From the NCBI RefSeq assembly GCF_000223905.1, contig NC_015948.1, forward strand, positions 1,922,001-1,986,000: a DNA stretch of 64,000 nt. The letters are read 5' to 3'. Position 1 is the first letter of the stretch. The number at the start of each line of letters is the position of its first letter. This DNA is from Haloarcula hispanica ATCC 33960. GTDB lineage: Archaea; Halobacteriota; Halobacteria; Halobacteriales; Haloarculaceae. Below the pieces are notes generated by a model. That model saw only the letters and a program-made list of their open reading frames with translations, had not been told where the DNA came from and did not search any database. The position numbers and the translations under genes were made by a program. Below, piece by piece: positions 1-64,000 of the stretch.

Positions 1-1039
1 GCACCGTGATGTTGACAACGTCGCCAATGTTGTCCTGAACGGTCGAGCTTTCGAAGCTTGCCTCACCGTCGTCGGACTCGGAGACGTTGATCTGGTCGGA
101 TTCGGCGGAGACGCCGGTCTGGTTGTCCGTCACTTTGACGTAGTACGGACTGTCGTCGGCGCTCTGGTTACCGAAGTCGAACACGACGTTCTCGTTACCT
201 TTCAGGCTCTCGACCTGCGTGGCAACCTTGTCGTCGTCCTCGTTGAACAGCGTTGCGTTGGCCGGCTCGCCACCACGCGTGGTCGAGACGTTGACCGCAA
301 GCGTGTCCTTGTCGTCGATGTTGGCACCGTCGCCGACATCGTCGTCAATGTTCACATTGAGATCGAGATTGCTGATGGTGATGTTTTCGTCCGCGTCACC
401 AGCGACGGAGACCTCGTATTCTTCACCAGTGTCGAGGTTTTCCGTTTCGTAGGTGTAGACTTTGCTGTTGGCTGTGTAAGTGTCCTGCGTGACGACAGCG
501 CCGTTCGAGTCCTCGACCACAATCTTCGTGCTCGAGGTAGCATCGTCATTGTCTGTGTCGCCGTCGGCTCGGATAGCCAGGACTTCACCGCGGAAGGCGT
601 TAGTGTCGCCCGAGTCATCGTCGGCGTCGATCGTCTGGGACGTCACGTCGATGTCCTCAGCGACGACCGTGTTGTCACCGCCGGTGAGACCTGAAACCTT
701 GACGGTCAGGTTCCGGTTCGGCTGAACGTCCTGATCCAGACTGAACTGGAGGCGTCCAGTTGTCCCGTCGTCAGTCGTGTCGACTGACGAGACACCGTAG
801 TTGCTCGGGTTCTTGTTGCCATCGACGTAGATGTCGATGTCTCCCGTATTGACTGTGCTACCGGTTGAACCATTGAGTGCCAATTCGACTGTCCCGCTAT
901 CGTATTCTGCTGCCTGCTGGACGCTGACGTTCGCGGCGGCGGCTGCGCCACCGGAGAACGCGATGGTCCCGGCGAATACCGAGAAGACCATCAGCGCCGT
1001 GAGGAACAGGCTGCGGATTTTTTCGTTTGTATCTGTCAT
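1..1039 (-). CDS. S-layer glycoprotein, copy 1 (5' part only)
   Basis: The gene runs off the left edge; 346 codons are visible. It encodes a secreted cell-surface glycoprotein nearly identical to the gene at 1612-4380. A signal peptide covers about residues 1-36: a short charged start, a hydrophobic core (LFLTALMVFSVFAG), then an AAAAA stretch before NVSV. The visible mature part is acidic and Asn/Thr-rich with many N-x-S/T sequons (NVSV, NGST, NLTV, NITI). Differences from copy 2 cluster at residues 3-8 (DTNEKI versus GNSDKV) and at a few scattered sites. S-layer proteins form the lattice wall of haloarchaea. Whether this copy keeps an intact C-terminus cannot be seen. Confidence 0.85.
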   Translation of the reverse strand, partial: MTDTNEKIRSLFLTALMVFSVFAGTIAFSGGAAAAANVSVQQAAEYDSGTVELALNGSTGSTVNTGDIDIYVDGNKNPSNYGVSSVDTTDDGTTGRLQFSLDQDVQPNRNLTVKVSGLTGGDNTVVAEDIDVTSQTIDADDDSGDTNAFRGEVLAIRADGDTDNDDATSSTKIVVEDSNGAVVTQDTYTANSKVYTYETENLDTGEEYEVSVAGDADENITISNLDLNVNIDDDVGDGANIDDKDTLAVNVSTTRGGEPANATLFNEDDDKVATQVESLKGNENVVFDFGNQSADDSPYYVKVTDNQTGVSAESDQINVSESDDGEASFESSTVQDNIGDVVNITV

Positions 1040-1157
1040 AGTTTGTGTTGCTATCGGGCGACCCCAGCAGTTTTCCACCTGGTCGGAACGCGGTCACCGC
1101 GACCGCGCATAGACCGAACCGGCGTACTCACTTCTGGCGTCATGGGTAGGGGTATCG
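1040..1157 (-). promoter_or_regulatory. Conserved 5' leader of S-layer copy 1
   Basis: These bases match 4381-4495 upstream of copy 2 except for one single-base indel and four substitutions; similarity stops at about 1157. In the transcript a perfect 7-bp hairpin forms from 1107-1101 and 1095-1089 (GACCGCG-type arms, 5-base loop). All four substitutions relative to copy 2 lie in this hairpin. A TATA-like element (ATAAAGCA on the minus strand, 1182-1189) would place the transcript start near 1157, so the conserved block probably equals the untranslated leader. There is no clear Shine-Dalgarno motif before the S-layer ATG. The start site is inferred. Confidence 0.6.
1051..1143 (-). other. Possible 30-codon upstream ORF in S-layer leader 1
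   Basis: An ATG at 1143 opens a 30-codon frame that ends in TAG at 1051-1053, eleven bases before the S-layer ATG. It begins MTPEVSTPVRSM. The same frame, start and stop occur in the copy 2 leader. Two of the four substitutions between the copies change an amino acid (R to H, D to G), so protein-level conservation is not demonstrated. It may be fortuitous. Confidence 0.25.
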
Positions 1158-1611
1158 GTACATTACCCGAAGTGCGGTAAATGCTTTATGGATAAAGGTT
1201 ACATCCAAATTACACATTGCTGTCAGGTAATAATTATTTTGAAATGGTATGTACTCTTATTCTGGATATTTATTTGACTCTTTCCTGGGACCAGATCTGA
1301 GAAACACGCCTCCCGATTCGACCGGCGGTTGTTCCATCACTCGACTACGGACGGGTCCCAAACCGTTACCGAAACCACCCTCGCAGTGGCGGACATCGAG
1401 GAGGTGTCCGGCAGGCGCTGGGTTACTGCCGCGTTGGGCCAGCGTTCGACTGTGATCCAGTCACGACTGCCGATGGGCAGTTAGCCGTTCAGAAGCGGAC
1501 GGAATCGTGTCTGAGTAAACAACGAGTCCCGAGTCGGTCTGCAGTCTGTTTGCACTCTTCACGTACGCGCACGAAAGAAAGAACGGTGTTCAGGGACCGG
1601 AGTGGTTCCGG
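1158..1611. other. Intergenic region between the S-layer genes
   Basis: No gene recognised. The left end (about 1158-1260) is A+T-rich and should hold the promoter of copy 1, reading leftward. An interrupted inverted repeat TTACC-N8-GGTAA lies at 1163-1180. The remainder, up to the stop of copy 2, shows no credible coding frame. It would include the 3' untranslated region of copy 2. Confidence 0.5.
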
Positions 1612-4380
1612 TTAGTTGTCGCGTCGGACAGCGAGGAGCGCAGCAGCGACGAGCGCGATGAGCGCGATGGCTGCCGTGAAGCCGGGACCTTCCGCTTCGG
1701 TGGTCTCGGTTCCAGTGTCCGGCGTGTCCTCAGGCGTGTCCGCAGGCGTGTCTTCTGGCGTGTCCTCAGGCGTGTCCTCAGGCGTGTCCTCAGGCGTGTC
1801 CTCAGGCGTATCCTCAGGCTCCTCGGCGGAGACAGTCACGTTCGCACTGTCCGTCACGGCGGAGCCGTTCTGGGTGTACGGACCGTCATCGCCGGGGAAG
1901 TCGTACTCTTCGTTGCCGTTGGTGTCCTGGTGCGGCATTGCGACCGCAGTGAAGTTCTCGTCCATCGGCTCGTCGAGCGTGATCGTGAGGTCATTGTACG
2001 TACCTGCTTCGAGGTACTCGGAGTTGCCGACGACGTCACCGGATGCGTCACCGGCGTGGATAGCGATGAAGCCGCCACTGGACAGCTGTGCGCTGTCGAC
2101 GACGACTTCGCTACCGTCGGACTCCTGATCGCTGATGCTCACGGTGGCCGTATCGGCTTCGACGATGCGGCCGTCTTCCTCGTCGCTGAAGTCGGAGTCA
2201 CCGTCGACGTCCAGCGTCTGGACGGTGAAGTTCGTTCCAGCGGAGTAGTCGCTGAAGTCTTCCGTAGCGACGTACGTGCCGTTCGGACCAACAGTTGCTT
2301 CCGGTCGTTCGACGAATGGGTTCGCCTCACTCTCGGACTCCATTTCGACTTCGAGCTCGGAGCCGGGGGCGACGTTCGTATCGCCGCTCACTGTCTGTCC
2401 GGCGGCGGCGCCAACGGTGACAAAGCCGTCGTCGTCAAGATTCAGCTCCGCGTTCCGCTCAGACGTGGTGTAGAGCTCGCTTTCGCTCGAAGAGTCGTCA
2501 GTCAGCGGACCTTCTTGCACGGAGAAGGTGGCGTTGATTTCCGTGTCCTCTTCCTCAGTGATCGTGTTACCGGACTCGAACTCGACGTCCTCGGTGTCGA
2601 GGGCGACGAAGTAGGTGTTGTTGTCCGGGTCGTCGACGACGGTCACTGCGCTACTGCTGTTGGCGAAGTTAATCGGATCTGCGTCAGCGTTTGCACCGAC
2701 GTCGGTCCGGTTGACGTAGAGCTGGAGGCCGGAGGCGCTCGTGTCGTCGTTGATACGGTCCGGCGTGGTGTCGGCAGCTGCGATGAACGCATCAGTCACG
2801 TCGGAAGACCCGTTGTCTTCCTGCTCGTATTCGAGCGCACCCTCGATACCGGATGCCTGGATTTCGTGGACGACGACATCTTCGACTGCGACGTCGTCGG
2901 ACTGCGTGAGGTTCTCACCGATGCGGTCGTAGATGTCGATATCCTCGTCGTCGATATCTGCGTCGCTCGGTGCAACCCAGGTCTGCATACTCTCGACGGA
3001 ATTCTCGTTGAGACGTAGCGTCCCAACCGTATCAGGACTGGTGACATCCGGGGAGGTCCCGGCGGTCACGTTTATCGAGTAGGATTGTGGTTCCAGTACA
3101 TCTTCGTCCAAGCTGTTCCTACTATCGGTGAAGCTTCCCTTCTCTTCGACTTCATCGAGGTCGTCGTCACCGGGGACGGTAAGAACCGTGTTGTTGTTGT
3201 CGGTCCCAGCGGTGTAGCTGTTGAACTGAACGGTAACTTCGCCGTCACCGTTGTCGTCCTCGAGCTGACCCTGGATGACGTAGTTGTCGTCGTTCTGGCT
3301 GCCGACGTTGATGACGGCGTTCTCGGTGTTACCCATCTGGACGGTGATGTTGGTGACGTCACCGACTTCATCCTGCACGGTGGAAGTCTCGAAGCTGGCG
3401 TCACCCTCACCGGACTCGGAGACGTTGATCTGGTCGGATTCGGCGGAGACGCCGGTCTGGTTGTCCGTCACTTTGACGTAGTACGGACTGTCGTCGGCGC
3501 TCTGGTTACCGAAGTCGAACACGACGTTCTCGTTACCTTTCAGGCTCTTGATCTGCGTGGCAACCTTGTCGTCGTCTTCGTTGAACAGCGTTGCGTTGGC
3601 CGGCTCGCCACCACGCGTGGTCGAGACGTTGACCGCAAGCGTGTCCGTGTCGTCGATGTTGGCACCGTCGCCGACATCGTCGTCAATGTTCACATTGAGA
3701 TCGAGATTGCTGATGGTGATGTTTTCGTCCGCAGTACCACCAACGGTGACCTCGTATTCTTCACCAGTGTCGAGGTTTTCCGTTTCGTAGGTGTAGACTT
3801 TGCTGTTGGCTGTGTAAGTGTCCTGCGTGACGACAGCGCCGTTCGAGTCCTCGACTACAATTTGAGTACTCGAGGTAGCATCGTCAGCGTCACCTTCGCC
3901 GCCGTCGGCTCGGATAGCCAGGACTTCACCGCGGAAGGCGTTAGTGTCGCCCGAGTCATCGTCGGCGTCGATCGTCTGGGACGTCACGTCGATGTCCTCA
4001 GCGACGACCGTGTTGTCACCGCCGGTGAGACCTGAAACCTCGACGGTCAGGTTCCGGTTCGGCTGAACGTCCTGGTCCAGACTGAACTGGAGGCGTCCAG
4101 TTGTCCCGTCGTCAGTCGTGTCGACTGACGAGACACCGTAGTTGCTCGGGTTCTCGTTTCCGTCGATGTAGATGTTGATGTCTCCCGTCGTGACTGGGCT
4201 ACCGGTTGAACCATTGAGTGCCAATTCGACTGTCCCGCTATCGTATTCTGCTGCCTGCTGGACGCTGACGTTCGCGGCGGCTGCTGCGCCACCGGAGAAC
4301 GCGATGGTCCCGGCGAATACCGAGAAGACCATCAGCGCCGTGAGGAACAGGCTGCGAACCTTGTCTGAATTTCCTGTCAT
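1612..4380 (-). CDS. S-layer (cell surface) glycoprotein, copy 2
   Basis: A 922-residue secreted protein forming the surface lattice. The signal peptide is residues 1 to about 36 (MTGNSDKVRSLFLTALMVFS, then a Gly/Ala-rich cleavage region). The mature chain is strongly acidic with many N-glycosylation sequons. Near the C-terminus is a run of PEDT repeats, then GPGF followed by a hydrophobic helix and RRDN. This is the PGF-CTERM arrangement that archaeosortase A cleaves and replaces with a lipid anchor. Thr-rich spacers before the anchor are typical of haloarchaeal S-layer proteins. The ATG at 4380 is supported by the signal peptide and by the matching start in copy 1. A TATA-like AAACATATAC (4521-4530) lies about 27 bases before the end of the conserved leader. 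Confidence 0.92.
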   Translation of the reverse strand: MTGNSDKVRSLFLTALMVFSVFAGTIAFSGGAAAAANVSVQQAAEYDSGTVELALNGSTGSPVTTGDINIYIDGNENPSNYGVSSVDTTDDGTTGRLQFSLDQDVQPNRNLTVEVSGLTGGDNTVVAEDIDVTSQTIDADDDSGDTNAFRGEVLAIRADGGEGDADDATSSTQIVVEDSNGAVVTQDTYTANSKVYTYETENLDTGEEYEVTVGGTADENITISNLDLNVNIDDDVGDGANIDDTDTLAVNVSTTRGGEPANATLFNEDDDKVATQIKSLKGNENVVFDFGNQSADDSPYYVKVTDNQTGVSAESDQINVSESGEGDASFETSTVQDEVGDVTNITVQMGNTENAVINVGSQNDDNYVIQGQLEDDNGDGEVTVQFNSYTAGTDNNNTVLTVPGDDDLDEVEEKGSFTDSRNSLDEDVLEPQSYSINVTAGTSPDVTSPDTVGTLRLNENSVESMQTWVAPSDADIDDEDIDIYDRIGENLTQSDDVAVEDVVVHEIQASGIEGALEYEQEDNGSSDVTDAFIAAADTTPDRINDDTSASGLQLYVNRTDVGANADADPINFANSSSAVTVVDDPDNNTYFVALDTEDVEFESGNTITEEEDTEINATFSVQEGPLTDDSSSESELYTTSERNAELNLDDDGFVTVGAAAGQTVSGDTNVAPGSELEVEMESESEANPFVERPEATVGPNGTYVATEDFSDYSAGTNFTVQTLDVDGDSDFSDEEDGRIVEADTATVSISDQESDGSEVVVDSAQLSSGGFIAIHAGDASGDVVGNSEYLEAGTYNDLTITLDEPMDENFTAVAMPHQDTNGNEEYDFPGDDGPYTQNGSAVTDSANVTVSAEEPEDTPEDTPEDTPEDTPEDTPEDTPADTPEDTPDTGTETTEAEGPGFTAAIALIALVAAALLAVRRDN
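1721..1816 (-). repeat. 12-bp tandem repeat coding for PEDT units
   Basis: Eight consecutive 12-base units (plus-strand consensus GGCGTGTCCTCA) encode repeats of Pro-Glu-Asp-Thr. One unit reads PADT. Silent changes occur in a few units and the middle ones are identical, as expected for expansion by slippage. The segment lies just outside the membrane anchor of the S-layer protein and is probably an extended, O-glycosylated stalk. Confidence 0.85.
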
Positions 4381-4495
4381 AGTTTGTGTTTGCTATCGGG
4401 CGACCCCAGCAGTTTTCCACCTGGTCGGAACGCGGCCACCGTGGCCACGCATAGACCGAACCGGCGTACTCACTTCTGGCGTCATGGGTAGGGGT
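4381..4495 (-). promoter_or_regulatory. Conserved 5' leader of S-layer copy 2
   Basis: Counterpart of 1040-1157. The hairpin is formed by 4449-4443 and 4437-4431 with a 5-base loop (4438-4442). Compared with copy 1, one base pair is changed on both sides (U-A to C-G in the transcript), one G-C pair becomes a G-U wobble, and one loop base differs, so the stem is kept. The promoter upstream is unrelated to that of copy 1. The predicted transcript start near 4498 coincides with the point where similarity between the copies begins. Confidence 0.6.
4393..4485 (-). other. Possible 30-codon upstream ORF in S-layer leader 2
   Basis: Same frame as at 1051-1143: ATG at 4485, TAG at 4393-4395, twelve bases before the S-layer ATG. 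The only indel between the two leaders lies outside this frame, between its stop codon and the S-layer start. No ribosome-binding motif is visible before it, but about 13 bases separate it from the predicted transcript start. Confidence 0.25.
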
Positions 4496-4810
4496 ACAGT
4501 CTAAACGATAGGTGTCTGTTGTATATGTTTTGTGGTTAGGAAATCTGATTGTCATGAATAGTCAAGCCCCAAAGACGCCATCTGAGGCGATTAGATGTGG
4601 TCCAAGCAGCTTGTAGGTCATAGCACAGGATCGGCATTCGGGCGTTTGACGGCCCAGAGCTACGTATCGGAGATGGTATCGCTGGCCTGAGACGCTAGGG
4701 CTTCACAGATCCTCACTGCTCGCTCAGGAACGACTCCGTAGACGAATCTCCTTCTGACAGCTACCGCGCGAGAATAGATTAGAACAGACGGTTAGTACCG
4801 ACCAGTGCCG
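4496..4810. other. Intergenic region with S-layer copy 2 promoter
   Basis: The TATA-like element at 4521-4530 (minus strand) is the probable promoter of the S-layer gene. From about 4550 to 4800 no gene is recognised. A short minus-strand frame around 4662-4770 reads like the end of a protein (VVPERAVRICEALASQA) but has no start codon and matches nothing I know. Confidence 0.45.
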
Positions 4811-5563
4811 TCAGTTGGTCACGATTTCGATTTCGCGGGCGTCGGGGTCTTTGGTGAACGCGTAGCGGTCGTCACAGCTCTCGGGGTCGCGGTAATCCTC
4901 GGCGTGGCGACCCATCAGCGTCTCCCACGCGCTATGGAGGTCATCGGTTCGAACCGCGAGATGCCCCCAGGCATCGCCGAGTTCGTACGACCGGCCGTCG
5001 TAGTTGTAGGTGAGTTCGACCGACATCGCCTCTTCTGGGGCATCCTCGGGCTTGAGGAAGTACAGGGCGAAGTCGTCGAACTCCTCGCGGCGGAACAGGT
5101 CGTAGTCGAGCTTTCGGGTGTACCAGCCGATAGCCTGTTCGGCGTCTTCGACACGGATCATCGTGTGGTCCAGCGACCACTTCGCGCCGTGGTCCCGTTC
5201 GACGATCTCGATCTCGTGACCGTCGGGGTCCGTGACGAAGGCGTAGGAGCCGCCACAGGAGTCCGGGTCGCGGTAGTCCTCGACGCCGGCGTCCATCAGC
5301 TCGTCGTAGGCCTCGTACACGTCGTCACAGCGGACGGCGATGTGTCCCCACGCGTCACCCATCGTGTACGAGCGCCCGTCGTGGTTGTACGTGAGTTCGA
5401 GCAGGGCACCATCATCGTGGACGTCCTCCGGACCGAGGAAGACGTTCGTGAAGGTGTCGGCCTCCCAGCGGCCCTTCTCCTCGTAATCGAAATACGTCTG
5501 GTACCAGTCCAGCGACGCGTCCAGATCCTCGACGCGCATCATCGTATGATCGAGTGACCACAT
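4811..5563 (-). CDS. Glyoxalase/VOC-superfamily protein with two domains
   Basis: A 250-residue protein made of two vicinal-oxygen-chelate domains, about residues 1-122 and 130-250, similar to each other. Each starts with a metal-binding His (LDHTM) and contains ELTYN-DGRSY, DAWGH and EIEI segments, which supply the usual His/Glu metal ligands. Members include lactoylglutathione lyase and ring-cleaving dioxygenases. A methylglyoxal-detoxifying role is likely but unproven. I chose the ATG at 5563: a box with core CCTTTTC (about 5586-5594) lies 27 bases upstream, fitting leaderless transcription. A GTG at 5572 is the alternative. Confidence 0.8.
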   Translation of the reverse strand: MWSLDHTMMRVEDLDASLDWYQTYFDYEEKGRWEADTFTNVFLGPEDVHDDGALLELTYNHDGRSYTMGDAWGHIAVRCDDVYEAYDELMDAGVEDYRDPDSCGGSYAFVTDPDGHEIEIVERDHGAKWSLDHTMIRVEDAEQAIGWYTRKLDYDLFRREEFDDFALYFLKPEDAPEEAMSVELTYNYDGRSYELGDAWGHLAVRTDDLHSAWETLMGRHAEDYRDPESCDDRYAFTKDPDAREIEIVTN

Positions 5564-5635
5564 ACACGGCACATGGTGCGAGCGAGCGAAAAGGCTACCG
5601 CCACAGGTGGTTCCGTCCGGATTCGATACCGCGGC

Positions 5636-6076
5636 TCACTCCGTCGCCGTGTCCGCTCGGATAGCCGGGAGGTAGTACCACCAGACCACGATAAGCAGGA
5701 CAAGGGAGCCGACCGGGACAGCCACGTAGTTGAGCCGCCTGTTGAATCCCAGAAACACCGGAAACTGCGTCAGACCCGCACCTGCGAGTGCGAGGGCGGT
5801 CACCCGAACATCCTCACGCCAGACGACACCGGCAACGGCGCTGGCTAGAGCAAAGGCATACAGCAGGACGCCCGAACCCCACGATTCGATAAACTGCGGG
5901 AGTGCGCTGGTAAAGCGGATGAAGTAGCTGTAGACCGAGAGCAACTCCGGCGGGTTCGTGTTGAACAGGCCAAACGAGAAGACGAGCGTCAGTTCCTTTC
6001 CAATTAGCACCACTGTCCAGGGGACGAGGCCGGCAACAACGACGGCGATAAGACGGCGTCTGGGACCGCGGTCCAT
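5636..6076 (-). CDS. Small integral membrane protein, function unknown
   Basis: A 146-residue protein with four likely membrane helices: about residues 9-30 (LIAVVVAGLVPWTVVLIG), 63-85, 88-108 and 115-138. The RRRL start and Arg-rich loops suggest a cytoplasmic N-terminus. It resembles a conserved haloarchaeal membrane family that I recall only by a TIGR-type number, with no known function. Its only neighbours are the VOC protein and the DRG GTPase on the same strand, with no overlap, so operon membership is not indicated. Confidence 0.65.
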   Translation of the reverse strand: MDRGPRRRLIAVVVAGLVPWTVVLIGKELTLVFSFGLFNTNPPELLSVYSYFIRFTSALPQFIESWGSGVLLYAFALASAVAGVVWREDVRVTALALAGAGLTQFPVFLGFNRRLNYVAVPVGSLVLLIVVWWYYLPAIRADTATE

Positions 6077-6210
6077 AGTTGGTAGCAGGGTTCCACACCA
6101 ATGAACGCATCTACTCCGCTATGCGGTAGCGGTCCTCCACAGGATTGTTCTTCCGTGGGACCCTTTCTTTTCAGTTGTTCGCGTGCACGCGAGAACCGAC
6201 GCGCGACAAC

Positions 6211-7320
6211 CTAGCGGTTAGCGACGATCCGCAAGATATCTTCGTCAGCGAGTTCGTGGTCGCGCCCGACCTGCTGTTCGTCGTGCTTGGCGCTTGGACC
6301 GGTCACACGAGCGAATCGGAAGCGCTCGTCGAAGCTCCCGCCGAGTTTCTCGCAGGCGTCGTCGACGGTGTCGCCCTCGCGGAGTATCAGCGGTTCCTCG
6401 CGGTCGACACCGCGGCCCGGCTTGTCCATGTAGATCCGGATCAGGCCGAGTTCGTCCCAGATGCGTTCGGTGAGGCTATCGAGCCCTTTCTCTTCCTCGG
6501 CGCTGATGAAGATTGCTTCGTCGGGGTCGATGTCCCGCTCCCGGAGCTCGTCTTCGACTTTGGGGAGGTAGTCGGGCTCGATGAGGTCGGCCTTGTTGAC
6601 AGCAACGAGGGAGGGCAGATAGACGCGGTTGTCCATCACGCCGTCGATGAGCTGGTCGATGTCGATCTGCTCGCCGATGGTGACGTCGGCGTTGACGTAG
6701 CCGTGCTCGCGCAGAACGGCTTTGACCGTCTCGTCGTCGAGTTCGACGCCGGAGGCAGTGTTGACCGAAATCCCGTCCTTGCCCTTCTTCCGGACGTTGA
6801 CCCACGGCGGGTCCTGGTCGAGTCGGATCTTGTTCTTGTACAGTTCTTCGCTGAGTCGGTCGTACTGGTCGATCTCGAAGACGGAGATGAGGAAGACGAT
6901 GAGGTCCGCAGTCCGGACGACGGACAGCACCTCCTTGCCGCCACCGCGACCACCAGCAGCCCCTTCGATGAGACCGGGAACGTCGAGAATCTGGATGTTC
7001 GCTCCCTTGTGCTTGAGCATCCCCGGGTACACGTCGAGTGTGGTGAATTCGTAGGCTCCAGTTTCGGATTCGGCGTTAGTGAGGGCGTTTAGCAGCGTCG
7101 ACTTCCCGACGCTGGGGAACCCGACGAGCGCGACGGTCGCGTCGCCGTGTTTCTCGACGCCGTAGCCACCGCCGCCGCCTGAAGAGGCCTGCTGTTCGAG
7201 CTTTTCCTTTTTCTCCGCGAGCTTGGACTTCAGCCGACCGATATGGGCCTCTGTAGACTTGTTGTAGGGAGTGCTGGCGATTTCGTCCTCGAGTTCCTGA
7301 ATCTCCTCTTCGAGCCCCAT
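6211..7320 (-). CDS. DRG-family GTP-binding protein with TGS domain
   Basis: A 369-residue GTPase of the developmentally regulated GTP-binding (Obg-like) family, which associates with translating ribosomes. After an N-terminal coiled coil (about 1-45) comes a Gly stretch, the P-loop GFPSVGKST, the G2 region around FTTLDVYPG, the G3 motif DVPG, NKAD (G4) and SAEEEKG (G5). The last 75 residues form the TGS domain. The ATG at 7320 is chosen because the box CCTTATTCGG (minus strand, 7344-7353) is 28 bases upstream. A start at 7344 would lie inside that box. Confidence 0.92.
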   Translation of the reverse strand: MGLEEEIQELEDEIASTPYNKSTEAHIGRLKSKLAEKKEKLEQQASSGGGGGYGVEKHGDATVALVGFPSVGKSTLLNALTNAESETGAYEFTTLDVYPGMLKHKGANIQILDVPGLIEGAAGGRGGGKEVLSVVRTADLIVFLISVFEIDQYDRLSEELYKNKIRLDQDPPWVNVRKKGKDGISVNTASGVELDDETVKAVLREHGYVNADVTIGEQIDIDQLIDGVMDNRVYLPSLVAVNKADLIEPDYLPKVEDELRERDIDPDEAIFISAEEEKGLDSLTERIWDELGLIRIYMDKPGRGVDREEPLILREGDTVDDACEKLGGSFDERFRFARVTGPSAKHDEQQVGRDHELADEDILRIVANR

Positions 7321-7343
7321 TAAGTGTATGTCGGCCCCTCGCA

Positions 7344-7353
7344 CCGAATAAGG
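7344..7353 (-). promoter_or_regulatory. TATA box of the DRG GTPase gene
   Basis: CCTTATTCGG on the minus strand is centred about 28 bases before the ATG at 7320. This is the spacing expected for a leaderless haloarchaeal transcript, and it decides the start codon. Confidence 0.6.
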
Positions 7354-7479
7354 CTTTCCTCCCTCGCCGACGCCACCCCATCGGCCCGGGTCGACGCAGT
7401 TGTCCTGCCGTTCAGAATGGTCAAACGACCCTCATGTAATTCGACACACCTATAGGGTATCCACCGTCATGTGTCGATA

Positions 7480-7680
7480 ATGGGAGCGGCGAGTCGGTTC
7501 CGCGACAGCACGCAGATACTGCTGCCAGTCGGTGCGCTCGACGGAATTCGCGAGGAGTTGGAACAGCAGTTCACTGTGAGTGTTCATCAGGACGGTGAAC
7601 AGATTCGGATAATCGGCTCCCCAGTCGAAATCAAGGACGCGAGCGACTTCCTCGCGCGGCACGGCGTGACGTTCGCCTGA
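7480..7680 (+). CDS. Small conserved haloarchaeal protein (VNG_1110C-like)
   Basis: A 66-residue protein, rich in charged residues, with no membrane segment. I believe it belongs to the family named after Halobacterium VNG_1110C, which also sits next to rpl11; this is from memory. Its function is unknown. The residues LLPVGALDGIREELEQQF and VRIIGSP-like strands suggest a small alpha/beta fold. A TATA-like CTATAGGGTA at 7450-7459 lies about 27 bases before the ATG at 7480, which is preferred to a GTG at 7471. Confidence 0.65.
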   Translation: MGAASRFRDSTQILLPVGALDGIREELEQQFTVSVHQDGEQIRIIGSPVEIKDASDFLARHGVTFA

Positions 7681-7818
7681 ACTGACTGGGATTCTATTCT
7701 TTGCCGCGCTGACCTCTTGTTTGCTGGTTCCAAACGGTGAGCGTTCGTGCGTGTGGAGGCCTCACGCAGCGATCCGTGAAACGCAATCCTTTAAACTGCC
7801 GCGAGGATTCCACTATGT

Positions 7819-8307
7819 ATGGCTGGAACTATCGAAGTCCTCGTTCCCGGTGGGGAGGCCAACCCTGGCCCGCCACTCGGTCCGGAACTCGGCCCGACAC
7901 CGGTGGACGTGCAGGCAGTCGTACAGGAAATCAACGACCAGACGGCAGCGTTCGACGGCACCGAAGTCCCCGTCACCGTCGAGTACGACGACGACGGCTC
8001 CTTCGAGATCGAGGTCGGTGTCCCGCCGACGGCCGAACTCATCAAGGACGAGGCCGGCTTCGAAACCGGCAGCGGCGAACCACAAGAGGACTTCGTCGCT
8101 GACCTCTCCGTCGACCAGGTCAAACAGATCGCCGAGCAGAAGCATCCCGACCTGCTCTCCTACGACCTGAAGAACGCTGCAAAGGAAGTCGTCGGGACGT
8201 GCACCTCCCTCGGTGTCACCATCGAAGGCGAGAACCCACGCGAGTTCAAGGAACGCATCGACGCGGGCGAGTACGACGACGTGTTCGCGGCCGAAGCACA
8301 GGCGTAA
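7819..8307 (+). CDS. rpl11: 50S ribosomal protein L11
   Basis: A 162-residue L11, part of the GTPase-associated centre of the large subunit, where it binds 23S rRNA beside the L10-L12 stalk. Family hallmarks seen are the N-terminal GTIEVLVPGGEANPGPPLGP, with its Pro/Gly-rich hinge, and the C-terminal rRNA-binding half (KQIAEQKHPDL, VVGTCTSLGVTIEG). A TATA-like CTTTAAAC at 7789-7796 is 27 bases before the ATG, so the message is leaderless. A 237-base gap separates it from rpl1. This fits the separate transcription of L11 described in Halobacterium. Confidence 0.96.
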   Translation: MAGTIEVLVPGGEANPGPPLGPELGPTPVDVQAVVQEINDQTAAFDGTEVPVTVEYDDDGSFEIEVGVPPTAELIKDEAGFETGSGEPQEDFVADLSVDQVKQIAEQKHPDLLSYDLKNAAKEVVGTCTSLGVTIEGENPREFKERIDAGEYDDVFAAEAQA

Positions 8308-8450
8308 GTCGGACCGCTGTGCGGCTGGCGTGTGTTTTCCCTTGCTTTCGACGCTGTGAGCTACTGCACAGTCGGTGGGATCGTCACCAGCGACTGGTCC
8401 CTGAGAACCGGAAACACGCCCGTCAGCGGCCCTTGGGCTGGTTCGACGGG

Positions 8451-8544
8451 TTTAAGTGTCGCATTGGCGTCTACCCGCACGAGACAGGCATCCGCCTGTT
8501 TCACTGACCCGTAGAAGCCGATTGGCGTACTACGGAGGTGAACA
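8451..8544 (+). promoter_or_regulatory. Promoter and probable L1 autoregulatory leader
   Basis: A TATA-like TTTAAG at 8451-8456 predicts a start near 8478 and a leader of about 67 bases. The leader holds a hairpin ACAGGC-ATCC-GCCTGT (8484-8499) and a strong Shine-Dalgarno motif GGAGGTGA (8533-8540). In Halobacterium the L1-L10-L12 transcript carries a leader of similar length that resembles the L1 site in 23S rRNA, and L1 represses its own message in archaea. Regulation here is inferred from that precedent. Confidence 0.65.
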
Positions 8545-9183
8545 ATGGCAGATCAGGAAATAGAGAACGCAGTCTCGCGCGCACTCGAGGACGCACCTGA
8601 GCGGAACTTCCGCGAAACGGTCGACCTCGCTGTGAACCTGCGCGACTTAGATCTTAACGACCCGTCGAACCGCGTCGACGAGTCCGTCGTGCTTCCTGCT
8701 GGCACCGGCCAGGAGACCACTATTGTGGTCTTCGCCGAGGGCGAAACCGCCCTCCGTGCCGAGGAAGTCGCAGACGACGTACTCGACGAGGACGAACTCG
8801 AGGAACTGGGTGGCGATGACGACGCCGCCAAGGACCTCGCCGATGACACTGACTTCTTCATCGCAGAGAAGGGCATGATGCAGGACATCGGTCGCTACCT
8901 CGGGACCGTCCTCGGTCCGCGTGGGAAGATGCCGGAACCGCTCGACCCCGACGACGACGTCGTCGAGGTCATCGAACGCATGAAAAACACCGTGCAGCTC
9001 CGCAGCGGGGAACGGCGAACGTTCCACACGCGGGTCGGCGCGGAGGACATGTCCGCCGAGGATATCTCGGACAACATCGACGTTATCCTTCGCCGTCTGC
9101 ACGCGGACCTCGAGAAGGGCCCGCTCAACATCGACACTGTCTACGTGAAGACGACGATGGGGCCTGCGATGGAGGTGGCCTGA
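8545..9183 (+). CDS. rpl1: 50S ribosomal protein L1
   Basis: A 212-residue L1, a component of the mobile L1 stalk that binds 23S rRNA near the E site. Visible signatures are the N-terminal [18 protein letters not shown], the central [11 protein letters not shown]-type loop and the C-terminal [16 protein letters not shown]. An acidic insert ([14 protein letters not shown]) in the middle domain is a halophilic trait. It heads the rpl1-rplP0-rpl12 operon; its TGA is one base from the next ATG. L1 probably represses the operon through the leader hairpin at 8484-8499. Confidence 0.96.
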
Positions 9184-9184
9184 T

Positions 9185-10228
9185 ATGAGCGCCGAATCCG
9201 AACGCAAGACCGAGACCATTCCCGAGTGGAAGCAGGAAGAGGTCGACGCCATCGTAGAGATGATCGAGTCCTACGAGAGCGTCGGCGTCGTCAACATCGC
9301 CGGGATTCCGTCCCGACAGCTACAGGACATGCGACGTGACCTGCACGGGACCGCCGAACTTCGCGTCTCCCGGAACACGCTGCTTGAGCGTGCGCTTGAC
9401 GAAGTCGACGACGGACTCGAAGACCTCAACAGCTACATCACCGGGCAGGTCGGGCTCATCGGGACCGACGACAACCCGTTCTCGCTGTTTCAGGAACTCG
9501 AGGCCTCCAAGACGCCCGCACCCATCGGTGCCGGCGAGGTGGCCCCGAACGATATCGTGATTCCGGAAGGCGACACGGGCGTCGACCCCGGTCCGTTCGT
9601 CGGCGAACTCCAGAGCGTGGGTGCCGACGCACGCATTCAGGAAGGCTCCATTCAGGTCCTTTCTGACTCGACGGTGCTTGACACCGGCGAGGAAGTCTCC
9701 CAGGAACTCGCGAACGTCCTGAACGAACTCGGTATCGAACCGAAAGAGGTCGGTCTCGACCTCCGCGCCGTCTTCGCTGACGGCGTGCTGTTCGAACCCG
9801 AGGAACTGGAACTCGACGTCGACGAGTACCGGAGCGACATCCAGGCGGCTGCCGGCCGGGCGTTCAATCTCTCGGTCAACGCCGACTACCCGACCGCGAC
9901 GACGGCCCCGACGATGCTCCAGTCCGCTCGTGGCAACGCCAAGAGTCTCGCGCTCCAGGCGGCCATCGAGGACCCCGAGGTCGTGCCTGACCTCGTGAGC
10001 AAGGCCGACGCACAGGTCCGTGCGCTCGCCTCGCAGATCGACGACGAAGAGGCGCTCCCGGAGGAACTCCAGGGCGTCGAGGCCGACGTGGCGACAGAGG
10101 AACCGACTGACGATCAAGACGACGACACCGCATCCGAGGACGACGCGGACGCCGACGACGCGGCCGAGGAGGCCGACGACGGCGACGACGACGAGGACGC
10201 TGGCGACGCGCTCGGAGCGATGTTCTAA
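9185..10228 (+). CDS. rplP0: 50S ribosomal protein L10 (acidic P0 homologue)
   Basis: A 347-residue archaeal P0/L10 that anchors L12 dimers on the ribosome and contacts L11 and 23S rRNA. The N-terminal rRNA-binding domain is recognisable ([34 protein letters not shown]). It is followed by the archaeal/eukaryotic insertion and helices that bind L12. The last 60 residues are a hinge of Asp, Glu and Ala ending DALGAMF, close to the end of L12 (GLGELFG), as usual for P-proteins. The motif GGAGGTGG at 9172-9179, inside rpl1, is its ribosome-binding site. Confidence 0.96.
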
Positions 10229-10245
10229 CAACACACACTACAACA

Positions 10246-10593
10246 ATGGAATACGTATACGCTGCACTCATCCTGAACGAATCGGGCGAAGAGATCAACG
10301 AAGACAACCTCACCGACGTGCTCGACGCCGCAGGCGTCGACGTCGAGGAGTCCCGCGTCAAGGCCCTCGTCGCCGCCCTCGAGGACGTCGACATCGAGGA
10401 GGCCGTCGACCAGGCCGCTGCGGCACCGGTGCCGGCAAGCGGTGGCGCGGCCGCACCCGCCGAGGGTGGCGCTGACGAGGCCGACGAGGCCGACGAGGAA
10501 GCCGAAGAAGAGGCTGCCGACGACGGCGGCGACGACGATGACGACGAGGACGACGAGGCAAGCGGTGAGGGCCTCGGCGAACTCTTCGGCTAA
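10246..10593 (+). CDS. rpl12: 50S ribosomal protein L12 (P1-like)
   Basis: A 115-residue stalk protein that recruits translation factors. It has the archaeal P1 form: an N-terminal dimerisation domain ([14 protein letters not shown], then [20 protein letters not shown]), an Ala-rich hinge, a long Asp/Glu tail and the C-terminal GLGELFG factor-binding end. It follows rplP0 by 17 bases without a Shine-Dalgarno motif. A T-rich tract at 10615-10622 probably ends the operon. Confidence 0.95.
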
Positions 10594-10614
10594 CTCGGTT
10601 CAACACAGCTCAGC

Positions 10615-10622
10615 TTTTCTTT
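10615..10622 (+). terminator. T-rich terminator of the rpl1-rplP0-rpl12 operon
   Basis: TTTTCTTT lies 22 bases after the rpl12 stop codon. Archaeal termination commonly occurs at such T-tracts. No strong hairpin precedes it. Confidence 0.45.
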
Positions 10623-10742
10623 GCGTGCGCTCGACTGGTGAGAGGCATCGCTACCGCTCGAATCCTGGGAGCCGTCGTATTGCCTGCCTTCGAAGTATCG
10701 TCCGACGAACAAGCGACTGCAGAAGGATGTCGACGCGGCTGT

Positions 10743-13700
10743 TTAGCTACCGAGTGTCACCGTGTCTGAGTCGACCGTAACCGGTGAGTCGTTCCCGGTC
10801 GCCCCCGTTTCGTCGACGTTCTTGAGATATATCTCACCCGTCGCGGTGTCGGCCACGGTGCCGCTCGCCGTTTCGTCGTACACGGTCACCTCATAGGTGT
10901 AGTAGCCGGGGTCGAGATCGACGTCGTAGCCCGCCCAAGCCGGGAACGGATCGGTATTGGTCAGGTCGCCGGTCCCAGCAGTGACCATCTCGGAGCCGGC
11001 GAAGACGGTCGACCCGTCGCTTTTGTTTTTGATTGTGAGGTTCACTTCCCGTTCGTCACCCACGGTCCCGTTATTGCGGACCTCCACGGTCATCCGCTGT
11101 GCGCCGCCGCGACGCTCGATTAGTTCTGAGGTGTTGTAGGTCTCCGCGCCGATGTTCACCGACTGCGTGTCGTTGACGACAACGTTCGACTCCCCCACGA
11201 AGAACGACAGTTCCGGGGACGTGGAGTTCGACGTTTCGATGTAGTAGGTGTAGTTGCCGCGACTGGTCGGCATATCAAGCGTAAACTGTCGGGTTTCACC
11301 TGGGTTGAGGTCCGCTGACATGGTTTTCGAGTCGATGTCGGTAAATGACGGACTTGTATCGTCGTTGTTTTTCGCACGGAGGACGACGGTATCTGTACCG
11401 TCCTGCTCGCCAACGTTAGTGACGTTGACAGTCGCCGTTGCCGTGTCGTCACTGTCAATCACGCTCTCGGCACGGACTGAATCAATCTGCATGAACTGTC
11501 CTTCCGTATCACCGACACGCACGTTCCCGCTCGCCTTCTGTTGCGTACCGGGGATAGATACCGTGTACGGATAGCTTTCCCCAGTTGCCTTTGAACTAGT
11601 CGGAAGGGTGAACGTGACGGTTTCGGTCTCTCCGGGTTCAATTGTCGTCGAGTTCGTCCCGGCACTGTTGCCATCAAAGCTGCTCTCTAGGGTAGCTTCA
11701 CCGCTCTTTCCGCCGACGTTCATTACCTCAGCCGTCAGCGTTGCGTCGGTTGTCTCATCAACCCTGCTTGGGGCGTCGGTGTCGATGAGGTTGTACTCCG
11801 GACCCGTCTGTACGTCTTTTTCGATTGCGTTGACTGTGAACAGGACAACGGCATCGTTATAGTCAGGGTCGCCGTCATTTGCCGCGTTAGCTGGGTCTGC
11901 GTCCTCCTGTGAGAGTTCATAGAGGAGTGCGCGTTCCCCGTCGCCCAGTTGGAGATACCCCGTGTCGTTCACGCGGCTTCCGAGCGTATCCTGAATGTCT
12001 CGCTGGTACCACTGTGCTTGCTCGAACGCTGGAAGCTCGTCGCCGTCGTTCAGGATGACGAGGTTCTGCTGGTTCTGTGTCTGGCTGACAGTGGTCGTGT
12101 CGTATGTATCCCAGTCACTACAGTACTTCGTGTCATAACCAGCCAGCTCAATCGAAGGAGAGGTGTAGGAATACCTGTCACAGCCGTAGGACTTTGCAAA
12201 GACTGAGATCTCCGTTCCGGGTTCGAACGAATCGGAGTAGTAGTACGGGTTCTCGTGTTCGTCAGAGATGAGGCGCTGCTCCGCGTGCGGACCATTGATG
12301 TCGCCGTTCTCGTACCCCCGCCAGAGTCCGATCGACTGTGGGTCGGACCCGTTGTCGACATATAGTGACATCTGCACGGGTGCATGGTAGATGTAGTTCC
12401 AGCGATTTGAGAAGCCTTCCAGGTCCGCACCCTTCAGCGCAACCGAAGCATTGACCGACTGCTGTATCGTGATCGTCGAGCCGTTCCCTTCGAGCAGCGA
12501 GTCCGGCTCGACGGTCAGCGTCGACTGTCGCGACCGGTTCGCCGTCGAGAAGGTTACCGAGTAATCCCCGGGTTCGGTGGGCGCCGTGACGGTCCGATTG
12601 AGCGTGACGCTCTCCCCGGGGTCGAGCCGTTCGTCCTCCGCAATGTGGGTCGTTCCGTTGTACTCGACGCGCAGTGTTTGCTTTCCTTCGGTTCCGCCGG
12701 TGTTCGCGACGGCGAACTTGATATTCGTCTGGTTGTTCGGTGCGACGGGGTTCTGTACGTCTACAGCGGTGATCTCGTACAACGGCGGCGACGATGAACC
12801 GACGACGAAGGACCCTGACCCGGTATCGTCCGGTGTCTCGACGACATAGGTGTACTGCTGTGGTGACCCGACTATTAGCGGGCCACTGGTCACTGAAGCG
12901 GTCCCCGACTCAGTGCCTCGGCGAGTCCCGTTGAGGGTGAGCGTCGTGGTCTTCGACGCAACAACGCTGCCAGACGCGTTCTCGATACGGACCTCGACAT
13001 CGGTGGATTTCCGAATGTCACCAGTGTTTTCGACCGTTGTGTCAACGGTCGCCGTATCCCCACTTTGCAATCCACCCGGCGGCGAAACGGACGCTATCTC
13101 GAACACACCTGCATCACCGACGATGAAGTAGTGTCCGTCGTCGTTGTGTTGTGAGTATGTATCATCCTCTGTTTCGACTTCCAGGTCGTACGTGCCGTTC
13201 TCCGACGTTGGCATTGACGGCCCGAAGTCGATTGTTCGGCTCTGTCCAGGGCCGACCAGCACGCTTCGCGTCGCGCTTTTCGACCCGTTGACGCGGAAGA
13301 CGACCTCCTGATCTGCCGTCATTTGCCCAGTGTTCGTGACTGTGACCTCAGCCGATGGGACCTGATTCAGCCGCGCTGTTGCCGGAATCGAATTGCTGGT
13401 GACATCCAGTGACGGCGTTCCGTGGACGGACGTATACTTGATGACTTTGTAGTCTTCGTCCTGCTTTGACTCCACAGTGAAGTTGTGTGGCGTCGCCGAC
13501 GAGACGCTCACCGACCGACTCACAGTGGTCGATTCCCCGCCGATGAGGGTCATTGTCTCCTCCACCTCGCTTGGTGACCCCGACTGGTTGTGCTTCAGCG
13601 TGATATCCTGTGTATCTTCTAAGCCTCCGGTGTTCCGGACCGTCGCTGTCACGACTGCTTTCCCAGGGTCTGACGGGTCCGGCTTGACCGTGACACCCTC

Positions 13701-14516
13701 GACTTTGAACTTCGGGTTCGTCACGTCGCCGAGTGCAAAGCGTATGTGAACGCTCTCTCCCGGCTTGACAGACGCCGGGGTCACCTCAACGTACTGATCA
13801 TCGTAGGTGCTCCGTGCCCAATCTGCCCAGGCGCGGGCATAGCTACTGTTTTCGATAGTCAATGTCGCGTTGGCGACTTGCGACGGAGTACACTCATAAC
13901 TGGGTGACGAAATTGAGCCGGTTCGCGCGTCCTCGTAGGACGCGTCGGTGAACAGGGCCATCTGCAGTGCCGCTTCGTGCGACCGCTTGGCCGTCGCGTT
14001 GGATTGAATGGCAACCGAACTCCCCTGGATCTGCTGTCCGGAGATATTTGCGAACGATACCGACAGTGCCCCTTCGTCGTAGTTCACTGCTGGGGGCGAC
14101 GACATCGTTGCGCCCGACTCGGTCATCCGCCACACACCCCCGCCCTGATAGCCGACCTGTTGGCCGTTCTTTTGATACCGAATCGTCTGCAGCGAGCGGT
14201 TCCCCGTCGAACAGGCCGAGCGTCCGTTCAGCGTCAGATTGTATGCCGCGTTGCCAGAAACGGCGACGTCAGACCGAACCCGGTCTGGGATCTCGACTGA
14301 TTCGTTGGTGTCTGACCGCTGGAAGCTCTGATCGACCGACAGCAGCACCTCCTCGGCGAGTTCGACGTTCGCGTCGTCGTTGACATCTCCGATTGTCTGT
14401 TGCCCCACCTGAACGATCAGTACGGCACCAACAATGACGGCGCTTGCCAACAACACCACACCCAGAACATGCGATACACCCCGGTCTCCAGCCCCCCGGC
14501 TGCCCCACTCGAACAT
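10743..14516 (-). CDS. Large pilin-like surface protein with CARDB repeats
   Basis: A 1257-residue protein. It begins with a short charged segment, then RGVSHVLGVVLLASAVIVGA, the pattern of archaeal type IV pilin-like N-termini (R-G/A followed at once by a membrane helix). About residues 25-250 resemble the haloarchaeal DUF7289-like head. Residues 250-690 and 905-1190 consist of repeated beta domains of the CARDB type (NTGGxxxxxDITL, PGESxTVxxxxT). In between, at about 697-890, is a different domain ending DPDYNDAVVLFTV, reminiscent of calcium-binding DUF4114 domains. It is probably extracellular and anchored by its N-terminal helix, perhaps as an adhesin or minor pilin. A box around 14541-14550 is 30 bases from the ATG. 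Confidence 0.75.
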   Translation of the reverse strand: MFEWGSRGAGDRGVSHVLGVVLLASAVIVGAVLIVQVGQQTIGDVNDDANVELAEEVLLSVDQSFQRSDTNESVEIPDRVRSDVAVSGNAAYNLTLNGRSACSTGNRSLQTIRYQKNGQQVGYQGGGVWRMTESGATMSSPPAVNYDEGALSVSFANISGQQIQGSSVAIQSNATAKRSHEAALQMALFTDASYEDARTGSISSPSYECTPSQVANATLTIENSSYARAWADWARSTYDDQYVEVTPASVKPGESVHIRFALGDVTNPKFKVEGVTVKPDPSDPGKAVVTATVRNTGGLEDTQDITLKHNQSGSPSEVEETMTLIGGESTTVSRSVSVSSATPHNFTVESKQDEDYKVIKYTSVHGTPSLDVTSNSIPATARLNQVPSAEVTVTNTGQMTADQEVVFRVNGSKSATRSVLVGPGQSRTIDFGPSMPTSENGTYDLEVETEDDTYSQHNDDGHYFIVGDAGVFEIASVSPPGGLQSGDTATVDTTVENTGDIRKSTDVEVRIENASGSVVASKTTTLTLNGTRRGTESGTASVTSGPLIVGSPQQYTYVVETPDDTGSGSFVVGSSSPPLYEITAVDVQNPVAPNNQTNIKFAVANTGGTEGKQTLRVEYNGTTHIAEDERLDPGESVTLNRTVTAPTEPGDYSVTFSTANRSRQSTLTVEPDSLLEGNGSTITIQQSVNASVALKGADLEGFSNRWNYIYHAPVQMSLYVDNGSDPQSIGLWRGYENGDINGPHAEQRLISDEHENPYYYSDSFEPGTEISVFAKSYGCDRYSYTSPSIELAGYDTKYCSDWDTYDTTTVSQTQNQQNLVILNDGDELPAFEQAQWYQRDIQDTLGSRVNDTGYLQLGDGERALLYELSQEDADPANAANDGDPDYNDAVVLFTVNAIEKDVQTGPEYNLIDTDAPSRVDETTDATLTAEVMNVGGKSGEATLESSFDGNSAGTNSTTIEPGETETVTFTLPTSSKATGESYPYTVSIPGTQQKASGNVRVGDTEGQFMQIDSVRAESVIDSDDTATATVNVTNVGEQDGTDTVVLRAKNNDDTSPSFTDIDSKTMSADLNPGETRQFTLDMPTSRGNYTYYIETSNSTSPELSFFVGESNVVVNDTQSVNIGAETYNTSELIERRGGAQRMTVEVRNNGTVGDEREVNLTIKNKSDGSTVFAGSEMVTAGTGDLTNTDPFPAWAGYDVDLDPGYYTYEVTVYDETASGTVADTATGEIYLKNVDETGATGNDSPVTVDSDTVTLGS

Positions 14517-15043
14517 ACTTATTTACATACCAACTATTGCACATAAGTTTACTGTTTCACCCATACTAATAACGGTTCCATCGGTGACCTACTGAGGTTA
14601 AACAGCAGGTATTCCCTCTAACGGGACCTACCAGCGGTATACACTACCGGCACCGTGTGTCGAATTCCGGATCCACTGACATTACAATACCCTCCGTAAA
14701 TGTCATATATTAACCAAGATTGCTATGCCATATGTTGGAACGCTTGTGATATGTGACAACACTAAACAAGATTTAGTTGACTGAGGTTCCTTATTATTCG
14801 TATACGGTGGACTGGACGGTACTTACGTAATGCGAATTGAGCCCCAACTTGACCTTTTAATTGAATCCGGCAGCAACGGGTAACGGTTGGTTTAGTAATG
14901 TCTCTAGCTGGTTTTTCTCCTAATATCTTGGTTAGACAGTGTTGTGCCCTCGATTGTGTGGTTTATTATAGAATCTGCCGGGCTACATCCCAAATCAGCC
15001 TACCTGTGTCGTCGATCTCTCATCCACGACGGTAAAATAAGGA
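14517..15043. other. A+T-rich intergenic region
   Basis: About 530 bases without a recognisable gene, clearly richer in A+T than the flanks (for example ATGTCATATATTAACC near 14700). The right part lies downstream of the tRNA-Ala 3' end; the left end carries the promoter of the large pilin-like gene. I found no direct repeat of the tRNA 3' end nearby. It could be the scar of a lost insertion or a region of low constraint. Confidence 0.4.
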
Positions 15044-15115
15044 TGGACTCGCCGGGATTTGAACCCGGGGCCTCTCCCATGCCAAGGGAGTGATCTACCC
15101 CTGATCTACGAGCCC
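15044..15115 (-). tRNA. tRNA-Ala (anticodon GGC)
   Basis: The minus strand folds into a complete cloverleaf of 72 bases. The acceptor stem is GGGCTCG/CGAGTCC, with a G3-U70 pair, the alanine identity element. The D stem is GATC/GATC, the anticodon stem CTCCC/GGGAG with loop TTGGCAT (anticodon GGC), and the T arm CCGGG-TTCAAAT-CCCGG, with discriminator A. CCA is not encoded and there is no intron. A TATA-like GTTTAAGC lies around 15148-15155. Confidence 0.96.
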
Positions 15116-15136
15116 TTGCGTGCATTGTTTGCTTCC

Positions 15137-15160
15137 CGATGGGATTGCTTAAACCCATCG
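15137..15160. repeat. Inverted repeat around the tRNA-Ala promoter
   Basis: CGATGGG (15137-15143) and CCCATCG (15154-15160) are perfect 7-base arms. The 10-base spacer holds most of the TATA-like element about 36 bases before the tRNA. It could be an operator or chance. Confidence 0.4.
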
Positions 15161-15325
15161 AAGCACCGGGACATAGAGAACCGGCCCCACGGTCTCGGTT
15201 AGGCCAGTACTACATCGGCCTCGTGGAGTGCATAGAAATCTGGTAATTGGAGTTACAGTACGGCCATAATGGCTATAACGACTGAGGCCATCCCTACAGT
15301 AATCTCAGTTTAGTGAATCAGACTC

Positions 15326-15931
15326 ATGAACCGTAGGAGAAACGAGACGCAGTCTAACGACCGGCGTGTCGGCCGGTCACTCTGGATGGGAGAGCACCGG
15401 CGTGGGCAGACAACGCTGGACTTCGCGATCGGTATGAGCCTGTTTCTGAGTGTCCTGATATTCATTTTCCTGTTCATTCCGGGGTTGTTGTCGCCGTTTT
15501 CTGCGGGGGTTCAGGAGGAGACAGTCACGACCGACAGAGTCGCCGATGGGCTCACAATGGGGATGCTCGGTTCGCCACAGCAGCCGTACGTCCTAGACGA
15601 ACACTGTACTCGGGAGTTCTTCGCTGGGAACGCACCACCGTCAGGATGTGGCTACGAGTCAGGCGGGAGTGCGGAGGAACGGGTCGGGCTCGACCCGGCT
15701 CGGGAGAACGTGAACGTCACAATCCGGGGGAACGCGACGGCAACAGCGGCCTCCGATGAAACGCTCTGCTGGGATGGAGCAACTGAGGAACTCGTTGAAG
15801 CTAGTGGTAGTTGTGGGACGGTACTCACTACTGGTGGGAACCCGCCGACAAACAACGACGCGTCGGTCACTGCGTTGCGAGTGGTCTCGTTGAACGGGCA
15901 GGATGTCACAGTACGCGTGGTGATGTGGTAG
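15326..15931 (+). CDS. Pilin-like protein, DUF7287-type
   Basis: First gene of a five-gene operon. The 201-residue product has a basic N-terminus, then RRGQTTLDFAIGMSLFLSVL, a pilin-like signal with cleavage expected after Gly and an acidic Asp at +5. It is followed by a single membrane helix and a small extracellular domain containing several Cys (HCTREFF, PPSGCGYE, LCWDG, SGSCG), possibly forming disulfides. I assign it to the haloarchaeal family I remember as DUF7287. A start at ATG 15389 would put the signal motif nearer the N-terminus and is a fair alternative. No assembly ATPase or membrane platform gene is nearby. Confidence 0.7.
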   Translation: MNRRRNETQSNDRRVGRSLWMGEHRRGQTTLDFAIGMSLFLSVLIFIFLFIPGLLSPFSAGVQEETVTTDRVADGLTMGMLGSPQQPYVLDEHCTREFFAGNAPPSGCGYESGGSAEERVGLDPARENVNVTIRGNATATAASDETLCWDGATEELVEASGSCGTVLTTGGNPPTNNDASVTALRVVSLNGQDVTVRVVMW

Positions 15932-15932
15932 C

Positions 15933-16520
15933 ATGCGCGCGCAGGCACACACGCTCGAAGCCATCGTCAGCGGCATGCTGTTACTCGCGAGCCTGGTGTT
16001 CGCGCTGCAGATGACGGCGGTGACGCCGCTGTCCGCGAGCACGTCGAGTCAGCACATCGAGAACCAGCAGCAGGCAATCGGCCACGGCGTCCTCGCCTCC
16101 GCGGCGGCAGAAGACGCACTGAAACCGGCTGTGCTCTACTGGGACAACAGCACGGCGCAGTTCCACAACACGGCCGGCGGTCGGGAGTACTACACGAACG
16201 GGCCGCCGGACAATCGATTCGGGGAGTTGTTAGAACGCGCGTTCGACCAGCGGGGAATCGCGTACAACGTCTATCTCAGGTTCCAGAACACGCAGGAGCG
16301 AACCGTCACGACACGATACATCTACAGCGGCGAACCGAGCGACAACGCGGTGCGTGCGAGCCACACAATCACGCTCATGGACGACGACCACCTGCGTGAT
16401 GCGGACGGGACGCGCAACAGCACGCGGCTCGGTGACCCAGCGACCGATTATACGGTTTCGGACACTGGAAAGAACGTCTACAACACGGTCAGCGTAGAGG
16501 TGGTCGCGTGGCGCATCTGA
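15933..16520 (+). CDS. Pilin-like protein, DUF7288-type
   Basis: Starts one base after the stop of the preceding gene. The 195-residue product begins MRAQAHTLEAIVSGMLLLAS: R-A, then a hydrophobic helix with a Glu near +5/+6, as in type IV pilins. The extracellular part is about 150 residues, with a conserved-looking GHGVLASAAAEDALKPAVLYWD and an NTVSVEVVAWRI end. I believe this is the family called DUF7288. The tight spacing with flanking genes suggests that it is made in fixed ratio with them as part of one surface filament or complex. Confidence 0.7.
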   Translation: MRAQAHTLEAIVSGMLLLASLVFALQMTAVTPLSASTSSQHIENQQQAIGHGVLASAAAEDALKPAVLYWDNSTAQFHNTAGGREYYTNGPPDNRFGELLERAFDQRGIAYNVYLRFQNTQERTVTTRYIYSGEPSDNAVRASHTITLMDDDHLRDADGTRNSTRLGDPATDYTVSDTGKNVYNTVSVEVVAWRI

Positions 16521-17488
16521 ACGACGACGACCGCGGACAGATAATCCTCATCGCCGCGTTGGCCCTGGCGGTGACGTTCATCGGGCTTGCGCTGGTCGTC
16601 AACTCCGCGATCTACACGCAGAACCTCGCGAGTCGGGGCGAGGTCGCCGGGAGCAACGACGCGCTGGAGATGCGGGCGATGGTGGAGACAAACGTCGGGG
16701 GCGGCATCACCGCGGCGAACAAGTACAACTACTCGACCCAAACAACACTCGAAACCGGTGTGCGTGAGAGCATCGGGACCGTCAGTACACAGACGGAACG
16801 CCAGCGGGTCACGAGCGGGACGCTGGTGAACGTCACACTCGCCGGCCCGCCGACCTACGGCACGCGGATCGCCCAGACCAACACGTCATTGTTCGAATCC
16901 GGCGAGGCGACACCGAGCGCCGATTGGATGGTCAGAGAGCGGGTCACGCGCCCGGGTGACGGAACGAACGCGACCAGACGGTTCGTCATCAACGCGACAC
17001 AGCTCCCCAGTTCGGGAAGTGAGTTCGTCGTCGTAGCGAACGGCACCGGCGGCAACCCGAAATGGACGATGCGGGTCTGGGGTGACGTCGGACCCAGCGG
17101 GACGGTCAACGTGGAAGTCGACACACCGAGTGGCACACAGACGTGTGCTGTCCCTATCGAGGAGCCGTACGCCCACATCGACGTGACCGGCGGAACAGTC
17201 CAGGGCGAGCCGTGTCTCGCGCTCCAGGGCGGGAGCTTCGACGGGCGGTTCGCTCACGGTGTCGGCGACGAATACAACATCAGCTACGAGTCGGGCGACC
17301 AGATCAGGGGGAACTACTCGATGGTTGTCCGCGATAGCAAGCGGGCCTACACGCTCGATACAGCGCCCGCGTCGCCGTTCAGCACAACCGCAATCTACGA
17401 TGTGACCGTCCGCTACCGCTACGACACGTCGAACCTCCGGTACGAGGCAAAGATACGGGTGGCCCCGGGTGAGCCAGATGCGTCGTAA
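16508..17488 (+). CDS. Pilin-like protein, DUF7261-type
   Basis: A GTG start overlaps the previous gene by 13 bases. The 326-residue protein begins MAHLNDDDRGQIILIAALAL: R-G-Q directly before a long hydrophobic helix. The rest is predicted to be extracellular, beta-rich, with many N-x-T/S sequons (NVTLAG, NTSLFE, NATQLP) and a Cys pair (TCAVP, GEPCLAL). It matches the haloarchaeal family I recall as DUF7261. The overlap implies translational coupling. Confidence 0.7.
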   Translation: MAHLNDDDRGQIILIAALALAVTFIGLALVVNSAIYTQNLASRGEVAGSNDALEMRAMVETNVGGGITAANKYNYSTQTTLETGVRESIGTVSTQTERQRVTSGTLVNVTLAGPPTYGTRIAQTNTSLFESGEATPSADWMVRERVTRPGDGTNATRRFVINATQLPSSGSEFVVVANGTGGNPKWTMRVWGDVGPSGTVNVEVDTPSGTQTCAVPIEEPYAHIDVTGGTVQGEPCLALQGGSFDGRFAHGVGDEYNISYESGDQIRGNYSMVVRDSKRAYTLDTAPASPFSTTAIYDVTVRYRYDTSNLRYEAKIRVAPGEPDAS

Positions 17489-17921
17489 CCGTGCCGTCTC
17501 AACGACGCTGAGCTACACGCTGAGCCTGGCCATCGCCTCGATTCTGGTGTCCGGGCTCCTCATTGCCGGCGGCAACTTCGTCGAGAATCGGCAGGAGCAG
17601 GTCATCAGGGACGAACTCGAAGTCGTCGGACAGCAGGTCGCCGCCGACATCGCCCGTATCGACCGGCTGGTGGTCGCTGCCGACGACGACCCGACTGCGC
17701 GGCTGAATCACACGTTCCCGGCGCGGGTGAGTGGAACCGGCTACCGGGTTTCGATTGACGCCGGCGCCGATGAACTCGCGCTCGAATCGACGTCGCCGGA
17801 CGTGTCGGTGACTGTGTTGCTCAAAACCCGGACAGACCTAGGGGACTCCAGTGCTGGCGGCGGTGTTATAACCGTGTTCTACGACGAATCGAACGATCAA
17901 CTGGAGGTGCGAGATGGCTGA
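17469..17921 (+). CDS. Pilin-like protein, DUF7266-type
   Basis: A 150-residue protein overlapping the previous gene by 20 bases (GTG 17469; an ATG at 17478 is the alternative). The N-terminus, RRNRAVSTTLSYTLSLAIAS, is again R-A followed by a membrane helix. It continues with GNFVENRQEQVIRDELEVVG, a helical stalk segment like that of pseudopilins, then a small beta domain. I assign it to the family remembered as DUF7266. No cysteine is seen. Function unknown beyond membership of the operon. Confidence 0.7.
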   Translation: MSQMRRNRAVSTTLSYTLSLAIASILVSGLLIAGGNFVENRQEQVIRDELEVVGQQVAADIARIDRLVVAADDDPTARLNHTFPARVSGTGYRVSIDAGADELALESTSPDVSVTVLLKTRTDLGDSSAGGGVITVFYDESNDQLEVRDG

Positions 17922-18657
17922 CCGCGCCGTAAGTGAGGTGTTGAGCTTCGCCCTGGTGTTCAGTCTCATCGTCGCGTCGATCATACTCGTCTCAGTGAGC
18001 GGTCTGGGGGCGTTACAGAACGCACGGGACGCGGAGCAGATGGAGAACGCCGAACGGGCGTTCGACGTTCTCTCGGATAACATCGCGGACCTCCACAAAC
18101 AGGGGGCACCGAGCCGCGCGACGGAGGTCAGTCTCGGCGAAGCCTCGCTCAGGACGGGCGAAAACACGACGATATCGGTGCAAGTCCACGACGGGACTGC
18201 CCCCAAAGACGTCGGGACCTGGGAGATACGACCGATCATCTACGCCGGCAATCAGGAGCGAGAACTCGTATACGAGGCAGGAGCAGTGTATCGAACGAAC
18301 CGGGACAGTGGGGTGCAGAAACGGACGCCGCCGATACTCGTCTCAGACGACCGCGTGCTCATCACCGTGGTCGGGACTACCGCCAGTAGCCAGCAGAGCC
18401 TGGGCGGGTCGACGGTGCTCGTCCGGACAAACCACCGAAACAGCAACGTCTCGTTCGCTGACACCAGCGGCAACATCGAACACGTCAACGTCAGTGTCGA
18501 CTCGGACCCACAGCGCGAGGCGCTCTGGCAGTCGTACTTCGAGCGGAAAGGGTTCGCCTGTGGGGCCGACGGCTGGTGTAACTTCACGTCGTCTTCCGGC
18601 GGCATCCAGCGGACGTACGTCGTCTACCACGACATTGCGGTCGACATCGACCAGTAG
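17914..18657 (+). CDS. Pilin-like protein, DUF7289-type
   Basis: Last gene of the operon, overlapping the previous one by 8 bases. The 247-residue product starts MADRAVSEVLSFALVFSLIV, with R-A-V-S-E-V-L, the classic haloarchaeal pilin-like signature including Glu at +3/+5. The helix is followed by ALQNARDAEQMENAERAFDV and a beta-rich domain. Two Cys (FACGADGWCNF) lie near the C-terminus. Its head resembles those of the two minus-strand proteins at 18666-22317. The stop codon is 8 bases from the convergent stop of the next gene. Confidence 0.7.
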   Translation: MADRAVSEVLSFALVFSLIVASIILVSVSGLGALQNARDAEQMENAERAFDVLSDNIADLHKQGAPSRATEVSLGEASLRTGENTTISVQVHDGTAPKDVGTWEIRPIIYAGNQERELVYEAGAVYRTNRDSGVQKRTPPILVSDDRVLITVVGTTASSQQSLGGSTVLVRTNHRNSNVSFADTSGNIEHVNVSVDSDPQREALWQSYFERKGFACGADGWCNFTSSSGGIQRTYVVYHDIAVDIDQ

Positions 18658-18665
18658 CCGGTCGA

Positions 18666-20402
18666 CTACCCGCTGGTCACGTTGATCCGGTTCTTCGAGA
18701 CGTGGAGGTACGTCAGCCGGATGATGTTCGTGTTCTTCGGGACGGCCCGCTCGTTTCTGAGCGCCCGGTCGTAGTGGACCAGTCCGCCGTTATCCACCGT
18801 GACTGACCCGGCGACGAGGCCGCCGTACAGCTCCGCCTTCTTGAGTGAGACGCTGCTGGCACCGACGCCGCCGGCGGGTGCGTAAATCACGCCCTCGAAC
18901 TGCGGAGTATCGGTGTCCCCCTCGATGACGGCGTCGAAGTCCGACTGACCGTACACCCAGAACTGCTTGGAGTTATTGGCGTTGTCGATGTTGACGTCCC
19001 CGGTGCGATAGATGTGGAAGTGGTGACCGCTGGCGGACGTCGCCTCGCCTTTGACGTAGAGGCGGACTTTCCCGCCACCGTTGACTTTTATCTGCCCGTT
19101 GTTCTCGATGTAGACGTAGTCCCGGACGGCGATGGTCACGTCGTCACCACCAGTGTTAATCGTCAGCGTCTCGCCGCTCAGTGTCAGGTCTTCTAAGTAG
19201 TAGGTGCCTGCGCCCAGCGTCTGGTCGCCGCTGTCGAGCTGGTTCCCCGAAATACTGCTGGTCGCGCCGTTGTCATTGGTATCGCTTGCGTTGGCGACTC
19301 GCCGGTTCACCAGGCCGTCGATAGCGCCGGCTCCCTCGACGCCCGAGATCTGTCTGACATCGCCGTTGACAGTGCCCTTGATGTGCTTGGTAGTCGAGTA
19401 CTCCACGTCACGGGTGACGACGCCGCTTCCCTTGACCTCGACTCTGTCACCGGATCGAACGGAGCCGTCCACCTCGCTGTTTCCTTTCACGTACACGTCA
19501 CCGGCTGTGGTGATCGTTCCGAACGACCCCCGTGAGGTCGAGTAGTCGCCGACAGACGAGTTGTAGCTGTCCGTTCGAGCGGGGTCGGTACCGCTACCGG
19601 AGAGCGTAATCTGTCCGCCGGCGGACGTGGCCGCGACGGCGCTCGTCACTTCTCGCGGCCCCGTCGGCACGACCAGCGTCGTGGTCACGCTGTCGTTTTC
19701 GTGGTCGTAGTACGCGTCACCGTCGGTCCGCTCTTCGAAGTAGCGCCCCCATGACCGGTAGTACTCGCTCTGGACGGTGATGTTGACCGTCCCGGTATCC
19801 AGCGGATTGATGTTCCCAGCTGCCTGGTCGGGATACACCTGCGTCGTGCCGTCCTTCGAGATACTCGCCCGCGAGCCAAGCGAGCGGTCACCGCGGACGG
19901 TGATGAGTGGGAGCGTCAGCGTCGCGTCGCGGTAGTAGAACTCCGGCGGTGAAACCATGACACTGCCGCTGTCGGAGCGCCGCCACACCCCGCCGCCCTG
20001 ATAGGCGACTTCCTGGTTCCCGTTTTCGTAGACAACCGCGCCGAGGCGCTCGTCCATCAGCGTGACGGTGGTCGGGGGCGAAGCAGAGTGGTTGGTGATA
20101 TTGACGGTCATCCGACCGGCAGTGTCGTCGATTCGGTACGTGGATCTGTCCGTCCCGACGAGAGACACCCGCTGGCTGTCGGCGTTCCCAAGCGCCACCA
20201 GGGCCGCCTGGGAATCCAGTTGGGTCATCCCCGTCTCCGCCCGGGAGACGTCGAGCCTGGCCTCAGTATCGACCAGCGCCGTCGCTCCCAGGCTGACAAC
20301 GACGCTGGAACCGACGATGACGAGACTGAGAACCAGTATCAGCCCGAGCGGGGCTGATTGTGCCCGTTGCTGACCCCGACCCTGACCCCAGGGGAATCGC
20401 AT
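18666..20402 (-). CDS. Pilin-like protein with C-terminal beta-repeat domain, paralogue A
   Basis: A 578-residue protein. An N-terminal QRAQSAPLGLILVLSLVIVG gives the same R-A-Q-S motif and helix as the neighbouring pilin-like genes. Residues about 40-270 form a DUF7289-like head. From about 290 to 560 is a Gly/Thr/Asn-rich domain with repeating short strands (GDVYVKGNSEVDGSVRSG, DDVTIAVRDYVYIENNGQ) and VIYAPAG. It looks like the beta-helical or bactofilin-like domain seen in some bacterial pilus-associated proteins (possibly DUF7305). Paralogue B lies just upstream. Probably extracellular. A TATA-like CCTTATCAG lies near 20429-20437. Confidence 0.7.
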   Translation of the reverse strand: MRFPWGQGRGQQRAQSAPLGLILVLSLVIVGSSVVVSLGATALVDTEARLDVSRAETGMTQLDSQAALVALGNADSQRVSLVGTDRSTYRIDDTAGRMTVNITNHSASPPTTVTLMDERLGAVVYENGNQEVAYQGGGVWRRSDSGSVMVSPPEFYYRDATLTLPLITVRGDRSLGSRASISKDGTTQVYPDQAAGNINPLDTGTVNITVQSEYYRSWGRYFEERTDGDAYYDHENDSVTTTLVVPTGPREVTSAVAATSAGGQITLSGSGTDPARTDSYNSSVGDYSTSRGSFGTITTAGDVYVKGNSEVDGSVRSGDRVEVKGSGVVTRDVEYSTTKHIKGTVNGDVRQISGVEGAGAIDGLVNRRVANASDTNDNGATSSISGNQLDSGDQTLGAGTYYLEDLTLSGETLTINTGGDDVTIAVRDYVYIENNGQIKVNGGGKVRLYVKGEATSASGHHFHIYRTGDVNIDNANNSKQFWVYGQSDFDAVIEGDTDTPQFEGVIYAPAGGVGASSVSLKKAELYGGLVAGSVTVDNGGLVHYDRALRNERAVPKNTNIIRLTYLHVSKNRINVTSG

Positions 20403-20550
20403 TATCCGACAGTAGTTATCACAGCTGATAAGGCTGCTGGCCGTCCCGTCAATAGTCGCTACCAGCGACTGTCTATGGCAGCCACAACAAAAACCGACCG
20501 ACGCTAAGTGCTACCATTTCTGGTAGTGATGAAGTGAGGTGTGTCGGCGG

Positions 20551-22317
20551 TCAATTGGACGTGATGTTGACGTCGTTCGTCGAGATGTGGAGATAGGTGA
20601 TCGCAACCACGCTCGTGTCTTTGGGAATTGTACGCTCTTGTTTGAGTGCCCGGTCAAAGTGGACTCTGCCACCCTTTTCCAGTTCGACTTGGCTGGTGAC
20701 CGCACCGCCGTAGAGTTCGCTCTTCCATATCTCGAACCTGCTCGTTCCGGTCTTTCCCCCCGGCGCGTAGATGACGCCAGTGACTTTGGACTTGTCTGAC
20801 CCTTTCTTCTCCATCCGGGCCTGGAGATTATCTTTGCCGTAGATCCACACTTGCGTCGACCGCTCACTGACCGCCCCGGTTGTCCTGATCTCACTCGCCC
20901 GTGTGAAGAAGTGATAGCCGTCAGCGCTCCCGCCCGACGCGGGCGACTCGCCTTTTACGTAAATCTTCACCTGATTCGGGCCGGACACCGTGATATCGTT
21001 TCCGGTGTTGAGGCTCACGTAGTTCTCGACGCCAATGATTACGTTTCCACCAGTCGTGTCGAACTCCACGTCGTCACTGAGGTCGATTCTGTCGACGTGA
21101 TAGCGGCCCGCGGACAGGGTCGTCGTCCCCTCGGTCCCGTCGATGACGCCGTCGTCGGCTATCGTTCCCCCGTTATCGTTCGACGACGATAGGTCGTCGA
21201 CCTGTGTGTCGACATGGGAGTTGATATTGGTGGTATCACCGAACGAACTGATCTGCTCGTCGGAACAAGAGCCGGAACACGCTCCGTGTTTGTCGTCGAA
21301 TGCGTCCGCCCATTCTACCCGGTCACCGTTGAACGTCATCGAGTTACTACTGAATTCGACGCGACCGCCCGAGGTGATGTTTCCATTCAGTTCCGCACTC
21401 CCGGTGACGATGACATCACCTGCCGTCGTGAGATCGCCGCCGTCACCGGCCTCGGAGGCGTCGTACCCGTCCCCGTCTGCCGAGGTATAGCTGTCGGTAA
21501 ATGCATCGTTCCCGCTCAGTTTGATCGACCCGGAATCACTCGTCGCGGCGACGGCGTTCCGGACTTTTCGCGGCCCTGCAGGGACCTTGAGAACGATCGA
21601 AACACGACTGCTGTCGGGGTGGTACGTCACATCACCGTCCGTTCGCTCCTCGAAGTACCCGCCCCACGCGCGGTAGTACTCGCTCTGGAGGGTAACGTTG
21701 ACTTTCCCGTCTTCCAGCGGGTTCGTGAAGTTCGCGTTTCGCGTGGTGTTCGGAAAGTGCGACGTTGTTCGGTTGTGGGTGATCGACGCGCGGTCTCTGA
21801 TTGTCCCGGACCCGCTCACTGTCACCAGGGGGAGCGTCAGCGTCGCGTCCCGGTAGTGGAACTCGGGCGGGGACACCATCACCGACGTTCCGTCACCGCT
21901 GGACCGCCAGACGCCGCCGCCCTGATACGCGAGTCGCGTCTCGTCACTGCCGTGATACGCCACCTCACCCATCGATTCGTTGAATACGGTCGTCCGACTC
22001 CCGGACGTTGTATTCTGATAGGAGACGTTCATCCACCCAGCGTCCTCGTCGATACGATAGGTGCTCGAACTGCTCGCAGGAAGTGAGACCTGCTGTACGT
22101 CCGTCTGTCCCAGTGCCACGAGCGCGGTTTTGGAATTGAGTTCCGTCAGCGACTTTTCCGTTCGTTCCGCGTCGAGTTGCGTCTGCGTGCTCGTAATTGC
22201 GTCAGCACCCAGTGCGACGACCGCCGTCGTCGATATAATCATCACCGCAAAAACCAGCGCTAGCCCGAGCGGAGCACTCTGCCCGCGACTGCCGAGTCTC
22301 CGCCCTGCGCTACCCAT
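20551..22317 (-). CDS. Pilin-like protein with C-terminal beta-repeat domain, paralogue B
   Basis: A 588-residue homologue of the gene at 18666-20402, with the same architecture: RGQSAPLGLALVFAVMIIST at the N-terminus, a DUF7289-like head (VYRID-like ESMGEVAYHG, AYQGGGVWR, MVSPPEFHYRDATLTLPL) and a beta-repeat domain with VIYAPGG. The phrases AYQGGGVWR, SPPEF-YRDATLTLPL and QSEYYR-WG-YFEERTDGD are shared almost word for word, so the pair arose by tandem duplication. B alone has an ACSGSCSD cysteine pair. I chose the ATG at 22317, since a box CTTTAAGT is about 30 bases upstream; ATG 22326 is the alternative. Confidence 0.7.
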   Translation of the reverse strand: MGSAGRRLGSRGQSAPLGLALVFAVMIISTTAVVALGADAITSTQTQLDAERTEKSLTELNSKTALVALGQTDVQQVSLPASSSSTYRIDEDAGWMNVSYQNTTSGSRTTVFNESMGEVAYHGSDETRLAYQGGGVWRSSGDGTSVMVSPPEFHYRDATLTLPLVTVSGSGTIRDRASITHNRTTSHFPNTTRNANFTNPLEDGKVNVTLQSEYYRAWGGYFEERTDGDVTYHPDSSRVSIVLKVPAGPRKVRNAVAATSDSGSIKLSGNDAFTDSYTSADGDGYDASEAGDGGDLTTAGDVIVTGSAELNGNITSGGRVEFSSNSMTFNGDRVEWADAFDDKHGACSGSCSDEQISSFGDTTNINSHVDTQVDDLSSSNDNGGTIADDGVIDGTEGTTTLSAGRYHVDRIDLSDDVEFDTTGGNVIIGVENYVSLNTGNDITVSGPNQVKIYVKGESPASGGSADGYHFFTRASEIRTTGAVSERSTQVWIYGKDNLQARMEKKGSDKSKVTGVIYAPGGKTGTSRFEIWKSELYGGAVTSQVELEKGGRVHFDRALKQERTIPKDTSVVAITYLHISTNDVNITSN

Positions 22318-22611
22318 ACTACGCATATCTAATCTAACAACTCACTTAAAGAAGCAGGGCGAGTTATCAATCGTAATACTGTGAAGCCGCTCGGCTGTGA
22401 AACGGGTTTCGCGGCTATCCTCGTTTCGAGACGCGACCGGGAAGCGGAACGGTTTAGTCGCGCCCTCTCAGACAGGGAGATGGGAACAGCACGACCGCAA
22501 ATCTGACTCGCTGTGGACTTTCACAGCTCGGGATTGCGGCCGTGTTCGGCACTGTACAGTGCCAATACGCCTCGTAACGAGAGCGGTTCGTGCGGTTCCA
22601 ACCAGATTACA

Positions 22612-23082
22612 ATGGCACGAATGCATACACGCCGTCGCGGTTCGTCCGACTCGGACAAACCGGCGGCAGACGAACCCCCGGAGTGGAGCGACGTCGACGA
22701 GGACGCCATCGAAGAGCGCGTCGTCGAACTGGCCGAACAGGGCCACTCGCCCAGCGAGATCGGCCTGAAACTGCGCGACGAGGGCGTTCAGGGCACGCCG
22801 ATCCCTGACGTCTCGCTCGCGACCGGCAAGAAAGTCACCGAGATCCTCGAGGAGAACGAAGCTGAGCCGGACCTGCCGGAAGACCTTCGGAACCTGCTCG
22901 AGCGGGCCGTCCGCCTTCGCGACCACATGGACGAGAACCCCGGTGACTACCAGAACAAGCGTGCGCTCCAGAACACGCAGTCGAAGATCCGACGCCTCAT
23001 CGACTACTACCGCGGTGACGAGGTCGACGAGGACTTCACCTACAGCTACGACAACGCCGTCGAAGCGCTGGGTCTCGAATAG
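22612..23082 (+). CDS. rps15: 30S ribosomal protein S15
   Basis: A 156-residue archaeal/eukaryotic-type S15 (S13e), which binds the central domain of 16S rRNA. It begins MARMHTRRRGSSDSDKP and contains the archaeal N-terminal extension (GHSPSEIGLKLRDEGVQGTPI). The core includes RNLLERAVRLRDHMDENP and NKRALQNTQSKIRRLIDYYR. The first in-frame ATG upstream (22513) would add an implausible Cys- and Ser-rich leader, so 22612 is preferred. No TATA box sits at -27; GGTTTAGTC near 22450 would give a leader of about 130 bases. The stop TAG abuts the next ATG. Confidence 0.94.
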   Translation: MARMHTRRRGSSDSDKPAADEPPEWSDVDEDAIEERVVELAEQGHSPSEIGLKLRDEGVQGTPIPDVSLATGKKVTEILEENEAEPDLPEDLRNLLERAVRLRDHMDENPGDYQNKRALQNTQSKIRRLIDYYRGDEVDEDFTYSYDNAVEALGLE

Positions 23083-24204
23083 ATGTCGGCGACCGGTCGG
23101 GAACCGACGCCAGCCACGTCGCCCGGTGACCTCGCCGGGTCGCTGCGGGAGGCCGCCTTTGTGCGCCTCGTCAGCGACGCGACCGGCGAGGCGCTGGCTG
23201 CGACTGGCCTGCTGGCGCGGGCGCTCGGTGACACGCCGTTTCAGGCGAGCGTCGTCCGCCCGTTCGAGGACCCCGACCGGACCACGGAGTCCGATATCAC
23301 TGTCGCCATCGGTCGCACGCAGCCGACCGCCGACGTGACGCTGACCGACCGCGCCGCCGCGACCGCCTTCGAGACCGCCCGCGAACTCGGTACGGCCGAC
23401 CCCGCGCTCGCCCTGGCCGGCACGATTGCCGCCGGGGACGTTGACGGGACAGTCGCCGAAGCCGCCGAGCAGGCAGGGCTCGACCGCCGACCCGGCGTCG
23501 CAGTGCCGGGCACGGACCTCGCGGACGGGCTGGCCCACTCGACGCTGTTTGTCGCGCCCTTCTCGGGCGACGCCGACGCAGCGCGGGCCACGCTCGCCGA
23601 CCTGGGCCTCGACGCGGACCGGATTCAGTCTGCGGACTTTTCGGCCGACGACCACCGACGCCTCGCGTCGCTGGTCGCCCTGGCCGTCACTGCGGACGCG
23701 CCGCCTCGGGCCGCCAATGCGGTCCAGCGCGCGCTCCGACCAACGGTGGGCGGCCCCTTCGAGACGGTCGGCGGCTACGCCGACGTGCTCGACGCCGTCG
23801 CTCGCGAACAGCCGGGCACCGCTGTCGCGCTCGCGCTCGGCCACGAGGCCGTCCGCGAGGACGCCCTGGCCGCCTGGCGAAGTCACGCCACGCGCGCCCA
23901 CGAAGCGGTGTCAGCGGCGACCACGGGCCGGTACGACGGTCTGTTCGTCGCCCGCGGCGACGCGATGCCGACCGGCACCGTCGCCAGCCTGTTCGCGGAC
24001 TACCGCGCACCGGAGCCGGTGACGCTCGTCGTCACCGACACGGAGGCCGCGGCCCGCGCCACGGACGGCCGGGACGTCGCCGAAACGATGCACGCTGCCG
24101 CCGAGACGGTCGGCGGCGATGCCGTCGGGACCGGCGACCGGGCACGCGCTCGGTTCGACGTTTCAACGGCCGATTTCATCGAAGCGTTCCGGGAGGCAGT
24201 ATGA
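23083..24204 (+). CDS. RecJ-like protein lacking DHH motifs
   Basis: A 373-residue protein in the position between rps15 and pcc1 where haloarchaea carry a gene annotated as a RecJ-type exonuclease (recJ2 in Haloferax, from memory). The Ala-rich sequence has the alternating helix/strand pattern of the DHH superfamily. I find no DHH or HADGDG motif, so nuclease activity is doubtful. A C-terminal RARFDVSTADFIEAF could be a remnant of the DHHA1 part. A structural or regulatory role, like that of Cdc45/GAN partners in the archaeal replisome, is possible. Its ATG directly follows the rps15 stop, and its stop overlaps the pcc1 start (ATGA). Confidence 0.65.
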   Translation: MSATGREPTPATSPGDLAGSLREAAFVRLVSDATGEALAATGLLARALGDTPFQASVVRPFEDPDRTTESDITVAIGRTQPTADVTLTDRAAATAFETARELGTADPALALAGTIAAGDVDGTVAEAAEQAGLDRRPGVAVPGTDLADGLAHSTLFVAPFSGDADAARATLADLGLDADRIQSADFSADDHRRLASLVALAVTADAPPRAANAVQRALRPTVGGPFETVGGYADVLDAVAREQPGTAVALALGHEAVREDALAAWRSHATRAHEAVSAATTGRYDGLFVARGDAMPTGTVASLFADYRAPEPVTLVVTDTEAAARATDGRDVAETMHAAAETVGGDAVGTGDRARARFDVSTADFIEAFREAV

Positions 24205-24431
24205 GACGGGCCGAGATTCGTACGACACACGACTCGCCCGAACGCGTCGCACGCGCGGTGCGGCCCGACAACACCGACGAGATGACCACGCGCGTCGAGG
24301 GCGACGCGGTGGTCACCACCGTCGAGCGCGACTCGACCGGCGGCCTGCAGGCGACCGTCGACGACTACGTCGTCAACATCCGGGTTGCAGCACAGCTCGC
24401 AGACCAACACACACAATCCAATCATGAGTGA
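24201..24431 (+). CDS. pcc1: KEOPS complex subunit Pcc1
   Basis: A 76-residue protein whose size and sequence fit Pcc1, the small dimerisation subunit of the KEOPS complex. KEOPS adds threonylcarbamoyl to A37 of tRNAs that read ANN codons. The pattern EIRTTHDSPERVARAVRPDN, then VVTTVERDSTGGLQATVDDY, matches the family's beta-alpha-beta layout. It overlaps the RecJ-like gene by four bases and rps3ae by eight, so it is translated as part of the same operon. This gene order is conserved in haloarchaea as far as I remember. Confidence 0.85.
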   Translation: MRRAEIRTTHDSPERVARAVRPDNTDEMTTRVEGDAVVTTVERDSTGGLQATVDDYVVNIRVAAQLADQHTQSNHE

Positions 24432-25065
24432 ACGAAGCGTTTCAAAGCGCGCAGAACAGAAACGGTGGTACACCGTGCAGGCTCCCGAGCAGTTCGACCG
24501 GGAGGTTCTCGGTAAGACACCGGCAGACGAACCGGACAAGGTGCTCGGACGCACCATCGAAACAACGCTCGGCGAACTGACCAACGACGCCAGCGAGAAC
24601 AACACGAAGCTGACCTTCAAGATCAACGAGGTTGCCTCGGACACGGCGTACACGGAGTTCATCCGCCACGAACTTACGCGGGACTACCTCCGCTCGCTCG
24701 TCCGACGGGGCTCCTCGAAGGTCGAGGCCTACATCACCGTGCTGACCACGGATGACTACCGCGTCCAGATTCAGCCGGTCGCCGTGACGACGAAGAAGGC
24801 CGACGCCTCCCAGGAGAAGGCCATCCGCCGGACGATGATCGACCTCGTCCGCGAGACGGCCAAGGACCGCACCTTCGAACAGCTGATCGACAGCGTCGTC
24901 GAAGGGCGCCTCTCCTCGGCCATCTACGGCGAGGCCAAGGACATCTACCCGCTCCGACGCGTCGAGATCAAGAAGACCACGCTCGAAGCGCGGCCGGAAG
25001 AAGTCGCCGCCGAAGAGGAGACGGCCGTCGACGTGGACGAGGAAGACGTCGACGTCGAAGCCTAA
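24424..25065 (+). CDS. rps3ae: 30S ribosomal protein S3Ae
   Basis: A 213-residue S3Ae (S1e), an archaeal/eukaryotic small-subunit protein near the mRNA exit. Recognisable segments are KRWYTVQAPEQFDREVLGKT, the LGRTIETTLGELTNDASENN region and RGSSKVEAYITVLTTDDYRV. The acidic tail (EEETAVDVDEEDVDVEA) is a halophilic addition. The ATG at 24424 overlaps pcc1 by eight bases. A T5 tract at 25089-25093 follows the stop codon and probably ends the operon. Confidence 0.95.
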   Translation: MSERSVSKRAEQKRWYTVQAPEQFDREVLGKTPADEPDKVLGRTIETTLGELTNDASENNTKLTFKINEVASDTAYTEFIRHELTRDYLRSLVRRGSSKVEAYITVLTTDDYRVQIQPVAVTTKKADASQEKAIRRTMIDLVRETAKDRTFEQLIDSVVEGRLSSAIYGEAKDIYPLRRVEIKKTTLEARPEEVAAEEETAVDVDEEDVDVEA

Positions 25066-25088
25066 CGCGTTCCAGCACCGACGTTCGA

Positions 25089-25093
25089 TTTTT
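25089..25093 (+). terminator. T-tract after rps3ae
   Basis: TTTTT occurs 24 bases after the rps3ae stop codon, within CGATTTTTCGG. It is the likely end of the rps15-recJ-like-pcc1-rps3ae transcript. Confidence 0.4.
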
Positions 25094-25259
25094 CGGCCGG
25101 AGTGAGAGAACGAGCCCTAGCGACGCGGCAGGCGTGAGTCTACTCTCCGACGTATGTTTCACACGACGGACACGAGTTAGCGACCGATACCGCAAAACAG
25201 CGCGTAGAAGACCCACTCAGCGCAGACAGGAAAAAGACTCGGCAAAAGCGACAGTGTCG

Positions 25260-25703
25260 CTACTCGCCGCTCGTCGCCGTTTCGGGGTTTTCGGTCACGA
25301 CGACGGTCCCGACCATCCCGGCTCGCTCGTGTGGAATACAGAAGTAGGGATGTTCGCCGAGCACCTCGAAGGTGTGGGTGAAATCGTCACCCTCGTACAT
25401 CGTCCCGCCGGAGGAACTCCCCCAGTTGTCGCGGGCCGCCTGTTCGGTGTCGAAGCCGCCGGAGGCGAAGTAGTCGGCGTCGTCGGGGATGTCGTCCTCG
25501 TAGGCCGTGACCGAGTGGCCCTGTTTGCTCGTGTTGAGCCACCGCACGGTCGTCCCCGGTTCGACGGCGATGCGAACCGGGCGAAACGCCTTCGCGGACA
25601 TCCCCACGTCGTAGTCGGTGTCAGCGCTCCCACCGCCGAGGCAGCCGGCGAGCCCTGCGACCGCCGCCGGGCCGGCCGCACGGAGAAAATCCCGTCGCTC
25701 CAT
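25260..25703 (-). CDS. Halocyanin-type blue copper lipoprotein
   Basis: A 147-residue secreted copper protein that carries electrons at the outer face of the membrane. The N-terminus has a twin-arginine signal (MERRDFLRAAG) and lipobox L18-A-G-C21, so it is exported folded by Tat and lipid-anchored at Cys21. The cupredoxin domain shows the four type 1 copper ligands His63 (KQGHS), Cys122 (YFCIPHE), His125 and Met130. It stands alone, with purK 76 bases away on the same strand. A box near 25721-25730 lies about 25 bases upstream of the ATG. Confidence 0.9.
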   Translation of the reverse strand: MERRDFLRAAGPAAVAGLAGCLGGGSADTDYDVGMSAKAFRPVRIAVEPGTTVRWLNTSKQGHSVTAYEDDIPDDADYFASGGFDTEQAARDNWGSSSGGTMYEGDDFTHTFEVLGEHPYFCIPHERAGMVGTVVVTENPETATSGE

Positions 25704-25779
25704 ACCGAGACTCAGGACCGCATAGTCAAAGACCGCTCGGTTCCGGACCGTGGAGAATCCCGGTGTCAGTCCGTCGCGG

Positions 25780-26925
25780 TCACTCGAAAGTCAGTCCGTC
25801 GCGGAGGTCGCGCGCGTCGGCGAGCAGGCCGTCGCGGTCGTCAGCCGTCAGCGTTACGTGCCCCATCTTCCGGAGGTCGTACACCTCGCGCTTGCCGTAC
25901 CAGTGCAGGTGCGCCCGTGGCGTCTCCAGTATCCCGTCTTCGCCCCGCAATGCTGCCGGCTGGCGCTCCGATACGTCCCCAAGGATGTTCGTCGAGACGG
26001 TGGGGAACCGCTGGTCGGTCGATCCCAGCGGCTGGCCGGTGACGGCCCGCAGGTGTTGCTCGAACTGCGAGGTGTGACACCCTTCGATAGTCCAGTGGCC
26101 GGAGTTGTGCGGTCGCGGCGCGATCTCGTTGAGCAGAATCTCGCCGTCGGTCGTCTCGAACAGTTCGATGCCGAACACGCCGCGGCCGTCCATCACGTCG
26201 AGCACGTCGTGAGCGACGTCTCGGGCGTGCTCGCGGACGGCTTTCGATGCTCGCGCTGGCGCGACGGACTCCCGAAGGATCTCCTCGCGGTGGATGGTCT
26301 CGGTCACCGGGAACGTATCGCGTTCGTCCGCACCGCGACAGCCCATGACCGCGAGTTCGCGCTCGAAGTCGACCATCTCCTCGACCATCGCGGGGCCGGC
26401 GATGTCGTCGACAGCGTCCTCGACGTCTTCCGGGCCTTCGACGCGGATGTTCCCGCGGCCGTCGTAGCCGCCGGTCCGGGCCTTGAGCATCGCGGGGTAG
26501 CCCAGTTCCTCGCAGGCCTCACGGAGGTCGGCGGCGGTGTCGACGGCGCGAAACTCGGGGACCGGAACGCCAGCGTTCGACAGCCGGCGCTTCTGGACGA
26601 GTTTGTCCTGAATCGTCCGGAGCGTCTCGGGAGCGGGGTGGATCGGCGTTCCCGTCTCCTCGGCGACCCGTTCCAAAACATCGGGGTCGGCCAGTTCGAT
26701 CTCGAACGTGAGGTAGTCGGCGCGCTCGGCAAGTTCCCGCAAGGTCGCCTCGTCGTCGAAGTCGCCGACGATCTGGTCGCGGACGACCGGTGTTGCCGGA
26801 CAGTCCGGCGTCGGGTCGGTCACGAGCAGTTCGAGGCCGAGCGGCGCGGCCGCCTCGCCTAGCATCCGGCCGAGTTGGCCACCGCCGACCACGCCGACGG
26901 TCGGCCCTGGTGACGTGAGCGTCAT
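25780..26925 (-). CDS. purK: N5-carboxyaminoimidazole ribonucleotide synthetase
   Basis: PurK uses ATP and bicarbonate to carboxylate aminoimidazole ribonucleotide in purine synthesis; PurE then rearranges the product. The 381-residue protein has the N-terminal GVVGGGQLGRMLGEAA, the ATP-grasp segment with GYDGRGNIRV, EEMVDFERELAVMGCRG and the catalytic NEIAPRPHNSGHWTIEG. The box GGTTAACACT (minus strand, around 26948-26957) is 27 bases before ATG 26925, so a GTG at 26940 is less likely. purE is not adjacent; it lies 13 kb away at 39892. Confidence 0.94.
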   Translation of the reverse strand: MTLTSPGPTVGVVGGGQLGRMLGEAAAPLGLELLVTDPTPDCPATPVVRDQIVGDFDDEATLRELAERADYLTFEIELADPDVLERVAEETGTPIHPAPETLRTIQDKLVQKRRLSNAGVPVPEFRAVDTAADLREACEELGYPAMLKARTGGYDGRGNIRVEGPEDVEDAVDDIAGPAMVEEMVDFERELAVMGCRGADERDTFPVTETIHREEILRESVAPARASKAVREHARDVAHDVLDVMDGRGVFGIELFETTDGEILLNEIAPRPHNSGHWTIEGCHTSQFEQHLRAVTGQPLGSTDQRFPTVSTNILGDVSERQPAALRGEDGILETPRAHLHWYGKREVYDLRKMGHVTLTADDRDGLLADARDLRDGLTFE

Positions 26926-26950
26926 ACCGCGCGCTTTCACAGCAGCAGTG

Positions 26951-28948
26951 TTAACCGTTCGGTTCTCGCCCGTAGGACTCGTGGACCCACACCGTCATGT
27001 CGTTCGAGCCGTACTTCGTTCGCATTCGGTGGGTTCGGGGTTCGTAGCCGGCGGCTTCGAGCCGTTCGGCGGGGACCGTGCTGTCGATCTGCTGGGTAAT
27101 GACTATCGGTGGCTGGTCTTCTTGCGTCTGTTCGGCGAGCGTGTCTGGTCGGTTCTCACACGAGACGTTCACGTCCTCGGCCGCGTAGTACCACGGCAGC
27201 GGCAGTGAATTGTGCCATTGCAAGCAGGTCGGTCTGGTGTTCCACCACGAGTCGTTCCACTGACCGCGGTCTTCTTTGACGTACGCGTCGTCGCCGTCGT
27301 AGGCGTCGCCGCGCTCCCCGTGGTACATCACCACATCGGTGCCGTTTCCGTTGCTCGTCGCGATGCGGTCCATCTCCGCCAGATCGTCGCGGAGCGACTC
27401 CTGTGGCTGGGCGTACTGGACCAACGGATTCCCCTCCAGGTGCTCGTTGGTGTACACCCGCGTGGCAGTGGTGTTGACGACGAGGGCCGTAACGAGCAGG
27501 ACGATGGCAGCGGCGATGGCAGCGCCGGTCACGTCGTCGGTCGACAGCGATTCGTTCCCCCACCGGATCACAGCAGCGAGTCCGACAGCGGCCGGAATCG
27601 ACAGCGGGACCACGACGTGGACGGCGAGCCACGGCGCGCCGATGTCGGTCCCGATGGGGTAGCCCAGAATCGAGACGTAGCCGCCGTAGGCCGCGAACGG
27701 GACGAGGTGGCGCGGCTCGACGGTTCCGAGCCGGTCGAGCGCGTACCCGAACACCGAGAACAGAAGCAGCGGTGCCGCGGTGTAGCCCAGCGCTTTCAAC
27801 AGTACCTCGTAGTGGCCGTCGACGCTCTCGTAGAACGTTTCGATAGAGTCGACCAGGCCTGTTTCAGTGGTCGTGGCTTTCTCCGAGGCCGGCGAGAACC
27901 ACTCGCTGTACTGGTCGACGACGCGCTCCCAGGTCACCTGAACGAGCTCCGGGAACAGCGACGGGTTCGTCACGCCGGACCAGAAGTTCACGTCGCCACT
28001 GGCGGCCGGCGCTGGCGGGTATTCGATGCCCGCGACGCCGGCCCCGCGGGGCGCGTAGAAGAACAGCGAGACGAAGCCAAACACCAGCGCGGCGAGGATG
28101 ATGTGACTCGCGTACGCCGCGAGGACGGAGCCGGCGCTGTCGTGGCGGTCGCGGAACGAGCGGACAGTGTTGACGACGAGCGCGATGTCGGCCCGAACGC
28201 GGCCCGCCATCCGCCCCCAGATTGCGCCGACGGTCGGGACGCCACGGAGGAAGCCGACCGCGTCGCGATAGCCGTTGGGGAGGACCAGTACCTTCGCCAG
28301 CAGGAGACCAGTCGCGCCCAGCCACGTCAGCACGTAGACAATGGCGTTCTCCTTCGAGGCGAACCCGAGCGCCATGAACGCCGCGACGCCGTAGAGATAG
28401 CGCGCCTTGCGGGTGTCGACGAACCGGACGAGCAGGCCGAAGGCGGCGAACATGAACGCCGCGACCAGCACGTCGCTGCGCATGAACCGCGAGAAGTACA
28501 GCAGGACCGGATTGAGCGCGAGAAACGCGGCCATGAACACAGTCTCGTCGGACCGGAGGTGTTCGCGAAAGAGCAGTGCTGTCAGCGGGAGCAGGCCACC
28601 GACAATCGCGACCGGGAGCCGCATCGTGAAGTCAGTCGGCGCGGCGACGGTGAACACCCAGGCGTCGACGTGCTGGATGAACGGGCCGTGGATGATGTAT
28701 CGGTAGGCGAACGAGCCGGAATCGCGGAGATGCAGCGCCCAGTAGGCCACGCGACCCTCGTCGAAGTGGGCGACGCGGCTCCCGAGCGCCGCGACTCTGA
28801 GGACGAGTCCGAGAAGCGTCACGGCGACGACGAGCTTCACGGTGGCGCGGGGGTCGTCCGCGAACCAGGACCGGCTCCGGTCCCGGATATCGTGGAGGGC
28901 AGACAGCAGGGACGGCTCAGCCATATCTGGCTCAAGCACATGGGGCAT
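26951..28948 (-). CDS. GT-C-like membrane protein, Agl23/TIGR03663 type
   Basis: A 665-residue protein with about 12 membrane helices in the GT-C glycosyltransferase style. The first outside loop carries the acidic motif HFDEGRVAYW typical of the catalytic D/E position. Further landmarks are RYIIHGPFIQHVDAWVF, YFSRFMRSDVLVAAF and GFASKENAIVYV. The family is annotated TIGR03663, 'flippase activity-associated protein Agl23', and linked to lipid-linked sugar handling for N-glycosylation. The S-layer glycoproteins in this window are plausible end targets. The start may be ATG 28948 or 28924; A+T-rich boxes at 28965-28982 do not decide. It is divergent from ribH. Confidence 0.8.
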   Translation of the reverse strand: MPHVLEPDMAEPSLLSALHDIRDRSRSWFADDPRATVKLVVAVTLLGLVLRVAALGSRVAHFDEGRVAYWALHLRDSGSFAYRYIIHGPFIQHVDAWVFTVAAPTDFTMRLPVAIVGGLLPLTALLFREHLRSDETVFMAAFLALNPVLLYFSRFMRSDVLVAAFMFAAFGLLVRFVDTRKARYLYGVAAFMALGFASKENAIVYVLTWLGATGLLLAKVLVLPNGYRDAVGFLRGVPTVGAIWGRMAGRVRADIALVVNTVRSFRDRHDSAGSVLAAYASHIILAALVFGFVSLFFYAPRGAGVAGIEYPPAPAASGDVNFWSGVTNPSLFPELVQVTWERVVDQYSEWFSPASEKATTTETGLVDSIETFYESVDGHYEVLLKALGYTAAPLLLFSVFGYALDRLGTVEPRHLVPFAAYGGYVSILGYPIGTDIGAPWLAVHVVVPLSIPAAVGLAAVIRWGNESLSTDDVTGAAIAAAIVLLVTALVVNTTATRVYTNEHLEGNPLVQYAQPQESLRDDLAEMDRIATSNGNGTDVVMYHGERGDAYDGDDAYVKEDRGQWNDSWWNTRPTCLQWHNSLPLPWYYAAEDVNVSCENRPDTLAEQTQEDQPPIVITQQIDSTVPAERLEAAGYEPRTHRMRTKYGSNDMTVWVHESYGREPNG

Positions 28949-29075
28949 TAGAATCCTTCTGGTTTCTATAACATGTTTTTAACCTAGCGGGCCACCTCAG
29001 ATGCCGGCACAGCAGTCTGGAACTACGGAGGCATGGAACGGTAGTTCTTTAGTCGCCCCTGCCCGGGTGTCAGGT

Positions 29076-29489
29076 ATGGTGCAGCTCGGGCTGGTTGTCG
29101 CCCAGTATGATAAACACGGGGCCGTTATCGAGGAGATGGAGCACGGGGCTTACGAGGCCGCTGCCGACAATGACGCCGAGATTGTCGCGTCGATTGATGT
29201 CCCGGGGTCCTACGATACGCCGCTGGCCGCCGACCGGCTGGCGCGCCGGTCGGACGTCGACGCCGTGGCCGTCCTCGGCGCGATCATCAGCGGCGACACC
29301 GACCACGACCAGGTCATCGGCAACGCCGCCGCACAGGGGCTGACCGACGTATCCCTCGACCGCGACACCCCCGTCACGCTGGGCATCATCGGCCCGGGCA
29401 TGAGCCAGGACGAAGCCGAGGCCCGAACCGACAAGGGGGCCTCGGCCGTCCGGAGCGCGATCGAACTCGCCACTGAACTCGAACAATGA
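29076..29489 (+). CDS. ribH: 6,7-dimethyl-8-ribityllumazine synthase
   Basis: A 137-residue lumazine synthase that condenses 5-amino-6-ribitylamino-uracil with dihydroxybutanone phosphate to make the riboflavin precursor. Family features are the AQYDKHGAVIEEM start, VPGSYDTPLAADRLARRSDV, GAIISGDTDHDQVI (substrate loop with the catalytic-region His) and the C-terminal DKGASAVRSAIELA. ATG 29076 fits a box TTCTTTAGTC at 29045-29054, giving a leaderless message. Its stop overlaps the next start (ATGA). ribL, another flavin gene, is 2.3 kb away. Confidence 0.93.
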   Translation: MVQLGLVVAQYDKHGAVIEEMEHGAYEAAADNDAEIVASIDVPGSYDTPLAADRLARRSDVDAVAVLGAIISGDTDHDQVIGNAAAQGLTDVSLDRDTPVTLGIIGPGMSQDEAEARTDKGASAVRSAIELATELEQ

Positions 29490-30646
29490 CTATGGACTTC
29501 GCTTCCCGCGTCGAACGTGTAGAACCGAGCGCGACCCTCGCGATCAGCAACAAGGCCGCAGAACTGGAGGCCGAAGGGAAAGACGTCGTCGACCTGAGCG
29601 TCGGCGAACCCGACTTCGACACGCCGGAGAACATCAAAGACGCCGCCAAGGACGCACTCGACGCCGGCCACACCGGCTACACGTCCTCGAACGGCATCCC
29701 CGAACTGAAGGAGGCTATTGCCGACAAGCTCCACGACGACGGCCTCACTCAGTACGGCCCGGACAACCTCATCGTCACGCCCGGCGGCAAGCAGGCGCTG
29801 TACGAGATTTTCCAGACCGTCATCGACGATGGCGACGAAGTCGCCCTGCTCGACCCGGCCTGGGTGTCCTACGAGGCGATGGCGAAACTCGCCGGCGGGA
29901 CGCTGACCCGCGTCGACACCGCCGCCCACGACTTCCAGCTTGAAGGCGCGCTGGACGACCTCGCCGACGCCGTCTCCGACGAGACGGAGCTGCTCGTGGT
30001 CAACTCCCCGGGCAACCCCCACGGCGCGGTGTACTCCCGCGAAGCGATGGAGGGCGTCCGCGACCTCGCCGTCGAGCACGACATCACGGTGATCTCGGAC
30101 GAGATCTACAAGGAGATCACCTACGACGGCGTCGAAGCCATCTCGCTGGGCACGCTTGAGGGCATGGAGGACCGAACCATCACGCTCAACGGCTTCTCAA
30201 AGGCCTACTCGATGACCGGTTGGCGGCTGGGCTACTTCGCGGCCCCGGAAGAACTGGTCTCCCAGGCCGGGAAGGTCCACTCCCACTCCGTCTCGTGTGC
30301 CGTCAACTTCGTCCAGCACGCCGGCGTCGAGGCCATCACGAATACCGACGACGCCGTCGAAGAGATGCGCCAGGCCTTCGCCGAGCGCCGCGAGTTCCTC
30401 ATGGGCCTGTTCGAGGACCACGGCGTCCACGTCCCCGAGCCACAGGGCGCGTTCTACATGATGCCCGAAATCGCCCCCGACGGGGATGACACGGAGTGGT
30501 GCGACCAGGCCATCTCGGAGGCACAGGTCGCCACCGTCCCCGGGACCGCGTTCGGGACGCCCGGCTACGCTCGCATCTCCTACGCAAACAGCAAGGAGCG
30601 CCTGCAGGAAGCCGTCGACCGCCTCGCCGAGGCCGACCTGATCTGA
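29486..30646 (+). CDS. Aspartate/aromatic aminotransferase, class I
   Basis: A 386-residue PLP-dependent aminotransferase of the AspB type. Hallmarks are DLSVGEPDFDTP, YTSSNGIPELKEAIA, VNSPGNPHGAVYS (the substrate/PLP Asn-Pro-Gly region), ISDEIYKEITYDG (Asp binding the PLP nitrogen) and NGFSKAYSMTGWRLGY, with the Schiff-base Lys. The C-terminal ARISYANSKERLQEA contains the substrate carboxylate Arg. The substrate is probably aspartate but could be another amino acid. It is coupled to ribH by a four-base overlap; the link between the two pathways is unclear. A hairpin terminator follows. Confidence 0.9.
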   Translation: MTMDFASRVERVEPSATLAISNKAAELEAEGKDVVDLSVGEPDFDTPENIKDAAKDALDAGHTGYTSSNGIPELKEAIADKLHDDGLTQYGPDNLIVTPGGKQALYEIFQTVIDDGDEVALLDPAWVSYEAMAKLAGGTLTRVDTAAHDFQLEGALDDLADAVSDETELLVVNSPGNPHGAVYSREAMEGVRDLAVEHDITVISDEIYKEITYDGVEAISLGTLEGMEDRTITLNGFSKAYSMTGWRLGYFAAPEELVSQAGKVHSHSVSCAVNFVQHAGVEAITNTDDAVEEMRQAFAERREFLMGLFEDHGVHVPEPQGAFYMMPEIAPDGDDTEWCDQAISEAQVATVPGTAFGTPGYARISYANSKERLQEAVDRLAEADLI

Positions 30647-30652
30647 CGCGCG

Positions 30653-30676
30653 AACCGTCGTTTTGCGAACGGTTTT
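30653..30676 (+). terminator. Hairpin terminator after the aminotransferase
   Basis: AACCGT (30653-30658) pairs with ACGGTT (30669-30674), and a TTTT run begins at the end of the second arm. It lies just behind the stop codon at 30646. Confidence 0.5.
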
Positions 30677-30990
30677 GCCCCGACCACCGTTCGGGAGTCC
30701 TACCCGCCCGAGCCAGGCTGGGACTCCGTCGCTGATTCAGGCCCCGACAATCTGACCGTAGCCGTTCCGAACGACGGCGAGTACGCGCTGGCGATTGCGG
30801 CCGGCATCGACAGTACCGGTGAGCGCGTCGTCTCAGAGGCGGTTGTTACTGTCGTAAAACGAAGGCTGTGGTTAGACTGGAATCGGGGCCACTCACATCA
30901 CGCCTCCAAGAACTGTGAGCACCACGTTCGTATCTCGGACTGGAACAGGGAGGGCTACGTCACCGATTACAGTGTCCCGATAGCCCGGTG
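30677..30990 (+). pseudogene. Open frame without a start codon, probable gene remnant
   Basis: A reading frame on the plus strand stays open to a TAG at about 30991 and reads like protein, for example PPEPGWDSVADSGPDNLTV and then NDGEYALAIAAGIDSTGERV. No ATG, GTG or TTG is in frame after the aminotransferase stop. The last third overlaps the 3' end of the convergent membrane protein gene and looks non-native there. I read it as the remaining C-terminal piece of a lost secreted protein. It may be spurious. Confidence 0.35.
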
Positions 30991-31677
30991 GCGGCGAAAG
31001 AGGTAGTAACAGCCGAGTATGGGGTACACTACTGGTCCGAACAGAAAGAAAAAGACACTGAAACCGACGTAGCTCCCTGGGTTGGGCTGCCACGCGCCGG
31101 AGTGAAGTCGGACGTAAGTCGCGTCGCGGTATATCGCGACAGAGAACGGTACCGCAGTGAGGATACCGACACCAATCAAAACAAGTCCGATACCGATGCT
31201 TCCGCTTGAAGCAAGTACGCCCCCAAGAACGAGGCAGACGGGCGGCAGCACGGCCCCGATAGCGACAACCGTCCACCACCAGTCCCGGTCGACCCAGTCG
31301 ACGACATACTGATGGCGTTTGTACAGGTGGTGAAGTTTCATCAGGTAGCCGAGGAAGAAGCCGGCGACCGCATACAGGACTGGATTCGGGTCCCAGTCCA
31401 CGTCTGCTTCCTGCACTTTCTTTGTATCAAAGTAGAGGAAAACCGGCGTTACGAGCCACGATATCAGTGCCACGACAATGCCACCGAGGTACCAGACGCC
31501 GAACGTCCCGAAGATGCTGGCCATCCCGAGGGGCCCGGTACCCACACTCTCGCCCCCTATCCCGACAACGATCAGTCCGAGACCGAGGAATCCAAACAGG
31601 AGCGTCGGCAGGAGCAGCAGTATCTCTACAGCGCGGTACGACCGTGAATCGACGTCGTTGACTGTGACCATCCCCAT
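30967..31677 (-). CDS. Multi-spanning membrane protein, function unknown
   Basis: A 236-residue protein with about six membrane helices (VEILLLLPTLLFGFLGLGLI near 18-40, then about 51-80, 97-115, 138-158, 163-182 and 205-228). Loops are charged, including FDTKKVQEADVDWDPNP. Aromatic pairs and the motif MKLHHLYKRHQYV between helices suggest a conserved haloarchaeal family of which I know no function. The start is ATG 31677, with ATG 31671 as the alternative. It stands alone. Confidence 0.65.
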   Translation of the reverse strand: MGMVTVNDVDSRSYRAVEILLLLPTLLFGFLGLGLIVVGIGGESVGTGPLGMASIFGTFGVWYLGGIVVALISWLVTPVFLYFDTKKVQEADVDWDPNPVLYAVAGFFLGYLMKLHHLYKRHQYVVDWVDRDWWWTVVAIGAVLPPVCLVLGGVLASSGSIGIGLVLIGVGILTAVPFSVAIYRDATYVRLHSGAWQPNPGSYVGFSVFFFLFGPVVYPILGCYYLFRRHRAIGTL

Positions 31678-31771
31678 TGTATCGTCCCAACTGGTGATTG
31701 CATTAGCGATACGTGAGTGTAAAATAATTTTGCTAATATGCTGATAAGAGTGGGCAGACTACGGAACCGAG

Positions 31772-32200
31772 TCAGCTACGCTCGTCGACAATCCGGTCGA
31801 TGATCCGGCCTGTCGACAGGAGCCGGTCAGCCGCCTCGGCTTCCAGCGGGCTGGCCCGGCAGATATCACAGTCGAGGCCCCGGGCGGACAGCGCCGCTTC
31901 GAGTTGCTCGTCGTCGTGGTGCTGGTCGTAGCCCAGTGCGATGATGTCCGGTTCGATGCGCTCGATGGGAACGAAGATGTCCTCGGGATGCCCGAGGTGT
32001 GCTTCGTCGACCGGTTTGAGTGCGCCGACCATCTCCCGGCGTTGCTCGTCCGGAACGACCGGCGGCTGCTTGTGGGTGACGTTGACCGAGCGGGCGACGA
32101 TGACGTGCAGTTCGTCGCCCATGTCGGCGGCGTCCTGTAGATAGTGGACGTGGCCCGGATGCAGAATGTCGAACGTTCCCTGTGCGACGACGCGGGTCAC
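31772..32200 (-). CDS. ribL: Archaeal FAD synthase (FMN adenylyltransferase)
   Basis: A 142-residue nucleotidyltransferase of the cytidylyltransferase-like fold that makes FAD from FMN and ATP. The HxGH signature is present as H14-P-G-H17 ([14 protein letters not shown]), and the family's KMSKS-like region is replaced by the C-terminal [12 protein letters not shown] (S-T-G-R). [13 protein letters not shown] fits archaeal RibL. The GTG start overlaps the stop of the JAMM gene (GTGA), so the two are co-transcribed. ribH at 29076 supplies an earlier step. Confidence 0.88.
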
Positions 32201-32694
32201 TGATCGAACTCCTCCTCACGTAGCTCCGCGTCGATGTCGGCCTGATCGAAATCGAAAAAGGACTCCTCCGGCGGCTCCACGTCGAGCACCGGAAGGTCGA
32301 CGACCGAGCCGTCGCTGTCGAAGGCCTTCCAGTCGTCGCGACCGTACGGGTAGCCGACGATGATGTGAACGTCGCCGCGGCCGAACGTCGCGAGGTCGGC
32401 GTCACTGGGCTTGAGGACGCCGTTCGGGTGCGAGTGAATCGACCCCGCTGCTCGCATGTCGTTCGGAACCATGCTCGTCTTGACAGTCGCACTGACCGGG
32501 TTCGACTCCGTCCCCGGAATGACCAGAACATCGGTCAGAACGGTCCCGTCGTCGTCGAGCCCGAGCTTGCTGGCGTCATCGCCCCTGAGAAAGCCCATAT
32601 ACTCGTTGGGATGGGCCTCCTCAGAGGCTGCGAGCGCGAACTCGAGTGCGGACTCCGCGATCCCGAGTATCCCGCTCGTTCGGAACAACCCCAT
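32197..32694 (-). CDS. JAMM/MPN+ metalloprotease (desampylase-like)
   Basis: A 165-residue zinc isopeptidase of the JAMM family. The full motif is visible: Glu31, His87-Ser-His89-Pro and Ser97-x-x-Asp100 ([17 protein letters not shown]). In Haloferax, JAMM proteins remove the ubiquitin-like SAMP modifiers from proteins. From memory, HvJAMM2 sits next to ribL and a RecJ gene, as here. A box with core TTTTTACGC (32715-32724) is 27 bases before ATG 32694, so the longer frame upstream is not used. The substrate is not predictable. Confidence 0.85.
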
Positions 32695-32788
32695 ACCACG
32701 GGGTCGGGCCGGACGCTTTTTACGCGTTGTGTTCGTCCCTCCGCGGATTCCGAAGAGTACAAACGGGGGAGCACCGAAGGATTGACAA

Positions 32789-34702
32789 ATGTCTTCGCCA
32801 ACTGGCACCGGTGACGGTGCTACGGTCCCCGACGGCGGGACCATCGTCTACGATCTCGCGGACCAATGTACGTCCGACGATCTCGAAGAAGGCGCACTGT
32901 ACCACGCAACTGTCAACGGCACCGTCGAATACGGCGTGTTCGTCGATCTCTCCGACGCTGTCTCCGGTCTCGTCCACGACTCTAATCTTCTGGGCCAGTA
33001 CGACGTGGGCGAGGACCTCATCGTCGAACTCGGCGAGATCCGTCCCGACGGCGACCTGAGCTTCGAGGAAGTGCGAGTCGCCGATTACGAGGAACAGCAC
33101 GTCGCCCACGGCAACGCGACCACTGTCTCCGCCCTCGTCGACGCCACCGGTGAGACGGTCATCATCGAGGGCCAGGTCGTCCAGATCAAACAGACCGGCG
33201 GCCCCACTGTGTTCCAGGTCCGGGACGAAACCGGTATCGTCCCCTGTGCCGCCTTCGAGGAGGCCGGCGTCCGGGCGCACCCCGACGTCCAAATCGACGA
33301 CATCGTCCGCGTCTCCGGGCGCGCCGAGGAGCGCGACGACGGCTTGCAGGTCGAGGCTGAATCGCTGACCGTCCTCGACGGTGAGGAAGCCGACGACATC
33401 GAGAGCGACCTCGACGCCGCGCTGGCGGAGGCCGCCGAACCGGCCGACGTGGAGCCGCTGGTCGAGTGGCCCGCCTTCGAGAAGCTGTGGGACGACCTCC
33501 GCGAAGTCGCGACCGAACTCCGCAAGACGGTGCTTTCGGGCCGCCCGATTCGCATGCGACACCACGCCGACGGCGACGGGCTCTGTGCGAGCGTGCCGCT
33601 GCAGGTCGCGCTGGAATCGTTCATCGCCTCCCAGTACGAGGACGCCAGCGCGCCCCAGCACCTCCTCAAGCGCCTGCCGAGCAAGGCCCCCTACTACGAG
33701 ATGGAGGACGTGACCCGGGACCTCAACTTCGCGCTGGAGGACCGTACCCGCCACGGCCAGAAGCTACCGATGCTGCTGATGCTCGACAACGGCTCCACCG
33801 AGGAGGACACACCGGCCTACCGTAACCTCCGGCACTACGACATCCCGGTGGTCGTCGTCGACCACCACCACCCGGACCCGGAAGCCGTCGAGCCGCTCAT
33901 CGAACAGCACGTCAATCCATACCTCCACGACGAGGACTACCGCATCACGACGGGGATGCTGTGTGTCGAACTCGCCCGGATGATCGACCCCGACCTCACC
34001 GAGGACCTCCGACACGTCCCCGCTGTCGCGGGCCTGTCGGACCGCTCCGAGGCCGAGGCGATGCGCGACTACATCGACCTCGCCGGCGAGAAGGACTACG
34101 ACGAGGCCGACCTGCGCGACATCGGCGAGGCGCTTGACTACGCGACCCACTGGCTGCGCTACAACTCCGGCGAACAGCTCATCACCGACGTGCTGAACGT
34201 CGACTGCGACGACCGAGACCGCCACGGGGAAGTCGTCGACTTCCTCGCCGACCGGGCCGAGCGCGACGTCGAGGACCAGCTCGACGCCGCGATGAGCCAC
34301 GTCGAGCACGAGCGCCTCGACAACGGCGCGCACCTCTACACGATCGACGTGGAGAACCATGCCCACCGCTTTACCTACCCCGCGCCGGGCAAGACGACCG
34401 GCGAAATCCACGACCGGAAGGTCGCCGAGACGGGCGACCCCGTCATCACCATCGGCTACGGCCCGGACTTCGCCGTCCTGCGCTCGGACGGCGTCCGCCT
34501 CGACATCCCGCGGATGGTCACCGAACTGACCGAGGAGGTCGACGGCGGCGGCGTCTCCGGCGGCGGCCACCTCGTCGTCGGCTCCATCAAGTTCGTCAAG
34601 GGCCGGCGGGAGTCGGTCATCGACGCCCTCGTCGAGAAGATGGCCGAAGCCGAGATCGACGAGGAGCTCGGAAGCTCGACGGCGCTGCCGGAAGAAGTGT
34701 AA
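32789..34702 (+). CDS. DHH-family phosphoesterase/RecJ-like protein with S1 and OB domains
   Basis: A 637-residue protein. An S1-like RNA-binding domain is at about 30-95 (GALYHATVNGTVEYGVFVDL). An OB-fold (tRNA_anti-type) domain is at about 115-200 (VIIEGQVVQIKQTGGPTVF). The DHH phosphoesterase domain follows, with HADGDG, LDNGS and VVDHHHPD motifs. A DHHA1 end carries the GGGHLVVGSIKF loop. These acidic and His residues bind two metal ions and cut single-stranded nucleic acid 5' to 3'. It corresponds to what is called RecJ3 in Haloferax, as I recall. Transcribed away from the JAMM-ribL pair. Confidence 0.88.
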   Translation: MSSPTGTGDGATVPDGGTIVYDLADQCTSDDLEEGALYHATVNGTVEYGVFVDLSDAVSGLVHDSNLLGQYDVGEDLIVELGEIRPDGDLSFEEVRVADYEEQHVAHGNATTVSALVDATGETVIIEGQVVQIKQTGGPTVFQVRDETGIVPCAAFEEAGVRAHPDVQIDDIVRVSGRAEERDDGLQVEAESLTVLDGEEADDIESDLDAALAEAAEPADVEPLVEWPAFEKLWDDLREVATELRKTVLSGRPIRMRHHADGDGLCASVPLQVALESFIASQYEDASAPQHLLKRLPSKAPYYEMEDVTRDLNFALEDRTRHGQKLPMLLMLDNGSTEEDTPAYRNLRHYDIPVVVVDHHHPDPEAVEPLIEQHVNPYLHDEDYRITTGMLCVELARMIDPDLTEDLRHVPAVAGLSDRSEAEAMRDYIDLAGEKDYDEADLRDIGEALDYATHWLRYNSGEQLITDVLNVDCDDRDRHGEVVDFLADRAERDVEDQLDAAMSHVEHERLDNGAHLYTIDVENHAHRFTYPAPGKTTGEIHDRKVAETGDPVITIGYGPDFAVLRSDGVRLDIPRMVTELTEEVDGGGVSGGGHLVVGSIKFVKGRRESVIDALVEKMAEAEIDEELGSSTALPEEV

Positions 34703-34729
34703 CGCCGCTCGACACACGATACCCGTTTT

Positions 34730-36355
34730 TTACGCCTCGAACGAAACCCGACGAGCGGCGAGCCCGGCGACCACGATGAGTCCGAGCGAGGCCACGAGTG
34801 CCCCAATCGGCGTGTCGAACCCGCCGGCCCCCCAGTCAGCGTCGAAGACGGCACCGAAGTAGTCGGCCGCGTCGCGGCCGTGCAACACGAGTACGACCTC
34901 GCGATTCGACGTCGCTGCCGCCTCGTTCCAGTTGAGGCTGCCGACGACGACCTGCTTGTTGTCGATGACGGCGCCCTTCGCGTGGATCTTCTCGTAGCGA
35001 CCGGCGGGGTCCGCCACTTTCGCCGTCAGCGATGCGTCGTTGCGGTCGGCCCACTCCCGAAACCGCTGTGCTGTCTGCGTGTTCTCCTCGCGAACGTACC
35101 ACGCGTCACTCAGCAGGAGGCGGACTTCGACGCCGCGCGACGCGGCCCGGCGGAGCGCCCGCAGAAGTGGGCTCTCCCAATCTCCGACCGTGGGCTGGAT
35201 GACGTCGATGGAGTCGTCCGCGTCGTCTATCGTCGCGACGAGTTTGCCCTGGGCATTGTCCGGGGTAACCAAGAGGTCCGTCCGCTGGACGGCCACCGAC
35301 TCCGTCCGGAACTCGCTCGGGTACGAGCCCGTCGCCGGCTCGCCCTGCTCGAACTGTCGCCCCTGACGGTACTCCCCCCACCGCTCGCTGTCCTGCCAGC
35401 CGGCGTCAGATCGGAACGTCTGATTCAGCCCGTCGACGACCCGTCGTTGTGCCGTGATGACGCCCCAGCCCCGGCTGCTGTTTCCGCCGGTTCCCGCGGG
35501 TTTCCAGTTCTCCGTCAGCACGACGGCCCGCCCGTCGGCGACGGCGTACTTCGCGTGGTGGTAGCGGTATCTGGTGCGCGGGCCAGTCACTACCCGAACC
35601 GGGACGCCGGCGTCGGTCAGCCGGTCGAGGGTGCGGGCTTCCGCGGCGGTGCGGCTCCCGACCGGTTCACCTTCGAGAAGGACGCGGACCGTCGCGCCAC
35701 GGCGCTGGGCGGCGATGAGGGCGTCGGCGACCCTGGCCGAGGAGAGCGTGTAGCCGGCCAGGTACACCCGTTCGGTAGCGTTGCGAATCGGTTGCATCGG
35801 CGCGGCGGGCGAGTCCGGAAGCGTGAACGCTTGTACCTCGCCGCCGGCGGCCCTGACGACCGGTCGGTCCGTCGCGCCCAGCGGTCGCCAGCGGATGACT
35901 GATCCGTTTACCTCGCCGAGTTCCCCCTCGACAGCCTCGGTGTACCGAACGGCATCGACAGTCTGATTGGCACGCTGAAGGCGAACCCGCTCGCCCCCGT
36001 TTGCCAGCGCGAGATGTCCGTCGAGGCCGACGACCGGCCGGTCGGTGAGCCCGCGTGTCCGGTTCGGTGCCGTCGAGAGGACGACGCGCCCGCGTGCGCT
36101 GGTATTCGGAATACCCGCAGTCCCGTCACCGTCGGTAATGGCGTACTGTCCGATGTCGGTCCCGTCGGGGATGTCAAGGACGACGAACTCCCCCGCGTCG
36201 CCGCCAGCGACAGGGTCCGGGTACACCGCGTGAATCGACGGCTCCGCAGGACGGCTGGCTGTTGTGCCGGCTTGAGACGCCTGTCCAACTGCGATATGGG
36301 GACCTATCGCGGCGAGGACGAGCACGCAACAGACGAGTGGGGCGAGCGACCGCAT
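34730..36355 (-). CDS. Secreted phospholipase D-like protein with lamin-tail domain
   Basis: A 541-residue protein, exported by an N-terminal signal (MRSLAPLVCCVLVLAAIGPH) and anchored by a C-terminal helix (about 515-535) with RR after it. Residues about 40-150 form a lamin-tail domain (AVYPDPVAGGDAGEFVVL). Two PLD domains follow, each with a complete HxK(x)4D motif: HAKYAVAD, and later HAKGAVID with GSLNWNE. The pair would form one active site outside the cell. The natural substrate (phospholipid or DNA) is unknown. A TATA box GTATAAAAAG at 36378-36387 sits 27 bases before the ATG. Confidence 0.85.
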   Translation of the reverse strand: MRSLAPLVCCVLVLAAIGPHIAVGQASQAGTTASRPAEPSIHAVYPDPVAGGDAGEFVVLDIPDGTDIGQYAITDGDGTAGIPNTSARGRVVLSTAPNRTRGLTDRPVVGLDGHLALANGGERVRLQRANQTVDAVRYTEAVEGELGEVNGSVIRWRPLGATDRPVVRAAGGEVQAFTLPDSPAAPMQPIRNATERVYLAGYTLSSARVADALIAAQRRGATVRVLLEGEPVGSRTAAEARTLDRLTDAGVPVRVVTGPRTRYRYHHAKYAVADGRAVVLTENWKPAGTGGNSSRGWGVITAQRRVVDGLNQTFRSDAGWQDSERWGEYRQGRQFEQGEPATGSYPSEFRTESVAVQRTDLLVTPDNAQGKLVATIDDADDSIDVIQPTVGDWESPLLRALRRAASRGVEVRLLLSDAWYVREENTQTAQRFREWADRNDASLTAKVADPAGRYEKIHAKGAVIDNKQVVVGSLNWNEAAATSNREVVLVLHGRDAADYFGAVFDADWGAGGFDTPIGALVASLGLIVVAGLAARRVSFEA

Positions 36356-36397
36356 CGGGGCGTCTGGCCGCCCGTTCGTATAAAAAGATTCCCTGAC

Positions 36398-37672
36398 TCA
36401 GGCGCTTGACGCCTTCTCGGCTTCGGCCTGGACGATGTACGCGCGGTCGTCCGTGTAGCGGGCGGCTTCCTCGAGCGCCGTTTCGGTCCCGATCTGTCGG
36501 AGCGCCCACGCGGCGGAGGCGCGCACGGAGTCGCTGTCGTCGGACTCGAGTATGTCGCCGAGCGGCTCGATAGCGCGGGTGTCACCCAGCAGGCCCAGAG
36601 TGCGGGCGGCGACCGAGCGGATTTCTTCGCTGTCGGCGTCGAGTCGGTTGGCGACCGGCTGGACCGACTCCGCGCTGCCGATAGCGCCCAGCGCGCGCAG
36701 CGTGACTTTCTGGAGCGCGGGGTCGCCGTCGCCGTCGATGTAGTCGTGCAGCGTCTCGGTCGCGCGCTCGTCGCCGATCTTCCCCAGTACCTCGATTGGC
36801 CCTTTGTCGCGCTTCTGGGCGCGCTGGTGCATCGCGTCGAAGGCCGGCTCGGCGTCGCTGCCGAGGTTGTACAGGAGGTCGACGATGTATCCGTCGAAGA
36901 ACTCCGACCCGAGTTTGTCGTATGCGAACAGAACCTGTTCGAAGTCCCCCTCCTCGGCGTGGAGCTTCGCGGCGTTCCACTCCGGCGGGAAGTCCTTCCG
37001 GTTCTCGTTGGTCAGGATATCATAGAAGCCGCGGGCGTCGAGTTGCTCCTGTACCGTGAGGTCGTCCCAGACTTCGGCTTCGTCCAGCCCTGTTTCCAAC
37101 GTTTCCGCCGCTTCGAGGAGCCCTTCGATAGTTTCCGTGTCCTCGTCAGGGTCGAGGTTTGCCGCTTCGATAGCGTCGACGACTGTGGTCAGCGCATCCC
37201 CGGCAGCGACGAAATCGCCGCCCGTGTCGGCGTCGTGGTCGACGAACTCGGCGCTTTCGTCGAGGAACGTCTCGACGGCCTCCTGGGCCTCGCCCTCGCC
37301 GTCGTCGGTCCACTCGCTGTCGGTGACGGTGTCTTCCGCGTCGGAAACGATAGTGACCACGTCCTCGGCGTAGGGGCCACGCTGTGCATCGAGGTCGTCC
37401 CGGAGGTCCGAGAGCTGTGACTCCAGTTCCTCGCGGGGGTCTTCAGCGTCGTCGTCGTCCTCGTCGGGTTCGGGCAGGTCGGCGGCTTCGAGGTCGCTCT
37501 CGATGTCGTCGAGGGACGACTCCACGTCGTCGAGGTCGGCCTCCGTCTCTGCGGCCTCTAACGCGTCGCTGGCCTCTGTAAGACGCGATTCCAGTTCTTC
37601 GGCGGTCACGTCGATCTCGTCTGCTGCCTCGGCGTCGTCCGACGCGTCGGCATCGTCGTCCCCGTTGCTCAT
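36398..37672 (-). CDS. HEAT-repeat protein with acidic coiled-coil N-terminus
   Basis: A 424-residue cytoplasmic protein. Residues 1 to about 130 are very acidic, with heptad-like patterns (EELESRLTEASDALEAAETE). A middle region contains LTVQEQLDARGFYDILTNEN. The last 140 residues are four HEAT/PBS-lyase repeats (EVLGKIGDERATETLHDYID, RALGAIGSAESVQPV, RTLGLLGDTRAIEPL, WALRQIGTETALEEA). Such repeats mediate protein contacts. The partner is unknown. The start at ATG 37672 is chosen because upstream sequence is Arg- and Cys-rich and not haloarchaeal in composition. Confidence 0.75.
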   Translation of the reverse strand: MSNGDDDADASDDAEAADEIDVTAEELESRLTEASDALEAAETEADLDDVESSLDDIESDLEAADLPEPDEDDDDAEDPREELESQLSDLRDDLDAQRGPYAEDVVTIVSDAEDTVTDSEWTDDGEGEAQEAVETFLDESAEFVDHDADTGGDFVAAGDALTTVVDAIEAANLDPDEDTETIEGLLEAAETLETGLDEAEVWDDLTVQEQLDARGFYDILTNENRKDFPPEWNAAKLHAEEGDFEQVLFAYDKLGSEFFDGYIVDLLYNLGSDAEPAFDAMHQRAQKRDKGPIEVLGKIGDERATETLHDYIDGDGDPALQKVTLRALGAIGSAESVQPVANRLDADSEEIRSVAARTLGLLGDTRAIEPLGDILESDDSDSVRASAAWALRQIGTETALEEAARYTDDRAYIVQAEAEKASSA

Positions 37673-37797
37673 GTCCAAGACTGTGTCGGAGCGGGCCAAG
37701 AGCGTTTTCCTTTCGAGGCGGGCGGCTGAACCACGTCGCCGCTGGGCCAACGAGCAAAGAATATGTATCGGGAGTTGCAGTGCCATGGGTAGCGAGC

Positions 37798-39420
37798 ATG
37801 ACTGACGCGACACCGCCGGATGACGGACAAAACCCGACGACACCGGAGGAACCGGAAACCGCCGGCTTCGTCGAGTACGGCATCGACGACAAGCCACCGC
37901 GAAAGCAGGCGATACTGCTCGGCGTCCAGCACTACCTGACCATGATCGGCGCGTCCGTGGCGATCCCGCTCGGACTCGCGGGCGCAATGGGGATGTTCGA
38001 GGCCGCGCCGGACCAGGTCGGCCGTCTCATCGGGACGTTCTTCGTCGTCTCCGGCATCGCGACGCTCGCCCAGACGACGCTCGGGAACAGATACCCGATC
38101 GTCCAAGGTGGGACGTTCTCCATGCTCGCGCCCGGGCTGGCCATCATCGGCGTGCTGGCCCAGCAGGGGGCGGACTGGCAGACAATGCTCGTCGAACTAC
38201 AGGGAGCTGTCATCGTCGCCGGCATCGTCGAAGTGGTGATCGGCTACAGCGGCCTCATGGGGAAGCTGAAGCGGTACGTCGGGCCGGTCGTCATCGCGCC
38301 GGTCATCGCGCTCATCGGACTGTCGCTGTTCAACGTCCCACAGATAGCGAACCCGAACTTCGGCAACCCCGGGACCGGGCAAAACTGGTGGCTGCTCGGG
38401 CTCACAATGCTCTCGATTATCGCGTGTTCGCAGTATCTCGATCGACGCCACCGCGCGTTCAAGCTCTTTCCCGTACTTCTGGGTATTCTGTTTGCATGGA
38501 CCGTCGCGGCTATCCTCTCGGTCACCGGCGTCTTCGCCGCAGGCTCGGTCAGCTATGTCTCGCTCGGTTCGGTCACGAACGCACCGCTGGTCCAGCCCAT
38601 CTACCCGTTCCAGTGGGGGCTCCCGCAGTTCACGCCGGGGTTCATCGTCGGGATGTTCGCCGGGATGCTCGCTTCCGTCGTCGAGAGCTTCGGCGATTAC
38701 CACTCCGTCGCCCGCATTGCCGGCCGCGGTGCGCCGAACAGCCGCCGAATCAACGACGGTATCGGGATGGAGGGGGTCGGCAACGTATTCGCCGGCATCA
38801 TGGGCACCGGCAACGGCTGTACGTCGTACACTGAGAACGTCGGTGCGATCGCCATCACCGGCGTCGCCTCCCGCTACGTCGTGCAGATCGGCGCCGCGGT
38901 AATGATTCTGGTCGGCTACTTCGGTCCAGCGGGCCAGCTGTTCGCGACCATCCCGTCGCCGATCATCGGCGGCCTCTACATCGTCATGTTCGGACAGATC
39001 GCTGCCGTTGGCCTCTCACAGCTCAAATACGTCGACCTCGATGCCAACCGGAACGTGTTCATCGTCGGCTTCGCGCTCTTTGCCGGCCTGGCGGTGCCCG
39101 AGTATATGAGCCAGGTCGGGCAGGGAATGGACGTCGGCAGTGCGACAGCTCTCCAGCAGGGCTTGGCAGCCGTTCCGGTCCTCGGGAGTGTGCTCGGGAC
39201 CGATGTGGTCGCGACGACGCTGTTCGTCATGGGTGGCACCGGGATGGTCGTCGGCGGTATCGTCGCCTTCGTCCTCGACAACACCGTGCCGGGGACCCGC
39301 GAGGAGCGCGGCCTCGCAGCCTGGGCCGCGCTCACGGAGGACGACAGCGAATACGTCTCGTCACTGGACCGCATCCGCGGCCGCGGCGGCGACCGCCCGG
39401 CTGCAGTGAGCGACGACTGA
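37798..39420 (+). CDS. NCS2-family nucleobase permease
   Basis: A 540-residue transporter with about 14 membrane helices, of the nucleobase-ascorbate (uracil/xanthine) family. Typical parts are the start of helix 1 (LGVQHYLTMIGASVAIPLGL), the QGGTFSMLAPGLAII half-helix of the substrate site, SVVESFGDYHSVARIAG with its Glu, and the GTGNGCTSYTENVGAIAITG half-helix (family signature NxGxxxxT). Substrate is probably uracil or xanthine. ATG 37798 is preferred to 37780. A membrane protein gene follows after two bases. Confidence 0.87.
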   Translation: MTDATPPDDGQNPTTPEEPETAGFVEYGIDDKPPRKQAILLGVQHYLTMIGASVAIPLGLAGAMGMFEAAPDQVGRLIGTFFVVSGIATLAQTTLGNRYPIVQGGTFSMLAPGLAIIGVLAQQGADWQTMLVELQGAVIVAGIVEVVIGYSGLMGKLKRYVGPVVIAPVIALIGLSLFNVPQIANPNFGNPGTGQNWWLLGLTMLSIIACSQYLDRRHRAFKLFPVLLGILFAWTVAAILSVTGVFAAGSVSYVSLGSVTNAPLVQPIYPFQWGLPQFTPGFIVGMFAGMLASVVESFGDYHSVARIAGRGAPNSRRINDGIGMEGVGNVFAGIMGTGNGCTSYTENVGAIAITGVASRYVVQIGAAVMILVGYFGPAGQLFATIPSPIIGGLYIVMFGQIAAVGLSQLKYVDLDANRNVFIVGFALFAGLAVPEYMSQVGQGMDVGSATALQQGLAAVPVLGSVLGTDVVATTLFVMGGTGMVVGGIVAFVLDNTVPGTREERGLAAWAALTEDDSEYVSSLDRIRGRGGDRPAAVSDD

Positions 39421-39422
39421 CC

Positions 39423-39845
39423 GTGGACGACGACGGCGACGGCACGACCGCAGACGCCGCATCGCTTGTCGACACCGAGCGGTACGCCGGCACGCTCCGA
39501 ACCGGCGGGACTGTCATTCTCGGTGCTGATCGCCTGGTGGTCGACCGTGGCGACAATCCGGTGGTCGTCGACCTCGACGACATCGTCGAGGTAAGTCTTC
39601 AGGACGTCGACTGGTTTCTCGCGGTGATGAGCGCCGCGCTGGTCGGGTTCGGTCTGCTGTCACTTGACCGGTCGGTCCTCCTCGGCGGGGCCTTCGCTGT
39701 CGCCGGTGCCGCCAGCCTCGCGCTCACCTACCGCAAGCGGTACGCGCTCAGGATACAGGTCACCGGTCGTACCGACCCACTCAGGTGCTTCCCTGCGGAC
39801 CCACAGACGCTGCTTGCCGAACTGGAAGCGGCCCTAGCCGACTGA
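39423..39845 (+). CDS. Small membrane protein, possibly PH-like
   Basis: A 140-residue protein starting with GTG two bases behind the permease stop, so probably co-transcribed. Residues 20-60 are beta-rich (GTVILGADRLVVDRGDNPVV), then come two membrane helices (about 64-95), and a final soluble part (YRKRYALRIQVTGRTDPLRC). The strand-turn pattern resembles bacterial PH-type domains, but the match is not firm. Function unknown; it may modulate the permease. Confidence 0.55.
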   Translation: MDDDGDGTTADAASLVDTERYAGTLRTGGTVILGADRLVVDRGDNPVVVDLDDIVEVSLQDVDWFLAVMSAALVGFGLLSLDRSVLLGGAFAVAGAASLALTYRKRYALRIQVTGRTDPLRCFPADPQTLLAELEAALAD

Positions 39846-39891
39846 CCGGAAATCGCCTACACTTACGCCCGTCCCCGTTCCAGTCGGTCGT

Positions 39892-40542
39892 ATGCCCGCA
39901 GACAGCGTCCAGTCGCTCATCGACCAGTTACGCGAAGAAGCCGAGATGGACCGGCCGAACGATCTGACGCCCGATGTCGGCATCGTCATGGGGTCGGACT
40001 CGGACCTGCCGACGATGGCCGGCGGGCAGGGCAAGCGGCCCGGGGCCTACGCGGCGCTTGCCGACGAACTCGGCTTCGAGGAACAGACGGACTACACCGA
40101 CGCGCCCGAGAGCCGCTTCACCTTCGAGACGTTCGTCTGCTCGGCCCATCGGACGCCGGACCTGATGTACGCGTACGCAGAGACGGCCGCTGACCGCGGC
40201 ATCGACGTCATTATCGCCGGCGCTGGCGGCAAATCCGCGGACCTGCCGAACATGACCGCCAGCATCGCCTACCCGCTGCCGGTTATTGGCGTCCCAGTGC
40301 AGGAGAAATCCGTCGACTCGGTCATCGGGATGCCACAGGGCGCGCCGCTGACCGCGGTCGACGCTGGCAAGTCGTTCAACGCCGCGCTCTCCGCGGTACA
40401 GATTCTCGCACGGCAGCACGACGAACTCCGTGACCGTCTCGTCTCGTATCACGAAGGCCTCCAGACCAACGTCGGCGAGGCGTCGCGCGACCTCCACGAA
40501 CTCGGGACACCCGGGTTCAAGCGCGAGTACTGGGACGAGTGA
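39892..40542 (+). CDS. purE: N5-carboxyaminoimidazole ribonucleotide mutase
   Basis: PurE rearranges the PurK product to 4-carboxyaminoimidazole ribonucleotide. The 216-residue protein has the diagnostic GIVMGSDSDLP, SAHRTPDLMY, IAGAGGKSADLPNMTASIAY and IGMPQGAPLTAVDAG. It has an N-terminal helix of about 25 residues and a longer segment than usual between GSDSD and SAHRTP (about 45 residues, containing GGQGKRPGAYAALADELGF). A box around 39857-39866 suits leaderless transcription. purK lies 13 kb away. Confidence 0.93.
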   Translation: MPADSVQSLIDQLREEAEMDRPNDLTPDVGIVMGSDSDLPTMAGGQGKRPGAYAALADELGFEEQTDYTDAPESRFTFETFVCSAHRTPDLMYAYAETAADRGIDVIIAGAGGKSADLPNMTASIAYPLPVIGVPVQEKSVDSVIGMPQGAPLTAVDAGKSFNAALSAVQILARQHDELRDRLVSYHEGLQTNVGEASRDLHELGTPGFKREYWDE

Positions 40543-40698
40543 TAACTGAGGGGCGTCACACCCTGGGAGGTGCGGCAGTTACAGGTCACTTGCCATCCGA
40601 GAGCGCGTCGGCTCTTAAAGACCCACAGGGCCGAAAAACCGAACAATGAACCCTTATATGCGAGTACTTCTAACCGGCAGACGATAGGAGATACCGGA

Positions 40699-41112
40699 AT
40701 GAGTAATCCATGGATCGCCATCGGCGCGCTCGCGGTCGTGGCGCTAGCCATCCCACTGACGATGATGGCAGTTTCGAGCCTATTGCGGCCCAGCGTGCCG
40801 GAACAAGGCAAACGCACCACCTACGAGTCCGGTGAAGTGCCGACTGGCAGCAGTCGACAGATCAAGTTTAATATCCAGTACTACATGGTCGCGCTGCTGT
40901 TCGTCGTCTTCGACATCGAGACCGTCTTCATCTTCCCGTGGACGGTCATCTACAGCGACGCTGCCGCTGAGCTCGGGATGACCACGGCACTGCTACCGAT
41001 GGTCGTATTCATTACGATTCTCGCCATCGGACTCGGTTGGGCCTGGCGTAACGGTGCAGTTCAGTGGGTGCGCAGTCCGCGCGCCACGAAGGGGGCAGAC
41101 ACATATGAGTAG
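40699..41112 (+). CDS. nuoA: NADH dehydrogenase-like complex subunit NuoA
   Basis: A 137-residue membrane subunit with three helices and the conserved loop YESGEVPTG. It also has FNIQYYMVALLFVVFDIETVF, whose acidic residues lie near the quinone tunnel. First gene of the nuo operon (40699-51475). ATG 40699 follows the box CCCTTATATG near 40650 by a leader of about 14 bases. Its stop overlaps the nuoB start by eight bases. Confidence 0.94.
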   Translation: MSNPWIAIGALAVVALAIPLTMMAVSSLLRPSVPEQGKRTTYESGEVPTGSSRQIKFNIQYYMVALLFVVFDIETVFIFPWTVIYSDAAAELGMTTALLPMVVFITILAIGLGWAWRNGAVQWVRSPRATKGADTYE

Positions 41113-41797
41113 TGACCAGACACCACCGGCCGTCGAAGACGTATCGACACAGGAGGCCCGCATGGGCGACGGGGCCGACGACCGCTTCAACTCGACGCTA
41201 CGTGAGGCGTTCGGGTCGACGCCGTTCATCCTGACCAAGTTCGACAAGTTCATGAACTGGGTCCGGGGCTCCTCGATGTTCATGCTGCAGTTCGGGATCG
41301 CCTGCTGTAGCATCGAGATGATCCACACCTACGCGATCAAACACGACCTCGACCGCTTCGGGTCAGGGGTGCCACGCGCGTCCCCGCGCCAGGCGGACGT
41401 CATCATCGTCCCGGGGACCATCGTCTCGAAGTTCGCGCCGCGGATGAAGCGCGTCTACGACCAGATGCCCGAGCCGAAGTTCGTCGTTTCGATGGGGTCG
41501 TGTACCATCTCCGGCGGCCCGTTCCAGGAAGGGTACAACGTGATCAAGGGCGCGGAGGAGGTCATCCCGGTCGACATCCACGTCCCGGGCTGTCCGCCCC
41601 GCCCCGAGGCACTCATCTACGGCGTCGCCAAACTGCAGGAGCGCATTGCCGAGGGCGAGTCCTCACCGGTGACGGTCAAACCCTACGAACTGGAGCAGTT
41701 CGGCGACCTCGAACAGGACGAGCTCGTGGATAAACTCGCCAGCGAGATCGACGAGGAAGACCTCGTCATGCGGTACAACTGGAACGACTCTCCATAA
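41105..41797 (+). CDS. nuoB: NuoB, iron-sulfur subunit of complex I
   Basis: A 230-residue protein carrying cluster N2, which passes electrons to quinone. The four ligands are visible in GIACCSIEM (two adjacent Cys), MGSCTISGGP and PGCPPRPE. An N-terminal hydrophilic extension of about 30 residues precedes the core. It overlaps nuoA by eight bases and is followed by nuoCD after six. Confidence 0.95.
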   Translation: MSSDQTPPAVEDVSTQEARMGDGADDRFNSTLREAFGSTPFILTKFDKFMNWVRGSSMFMLQFGIACCSIEMIHTYAIKHDLDRFGSGVPRASPRQADVIIVPGTIVSKFAPRMKRVYDQMPEPKFVVSMGSCTISGGPFQEGYNVIKGAEEVIPVDIHVPGCPPRPEALIYGVAKLQERIAEGESSPVTVKPYELEQFGDLEQDELVDKLASEIDEEDLVMRYNWNDSP

Positions 41798-41803
41798 CCT
41801 GCC

Positions 41804-43486
41804 ATGAGTTTAGAAAAACCATCACGCGATACGGCGCTCGACGTCGGCGTTACGGAGGACGGCCTTGATTACGACGCGCTCGCGGACCTGCTCGGGGGCC
41901 ACGTCCTCGACCGCGAGGAGCACGTCAACGCCGAGGGGTTCGTCATCCGTCCCGACGAGGTCCAGGAAGTCCTCTCGACGCTGAAAGAGGAGGCCGGGTT
42001 CGACCACTGCGCCTGTGTCACGGCACAGGAGTACGACGACCGGTACGAATCCATCTACCACCTGCGGAAGTACAACGACCCGACACAGGAGCTGTCGATC
42101 GTCGTCCCGTCGCCGAAAGACGACCCGCACAACGAGTCGGCCGCTCGCGTCTACGACACCGCGGACTGGCACGAGCGGGAGGCGTATGACCTGGTCGGGA
42201 TCGACTACAACGACCACCCGGACCTGCGTCGCATCCTCCTGCCAGAGACCTGGCAGGGCCACCCCCTGAGCCAGGACTACAATCAGGACCAGCCACAGAT
42301 CGTCTCACTGCGCGAGCACGCGAACCCACTGAAAGACGACAAACGCAGCGAGGACGATCCGGACACGATGTTCGTCAACATCGGCCCGCACCACCCGGCG
42401 ACCCACGGCGTGCTCCACGTCGAAACGGTGCTCGACGGCGAGCAGATCGCCGACCTCGAACCCGACATCGGCTACCTGCACCGCTGTGAGGAGCAGATGT
42501 GCCAGCAGGGCACCTACCGCCACCAGATCATGCCGTACCCCGACCGGTGGGACTACATTTCCGCTGGTATCCTCAACGAATGGGCGTACGCGCGCGCGGC
42601 CGAGGACCTCGCGGATATCGAGGTCCCCGAGTACGCGCAGGTCATCCGGACGATGGCGGCGGAGATGTGCCGGATCGCCTCGCACGAGCTTGCGCTGGCG
42701 ACGTTCGCGCTGGACGTGTTCGGCGACTTCACCGCCGTCTTCCAGTACGGCATCCGCGACCGCGAAATCGTCCAGAACCTGCTGGAAGACCTGACCGGGC
42801 AGCGGCTGATGTTCAACTATCTCCGGCTGGGCGGGGTCGCCTGGGACCTACCCGAGCCTCGCGACGAGTACTTCGAGAAGATCCGCGACTTCCTCGACGA
42901 TCTTCCACACAAGCTCGAAGAGATCCACGACCTCGTCACCGGCAACGAGATCTTCCAGATGCGGTGTGTCGACACCGGCGTCCTCTCGCCGGAGCAAGTC
43001 AAACAGTACGGCGCGACCGGTCCCGTGGCACGCGGGTCGGGCGTCGACTACGACATCCGGCGCGACGACCCGTACGGCTACTACGACGAACTCGACTGGA
43101 ACGTCGTCACCGAGCAGGGCGGCGACAACTTCAGCCGCGTTCTCGTCCGCCTTCGCGAGGTCGAGGAGTCCGCCCGCATCATCGAGCAGTGTGTCGACCT
43201 GCTGGAGCAGTGGCCGGAAGACGACCGCGAGATTCAGGCCAACGTCCCGCGGACGCTCCGACCCGACCCCGACAAGGAGATTTACCGCTCCGTCGAAGGT
43301 GCAAAGGGCGAACTCGGCATCTACATCCGCTCGGACGGCACGGACAAGCCGGCCCGGTTCAAGATCCGCAGTCCGTGCTTCTCGAACCTGCAGACGCTGC
43401 CGGAGATGTCCCAGGGCGAGTACATCCCTGACATGATCGCCTCGCTCGGGAGCCTCGACATCGTACTCGGGGAGGTGGACCGGTAA
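41804..43486 (+). CDS. nuoCD: NuoC-NuoD fusion subunit of complex I
   Basis: A 560-residue fused protein. About residues 1-165 are NuoC (HLRKYNDPTQELSIVVPSP, DWHEREAYDLVGIDYNDHPD, LLPETWQGHPL). Residues 185-560 are NuoD, with GPHHPATHGVLHVETVLDGE, EKIRDFLDDLPHKL and the C-terminal SLGSLDIVLGEVDR. NuoD lines the quinone site, and the His pair in GPHHPATHG is the usual quinone ligand region. The fusion is known from several bacteria and haloarchaea. The stop overlaps the nuoH start. Confidence 0.94.
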   Translation: MSLEKPSRDTALDVGVTEDGLDYDALADLLGGHVLDREEHVNAEGFVIRPDEVQEVLSTLKEEAGFDHCACVTAQEYDDRYESIYHLRKYNDPTQELSIVVPSPKDDPHNESAARVYDTADWHEREAYDLVGIDYNDHPDLRRILLPETWQGHPLSQDYNQDQPQIVSLREHANPLKDDKRSEDDPDTMFVNIGPHHPATHGVLHVETVLDGEQIADLEPDIGYLHRCEEQMCQQGTYRHQIMPYPDRWDYISAGILNEWAYARAAEDLADIEVPEYAQVIRTMAAEMCRIASHELALATFALDVFGDFTAVFQYGIRDREIVQNLLEDLTGQRLMFNYLRLGGVAWDLPEPRDEYFEKIRDFLDDLPHKLEEIHDLVTGNEIFQMRCVDTGVLSPEQVKQYGATGPVARGSGVDYDIRRDDPYGYYDELDWNVVTEQGGDNFSRVLVRLREVEESARIIEQCVDLLEQWPEDDREIQANVPRTLRPDPDKEIYRSVEGAKGELGIYIRSDGTDKPARFKIRSPCFSNLQTLPEMSQGEYIPDMIASLGSLDIVLGEVDR

Positions 43487-44526
43487 TGCAGTCGGCGCCG
43501 TTACCGGAAACGCTCGCGAACCTGCTGGACCTCGACCCCAACAGCACGGCCGTGATGATCGTGCTGAGCCTCGTCGGAGCTGGACTCATCGGGACGCTCA
43601 TGATGACGAACACGGCGCTTGCCGGTCCGTGGGCGAAGCGAAAGATTACGGCCGCGTTCACCGACCGCATCGCCGTCGACCGTATTGGCCCGTACGGGCT
43701 GTTCATTATCGTGGCTGACGCCGTTCGCCTGCTATCGAAGGAACTCATTGTTCCCGAAGGCGTCGACCGACCGGCGTGGGACCTCGCGCCGCTGATTATC
43801 GCCAGTACCGCGCTGCTCGGCTTTGCCGTGATTCCGATGGGGAACGGCATTCACCTCGCCGACCCCGAGGTCGGGCTGGCGTACGTGTTCGCCGTGGCCT
43901 CGACCACGTCGATCGGTCTCGTGATGGCCGGCTACGCATCGAACAACAAGTACTCGTTCCTTGGCGGGCTGCGCGCCGTCGCGCAGAACCTCGCCTACGA
44001 GATCCCGCTCATCCTGACGGGCGCGTCGGTGGTCATCTTCGCCGGTTCGCTCCAGATGAGCGAGATCGTCGCGGCCCAGCAGCAGTCCCTTATCGGCCCG
44101 CTGCCGTCGTGGTACGCGTTCGTGAACCCCTTCGCGTTCGTGCTGTTCATGATCGCGAACCTCGCGGAAGTCGGCCGGAACCCGTTCGACATCCCCGAAG
44201 CGCCGACCGAAATTGTCGCCGGGTATCAGACCGAGTACTCCTCGGTGTACTTCGTCCTGATCTACCTCGGGGAGTTCATCCACATCTTCCTCGGCGGGGC
44301 GATCATCGCCACGATCTTCCTCGGTGGGCCGGCCGGTCCGGTCCTGCCCGGCATCGTCTGGTTCCTCATCAAGATCTGGGGCGTCTTCCTGTTCACGCAG
44401 TGGGCCCGTTCGGCGGTGCCCCGCGTCCGGATCGATCAGCTTATCGAAATCGGCTGGAAGGGAATGCTGGTGCTCTCGCTGGCGAACCTACTGCTGACCG
44501 CGGTTATCGTCGGGGTGACCGTCTGA
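43486..44526 (+). CDS. nuoH: NuoH, membrane subunit of complex I
   Basis: A 346-residue protein with eight or nine membrane helices that links the redox arm to the proton-pumping arm. Signatures are RIAVDRIGPYGLFIIVADAV, the acidic NLAEVGRNPFDIPEAPTEIV loop beside the quinone chamber, GYQTEYSSVYFVLIYLGE and RSAVPRVRIDQLIEIGWKGM. Its TGA overlaps the ATG of a 16-codon ORF. Confidence 0.95.
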   Translation: MQSAPLPETLANLLDLDPNSTAVMIVLSLVGAGLIGTLMMTNTALAGPWAKRKITAAFTDRIAVDRIGPYGLFIIVADAVRLLSKELIVPEGVDRPAWDLAPLIIASTALLGFAVIPMGNGIHLADPEVGLAYVFAVASTTSIGLVMAGYASNNKYSFLGGLRAVAQNLAYEIPLILTGASVVIFAGSLQMSEIVAAQQQSLIGPLPSWYAFVNPFAFVLFMIANLAEVGRNPFDIPEAPTEIVAGYQTEYSSVYFVLIYLGEFIHIFLGGAIIATIFLGGPAGPVLPGIVWFLIKIWGVFLFTQWARSAVPRVRIDQLIEIGWKGMLVLSLANLLLTAVIVGVTV

Positions 44527-44576
44527 TGACGGCCACGCGAACCGACCCACGAGCGACCGGAGGTGACCTGTCATGA
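44526..44576 (+). CDS. Possible 16-codon linker ORF between nuoH and nuoI
   Basis: The ATG (44526-44528) overlaps the nuoH TGA, and the TGA (44574-44576) overlaps the nuoI ATG (ATGA). The peptide would be MTATRTDPRATGGDLS. The nuoI ribosome-binding motif GGAGGTGA (44559-44566) lies inside it. The arrangement would let ribosomes pass from nuoH to nuoI without leaving the message. Translation is not proven. Confidence 0.4.
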   Translation: MTATRTDPRATGGDLS

Positions 44577-45034
44577 TCGGAATCCTGAAATCCATGGCGA
44601 CGACGATGAAACACGCCCTCGACGGGGAGACGTTCACGGTGGAGTACCCGGACGTCGCCCCCGAGGTGAGCCCCCGCTTCCGCGGCGTCCACAAGTGGAG
44701 CCAGGAGCGGTGTATCTGGTGTCGACAGTGTGAGAACGTCTGCCCGAACAACACGATCCAGATCGTGATGGACGAGCAGCGCAACGGCGAGCAGTACAAC
44801 CTCCACATCGGCCAGTGTATCTACTGCCGGCTGTGTGAGGAAGTCTGCCCGACCGACGCCATTCTCCTGACCCAGAACTTCGAGTTCACCGCGGACACGA
44901 AAGACGAGTTCGCCTACGACAAGGAACAGCTCAAGAACGTCCCGTGGTACAAGGACATCGACCCACTCGAGTCACGCGAACCGGACCGGGGCGCGTGGAT
45001 CGGCGAAGGCGACGGCGAAGTGGACTACCAGTAA
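44573..45034 (+). CDS. nuoI: NuoI, two-cluster ferredoxin subunit of complex I
   Basis: A 153-residue peripheral subunit that binds two [4Fe-4S] clusters, N6a and N6b. Both motifs are complete: CIWCRQCENVCP and CIYCRLCEEVCP. With NuoE, F and G absent, this subunit is a probable entry point for electrons from an unknown donor, perhaps ferredoxin or F420-like; that is an inference. GGAGGTGA is five bases before the ATG. A 293-base gap follows before nuoJ1. Confidence 0.95.
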   Translation: MIGILKSMATTMKHALDGETFTVEYPDVAPEVSPRFRGVHKWSQERCIWCRQCENVCPNNTIQIVMDEQRNGEQYNLHIGQCIYCRLCEEVCPTDAILLTQNFEFTADTKDEFAYDKEQLKNVPWYKDIDPLESREPDRGAWIGEGDGEVDYQ

Positions 45035-45327
45035 CTCCTTTTGCGACGGCTTTCAGCGGTTCTCTGTCGGGTCAAGCGTCGTTGCTGAACTGTCATCCGT
45101 ACGTGACTCGCCGAAACGACCGTCCGCTCAGCGAGGCCGCCCTTCCAGTATCACTCCCTGGGTAGAGCTACGGGCTCCACCGCTGCAATCCACCAGTTAA
45201 TTGATAGGTGTTCGCCAGCAGGACGGAAGTGCCCCGAAATCTGGGGGCCATACCGGCAAACAGTGGCTCTACTGGCGAGACGAAAGAGGAATCTTCAAAG
45301 GGACGCCGCAAAGAGTCTCCAAGTAAG
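45035..45327 (+). promoter_or_regulatory. Gap with possible internal promoter before nuoJ1
   Basis: The only long gap in the nuo cluster. AGTTAATTGA near 45193-45202 could be a TATA box, giving a start around 45225 and a leader of about 100 bases before nuoJ1. No coding frame is credible, and no strong ribosome-binding motif precedes the ATG at 45328. The membrane-arm genes nuoJ to nuoN may be partly transcribed from here. Confidence 0.4.
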
Positions 45328-45597
45328 ATGGCACTGGCAGAGTCAATTGCGTTCGCGCTGTTCGCTATGGTAACGGTGGGCAGCGCTGCGGGCGTCGTGT
45401 TAGTCCGGGACGTCTGGCACTCGGCGCTGTTACTGGGCGTGTCACTCGTCAGCGTCGCAGTGTTCTACGTAATGAACCAGGCGGCGTTCGTCGCAACGAT
45501 GCAGATCCTGGTGTATGTCGGCGGCGTCCTCGTCCTCATCACCTTCGCGGTGATGCTGACCCGCGAGGACGAGTCGGTGATCGAGGTGACACCATGA
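45328..45597 (+). CDS. nuoJ1: NuoJ N-terminal part (NuoJ1)
   Basis: An 89-residue protein matching the first three helices of NuoJ: MALAESIAFALFAMVTVGSA, WHSALLLGVSLVSVAVFYVM and the conserved VATMQILVYVGGVLVLITFAV, with the pi-bulge helix. The second half of NuoJ is encoded separately by the next gene, as usual in haloarchaea. The overlap is ATGA. Confidence 0.92.
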   Translation: MALAESIAFALFAMVTVGSAAGVVLVRDVWHSALLLGVSLVSVAVFYVMNQAAFVATMQILVYVGGVLVLITFAVMLTREDESVIEVTP

Positions 45598-45992
45598 CCA
45601 CAAAACCCGAACTACAGACGGAGGGGAGTTTCGTCGCTGGACTGGCCGCAATCGCCCTGTTCGTCGTTCTCGGTGCAGTGTTCATGGGCGTCTCGTTTCC
45701 CGCACCAGCGGGCTTCGGCGAGGGAGCGGCGATAACCAAGAGCCTCGGCGCGGCGCTGTTCGATATCGCCCCGAGCGCGATTATGGGCGAGGGTGAGACG
45801 GCCGTTCCCGGTGAAGGGTTCCTCGTCGCCTTCGAGGTCATCGACATCGTGCTGGTGGCCGCACTCGTCGGGGCCGTCATGCTCGCTCGCCGCGAGGTCG
45901 CCGGCGAGTCGGTCACGCTCGGTGTCGAAACCAAAGAAGACGAAGACGTGCCCGTTGCCGCTGACGGTGGCCCGGGAGGTGACGACTCGTGA
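45594..45992 (+). CDS. nuoJ2: NuoJ C-terminal part (NuoJ2)
   Basis: A 132-residue protein with two membrane helices (about 13-33 and 77-97). It supplies the last two helices of NuoJ, including EVIDIVLVAALVGAVMLARRE, typical of the family's end. The tail is acidic. It overlaps nuoJ1 by four bases and nuoK by four (GTGA). Confidence 0.88.
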   Translation: MTTKPELQTEGSFVAGLAAIALFVVLGAVFMGVSFPAPAGFGEGAAITKSLGAALFDIAPSAIMGEGETAVPGEGFLVAFEVIDIVLVAALVGAVMLARREVAGESVTLGVETKEDEDVPVAADGGPGGDDS

Positions 45993-46291
45993 TTCCGGCC
46001 GAGACGTATCTCCTCCTGTCGGCGGCCATATTCTGTATCGGCCTGTTCGGCATCCTCACGCGACGGAACGCGCTCATCTTCCTGATGTCCGTCGAGCTGA
46101 TGTTGAACGCTGCGAACATCAACCTCGTCGCGTTCTCGCTACAACACGGGAACCTCACCGGTCAGGTGTTCAGCCTGTTCACGATGGCACTCGCCGCCGC
46201 GGAGGTGGCCATCGGGATCGGTATCGTCCTGGTCCTGTACCGCAACTTCTCAGACGTGGACGTGACGAAGGCGACGACGATGAGGTGGTAA
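45989..46291 (+). CDS. nuoK: NuoK, membrane subunit of complex I
   Basis: A 100-residue, three-helix antiporter-like subunit. The two Glu used for proton transfer are present in SVELMLNAANINL and AAAEVAIGIGIVLVLYR. It starts with GTG, preceded by a GGGAGGTGA ribosome-binding motif (45974-45982). Confidence 0.95.
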   Translation: MIPAETYLLLSAAIFCIGLFGILTRRNALIFLMSVELMLNAANINLVAFSLQHGNLTGQVFSLFTMALAAAEVAIGIGIVLVLYRNFSDVDVTKATTMRW

Positions 46292-46294
46292 CAG

Positions 46295-48388
46295 ATGGCT
46301 GCATTCACATACGCTCCGGCGATTGTCCTGCTGCCGTTCGTATCGTTCCTCGTCGCGCTGTTTGCCGGCGACCGCATGCCGAAAGGCGGCGCGCTCGCGG
46401 GCATCACCGCGACGGGTGGATCGCTCCTGCTGTCGATCTGGGTCGCGCTGACGGTAGCCGGCGGTGAGGTTCACAACGAGATACTGTACCAGTGGACCAC
46501 GAGCGTCGAGTCGCTCCAGCTTAACTTCGGACTCCTGCTGGACCCGCTGTCGGCGCTCATGCTGCTTATCGTCTGTCTCATCTCGTTCCTCGTCCACATC
46601 TTCTCGCTCGGGTATATGAACGACGAGGGCGAGACCGGTCTCCCGCGCTATTACGCCGGGCTCGGCCTGTTTACGGCGAGCATGCTCGGGTTCGTCGTCG
46701 CCAACAACCTCCTGATGGCGTTCATGTTCTTCGAGCTGGTGGGCCTGTGTTCGTACCTGCTCATCGGCTTCTGGTTCCGTGACGACGGCCCGCCGAGCGC
46801 CGCGAAGAAGGCGTTCCTGGTCACCCGTTTCGGTGACTACTTCTTCCTCATCGGCGTCGTCGGCATCTTCGCCACCTTCGGGACCGGTCTCTTCGCCCCC
46901 ATTACGCAGGGCGGCGAAGTGGTCGCCGAGAGCTTCCCGATGCTTGCCGAACACGCCATCGTTGACGGCGAGACCGAAGGCATCGCGATGCTTGAGACAG
47001 TCGGCATGGGGCCACAGCAATGGTTCACCGTGCTCGGCCTCCTCGTGCTTGGCGGCGTCGTCGGCAAGTCCGCGCAGTTCCCGCTGCACACGTGGCTGCC
47101 CGACGCCATGGAAGGTCCGACGCCGGTCTCGGCCCTGATTCACGCAGCGACGATGGTCGCAGCTGGTGTGTACCTCGTCGCGCGTATGTACGGCTTCTAC
47201 GCGCTTTCGCCGACGGCACTGGCCGTCATCGCCCTTATCGGCGGCTTCACCGCGTTGTTCGCGGCGACGATGGGTCTGGTCAAACAGGAGATCAAGCAGG
47301 TACTCGCGTACTCCACCATTTCCCAGTACGGGTACATGATGCTCGCGCTGGGCTCGGGTGGCTACATCGCTGCCGTCTTCCACCTGACGACCCACGCCGT
47401 GTTCAAGGCGCTCCTGTTCCTCGGCGCGGGGTCGGTCATCATTGCCATGCACCACAACGAGAATATGTGGGACATGGGCGGTCTGAAAGACCGGATGCCG
47501 GTGACCTACTGGACGTTCCTTGCCGGCTCGCTCGCGCTCGCTGGTATCGTTCCCTTCGCCGGCTTCTGGTCCAAAGACGAGGTGCTGTACGAGGCGCTTA
47601 TCCACGGCTTCGGCACTGAGGGTGGTCTCGGCACGGCCTACCTCGTCGCGTACGCGATGGGGCTGCTGGCCGTGTTCTTCACCGGCTTCTACACCTTCCG
47701 GATGGTGTACCTGACCTTCCACGGTGACGCCCGCTCGGACACCGCGCGTGACCCCGAGCCCGTCCGCTGGAATGTCAAGGGCCCGCTGACGGTGCTTGGG
47801 ATTCTCGCGACGACGATCGGGTTTATCAACATGGCTCCGGTCGCGAAGCTCACCGGTGCCCACATCGACTTCCTCCACAAGTGGCTGACCGGGCCGGAGA
47901 ACGGTGGCTGGCCTGCGGCGCTCAACACTGGACTGCACCACTACGAGGGTCTCCTGCACGATGTTTCACACGTTGTGAAGGGCTACCCGCTTGGAGAGAC
48001 GCCGACACTGCTCGCTTCTGCAGGCGTCTCGCTCGGGCTGGCACTCGCCGGTGTGTTCGTCGCTCGGAGCCTCTATGCCGGTGCCGACCCGGTCGAGCAT
48101 ACGGACAAGCTTGGCGGTCTGAAGACGCTACTCATGCACAACTACTACCAGGACGAATATCAGGTGTGGCTCGCGACGGGTGTCACCTACCCGCTCGCCC
48201 GTGTGATGAACAAGTTCGACCAGGGTGTCGTCGACGGGGTCGTCAACGGCATCTCCAGCGTGAGCCTGTTCGGCGGCAGCCGCATCCGACGCATCCAGTC
48301 CGGCGTCGTCAGCAACTACGCGACGCTGTTGACGCTTGGACTCGTGCTCTTGCTTGCTGCCTTCGGCATCATGGGAGGGTGGTTCTAG
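46295..48388 (+). CDS. nuoL: NuoL, proton-pumping subunit of complex I
   Basis: A 697-residue antiporter-type subunit with about 15 helices and the long C-terminal lateral helix region. Key features are FFELVGLCSYLLIGFWF (Glu of the half-channel), GKSAQFPLHTWLPDAMEGPT with its Lys, ALIHAATMVAAGVYLVAR and KQEIKQVLAYSTISQYGYMM. Starts three bases after nuoK; its stop abuts nuoM (TAGATG). Confidence 0.95.
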   Translation: MAAFTYAPAIVLLPFVSFLVALFAGDRMPKGGALAGITATGGSLLLSIWVALTVAGGEVHNEILYQWTTSVESLQLNFGLLLDPLSALMLLIVCLISFLVHIFSLGYMNDEGETGLPRYYAGLGLFTASMLGFVVANNLLMAFMFFELVGLCSYLLIGFWFRDDGPPSAAKKAFLVTRFGDYFFLIGVVGIFATFGTGLFAPITQGGEVVAESFPMLAEHAIVDGETEGIAMLETVGMGPQQWFTVLGLLVLGGVVGKSAQFPLHTWLPDAMEGPTPVSALIHAATMVAAGVYLVARMYGFYALSPTALAVIALIGGFTALFAATMGLVKQEIKQVLAYSTISQYGYMMLALGSGGYIAAVFHLTTHAVFKALLFLGAGSVIIAMHHNENMWDMGGLKDRMPVTYWTFLAGSLALAGIVPFAGFWSKDEVLYEALIHGFGTEGGLGTAYLVAYAMGLLAVFFTGFYTFRMVYLTFHGDARSDTARDPEPVRWNVKGPLTVLGILATTIGFINMAPVAKLTGAHIDFLHKWLTGPENGGWPAALNTGLHHYEGLLHDVSHVVKGYPLGETPTLLASAGVSLGLALAGVFVARSLYAGADPVEHTDKLGGLKTLLMHNYYQDEYQVWLATGVTYPLARVMNKFDQGVVDGVVNGISSVSLFGGSRIRRIQSGVVSNYATLLTLGLVLLLAAFGIMGGWF

Positions 48389-49924
48389 ATGTGGGTCGCT
48401 GCACTGCTGCTCGTGACCCTGCTGGGAACCGGCCTCGTGTTCCTCTCGCCTGACCGCTACGCCGGAAAGCTCGCCGCAGCCGTCAGTGCGGTGCCGGCAC
48501 TTGGCAGCATCTACATGTACTGGGTGTACCTCACGCAGTACGGCGGGACGGGCAACGCACTGCTGTCGCCCGCCGACATCGCGTTCGGCCAGCAGATCCC
48601 GTGGATCACGCTGGGTGAGCTGGAAGTGTCGTACTACGTCGGCCTCGACGGCATCAGCATGCCGCTGCTCGCGCTGACGACGGTGCTGACGACGCTCGCC
48701 ATCGTGTCCGCGTGGACGCCCATCGACGAGCGCCAGTCCCAGTTCTACGGGCTGATGCTGTTCATGGAAGTGAGCCTCATCGGCGTGTTCTCCGCGCTCG
48801 ATTTCTTCCTCTGGTTCGTCTTCTGGGAGGGCGTCCTCATCCCGATGTACCTGCTCATCGGTGTCTGGGGCGGCCCGCGCCGGAAGTACGCCGCGATCAA
48901 GTTCTTCGTCTACACGAACGTGGCGTCGCTGATCATGTTCGCGGGGCTGTTCGCGCTCGTGTTCAGCACCGACCTCACGTCGCTGTCCCTGCCTGCGATG
49001 GCCGAGGCGTTCCGCACCGCGAGTGGGCTGCCGACCATCGCCGGCGTGAACCTGATGACCATCTCGTTTATCCTGATGTTCTTCGGGTTCGCGGTGAAGG
49101 TGCCCGTCTTCCCGCTGCACACATGGCTGCCCGACGCACACGTCGAGGCCCCGACGCCGGTGTCGGTCATGCTGGCCGGTGTCCTGCTGAAGATGGGGAC
49201 CTACGCGCTGCTGCGGTTCAACTTCACGATGCTCGCTGACACGGCGCGCCAGCTCGCCGTTCCGCTGGCTATCATCGGCGTTGTCAGCGTCATCTACGGC
49301 GCGATGCTCGCGCTGGCACAGCGTGACCTCAAACGCATCGTCGCCTACTCCTCGATTTCGTCGATGGGCTACGTCATCCTGGGCCTGGTCGCGTTCACGC
49401 CCTACGGCATGGGCGGGGCGACCTTCCAGATGATCGCCCACGGCCTCATCTCGGGGCTGATGTTCATGTGTGTCGGCGTTATCTACAACACGACGCACAC
49501 GCGCATGGTCGGCGACATGTCCGGCCTCGCGGACCGCATGCCCTGGACGGTTGGCATCTTCGTCGCCGCCGCCTTCGGCTACATGGGCCTGCCGCTGATG
49601 GCCGGCTTCGCCGGGGAGTACTTCATCTTCCAGGGTTCGTTCAACGCGCCGACACTCGGCGGGGCTGCACCGGTGTTAACCTCGCTGGCGATGTTCGGCA
49701 TCGTCATCGTGGCCGGCTACCTGCTGTGGGCCATGCAGCGCACGCTGTTCGGGGCCTTCAGTCTGGAGACGGACTACGAGGTCAGCCCGGCCGCGTTCCA
49801 CGACGTCGCGCCGCTGGCCGTGTTGCTCCTGCTGGTCATCGCACTCGGTGTCGCACCGGACCTCTCCTTTGCCATGATACAGGACTCGATTTCACCGGTT
49901 CTCGAAATCGGAGGTGGTGCATAG
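48389..49924 (+). CDS. nuoM: NuoM, proton-pumping subunit of complex I
   Basis: A 511-residue antiporter-type subunit with about 14 helices. Diagnostic parts are VGLDGISMPLLALTTVLTTL, FWEGVLIPMYLLIGVWGG (Glu), VKVPVFPLHTWLPDAHVEAP with its Lys, and LAQRDLKRIVAYSSISSMGY. Start and stop abut the neighbouring genes as TAGATG on both sides, which suggests translational coupling. Confidence 0.95.
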   Translation: MWVAALLLVTLLGTGLVFLSPDRYAGKLAAAVSAVPALGSIYMYWVYLTQYGGTGNALLSPADIAFGQQIPWITLGELEVSYYVGLDGISMPLLALTTVLTTLAIVSAWTPIDERQSQFYGLMLFMEVSLIGVFSALDFFLWFVFWEGVLIPMYLLIGVWGGPRRKYAAIKFFVYTNVASLIMFAGLFALVFSTDLTSLSLPAMAEAFRTASGLPTIAGVNLMTISFILMFFGFAVKVPVFPLHTWLPDAHVEAPTPVSVMLAGVLLKMGTYALLRFNFTMLADTARQLAVPLAIIGVVSVIYGAMLALAQRDLKRIVAYSSISSMGYVILGLVAFTPYGMGGATFQMIAHGLISGLMFMCVGVIYNTTHTRMVGDMSGLADRMPWTVGIFVAAAFGYMGLPLMAGFAGEYFIFQGSFNAPTLGGAAPVLTSLAMFGIVIVAGYLLWAMQRTLFGAFSLETDYEVSPAAFHDVAPLAVLLLLVIALGVAPDLSFAMIQDSISPVLEIGGGA

Positions 49925-51475
49925 ATGGTCGCACTCCCTGACTGGATGGCGCTCGCCCCGGCACTTTCGCTGGGCCTCGCCTCTCTGGTGTTGCTGCTAG
50001 CGGACTCGATCGACCCGGACACGACGAACACGGGGCTTCTGGCCGGCATCTCGGTGCTCGGCTCCCTGCTTTCCTTCGGGTTCGCCGGCTGGTTTATCAC
50101 CGCCGGCACCGGCATCGCCGATAGCACTGGCGTCGCACTGTTCAACAACCAGCTCGTCGTCGATCAGATGGCCCTGTTTTTCATGGCCATCGTCGGCAGC
50201 GTCACGACGCTGGTCGTGCTCGCGAGCTACGACTACGTCGCCGAACACAGCTACCAGGCCGAGTTCTTCGCGCTGGTCCTGCTGTCCGCGACCGGGATGA
50301 GCCTCCTGAGCGCGGCCAACAGCCTGGCGACGGCCTTCGTCGCGCTGGAACTCGTCTCGCTGCCGTCCTACGCGCTCGTCGCCTTCCTCAAGGAGAACAA
50401 GGGCAGCGTCGAGGCGGGATTGAAGTACTTCCTCATCGGCGCAGTGTCCTCGGCGGTGCTTGCCTACGGTATCTCGCTTGTGTACGCTGCGACGGGCGTC
50501 CTTCGATTCGACGGCGTCGCGACGGCCATTTCCAGTGGCACGGTCCAGACCATCGTCGACGGGTCGGTTCAGGCCCAGTCCGGTGAGCCTGCCGTCCCGA
50601 TGGCTATCCTCGGCGTCGGTATCCTGATGATTATCGGCGGCGTCGCGTTCAAGACGGCTTCCGTGCCGTTCCACTTCTGGGCACCCGAGGCGTACGAGGG
50701 CGCGCCAGCGCCGATCTCGGCGTTCCTCTCCTCGGCGTCGAAGGCCGCCGGCTTCGTGCTGGCGTTCCGCGTCTTCGCCGTCGCCTTCCCGATCGGTGAC
50801 CTGCTCGCCGCCGGCGGCGCGATCAACTGGGTGATGGCGTTCCAGATCCTCGCCATCGCGACGATGTTCATCGGGAACTTCGCCGCCGCGACCCAGGAGA
50901 CGGTCAAGCGGATGCTGGCCTACTCCAGTGTCGGCCACGCCGGCTACGTCCTCATCGGACTCGCCGCCGTGTCCGGCTCCGGTGAGGGACTGAGTCTCAG
51001 CATGAGTGCGGGGATGTCCCACCTGCTCGTCTACGGCTTCATGAACACGGGCGCGTTCCTGTTCATCGCGCTGGCCGAGTACTGGGGCGTCGGCCGCCGC
51101 TTCGAGGACTACAACGGCCTCGGCAAGGAAGCGCCGGTCGCCTGCGCGGCGATGACGGTGTTCCTGTTCAGCCTCGCCGGCCTGCCGATCGGCGGCGGGT
51201 TCTTCTCGAAGTTCTACCTGTTCCAGGCGACGCTCAACGTCAGCGCGTGGTCGCTGGCTGCCGCGCTCATCATCAACAGCGCGCTCAGCCTGTTCTACTA
51301 CTCCCGCGTCGTCAAGGCGATGTGGATCGAGGAACCGACCGGCAGCCGGACCATCGAGTCGTACCCGATGGGGCTGTACACCGCTGTGGTGGGCGCCGCC
51401 ATCGTGACGGTGCTCCTGCTGCCCGGCTTCAACCGCGTCTCCGAGATCGCGTTCCAGGCAGCGCAGTTGCTGTAG
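49925..51475 (+). CDS. nuoN: NuoN, proton-pumping subunit of complex I
   Basis: A 516-residue antiporter-type subunit, last gene of the operon. Features are DQMALFFMAIVGSVTTLVVL, FVALELVSLPSYALVAFLKE (Glu), FKTASVPFHFWAPEAYEGAP with its Lys, and VKRMLAYSSVGHAGYVLIGL. No nuoE, F or G gene occurs in the cluster, in line with the known haloarchaeal form that lacks the NADH-oxidising module. A T-rich tract follows the stop. Confidence 0.95.
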   Translation: MVALPDWMALAPALSLGLASLVLLLADSIDPDTTNTGLLAGISVLGSLLSFGFAGWFITAGTGIADSTGVALFNNQLVVDQMALFFMAIVGSVTTLVVLASYDYVAEHSYQAEFFALVLLSATGMSLLSAANSLATAFVALELVSLPSYALVAFLKENKGSVEAGLKYFLIGAVSSAVLAYGISLVYAATGVLRFDGVATAISSGTVQTIVDGSVQAQSGEPAVPMAILGVGILMIIGGVAFKTASVPFHFWAPEAYEGAPAPISAFLSSASKAAGFVLAFRVFAVAFPIGDLLAAGGAINWVMAFQILAIATMFIGNFAAATQETVKRMLAYSSVGHAGYVLIGLAAVSGSGEGLSLSMSAGMSHLLVYGFMNTGAFLFIALAEYWGVGRRFEDYNGLGKEAPVACAAMTVFLFSLAGLPIGGGFFSKFYLFQATLNVSAWSLAAALIINSALSLFYYSRVVKAMWIEEPTGSRTIESYPMGLYTAVVGAAIVTVLLLPGFNRVSEIAFQAAQLL

Positions 51476-51486
51476 ACGCCTGGCTA

Positions 51487-51496
51487 TTTTCTTTCT
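51487..51496. terminator. T-rich tract between convergent genes
   Basis: TTTTCTTTCT lies 12 bases after the nuoN stop and 21 before the stop of the convergent gene. On the plus strand it is a probable terminator of the nuo operon. Confidence 0.45.
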
Positions 51497-51516
51497 CACA
51501 CGCTTGTTAGCGAGGC

Positions 51517-52464
51517 TTACGCCGACTCGTAGACGAACACGCCGCCACTCTCGCGCTTCTCGACGCGGTCGGTGACTTCGAGTACGTCCAGGTGGCCGAC
51601 AGCCTCGCTCATCCCAGCGAAGTACTCCGTAGCGGGCAGGTCCCCGAACAGCGCCGTCATCACGTCACTGGGTGTCGTCGCCCCGCCGGAGACGATGTCG
51701 GCGACCTCCGCGGTGCGCTGGTCGTGTTCCGCGAGGATGTCGTCGATGCGTTCCTGCGGTGATGCAACGGGCTCGCGGTGGCCGGTGAGAAAACGGTCGT
51801 GGCCCTGCTCGCGGAGCCACCGGAGCGAGTCGTTGAACGCCGGCAGCACCCGCGGGCGCGTCCCGCTCTCGTCGGGCACCTGCAGGAACGGGTTGGGCGT
51901 GATGTCGCCCAGCACGTTGTCGCCGACGATCGCCTCACGGCGACCCTGAAAGTCGTACGAGAAGATGATTTCGCCGGCGGAGTGGCCCTGTACGGTGTCG
52001 ACCGTGAGTTCTGTGTCGTCGACGGTAGCGATATCACCAGCCGCGAGCGCGCGGTCGGTATCGACGCTCTGGGCGTAGGGCAGGAACGCTTCCGGTAGCT
52101 GTGTGACCGTCTCGGCAGTCTCGCGTGAGACGCCACACCGCTCGAAGAAATCCGCGAAATAGGACTGTTCAGTGTGTAGCTGCGCCGCGAAATCGCGCAT
52201 GATATCGGCTGCCGGCTCGCTGGCGAGGACACGCGCCCCCCGCTCGGCGAACCGGTTTGCCATGCCGAAATGGTCCGGATGCGGATGTGTGACCAGTACC
52301 TGCTCGATGTCATCTGGCGACAGCTCGCGTGCTTCAAGCGCCTCAACCAGACGCGACCACGCTTCCTCGCTGTCGGGTCCCGGATCGACGATGGTTCGTC
52401 GCGCGATATATGCATTGACTGGCCCGACCTGAAACGGCGTGGGAATCGATACCCGTGTGAACAT
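51517..52464 (-). CDS. Metallo-beta-lactamase-fold hydrolase
   Basis: A 315-residue enzyme of the MBL superfamily. The zinc motif is THPHPDHFG (HxHxDH), with further ligands in VDTVQGHSAGEIIFSYD and IVGDNVLG, and a last His in FLTGHREPV. A C-terminal winged-helix-like segment of about 80 residues is as in lactonase-like, LACTB2-type members. Substrate unknown; a thioester or lactone is likely. ATG 52464 begins MFTRVSIPTPFQVGPVNAYI, typical of the family, and the longer upstream frame is rejected. Divergent from the next gene by 148 bases. Confidence 0.85.
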   Translation of the reverse strand: MFTRVSIPTPFQVGPVNAYIARRTIVDPGPDSEEAWSRLVEALEARELSPDDIEQVLVTHPHPDHFGMANRFAERGARVLASEPAADIMRDFAAQLHTEQSYFADFFERCGVSRETAETVTQLPEAFLPYAQSVDTDRALAAGDIATVDDTELTVDTVQGHSAGEIIFSYDFQGRREAIVGDNVLGDITPNPFLQVPDESGTRPRVLPAFNDSLRWLREQGHDRFLTGHREPVASPQERIDDILAEHDQRTAEVADIVSGGATTPSDVMTALFGDLPATEYFAGMSEAVGHLDVLEVTDRVEKRESGGVFVYESA

Positions 52465-52612
52465 GTCTCCCCGTTGCAGGTGCCGGCGCAAAACAGTTCG
52501 TACCCGCGGGACACGTTTACCATCGTGGCCGCTCGCAGTCCCTCGATCAGCCGTGATTGGGGACTGTGTTCCGGGCACAAGAGATATATTCGTCCTTCGC
52601 GTAAGGTCATAT

Positions 52613-52882
52613 ATGAACAAGCACTTCGAAGACGCACGATACTACCTGAAGCGCGCCGGCAAGACCGCCACCAAGGGCGTCAAAGAAGAACTCGAACCGG
52701 TCGAGGAACGGTTCCGAGAACTTACTGGGAAGGAAGCTGAGCCCGAACCCAGCCGACTGGAGGCCGTCAAGGCTGACCTGAAAGAACTGCAGGGGAAAGC
52801 CGAAGGCGAAGCCGAGGAAGCGATCGCTGACGCCCGCAAAAAGATCGGCGAGTACCGCGGGAAGGAAGAGCCGGAAGCGTAG
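52613..52882 (+). CDS. Small coiled-coil protein (DUF7553-like)
   Basis: An 89-residue, highly charged helical protein: MNKHFEDARYYLKRAGKTAT, then ELEPVEERFRELTG and KADLKELQGKAEGEAEEAIA. It is probably a coiled coil or helical bundle, with no membrane segment. I recall the family as DUF7553, conserved in haloarchaea and of unknown function. The box GATATATT at about 52582-52589 lies 27 bases before ATG 52613; this supports leaderless transcription and rules out the longer frame. A tRNA-Val follows 48 bases downstream. Confidence 0.75.
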   Translation: MNKHFEDARYYLKRAGKTATKGVKEELEPVEERFRELTGKEAEPEPSRLEAVKADLKELQGKAEGEAEEAIADARKKIGEYRGKEEPEA

Positions 52883-52930
52883 TCGGAAAGCAATTCTTAA
52901 GGGATACGCTCGAATAGAGTCGAGTGCATC

Positions 52931-53005
52931 GGGTTGGTGATCTAGTTCGGTTATGATACCTCCTTCACACGGAGGAAGTCGGCGGTTCGAATCCGCCCCA
53001 ACCCA
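52931..53005 (+). tRNA. tRNA-Val (anticodon CAC)
   Basis: A complete cloverleaf: acceptor stem GGGTTGG/CCAACCC, anticodon stem CCTCC/GGAGG with loop TTCACAC (anticodon CAC, reads GTG), T arm GGCGG-TTCGAAT-CCGCC and discriminator A. CCA is not encoded and there is no intron. The last 17 bases plus one are repeated 103 bases downstream. Confidence 0.95.
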
Positions 53006-53006
53006 T
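52989..53006 (+). repeat. Direct repeat at the tRNA-Val 3' end (left copy)
   Basis: GAATCCGCCCCAACCCAT, comprising part of the T arm, the 3' acceptor strand and one following base. It is matched at 17 of 18 positions by 53092-53109. Such duplications of a tRNA 3' end are the usual trace of integrase-mediated insertion. Confidence 0.6.
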
Positions 53007-53091
53007 TCTTGTGACGAACAGGCGTGAGGAGCAGAATGGTCCGGCGGATTCGGACCCTGCGAGACGAACGCAGTGAGTCTCGCTTCGGTGA

Positions 53092-53109
53092 GAATCTGCC
53101 CCAACCCAT
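53092..53109 (+). repeat. Direct repeat of the tRNA-Val 3' end (right copy)
   Basis: GAATCTGCCCCAACCCAT; one mismatch to 52989-53006. It is isolated from the rest of a tRNA and so cannot be a functional gene. It looks like one end (att site) of an element that has since been lost, leaving 85 bases between the copies. Confidence 0.55.
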
Positions 53110-53312
53110 ACGCTCGCTTCACACTTTTGAAGGACAGAATACCACTGTATGAGGCTGTGCTACGGCAGTTTCCATCGAGGCCAGTAGTACACGGAGAGAG
53201 GGGTTTGCCCGTCTGCAGGGCTTTGTTCCACCCGCGAGAGCGGATTCGATACCGGTGACGGCAGTGTCACCGAACCAAGGCCAGCGGGTGATTGCAGTTC
53301 ACTCCCGACAGT

Positions 53313-53330
53313 TTTTACCGCTCGGTAAAC
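53313..53330. promoter_or_regulatory. Operator overlapping the pirin TATA region
   Basis: TTTACCG (53314-53320), two bases CT, CGGTAAA (53323-53329): a perfect inverted repeat with 7-base arms. The T-rich left arm is also the best TATA candidate, 27 bases before the pirin ATG at 53341, so a bound protein should block transcription. The core TTACC-N4-GGTAA recurs at 54141-54154. Confidence 0.6.
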
Positions 53331-53340
53331 AAGGAGCGGT

Positions 53341-54090
53341 ATGACCGAGAGCGAGTCACAGGCGTCGACTGACGGACCGATTCCTAGAGAGATGGTCCGG
53401 CATGGAACGGGCGTGAATTCAAACCGTGCGTTCCCGACGGACAGCTATCCGTACAATCTGGACCCATTTGTCCTGTTTGAACAGTTCTATATCGACCCTG
53501 ACACGGGGTTTCCGATGCATCCCCACCGCGGCTTCGAAATCGTCTCGTACATGATCGAAGGCGGGATGGAACACGAAGACTCGCTCGGCGTCGCAAACAC
53601 TGCATACGAGAACGATGCGATGCGAATTACAACCGGAAGCGGGATACGTCACTCCGAATTCCCCGCGGATGGGCAGGCCTGTACCGGACTCCAGCTCTGG
53701 GTAAATCTGCCGCAGGCGGTGAAGGACGCTGACCCGGATTACGTCGACGCGACGGCCGACATGCTTCCGACGGAAGAACAGGACGGCGCGACGGTCACGA
53801 CAGTTGTCGGCGAGGGCTCGCCGATCAGCCTCTATACGCCGATGGAGTATCTGGACGTTTCCGTAACCGACGCGTGGACGTGGTCGGTTCCGGCGGAGTG
53901 GTCCGGGTTCCTCTACGGTGTCGCCGGTAGCGGGACGGTCGAGGGGCATTCGTTCACTGACGGTGATGTTCTACCGGTCACTGACGCACGGTCAGTGACA
54001 CTCCGGGGCAATGAGTCGCTCCGTGTCGTCGCCGTCTCGGGCCGTCCGCACGGCGAGTCGATCCGACAGCGCGGGCCGTACGTTCTTTGA
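53341..54090 (+). CDS. Pirin-family protein
   Basis: A 249-residue bicupin. The metal-binding region is intact: MHPHRGFEIVSYMIEGGMEH and GIRHSEF provide the His and Glu ligands for iron. Pirins include quercetin dioxygenases and redox-sensing regulators. Which role applies here is open. The neighbours (FAD protein, DoxX) point to redox or thiol stress. Transcription is probably leaderless and controlled through the palindrome at 53314-53329. Confidence 0.88.
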   Translation: MTESESQASTDGPIPREMVRHGTGVNSNRAFPTDSYPYNLDPFVLFEQFYIDPDTGFPMHPHRGFEIVSYMIEGGMEHEDSLGVANTAYENDAMRITTGSGIRHSEFPADGQACTGLQLWVNLPQAVKDADPDYVDATADMLPTEEQDGATVTTVVGEGSPISLYTPMEYLDVSVTDAWTWSVPAEWSGFLYGVAGSGTVEGHSFTDGDVLPVTDARSVTLRGNESLRVVAVSGRPHGESIRQRGPYVL

Positions 54091-54140
54091 GTGGGCAGCG
54101 TTACGTGGTTGAGAGCCACCTGTGAGCTTCCGGCCGAATT

Positions 54141-54154
54141 TTACCAGATGGTAA
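54141..54154. promoter_or_regulatory. Operator upstream of the FAD protein gene
   Basis: TTACCA (54141-54146), GA, TGGTAA (54149-54154): a perfect inverted repeat of the same form as at 53314-53329. It lies just before the TATA-like CTTTTATT (54158-54165), which is 26 bases from the ATG at 54187. It thus covers the BRE position, where a protein could activate or repress. Confidence 0.6.
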
Positions 54155-54186
54155 GACTCTTTTATTGGTGGCCCCTGGCTTGAGAC

Positions 54187-54747
54187 ATGGCAGATGTAGC
54201 AGTTGTCGGCGGCGGCCCCGCCGGATTGAGTGCGGCACAGTACGCTGCGAAGAACGACCTCGAAACGATCACTTTCGACACGGACGAGTCGTGGATGCAC
54301 AAGGCACACCTGTTCAACTACCCCGGCGTGCGATCCATCAGCGGCGACGAGTTCCTCACCATCGCTCGCGGGCAGACCCGCGACCGTGGCGCGACGCTGC
54401 ACGAGACGGAAGTCACCGATATCGAACAGACCGACGACGGGTTCGTCCTGTCGACAGCCGACGACGAGTACACCGCGGAGTACGTCGTCCTCGCGACTGG
54501 TGGCGACCGGAGCCTCGCCGAGGACCTCGGCTGTGAATTCACCGATGAGGATGTCGTCAACGTGACCGTCGACATGGAAACGTCGGTCGAGAACGTGTAC
54601 GCGACCGGTGCGATGGGTCGGGCGGAGAAGTGGCAGGCAGTCATCGCGGCCGGTGACGGCGCGGCCGCCGTCCTCGACATTCTCTCGAAGGAAAAGGGCG
54701 AGTACTACCACGACTTCGACATGCCGTCGGACGTGCCGGAACTCTAA
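54187..54747 (+). CDS. Thioredoxin-reductase-like FAD protein lacking the NADPH domain
   Basis: A 186-residue flavoprotein. It has the dinucleotide-binding GGGPAG near the N-terminus (VAVVGGGPAGLSAAQYAA), the ATGG segment (VVLATGGDRSL) and the C-terminal ENVYATGAMGRAEKWQAVIA that binds FAD. Full thioredoxin reductases have about 300 residues with an inserted NADPH domain carrying CxxC. Both are missing here, without a frameshift: FAD half-domains are joined directly. It may take electrons from a partner instead of NADPH. Confidence 0.8.
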   Translation: MADVAVVGGGPAGLSAAQYAAKNDLETITFDTDESWMHKAHLFNYPGVRSISGDEFLTIARGQTRDRGATLHETEVTDIEQTDDGFVLSTADDEYTAEYVVLATGGDRSLAEDLGCEFTDEDVVNVTVDMETSVENVYATGAMGRAEKWQAVIAAGDGAAAVLDILSKEKGEYYHDFDMPSDVPEL

Positions 54748-54841
54748 CGATGCAGCCAGAATTTACTACCACAATGAATCCAGCTACTACTTCGATCCGA
54801 ACTGTTGAAGCTGTCCGTACAGTCCCGGTGGTGAGTTTGTG

Positions 54842-55255
54842 ATGGCACCCGAACTCAACGTCGTGTTGCTCGTCGCCGGCCGTGTCCTCTTCGGCGGCGT
54901 GCTCGCCTTTACGGGCCTGAGCCACTTCACACAGACAGAACAGATGGCCGGCTACGCCGAGTACAAGGGCCTCCCGGCCCCCAAATTCTCCGTCCTCGCG
55001 TCCGGTGGGCTCCTCATCCTCGGTGGACTCGGTGTGACCGTGGGCGTCTTCCCGGTCGTCGCGGCAGTCGCCCTCGCAGCGTTCCTCATCGTCTCGGCGG
55101 TTGCGATGCACGACTTCTGGGCCGTGCCGGACGAGGACCGACAGGACGAACTGAACAGCTTCCTGAAGAACGTGACGCTCGCTGGCGGGGCACTCGTCGT
55201 CGCGGCGTCCGCAACCGGAACGTGGGCGCTCAGCGTCGGTATCAGCCCCGTCTAA
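54842..55255 (+). CDS. DoxX-family membrane protein
   Basis: A 137-residue protein with four membrane helices (about 6-25, 50-70, 72-92 and 112-132). The family pattern LLVAGRVLFGGVLAFTGLSH, then YKGLPAPKFSVLASGGLLIL and HDFWAVPDEDRQDELNSFLK, is clear. DoxX proteins occur with thiosulfate:quinone oxidoreductase and in redox-stress complexes. Here it follows the FAD protein by 94 bases on the same strand. The start is ATG 54842, with GTG 54839 as an alternative. Confidence 0.85.
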   Translation: MAPELNVVLLVAGRVLFGGVLAFTGLSHFTQTEQMAGYAEYKGLPAPKFSVLASGGLLILGGLGVTVGVFPVVAAVALAAFLIVSAVAMHDFWAVPDEDRQDELNSFLKNVTLAGGALVVAASATGTWALSVGISPV

Positions 55256-55277
55256 CGCTGTCTTTTCCAGCCCCCGT

Positions 55278-55892
55278 CTACTGCGGCGGGTACAGCGAGT
55301 CCAGAATGAAGTCGTTGATGGCGCGCTTTGCCTCGTCGGGTGCGTCCTCGTGGCCGAGGGCGATCCGTCGACCCCGGGCCGCGTGAATCACGTCTGTGAT
55401 AAGCTGCCCCATCAGTTCGGCGTCGACATCGCGAAACGCGCCCTGCTCGATCCCGTCCTCGATGACCGTGGCGATGCTTTCGCGAAGCCGGTCGTAGTGC
55501 TCGTTGAACAGCGCCCGGTGCTCGTCGTCGTTTTGGGCGTAGGCGTACAGTTCGTGGTACACCTTCATCCGGTCCCAGTGCGAGAAGTCGTCGAACTCCG
55601 GGCCGAACAGGCACCGGTCGATGCGCACATCGAGCTCTGCGCGGGGATCGGTCTCGTCGTCGACTTCGACGCTGCCCTCGTACTGATCGATGATGTACTC
55701 CAGAAACGAAGAGATGAGGTCGTACTTGCCGTCGAAATGATAGTGAATCACCTGCCGGGACATGTCCATCTCCTCGCCGATGTCCCGGACCCGCAAGTCC
55801 TTGTAGCCGTGCTTGCTCAGCGCCCGAAAGGTGGCCTCCATGATGACCTCGCGGGTGTCCTGTGGCGTGGTCTGCCCGTCCGATTCGCTCAT
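55278..55892 (-). CDS. TetR/AcrR-family transcription regulator
   Basis: A 204-residue repressor-type protein. The DNA-binding helix-turn-helix is at about residues 20-62 (FRALSKHGYKDLRVRDIGEE, then MSRQVIHYHFDGKYDLISSF). The rest is an all-helical ligand-binding domain. The box CACATATC on the plus strand (about 55911-55918, read leftward) is 26 bases before the ATG, giving a leaderless message. It is convergent with the DoxX gene. It could be the protein that binds the TTACC palindromes, but no copy of that motif lies at its own promoter. Confidence 0.87.
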   Translation of the reverse strand: MSESDGQTTPQDTREVIMEATFRALSKHGYKDLRVRDIGEEMDMSRQVIHYHFDGKYDLISSFLEYIIDQYEGSVEVDDETDPRAELDVRIDRCLFGPEFDDFSHWDRMKVYHELYAYAQNDDEHRALFNEHYDRLRESIATVIEDGIEQGAFRDVDAELMGQLITDVIHAARGRRIALGHEDAPDEAKRAINDFILDSLYPPQ

Positions 55893-56002
55893 GGCCTATC
55901 TTATCGTGGTGGACACATATCCGTTTCTCCATCCAGCGGGGTTAGCGTGTCGCCATCGTCCGAGGTGCGCTCGCCTCAACCCTGTAACCGCTCCACCCTC
56001 GC

Positions 56003-56350
56003 TCACGCGCGTTCGACGAACCGAGCGTCGGCGGAGGTGTGATCTCGGTTGAACGACAGTACCTTCGCCCGGATCACGTCGCCGGCCGACACCGACGACG
56101 GCACGTCCTCGGTGAACAGGACGAACCCCTCGACCTTCCCGACGGCGACGCGGTCGCCGGAGTGGTGGTCGGTGAACTCGGCGACCCCGAACTCGTAGGT
56201 CTCGCCGAGTTCGACCGGCGGTTCTCGCTCCTGTGCGGCCTCGTGGGCTCGTTTCGATGCACTGCTGGACGAGCGGCGGGTGATCGCAAACGCCAGCGCG
56301 AGGCCCACGGCGAGGGCGGCCCCGCCGGCGGCGAGCCAGATCGGTTCCAT
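56003..56350 (-). CDS. Membrane-anchored TRAM-domain protein
   Basis: A 115-residue protein. Residues 5-24 form one membrane helix (IWLAAGGAALAVGLALAFAI), then RR and a Ser-rich linker. Residues about 46-115 match the TRAM fold: VELGETYEFGVAEFTDHHSG, then VGKVEGFVLFTEDVPS and RAKVLSFNRDHTSADARFV. TRAM domains bind RNA, and single-domain forms act as RNA chaperones in archaea. An anchor at the membrane is unusual. A box near 56371-56378 is 25 bases before the ATG. Confidence 0.7.
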   Translation of the reverse strand: MEPIWLAAGGAALAVGLALAFAITRRSSSSASKRAHEAAQEREPPVELGETYEFGVAEFTDHHSGDRVAVGKVEGFVLFTEDVPSSVSAGDVIRAKVLSFNRDHTSADARFVERA

Positions 56351-56404
56351 GCCTGTGGTTGCAGGGCGAACGGATTAGTACCTTTCAAAGTCCCGCGACG
56401 GCGC

Positions 56405-56782
56405 TTACAATCCGAGACGGTCCCGAATACCGCCGCCGGAATCAGAATCGCCGCCCTCGGGGTCCCACTCCGTCGGTAGCTCGGCCGCGAGCGACGTGAC
56501 CTCGTCGTCGCTGTAGCGGGGGTCCTCCGTCGCGTCGTCGAGCCAGTCCGCCCACTCCTCGGCCGTCATCCGGCCCTGCGAATCGACTTCCCACTGGTCG
56601 ACGAGCGCCTCCCGGTCGCGGAACGGGATGTCCATGCCGCTGTCGCCCCAGTACAGCGGGGAGAGCGCGAACTCGTGGGTATCGTCCTCCAGCCAGACGA
56701 GCCGGTAGGGGTAGTCGTTGTAACAGAACACGTCGTCCGGCGAGACGACATCGCCGTTGGGGAGCTCCAGGGTCCGGGACAT
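56405..56782 (-). CDS. Conserved haloarchaeal protein, function unknown
   Basis: A 125-residue acidic soluble protein. The N-terminal half has beta-strand character with many aromatic residues (DDVFCYNDYPYRLVWLEDDT, ALSPLYWGDSGMDIPF). The C-terminal half is helical and acidic (EEWADWLDDATEDPRYSDDE). I recognise no family. The ATG at 56782 is preferred to 56806, because MSRTLELPNGDVVSPDD gives a natural start. Confidence 0.6.
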   Translation of the reverse strand: MSRTLELPNGDVVSPDDVFCYNDYPYRLVWLEDDTHEFALSPLYWGDSGMDIPFRDREALVDQWEVDSQGRMTAEEWADWLDDATEDPRYSDDEVTSLAAELPTEWDPEGGDSDSGGGIRDRLGL

Positions 56783-56857
56783 TGCGTTGCTGTAGGGGCT
56801 ACCCACGTTTCAGAGTTATGCGTCGGTAGAAATACGGGAGCAGCCGGATACGAGCCG

Positions 56858-58099
56858 CTACACGAGCGGGTCACACAGCGCCCACTCGTCCGTCTCGGGA
56901 TCGAGGTTCGAGGGCTCCGCGCCGCGGTCGGTCACGATGCCGGCGTGGTAGTAGATCGCCTTCAGCTGGAACACAGTGGGGGAGTGATAGACGCTGCCGT
57001 CGGTGAGTTCCGAGCGGCGGAGTTCGCCGTCGCCGGTCAGCACCCGCTGGCGGACGGTCTCGTCGCCGCGGAGGAACAGTTCGACGGTGAATTCGGGGTG
57101 AAGCGCGTGGAGGTATTCGACGAACTCGACGAGCGACGGGGCGGCGTAGCCGTCCCGGTGGCAGGCGTAGAGCCCGTCGACGAGCAGCTCTGTGGCCGGG
57201 TAGTCAGAAACGACACGGCGGACGAGCTGGCCCCACTGTGGCGCGATGTCGATGAACCGCTTGCGGGAGCGCTGCCAGTCCTCGAACTGTCGGATGGCAG
57301 CGTTGACGTTACCGACCATCCGGAGCGCGAACCGGACGACTTCCCGACCCAGCGGCGTCAACGTGAGCGACCCCTGGCCGGCGTCGATCAGGTTCAGGAA
57401 CTCCGCGCCAGCGATAGCGCCGTCGACGGCCCCGACGACGTGGCTGGCAAGCAGGTCCCGCCCGTCGCCGTCGTGGTAGACGGCCAGCGGGACTGCGACG
57501 TAGTTCTTCGGATGGTTGAGCCCGAAGTTCTGGTCGGCGACGCCCTGGGCGCTGGCCTGGAACCGGATCGCCGAGGCGGCGTCCATCGACCCGTGACCGA
57601 CCACGCGGGGCCGTTCCAGCACTGAGACCGTGCCGTCGGATTCGACGCCCAGCACGCCGACGTTCAGCTCGCGGGCCATCGTCCGCGCGGCGGTGGAGAT
57701 GCCGCTCCGGGGGGCGGTCAGGAAGGCGACGTTCGCCTCGTTGAGCCGGTCGTGGGCCTGGACGACCCCGCGCTCGGCGTCGACGCCGCCGTTGCCGGTG
57801 TACCCCTTCGCCTCGACGACGATCAGCGGCGGCCGGTCACCGAGCCGGTCGACGGACAGCAGGTCCGTCGAGAGCGTCTGCACGCCAACGAGATCGGGAT
57901 AGCCCGTTCCGACCCGGACGTGGTTGAACGGTGCGAGCGTCGCCTGCACGGCCGCCTCGATAGGCGTTTCGTCCAGCCAGCGCTGCTGTGCGAACTGTGT
58001 GTCCGCGACGACGTAGGCGTCCTCGCGGTCCGCAAATAGCCGGTCTTTCGTCCGGGCGAGTACCTGTGGCTCGGAGAGCCCCGACGCCGCTGTGGCCAT
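56858..58099 (-). CDS. PD-(D/E)XK nuclease-like protein of unknown role
   Basis: A 413-residue protein. Residues about 40-130 carry the core of the PD-(D/E)XK nuclease superfamily: Glu44/48 in a helix, Pro68-Asp69 (GTGYPDLVGV), then Glu96-x-Lys98 (PPLIVVEAKGYTG) and a following helix (GVVQAHDRLNEANVAFLTAP). The remaining 270 residues include a winged-helix-like segment (GSLTLTPLGREVVRFALRMV) and no motif I know. It resembles solitary restriction-like or repair nucleases. It stands alone, with no methylase nearby. Confidence 0.6.
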   Translation of the reverse strand: MATAASGLSEPQVLARTKDRLFADREDAYVVADTQFAQQRWLDETPIEAAVQATLAPFNHVRVGTGYPDLVGVQTLSTDLLSVDRLGDRPPLIVVEAKGYTGNGGVDAERGVVQAHDRLNEANVAFLTAPRSGISTAARTMARELNVGVLGVESDGTVSVLERPRVVGHGSMDAASAIRFQASAQGVADQNFGLNHPKNYVAVPLAVYHDGDGRDLLASHVVGAVDGAIAGAEFLNLIDAGQGSLTLTPLGREVVRFALRMVGNVNAAIRQFEDWQRSRKRFIDIAPQWGQLVRRVVSDYPATELLVDGLYACHRDGYAAPSLVEFVEYLHALHPEFTVELFLRGDETVRQRVLTGDGELRRSELTDGSVYHSPTVFQLKAIYYHAGIVTDRGAEPSNLDPETDEWALCDPLV

Positions 58100-58220
58100 A
58101 GACGGCGTTCACACAGGGCGGACATGAGTGTTCTGTCCCCGGAGAATCAGATCGGGGCCGCTGCTCTGGGCCACACCACCCGGCAGCAGTGTTATCCTCT
58201 GTCACGGTCGATAGGAAGAT

Positions 58221-58664
58221 ATGACAGCACCACTACCGAACAGCGTACGGGACTGGTTCTGGAGCCGCCACTCGAACCCCAAGAGCGGCTGGTCGCGCGT
58301 TCCGACCGGCGCTGTCATTGTGTACGCAGTGTATCAGCGTCGCTGGCGACTCTTGACCGCGGCGCTGCTGTGGACAGCTATCAACCCAATCCTGTTCGCG
58401 CCGCCGGACACCGAGGACGCTTGGATGACCCGCGCCGTGCTGGCAGAGCGGTGGTGGCTCAGGGAGCAGGACAACGGAACGATGGGCCTCGATTATCCGA
58501 ACGTCTGTAACACCGGCGGCGCGCTGGCGTCGGCCATCGCTCTGTACGCTGCCTGGCGTCGCCGACCGGTCAGCGCCGCGGCCGCCACGCTGGCGATGAG
58601 CGGGCTGAAGCTCTGGTGGCTCCGTGAGATCGTACAGCAGTACGACAAACGCGGCCCGGAGTAG
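58221..58664 (+). CDS. Small membrane protein (DUF6653-like)
   Basis: A 147-residue protein with probably three membrane helices. Landmarks are WSRHSNPKSGWSRVPTGAVI near the start, LWTAINPILFAPPDTEDAWM, LAERWWLREQ and the final LKLWWLREIVQQYDKR. I recall such proteins as DUF6653; the function is unknown. A box TGTTATCC near 58190-58197 is 27 bases before the ATG. Confidence 0.65.
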   Translation: MTAPLPNSVRDWFWSRHSNPKSGWSRVPTGAVIVYAVYQRRWRLLTAALLWTAINPILFAPPDTEDAWMTRAVLAERWWLREQDNGTMGLDYPNVCNTGGALASAIALYAAWRRRPVSAAAATLAMSGLKLWWLREIVQQYDKRGPE

Positions 58665-58718
58665 GCGGCGTTTGCGAAAGCGACAGGGCGTCGAAAAGAG
58701 GAATGTCTCTGCTGGTCG

Positions 58719-59774
58719 TCAGTACTGGTGGAGCGGCTGCTGGCGGATTTTCGCCCGCAACTCCCCGATTGAAGGGTCGCCGTCGCCGCCGAACTGCTGT
58801 GTCACGGAGTGGACCTCCTCGCGGGAGATCTTGACGTTCCCCTGCTCGATGACGTCGGCGGGCCGTTCGCGGAGTTCGCGGATCGTCCCGACGGCAAGCA
58901 GGAACGGAATCGCCCACGCGGAGAGCGTGTTTCCGCGGGTCTCCGGCATGGCTTCGAGCCACGCCTGCGCGTCGTCGAGGTACCCCTCCGCTCGCTTGGT
59001 GACCTGCTCGATGACGGGGACCAGCGAGTCGACGTTGTCGGTGTCGCTCACGTCGCTGTGGTCGAGCCCCTGCTCGTGGAGCAGTTCAAGCGGGAGATAG
59101 ACGTTGTTCTCCTCTTCCATGTCCGTCGCGGCGTCCTTGGCGACGTTGACGAGCTGGAGCAGGAGGGCAAACGAGCGGGCGTTTTCCTCCATCTGGGCGA
59201 TCTGCTCGTCTGTGGCTTCGTGGGAGACCAGCCCGGTCACCAGCGTGCCGACGGTGCCGGCGGCGTACCAGCAGTACTCTTCGAGTTCGTCCAGCGTCTT
59301 GATTCGAAGTCCGCCGGCGTCGGCGTAGCGGTCGACGAACATCGCCATCCCATCGACGAGCTCCCGGACCGGCCCGCGGATGGTCTGCGTGGAGTGGTCG
59401 TCAAGCGTGTGAAACACGTCGACGATACGGCCCGCATTCTCGACGACTTCCCAGTCAGCGTTCGTCGTCGTGGGAATCCACTCCTCGACGGCGTCGTGGA
59501 ACGACGACACGGTCGTCCCGCTCGACGGTTCGAGCGAGCGGCTGTACGTCTGCAGGAGTTCGGTCTGTACCGCTGGAGGGAGGTGGCCGGCGTCCTCGAT
59601 CGTGTCAGCCACGCGGCAGAGAAGATAGCCCAGACAGATGTCCCGGGCCATCGGTTCGTTGAGTTCCGAAATTGTGAGACTAAACGTCCGCGACACACGA
59701 TGGACGGCATCGTAGCACCACTCGATGTCTTCCGAAGACGACCGGTCTGTGTGGTTCTGAGACATTCCCGACAT
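58719..59774 (-). CDS. Squalene/phytoene synthase family protein
   Basis: A 351-residue head-to-head prenyl synthase. Both Asp-rich Mg-diphosphate motifs are present: VADTIED and NVAKDAATD. FSLTISELNEPMARDICLGY and NNVYLPLELL fit the family. It condenses two farnesyl or geranylgeranyl diphosphates to squalene or phytoene, for membrane squalene or bacterioruberin carotenoids. The sequence leans toward the squalene synthase branch, but I cannot separate the two safely. The start is ATG 59774 or 59765; TTTTTATC (59794-59801, minus strand) is the TATA box. It is divergent from a small membrane protein gene. Confidence 0.85.
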   Translation of the reverse strand: MSGMSQNHTDRSSSEDIEWCYDAVHRVSRTFSLTISELNEPMARDICLGYLLCRVADTIEDAGHLPPAVQTELLQTYSRSLEPSSGTTVSSFHDAVEEWIPTTTNADWEVVENAGRIVDVFHTLDDHSTQTIRGPVRELVDGMAMFVDRYADAGGLRIKTLDELEEYCWYAAGTVGTLVTGLVSHEATDEQIAQMEENARSFALLLQLVNVAKDAATDMEEENNVYLPLELLHEQGLDHSDVSDTDNVDSLVPVIEQVTKRAEGYLDDAQAWLEAMPETRGNTLSAWAIPFLLAVGTIRELRERPADVIEQGNVKISREEVHSVTQQFGGDGDPSIGELRAKIRQQPLHQY

Positions 59775-59916
59775 CCGGGGTAGGGCATACGATGATAAAA
59801 ATGGGACGGCTACGGCGTCAGTCTCGTCCCGGTCACGGGTCGGTGTTCCGACAGACTCAGGAGTGTCCGAGCCTAATTTGTGGTATGAACGGCACAGTAA
59901 CGTGGGGGCTGCGACC

Positions 59917-60144
59917 GTGAACAATCGGGACACAGCAGTGCTGGTGCTGACGGTTCTCGCTGCGATCATTCTCCCCGGACTCGCGAACTGGGGGTTCAGC
60001 ACGCTCGGCTACCCGTGGATCGGGAGCGCCGTCTGGGCGCTGGGGTACGGCCTCGGCGTCGTTTTCATTTGGCACGAGTGGGTCCGGCCGCTCGATATCA
60101 CCGGTCCAGAGGGTGTCAGCGGCAGCGAGGACTCAAGCGAGTAA
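59917..60144 (+). CDS. Small two-helix membrane protein
   Basis: A 75-residue protein beginning with GTG, with two membrane helices (TAVLVLTVLAAIILPGLANW and about 33-53) and an acidic tail. A longer frame from GTG 59863 would start upstream of the TATA-like CCTAATTTG (59872-59880), so the shorter form is preferred. Function unknown. It is divergent from the squalene/phytoene synthase gene. Confidence 0.55.
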   Translation: MNNRDTAVLVLTVLAAIILPGLANWGFSTLGYPWIGSAVWALGYGLGVVFIWHEWVRPLDITGPEGVSGSEDSSE

Positions 60145-60284
60145 TGTGCTGTTCGGCCCCCTTGACCTACCCACTATCAGTTTTCTCTGCTAGCGCCCGG
60201 CACTGTCGTATTGCATATATTTCATACAACACCCGTAGTACCCGCCTGGCAACATTTATACCCGTGGTCGGCCCAACGTGAGAT

Positions 60285-61628
60285 ATGACAAACGAGGCGC
60301 TCGGCGAGGGTCGTCCCGGAACGAAGGGGCGCGCCGGGTGGACACGCGAGCAGGCGAGTCGGATCGAGCGGACCGACGACACCGTTGCCCCCATCGTCTA
60401 CCCGCCCGCGACCGAACAGATTCCGGAGGTCCACATCTGGGATACCTGGTTCCTCCGCAACCGCGACGGCACGCTGGCGACGGTCGACGGCTATCGGGTC
60501 TGTTTCTCGCTGACGGCTCCGTCCGACCTGTTGCCCGGCAAGCGCCACGACGTGGCGACCATCCGCTGTTTCTACTCCGATGACGGTCGCAACTGGCACA
60601 ACGCCGGCCCGGTGTTCGAGGACGCACTGGGCCAGCGCCAGTGGGCCGGGTCCGCGCTGTACGACGACGACGGCAGTGTCTATCTATTTTATACTGCAGC
60701 CGGCGAGGAGGGAGCCGACGACCTGACCTACACGCAGCGCATCGTCGGCGCGGGCGGCGGCAGCATCGACACGGCAGACGGGTTCGTGCTTTCGGGTCCG
60801 TGGACCCACCACGAACTGCTCCAGCCAGACGGCGACCGTTACGAGCGCGAAGACCAGTCTCGCGGGATGATATACACCTTCCGCGACCCGTGGTTCTTCG
60901 AGGACCCCGAGACAGGCGAGACGTGGCTCCTGTTCGAAGCGAACACGCCGGTTCCGGAGGGGAGCGACGTCTGTGGTGGCGACGCCGCGTTACAGGAGTT
61001 CAACGGGAGCGTGGGCGTCGCCCGCTCGCCGACGGGCGACCCGCTGGAGTGGGACCTCGAAGACCCGCTGCTGGACGCCGTCGGCGTCAACCAGGAACTC
61101 GAACGGCCCCATATCGTGTATCGAGACGGCCTGTACTACCTGTTCATCTCCAGCCACCTCCACACGTTCGCGCCGGGACTGGAGGGGTTCGACGCGCTGT
61201 ACGGCTTCGTCGCAGAGGATCTCCGCGGTGACTACGTTCCGCTGAACGAGTCCGGCCTCGTCGCCACGAACCCCGAGAACGCGCCGTTCCAGTCCTACTC
61301 GTGGATGGCGTTTCCCCACGACGACGAGGTACTGGTCCAGAGTTTCTTCAACTACTACGACTTCGACGGCGACACGCTGGACGAGATCGCCCATCTGTCC
61401 GAATCCGATCAGATGCGCCGGTTCGGCGGCTCGCTCGGCCCGACGCTCCGGCTCGATGTCGAGGGGAGCCGAACGCGTATCATCGGAAATCTCGGGCACT
61501 GGCACATCCCGCTGGACGGCGAGACGCTGCCGCTGACGGACAGGGAACTGATCCGGCGCGGGAAGGGTAACGAGACCAGGGCCGGGAGCTACGGGACCCG
61601 AACCGAGACTGGCACCGAGTCAAAGTAA
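60285..61628 (+). CDS. Levansucrase, glycoside hydrolase family 68
   Basis: A 447-residue enzyme that splits sucrose and builds beta-2,6-fructan (levan) or transfers fructose to other acceptors. The GH68 catalytic triad is in place: nucleophile Asp53 (IWDTW), the transition-state Asp in FRDPWFF (about 200) and the acid/base Glu in ELERPH (about 271). No signal peptide or twin-arginine motif is seen, although levansucrases normally act outside the cell. The box ATTTATAC at 60252-60260 is 27 bases before the ATG. Convergent with the GH32 gene. Confidence 0.92.
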   Translation: MTNEALGEGRPGTKGRAGWTREQASRIERTDDTVAPIVYPPATEQIPEVHIWDTWFLRNRDGTLATVDGYRVCFSLTAPSDLLPGKRHDVATIRCFYSDDGRNWHNAGPVFEDALGQRQWAGSALYDDDGSVYLFYTAAGEEGADDLTYTQRIVGAGGGSIDTADGFVLSGPWTHHELLQPDGDRYEREDQSRGMIYTFRDPWFFEDPETGETWLLFEANTPVPEGSDVCGGDAALQEFNGSVGVARSPTGDPLEWDLEDPLLDAVGVNQELERPHIVYRDGLYYLFISSHLHTFAPGLEGFDALYGFVAEDLRGDYVPLNESGLVATNPENAPFQSYSWMAFPHDDEVLVQSFFNYYDFDGDTLDEIAHLSESDQMRRFGGSLGPTLRLDVEGSRTRIIGNLGHWHIPLDGETLPLTDRELIRRGKGNETRAGSYGTRTETGTESK

Positions 61629-61671
61629 CGAGCGCGGAATCCGTCTTTTTGCAGGAACCCAGTCGGGCTGG

Positions 61672-64000
<2,329 letters not shown>

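Follow-up and report, generated by a model that had tools for sequence, protein, structure and literature searches.

Translation of the S-layer message csg of Haloferax volcanii, which belongs to the same gene class as the genes studied here, is repressed in stationary phase (PMC3225822). In bacteria, loop-mediated sRNA-mRNA regulation at 5' leaders may rely on a short RNA whose exposed loop is complementary to the leader, with complementarity preserved by matched changes. A third point of comparison is the sarcin-ricin (loop E) motif of rRNA and several regulatory RNAs, an internal loop with AGUA opposite GAA(A) closed by a Watson-Crick pair and nearly invariant. We describe a structured leader of S-layer genes in haloarchaea that carries the consensus of this motif, in this case in an mRNA leader, and whose first 12 bases match the loop of a candidate small RNA. 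Compared with the bacterial systems, this RNA is archaeal, spread over most of one order and mostly present in one copy per genome, and its proposed target site is the extreme 5' end of one gene family.

The stretch analysed (the window) comprises 64,000 nucleotides of Haloarcula hispanica ATCC 33960 (NC_015948.1, positions 1,922,001 to 1,986,000) and contains two S-layer genes on the minus strand. The initial annotation had noticed that their leaders differ by one indel and four substitutions, all four within a 19-base hairpin of which three changes keep the stem, and had inferred selection on RNA structure. The observation is confirmed: the shared block ends with the TACCCC 5' end, within 2 nt of the limits first given, the indel lies near the start codon, and the four substitutions fall inside 1089-1107 / 4431-4449. 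As RNA, the hairpins read CGCGGUC-GCGGU-GACCGCG versus CGUGGCC-ACGGU-GGCCGCG, i.e. one U-A to C-G pair, one C-G to U-G pair and one loop change. The chance that four random substitutions all fall in that 19-nt stretch of ~115 nt is 5.6e-4. The features of the two leaders (a and b) and their genes are as follows, with transcript starts inferred from the position of TATA-like boxes.

4381..4497, minus strand: leader a (117 nt) of the upstream S-layer gene; covariance-model match of 147 bits at G000:C3:1926378-1926497 (G000 is the window's genome; the match includes the ATG); TATA-like box at 4521-4528, placing the start near 4497
1040..1155, minus strand: leader b (116 nt) of the second S-layer gene; covariance-model match of 143 bits at G000:C3:1923037-1923155; TATA-like box at 1176-1183
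4486..4497, minus strand: 5'-terminal 12 nt of leader a, GUACCCCUACCC, complementary to the conserved sRNA loop GGGUAGGGGUAC
1144..1155, minus strand: the same 5' element in leader b, AUACCCCUACCC, with 11 contiguous pairs with the sRNA loop
4472..4483, minus strand: basal helix P1, 5' strand, leader a
4402..4413, minus strand: basal helix P1, 3' strand, leader a
1130..1141, minus strand: basal helix P1, 5' strand, leader b
1060..1071, minus strand: basal helix P1, 3' strand, leader b
4467..4471, minus strand: GAGUA strand of the sarcin-ricin/loop E-type internal loop, leader a
4414..4417, minus strand: GAAA strand of the same internal loop, leader a
1125..1129, minus strand: GAGUA strand, leader b
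1072..1075, minus strand: GAAA strand, leader b
4456..4466, minus strand: helix P2, 5' strand, leader a
4418..4428, minus strand: helix P2, 3' strand, leader a
1114..1124, minus strand: helix P2, 5' strand, leader b
1076..1086, minus strand: helix P2, 3' strand, leader b
4430..4450, minus strand: apical hairpin (the stem first noticed plus one pair), leader a
1088..1108, minus strand: apical hairpin (the stem first noticed plus one pair), leader b
4393..4485, minus strand: 30-codon upstream ORF across leader a, probably not a functional peptide
1051..1143, minus strand: 30-codon upstream ORF across leader b, probably not a functional peptide
1612..4380, minus strand: S-layer gene a (922 aa; DUF7827, DUF7282, PGF-CTERM)
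1..1039, minus strand: 5' part of S-layer gene b, which runs out of the window (93% identity to gene a over 320 aa)

To assess whether the hairpin is under selection, we aligned 34 Haloarcula leaders and derived a consensus fold with RNAalifold. The inference of selection on RNA structure was supported yet incomplete, since the hairpin is the most variable tip of a fully structured leader, in which a basal helix (P1), the internal loop, a second helix (P2) and the apical hairpin form a rod. The three-helix structure has 95.5% paired cells (32-53% in slid registers) and a covariation score of 0.223, reached by 0 of 500 shuffles. The hairpin helix itself is 98.1% paired, with 3 of 8 pairs changed on both sides, and the stem is kept across the genus, including in leaders whose hairpin lost 3 or 6 nt and rebuilt a stem. 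A tree-based covariation screen of all column pairs was underpowered, with no pair below E = 0.9 although structural pairs took five of the top nine ranks, so we tested only the pairs predicted in Haloarcula. In 114 leaders from 103 other genomes, these showed 23 paired-to-paired double changes against a null mean of 7.6 (maximum 16 of 400). Both strands of the internal loop are invariant in the 34 Haloarcula leaders and nearly so elsewhere (AGUA positions 109/109/113/111 and GAAA positions 98/99/107/109 of 114). In contrast, a pairing of ACCCC with GGGGU inside the leader, seen by eye, is not kept in leader G020 and related leaders.

A covariance-model search found the leader in 78 of 146 genomes of the family and 109 of 392 genomes of the order, and 120 of 120 sampled hits sit directly before an S-layer-like signal peptide. 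This search prefers sequences that fit the structure. Structure-free searches found further S-layer leaders with the same 5' tag. Other loci with GTACCCCTACCCATG in Haloarcula replicons are a different gene without the leader. Neither the leaders nor the small RNA loci described below matched any of 4227 Rfam models at E up to 1, and a string search for the leader and loop sequences in the papers searched gave nothing.

The most constrained part of the leader is its extreme 5' end, GUACCCCUACCC, which is nearly invariant and mostly unpaired (mean predicted unpaired probability of nt 1-12: 0.75). It is the exact complement of the conserved loop, GGGUAGGGGUAC, of a covarying hairpin RNA upstream of mptE, which in the window's genome lies outside the window at G000:C3:934779-934882 (plus strand). 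In this genome the exact 12-mer occurs only in the sRNA and in leader a. The exact 16-mer CGGGTAGGGGTACACG is in 49 of 195 genomes, with a reversed-pattern control of 0. The sRNA stem covaries (7 of 12 outer-stem pairs changed on both sides, 0 of 500 shuffles), and covariance-model hits were obtained in 112 of 146 genomes of the family and 327 of 392 of the order. Because it sits directly upstream of mptE in most lineages, this RNA may be an mptE leader.

We then sought to elucidate whether the two RNAs change together. Leader nt 9 versus loop nt 4 gives A-U 55, G-C 5 and G-U 1, so that where leader nt 9 becomes G the loop becomes C in 5 of 6 genomes while the sixth keeps a wobble, and a G at leader nt 3 meets a C at loop nt 10 in two genomes. 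The G-C state arose at least twice on an MptE tree. Of the 109 leader-bearing genomes, 106 have the sRNA, against 221 of 283 others (Fisher p 6e-7, a test that ignores phylogeny), and the three exceptions carry a shorter variant; many sRNA-bearing genomes, however, had no leader match at the model's threshold. The 12-bp duplex has a predicted energy of -26.9 kcal/mol, and the cofold one of -85.6 against -70.3 for the two RNAs apart. The central GGGG of the loop is open but its flanks partly self-pair (GUA/UAC); self-pairing was nonetheless rejected as the cause of loop conservation, since the variant loops GGGCAGGGGCAG and GGGCAGGGGUGU lose it but keep pairing with their own leaders.

Taken from comparison alone, these data suggest that the hairpin RNA is most likely a trans-acting sRNA that controls S-layer mRNA, a reading that we hold with fair confidence although expression and pairing in the cell, as well as the sign and trigger of regulation, are inferred. 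In this scenario, the mostly single-stranded tag pairs with the sRNA loop, starting as a loop-tail contact at the invariant CCCC/GGGG. The rod and the internal loop probably hold the tag free and bind protein or the ribosome, while the apical hairpin caps and stabilises the rod. Formation of the duplex at the extreme 5' end, abutting P1, most likely regulates translation (and secondarily decay) of this very abundant message, for example lowering S-layer synthesis when growth stops.

Among the alternatives, the one that survives best, although we consider it unlikely, is that the leader is a purely cis-acting element (mRNA stabiliser, translation enhancer or protein-binding site built around the loop E motif), and that the complementarity to the mptE-linked hairpin is incidental or reflects one protein that binds both RNAs. 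Indeed, the rod and the AGUA/GAAA loop are conserved on their own, S-layer mRNA is among the most abundant transcripts in Haloquadratum walsbyi (PMC5496347), and most highly expressed haloarchaeal genes are leaderless (PMC4983044), so a costly leader needs a reason. Yet this explains neither a 12-nt exact complement in a conserved loop nor matched changes in both RNAs, and a protein site would normally show the same sequence, not the reverse complement.

It is very doubtful that the 12-mer is instead a DNA site for a transcription regulator near the start of both genes, in opposite orientation. The tag does lie at about +1 to +12 behind a TATA-like box, and the reverse orientation is compatible with a DNA site, but the other copy lies in the loop of a hairpin whose stem covaries, at a different distance from its promoter, and short variants keep the loop but change the stem.

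Control through the upstream ORF seems about as improbable, and we rejected it as the reason for conservation. An ATG is found at +13 in 147 of 156 leaders, a 30-codon ORF is present in nearly all Haloarcula leaders, and the -3 and -6 nt hairpin deletions keep the frame. Nevertheless, the start is lost (AAG, ACG or AGG) in 9 leaders from several lineages, 66 of 147 uORFs have no stop before the main ATG, and the frame to the main ATG varies. Third codon positions are the least variable, and in leader G005 all five changes ahead of the hairpin alter the peptide. Finally, a local mutational artefact (template switching in a quasi-palindrome, or the patchy gene conversion with which the near-identical 5' ends of the two genes are consistent) is contradicted by compensatory changes that recur in independent lineages and in helices far from the palindrome, including the non-palindromic P1.

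S-layer protein is the main wall of these archaea and among their most abundant products, yet how its synthesis is set is, to our knowledge, unresolved, and targets of archaeal small RNAs are rarely known. We consider it somewhat more likely than not that a small RNA conserved across most of the order Halobacteriales has the extreme 5' end of S-layer mRNAs as its dedicated target, the pair being maintained by covariation in trans. Such an RNA would switch or protect the most abundant surface-protein message, possibly as a removable 5' cover, and may link it to the pterin gene mptE with which it travels. A target supported by covariation in both partners makes the control of S-layer synthesis directly testable, and would also add two RNA families not in Rfam, the leader and the small RNA.

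The window holds two tandem S-layer genes, a and b, on the minus strand, of which gene a carries DUF7827, DUF7282 and a PGF-CTERM anchor. The initial annotation had noted that their leaders differ by one indel and four substitutions, all four of them falling in a 19-base hairpin and three of them preserving its stem. We confirmed these differences, and the probability of such clustering is 5.6e-4. The leaders are embedded in 5' ends that are near-identical between the genes, as expected from duplication or gene conversion, while the promoters upstream differ, suggesting gene conversion with separate transcriptional control. The near-identical segments, running from the leader through the signal peptide into the N-terminal region, are:

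900-1155, minus strand, leader and start of gene b
4241-4497, minus strand, leader and start of gene a

To assess whether the hairpin recurs, S-layer genes were located by protein in 25 of 32 Haloarcula genomes and their leaders were aligned. Across 34 leaders the stem keeps 98.1% of its pairs, with both-sided changes at three pairs. Interestingly, G010 and a G011 leader (handles denote individual genomes) lost 3 and 6 nt yet rebuilt a hairpin. In genome G001, leaders (loci L013 and L041) appear partly duplicated around an N, which is probably an assembly artefact. A second class of S-layer-like genes in Haloarcula (loci L014, L037-L039, L042 and L043) lacks the leader and has in its promoter an inverted repeat of the type TTTAGGC-N-TGCCTAAA, which recalls iron-regulator (DtxR/Idr-type) sites.

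The hairpin is only one part of the predicted fold. In the consensus structure the 5' third of the leader pairs with the 3' third, and the helices occupy the following alignment columns:

15-26/85-96, helix P1, followed by an internal loop
32-42/70-80, helix P2
48-55/61-68, the hairpin

Covariation reaches every helix: 7 pairs show both-sided changes, with 42 such cells against 8.8 in shuffles (0/500), and sliding the register drops pairing from 95.5% to 53% or less. The internal loop reads GAGUA opposite GAAA and is invariant in Haloarcula, in apparent agreement with the sequence consensus of the sarcin-ricin or loop E motif.

We then sought to elucidate how far the leader extends beyond the genus. 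A covariance model built from the Haloarcula leaders hits 78 of 146 family genomes and 109 of 392 order genomes, in 34 of 95 genera. We retrieved 120 hits, and all 120 lie directly before an N-terminus of S-layer type; the pattern used for this test was lenient, but the proteins inspected by eye look the same. To test the fold outside Haloarcula, 114 leaders from 103 non-Haloarcula genomes were aligned by sequence only, and the pairs predicted in Haloarcula were compared with columns simulated on a tree. We observed 23 paired-to-paired double changes, against a mean of 7.6 and a maximum of 16 in 400 simulations. A screen of all 6903 column pairs was underpowered (best E 0.9), yet five of its nine top pairs are structural. 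The model search favours sequences that fit the fold; a structure-free search for the 5' tag found further S-layer leaders, and S-layer genes that the model missed also carry TATA plus ACCCCTACC. A repeated non-S-layer ORF family in Haloarcula and a relative (loci L239-L245) begins GTACCCCTACCCATG, by coincidence or for another reason, and lacks both the leader fold and the S-layer promoter.

An ORF of 30 codons runs through nearly every Haloarcula leader, but a leader peptide does not account for the conservation. Over 156 leaders the AUG is lost in 9, 66 of the other 147 have no stop before the main start, the frame to the main ATG varies, and third codon positions are the least variable. 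The ORF may be translated, but its peptide is not what is conserved.

Leader nt 1-12, GUACCCCUACCC, are nearly invariant over the order and are mostly unpaired (mean probability 0.75). Searching for this string showed that it recurs on the opposite strand at separate loci in many genomes. The exact 16-mer CGGGTAGGGGTACACG occurs in 49 of 195 genomes, in 1-3 copies, with a reversed-pattern control of zero, and is the loop of a hairpin RNA behind its own promoter-like sequence. In the common form, the stem GCCGAAA-GGCAC/GUGCC-UUUCGGC shows both-sided changes at 7 of 12 outer pairs (0/500 shuffles). A model of this RNA finds 112 of 146 family genomes and 327 of 392 order genomes, almost always with one copy. 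The genome of the window (G000, contig C3) has one, outside the window:

G000:C3:934779-934882, plus strand, conserved hairpin RNA with loop GGGUAGGGGUAC

In one family (f17) there are 1-3 extra short copies of the same loop (loci L246-L266), in a hairpin followed by a U-rich tail and with their own TATA-like promoters. Neither the leader nor the small RNA matches Rfam. All 109 genomes with the leader have the RNA (106 by model, the other three by the short form), against 221 of 283 without the leader (Fisher p 6e-7).

To assess whether the two RNAs change together, we paired each leader with the loop of its own genome. Leader nt 9 and loop nt 4 are A-U in 55 cases, G-C in 5 and G-U in 1; in G096 and G111, leader nt 3 is G and loop nt 10 is C as well. 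The G-C state lies in two separated places of an MptE tree (the G096/G099/G111 group with G144 nearby, and G141 next to Haloarcula), so it arose at least twice, albeit on a single-gene tree. The standard leader against the G096 loop loses 11 kcal/mol, so the change matters. Self-pairing inside the loop does not explain this pattern, since the variant loops lose that pairing. In the genome of the window the exact 12-mer is found nowhere but in the small RNA and the leader of gene a, while the leader of gene b has one mismatch at nt 1.

The small RNA lies just upstream of mptE, with folP on the other side in most lineages (in Haloarcula it is only mptE-adjacent), so it could be made as an mptE leader; the short form elsewhere argues, however, that the hairpin can stand alone. 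We found no report of either RNA among openly licensed PMC papers, so their novelty is provisional.

Altogether, the covarying hairpin of the initial annotation is real, and the finding is larger than reported there. The comparisons show the fold, its conservation, its link to S-layer genes, the complementarity between the two RNAs and their covariation in trans, from which we infer that the loop and the tag pair in the cell and that this controls the message. Protection of the 5' end from decay is the main alternative outcome. Translation control is favoured because csg mRNA of H. volcanii, a species whose leader was not identified here, is repressed at translation in stationary phase (PMC3225822), and because 72% of H. 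volcanii messages, and most highly expressed ones, are leaderless (PMC4983044), making this leader an exception.
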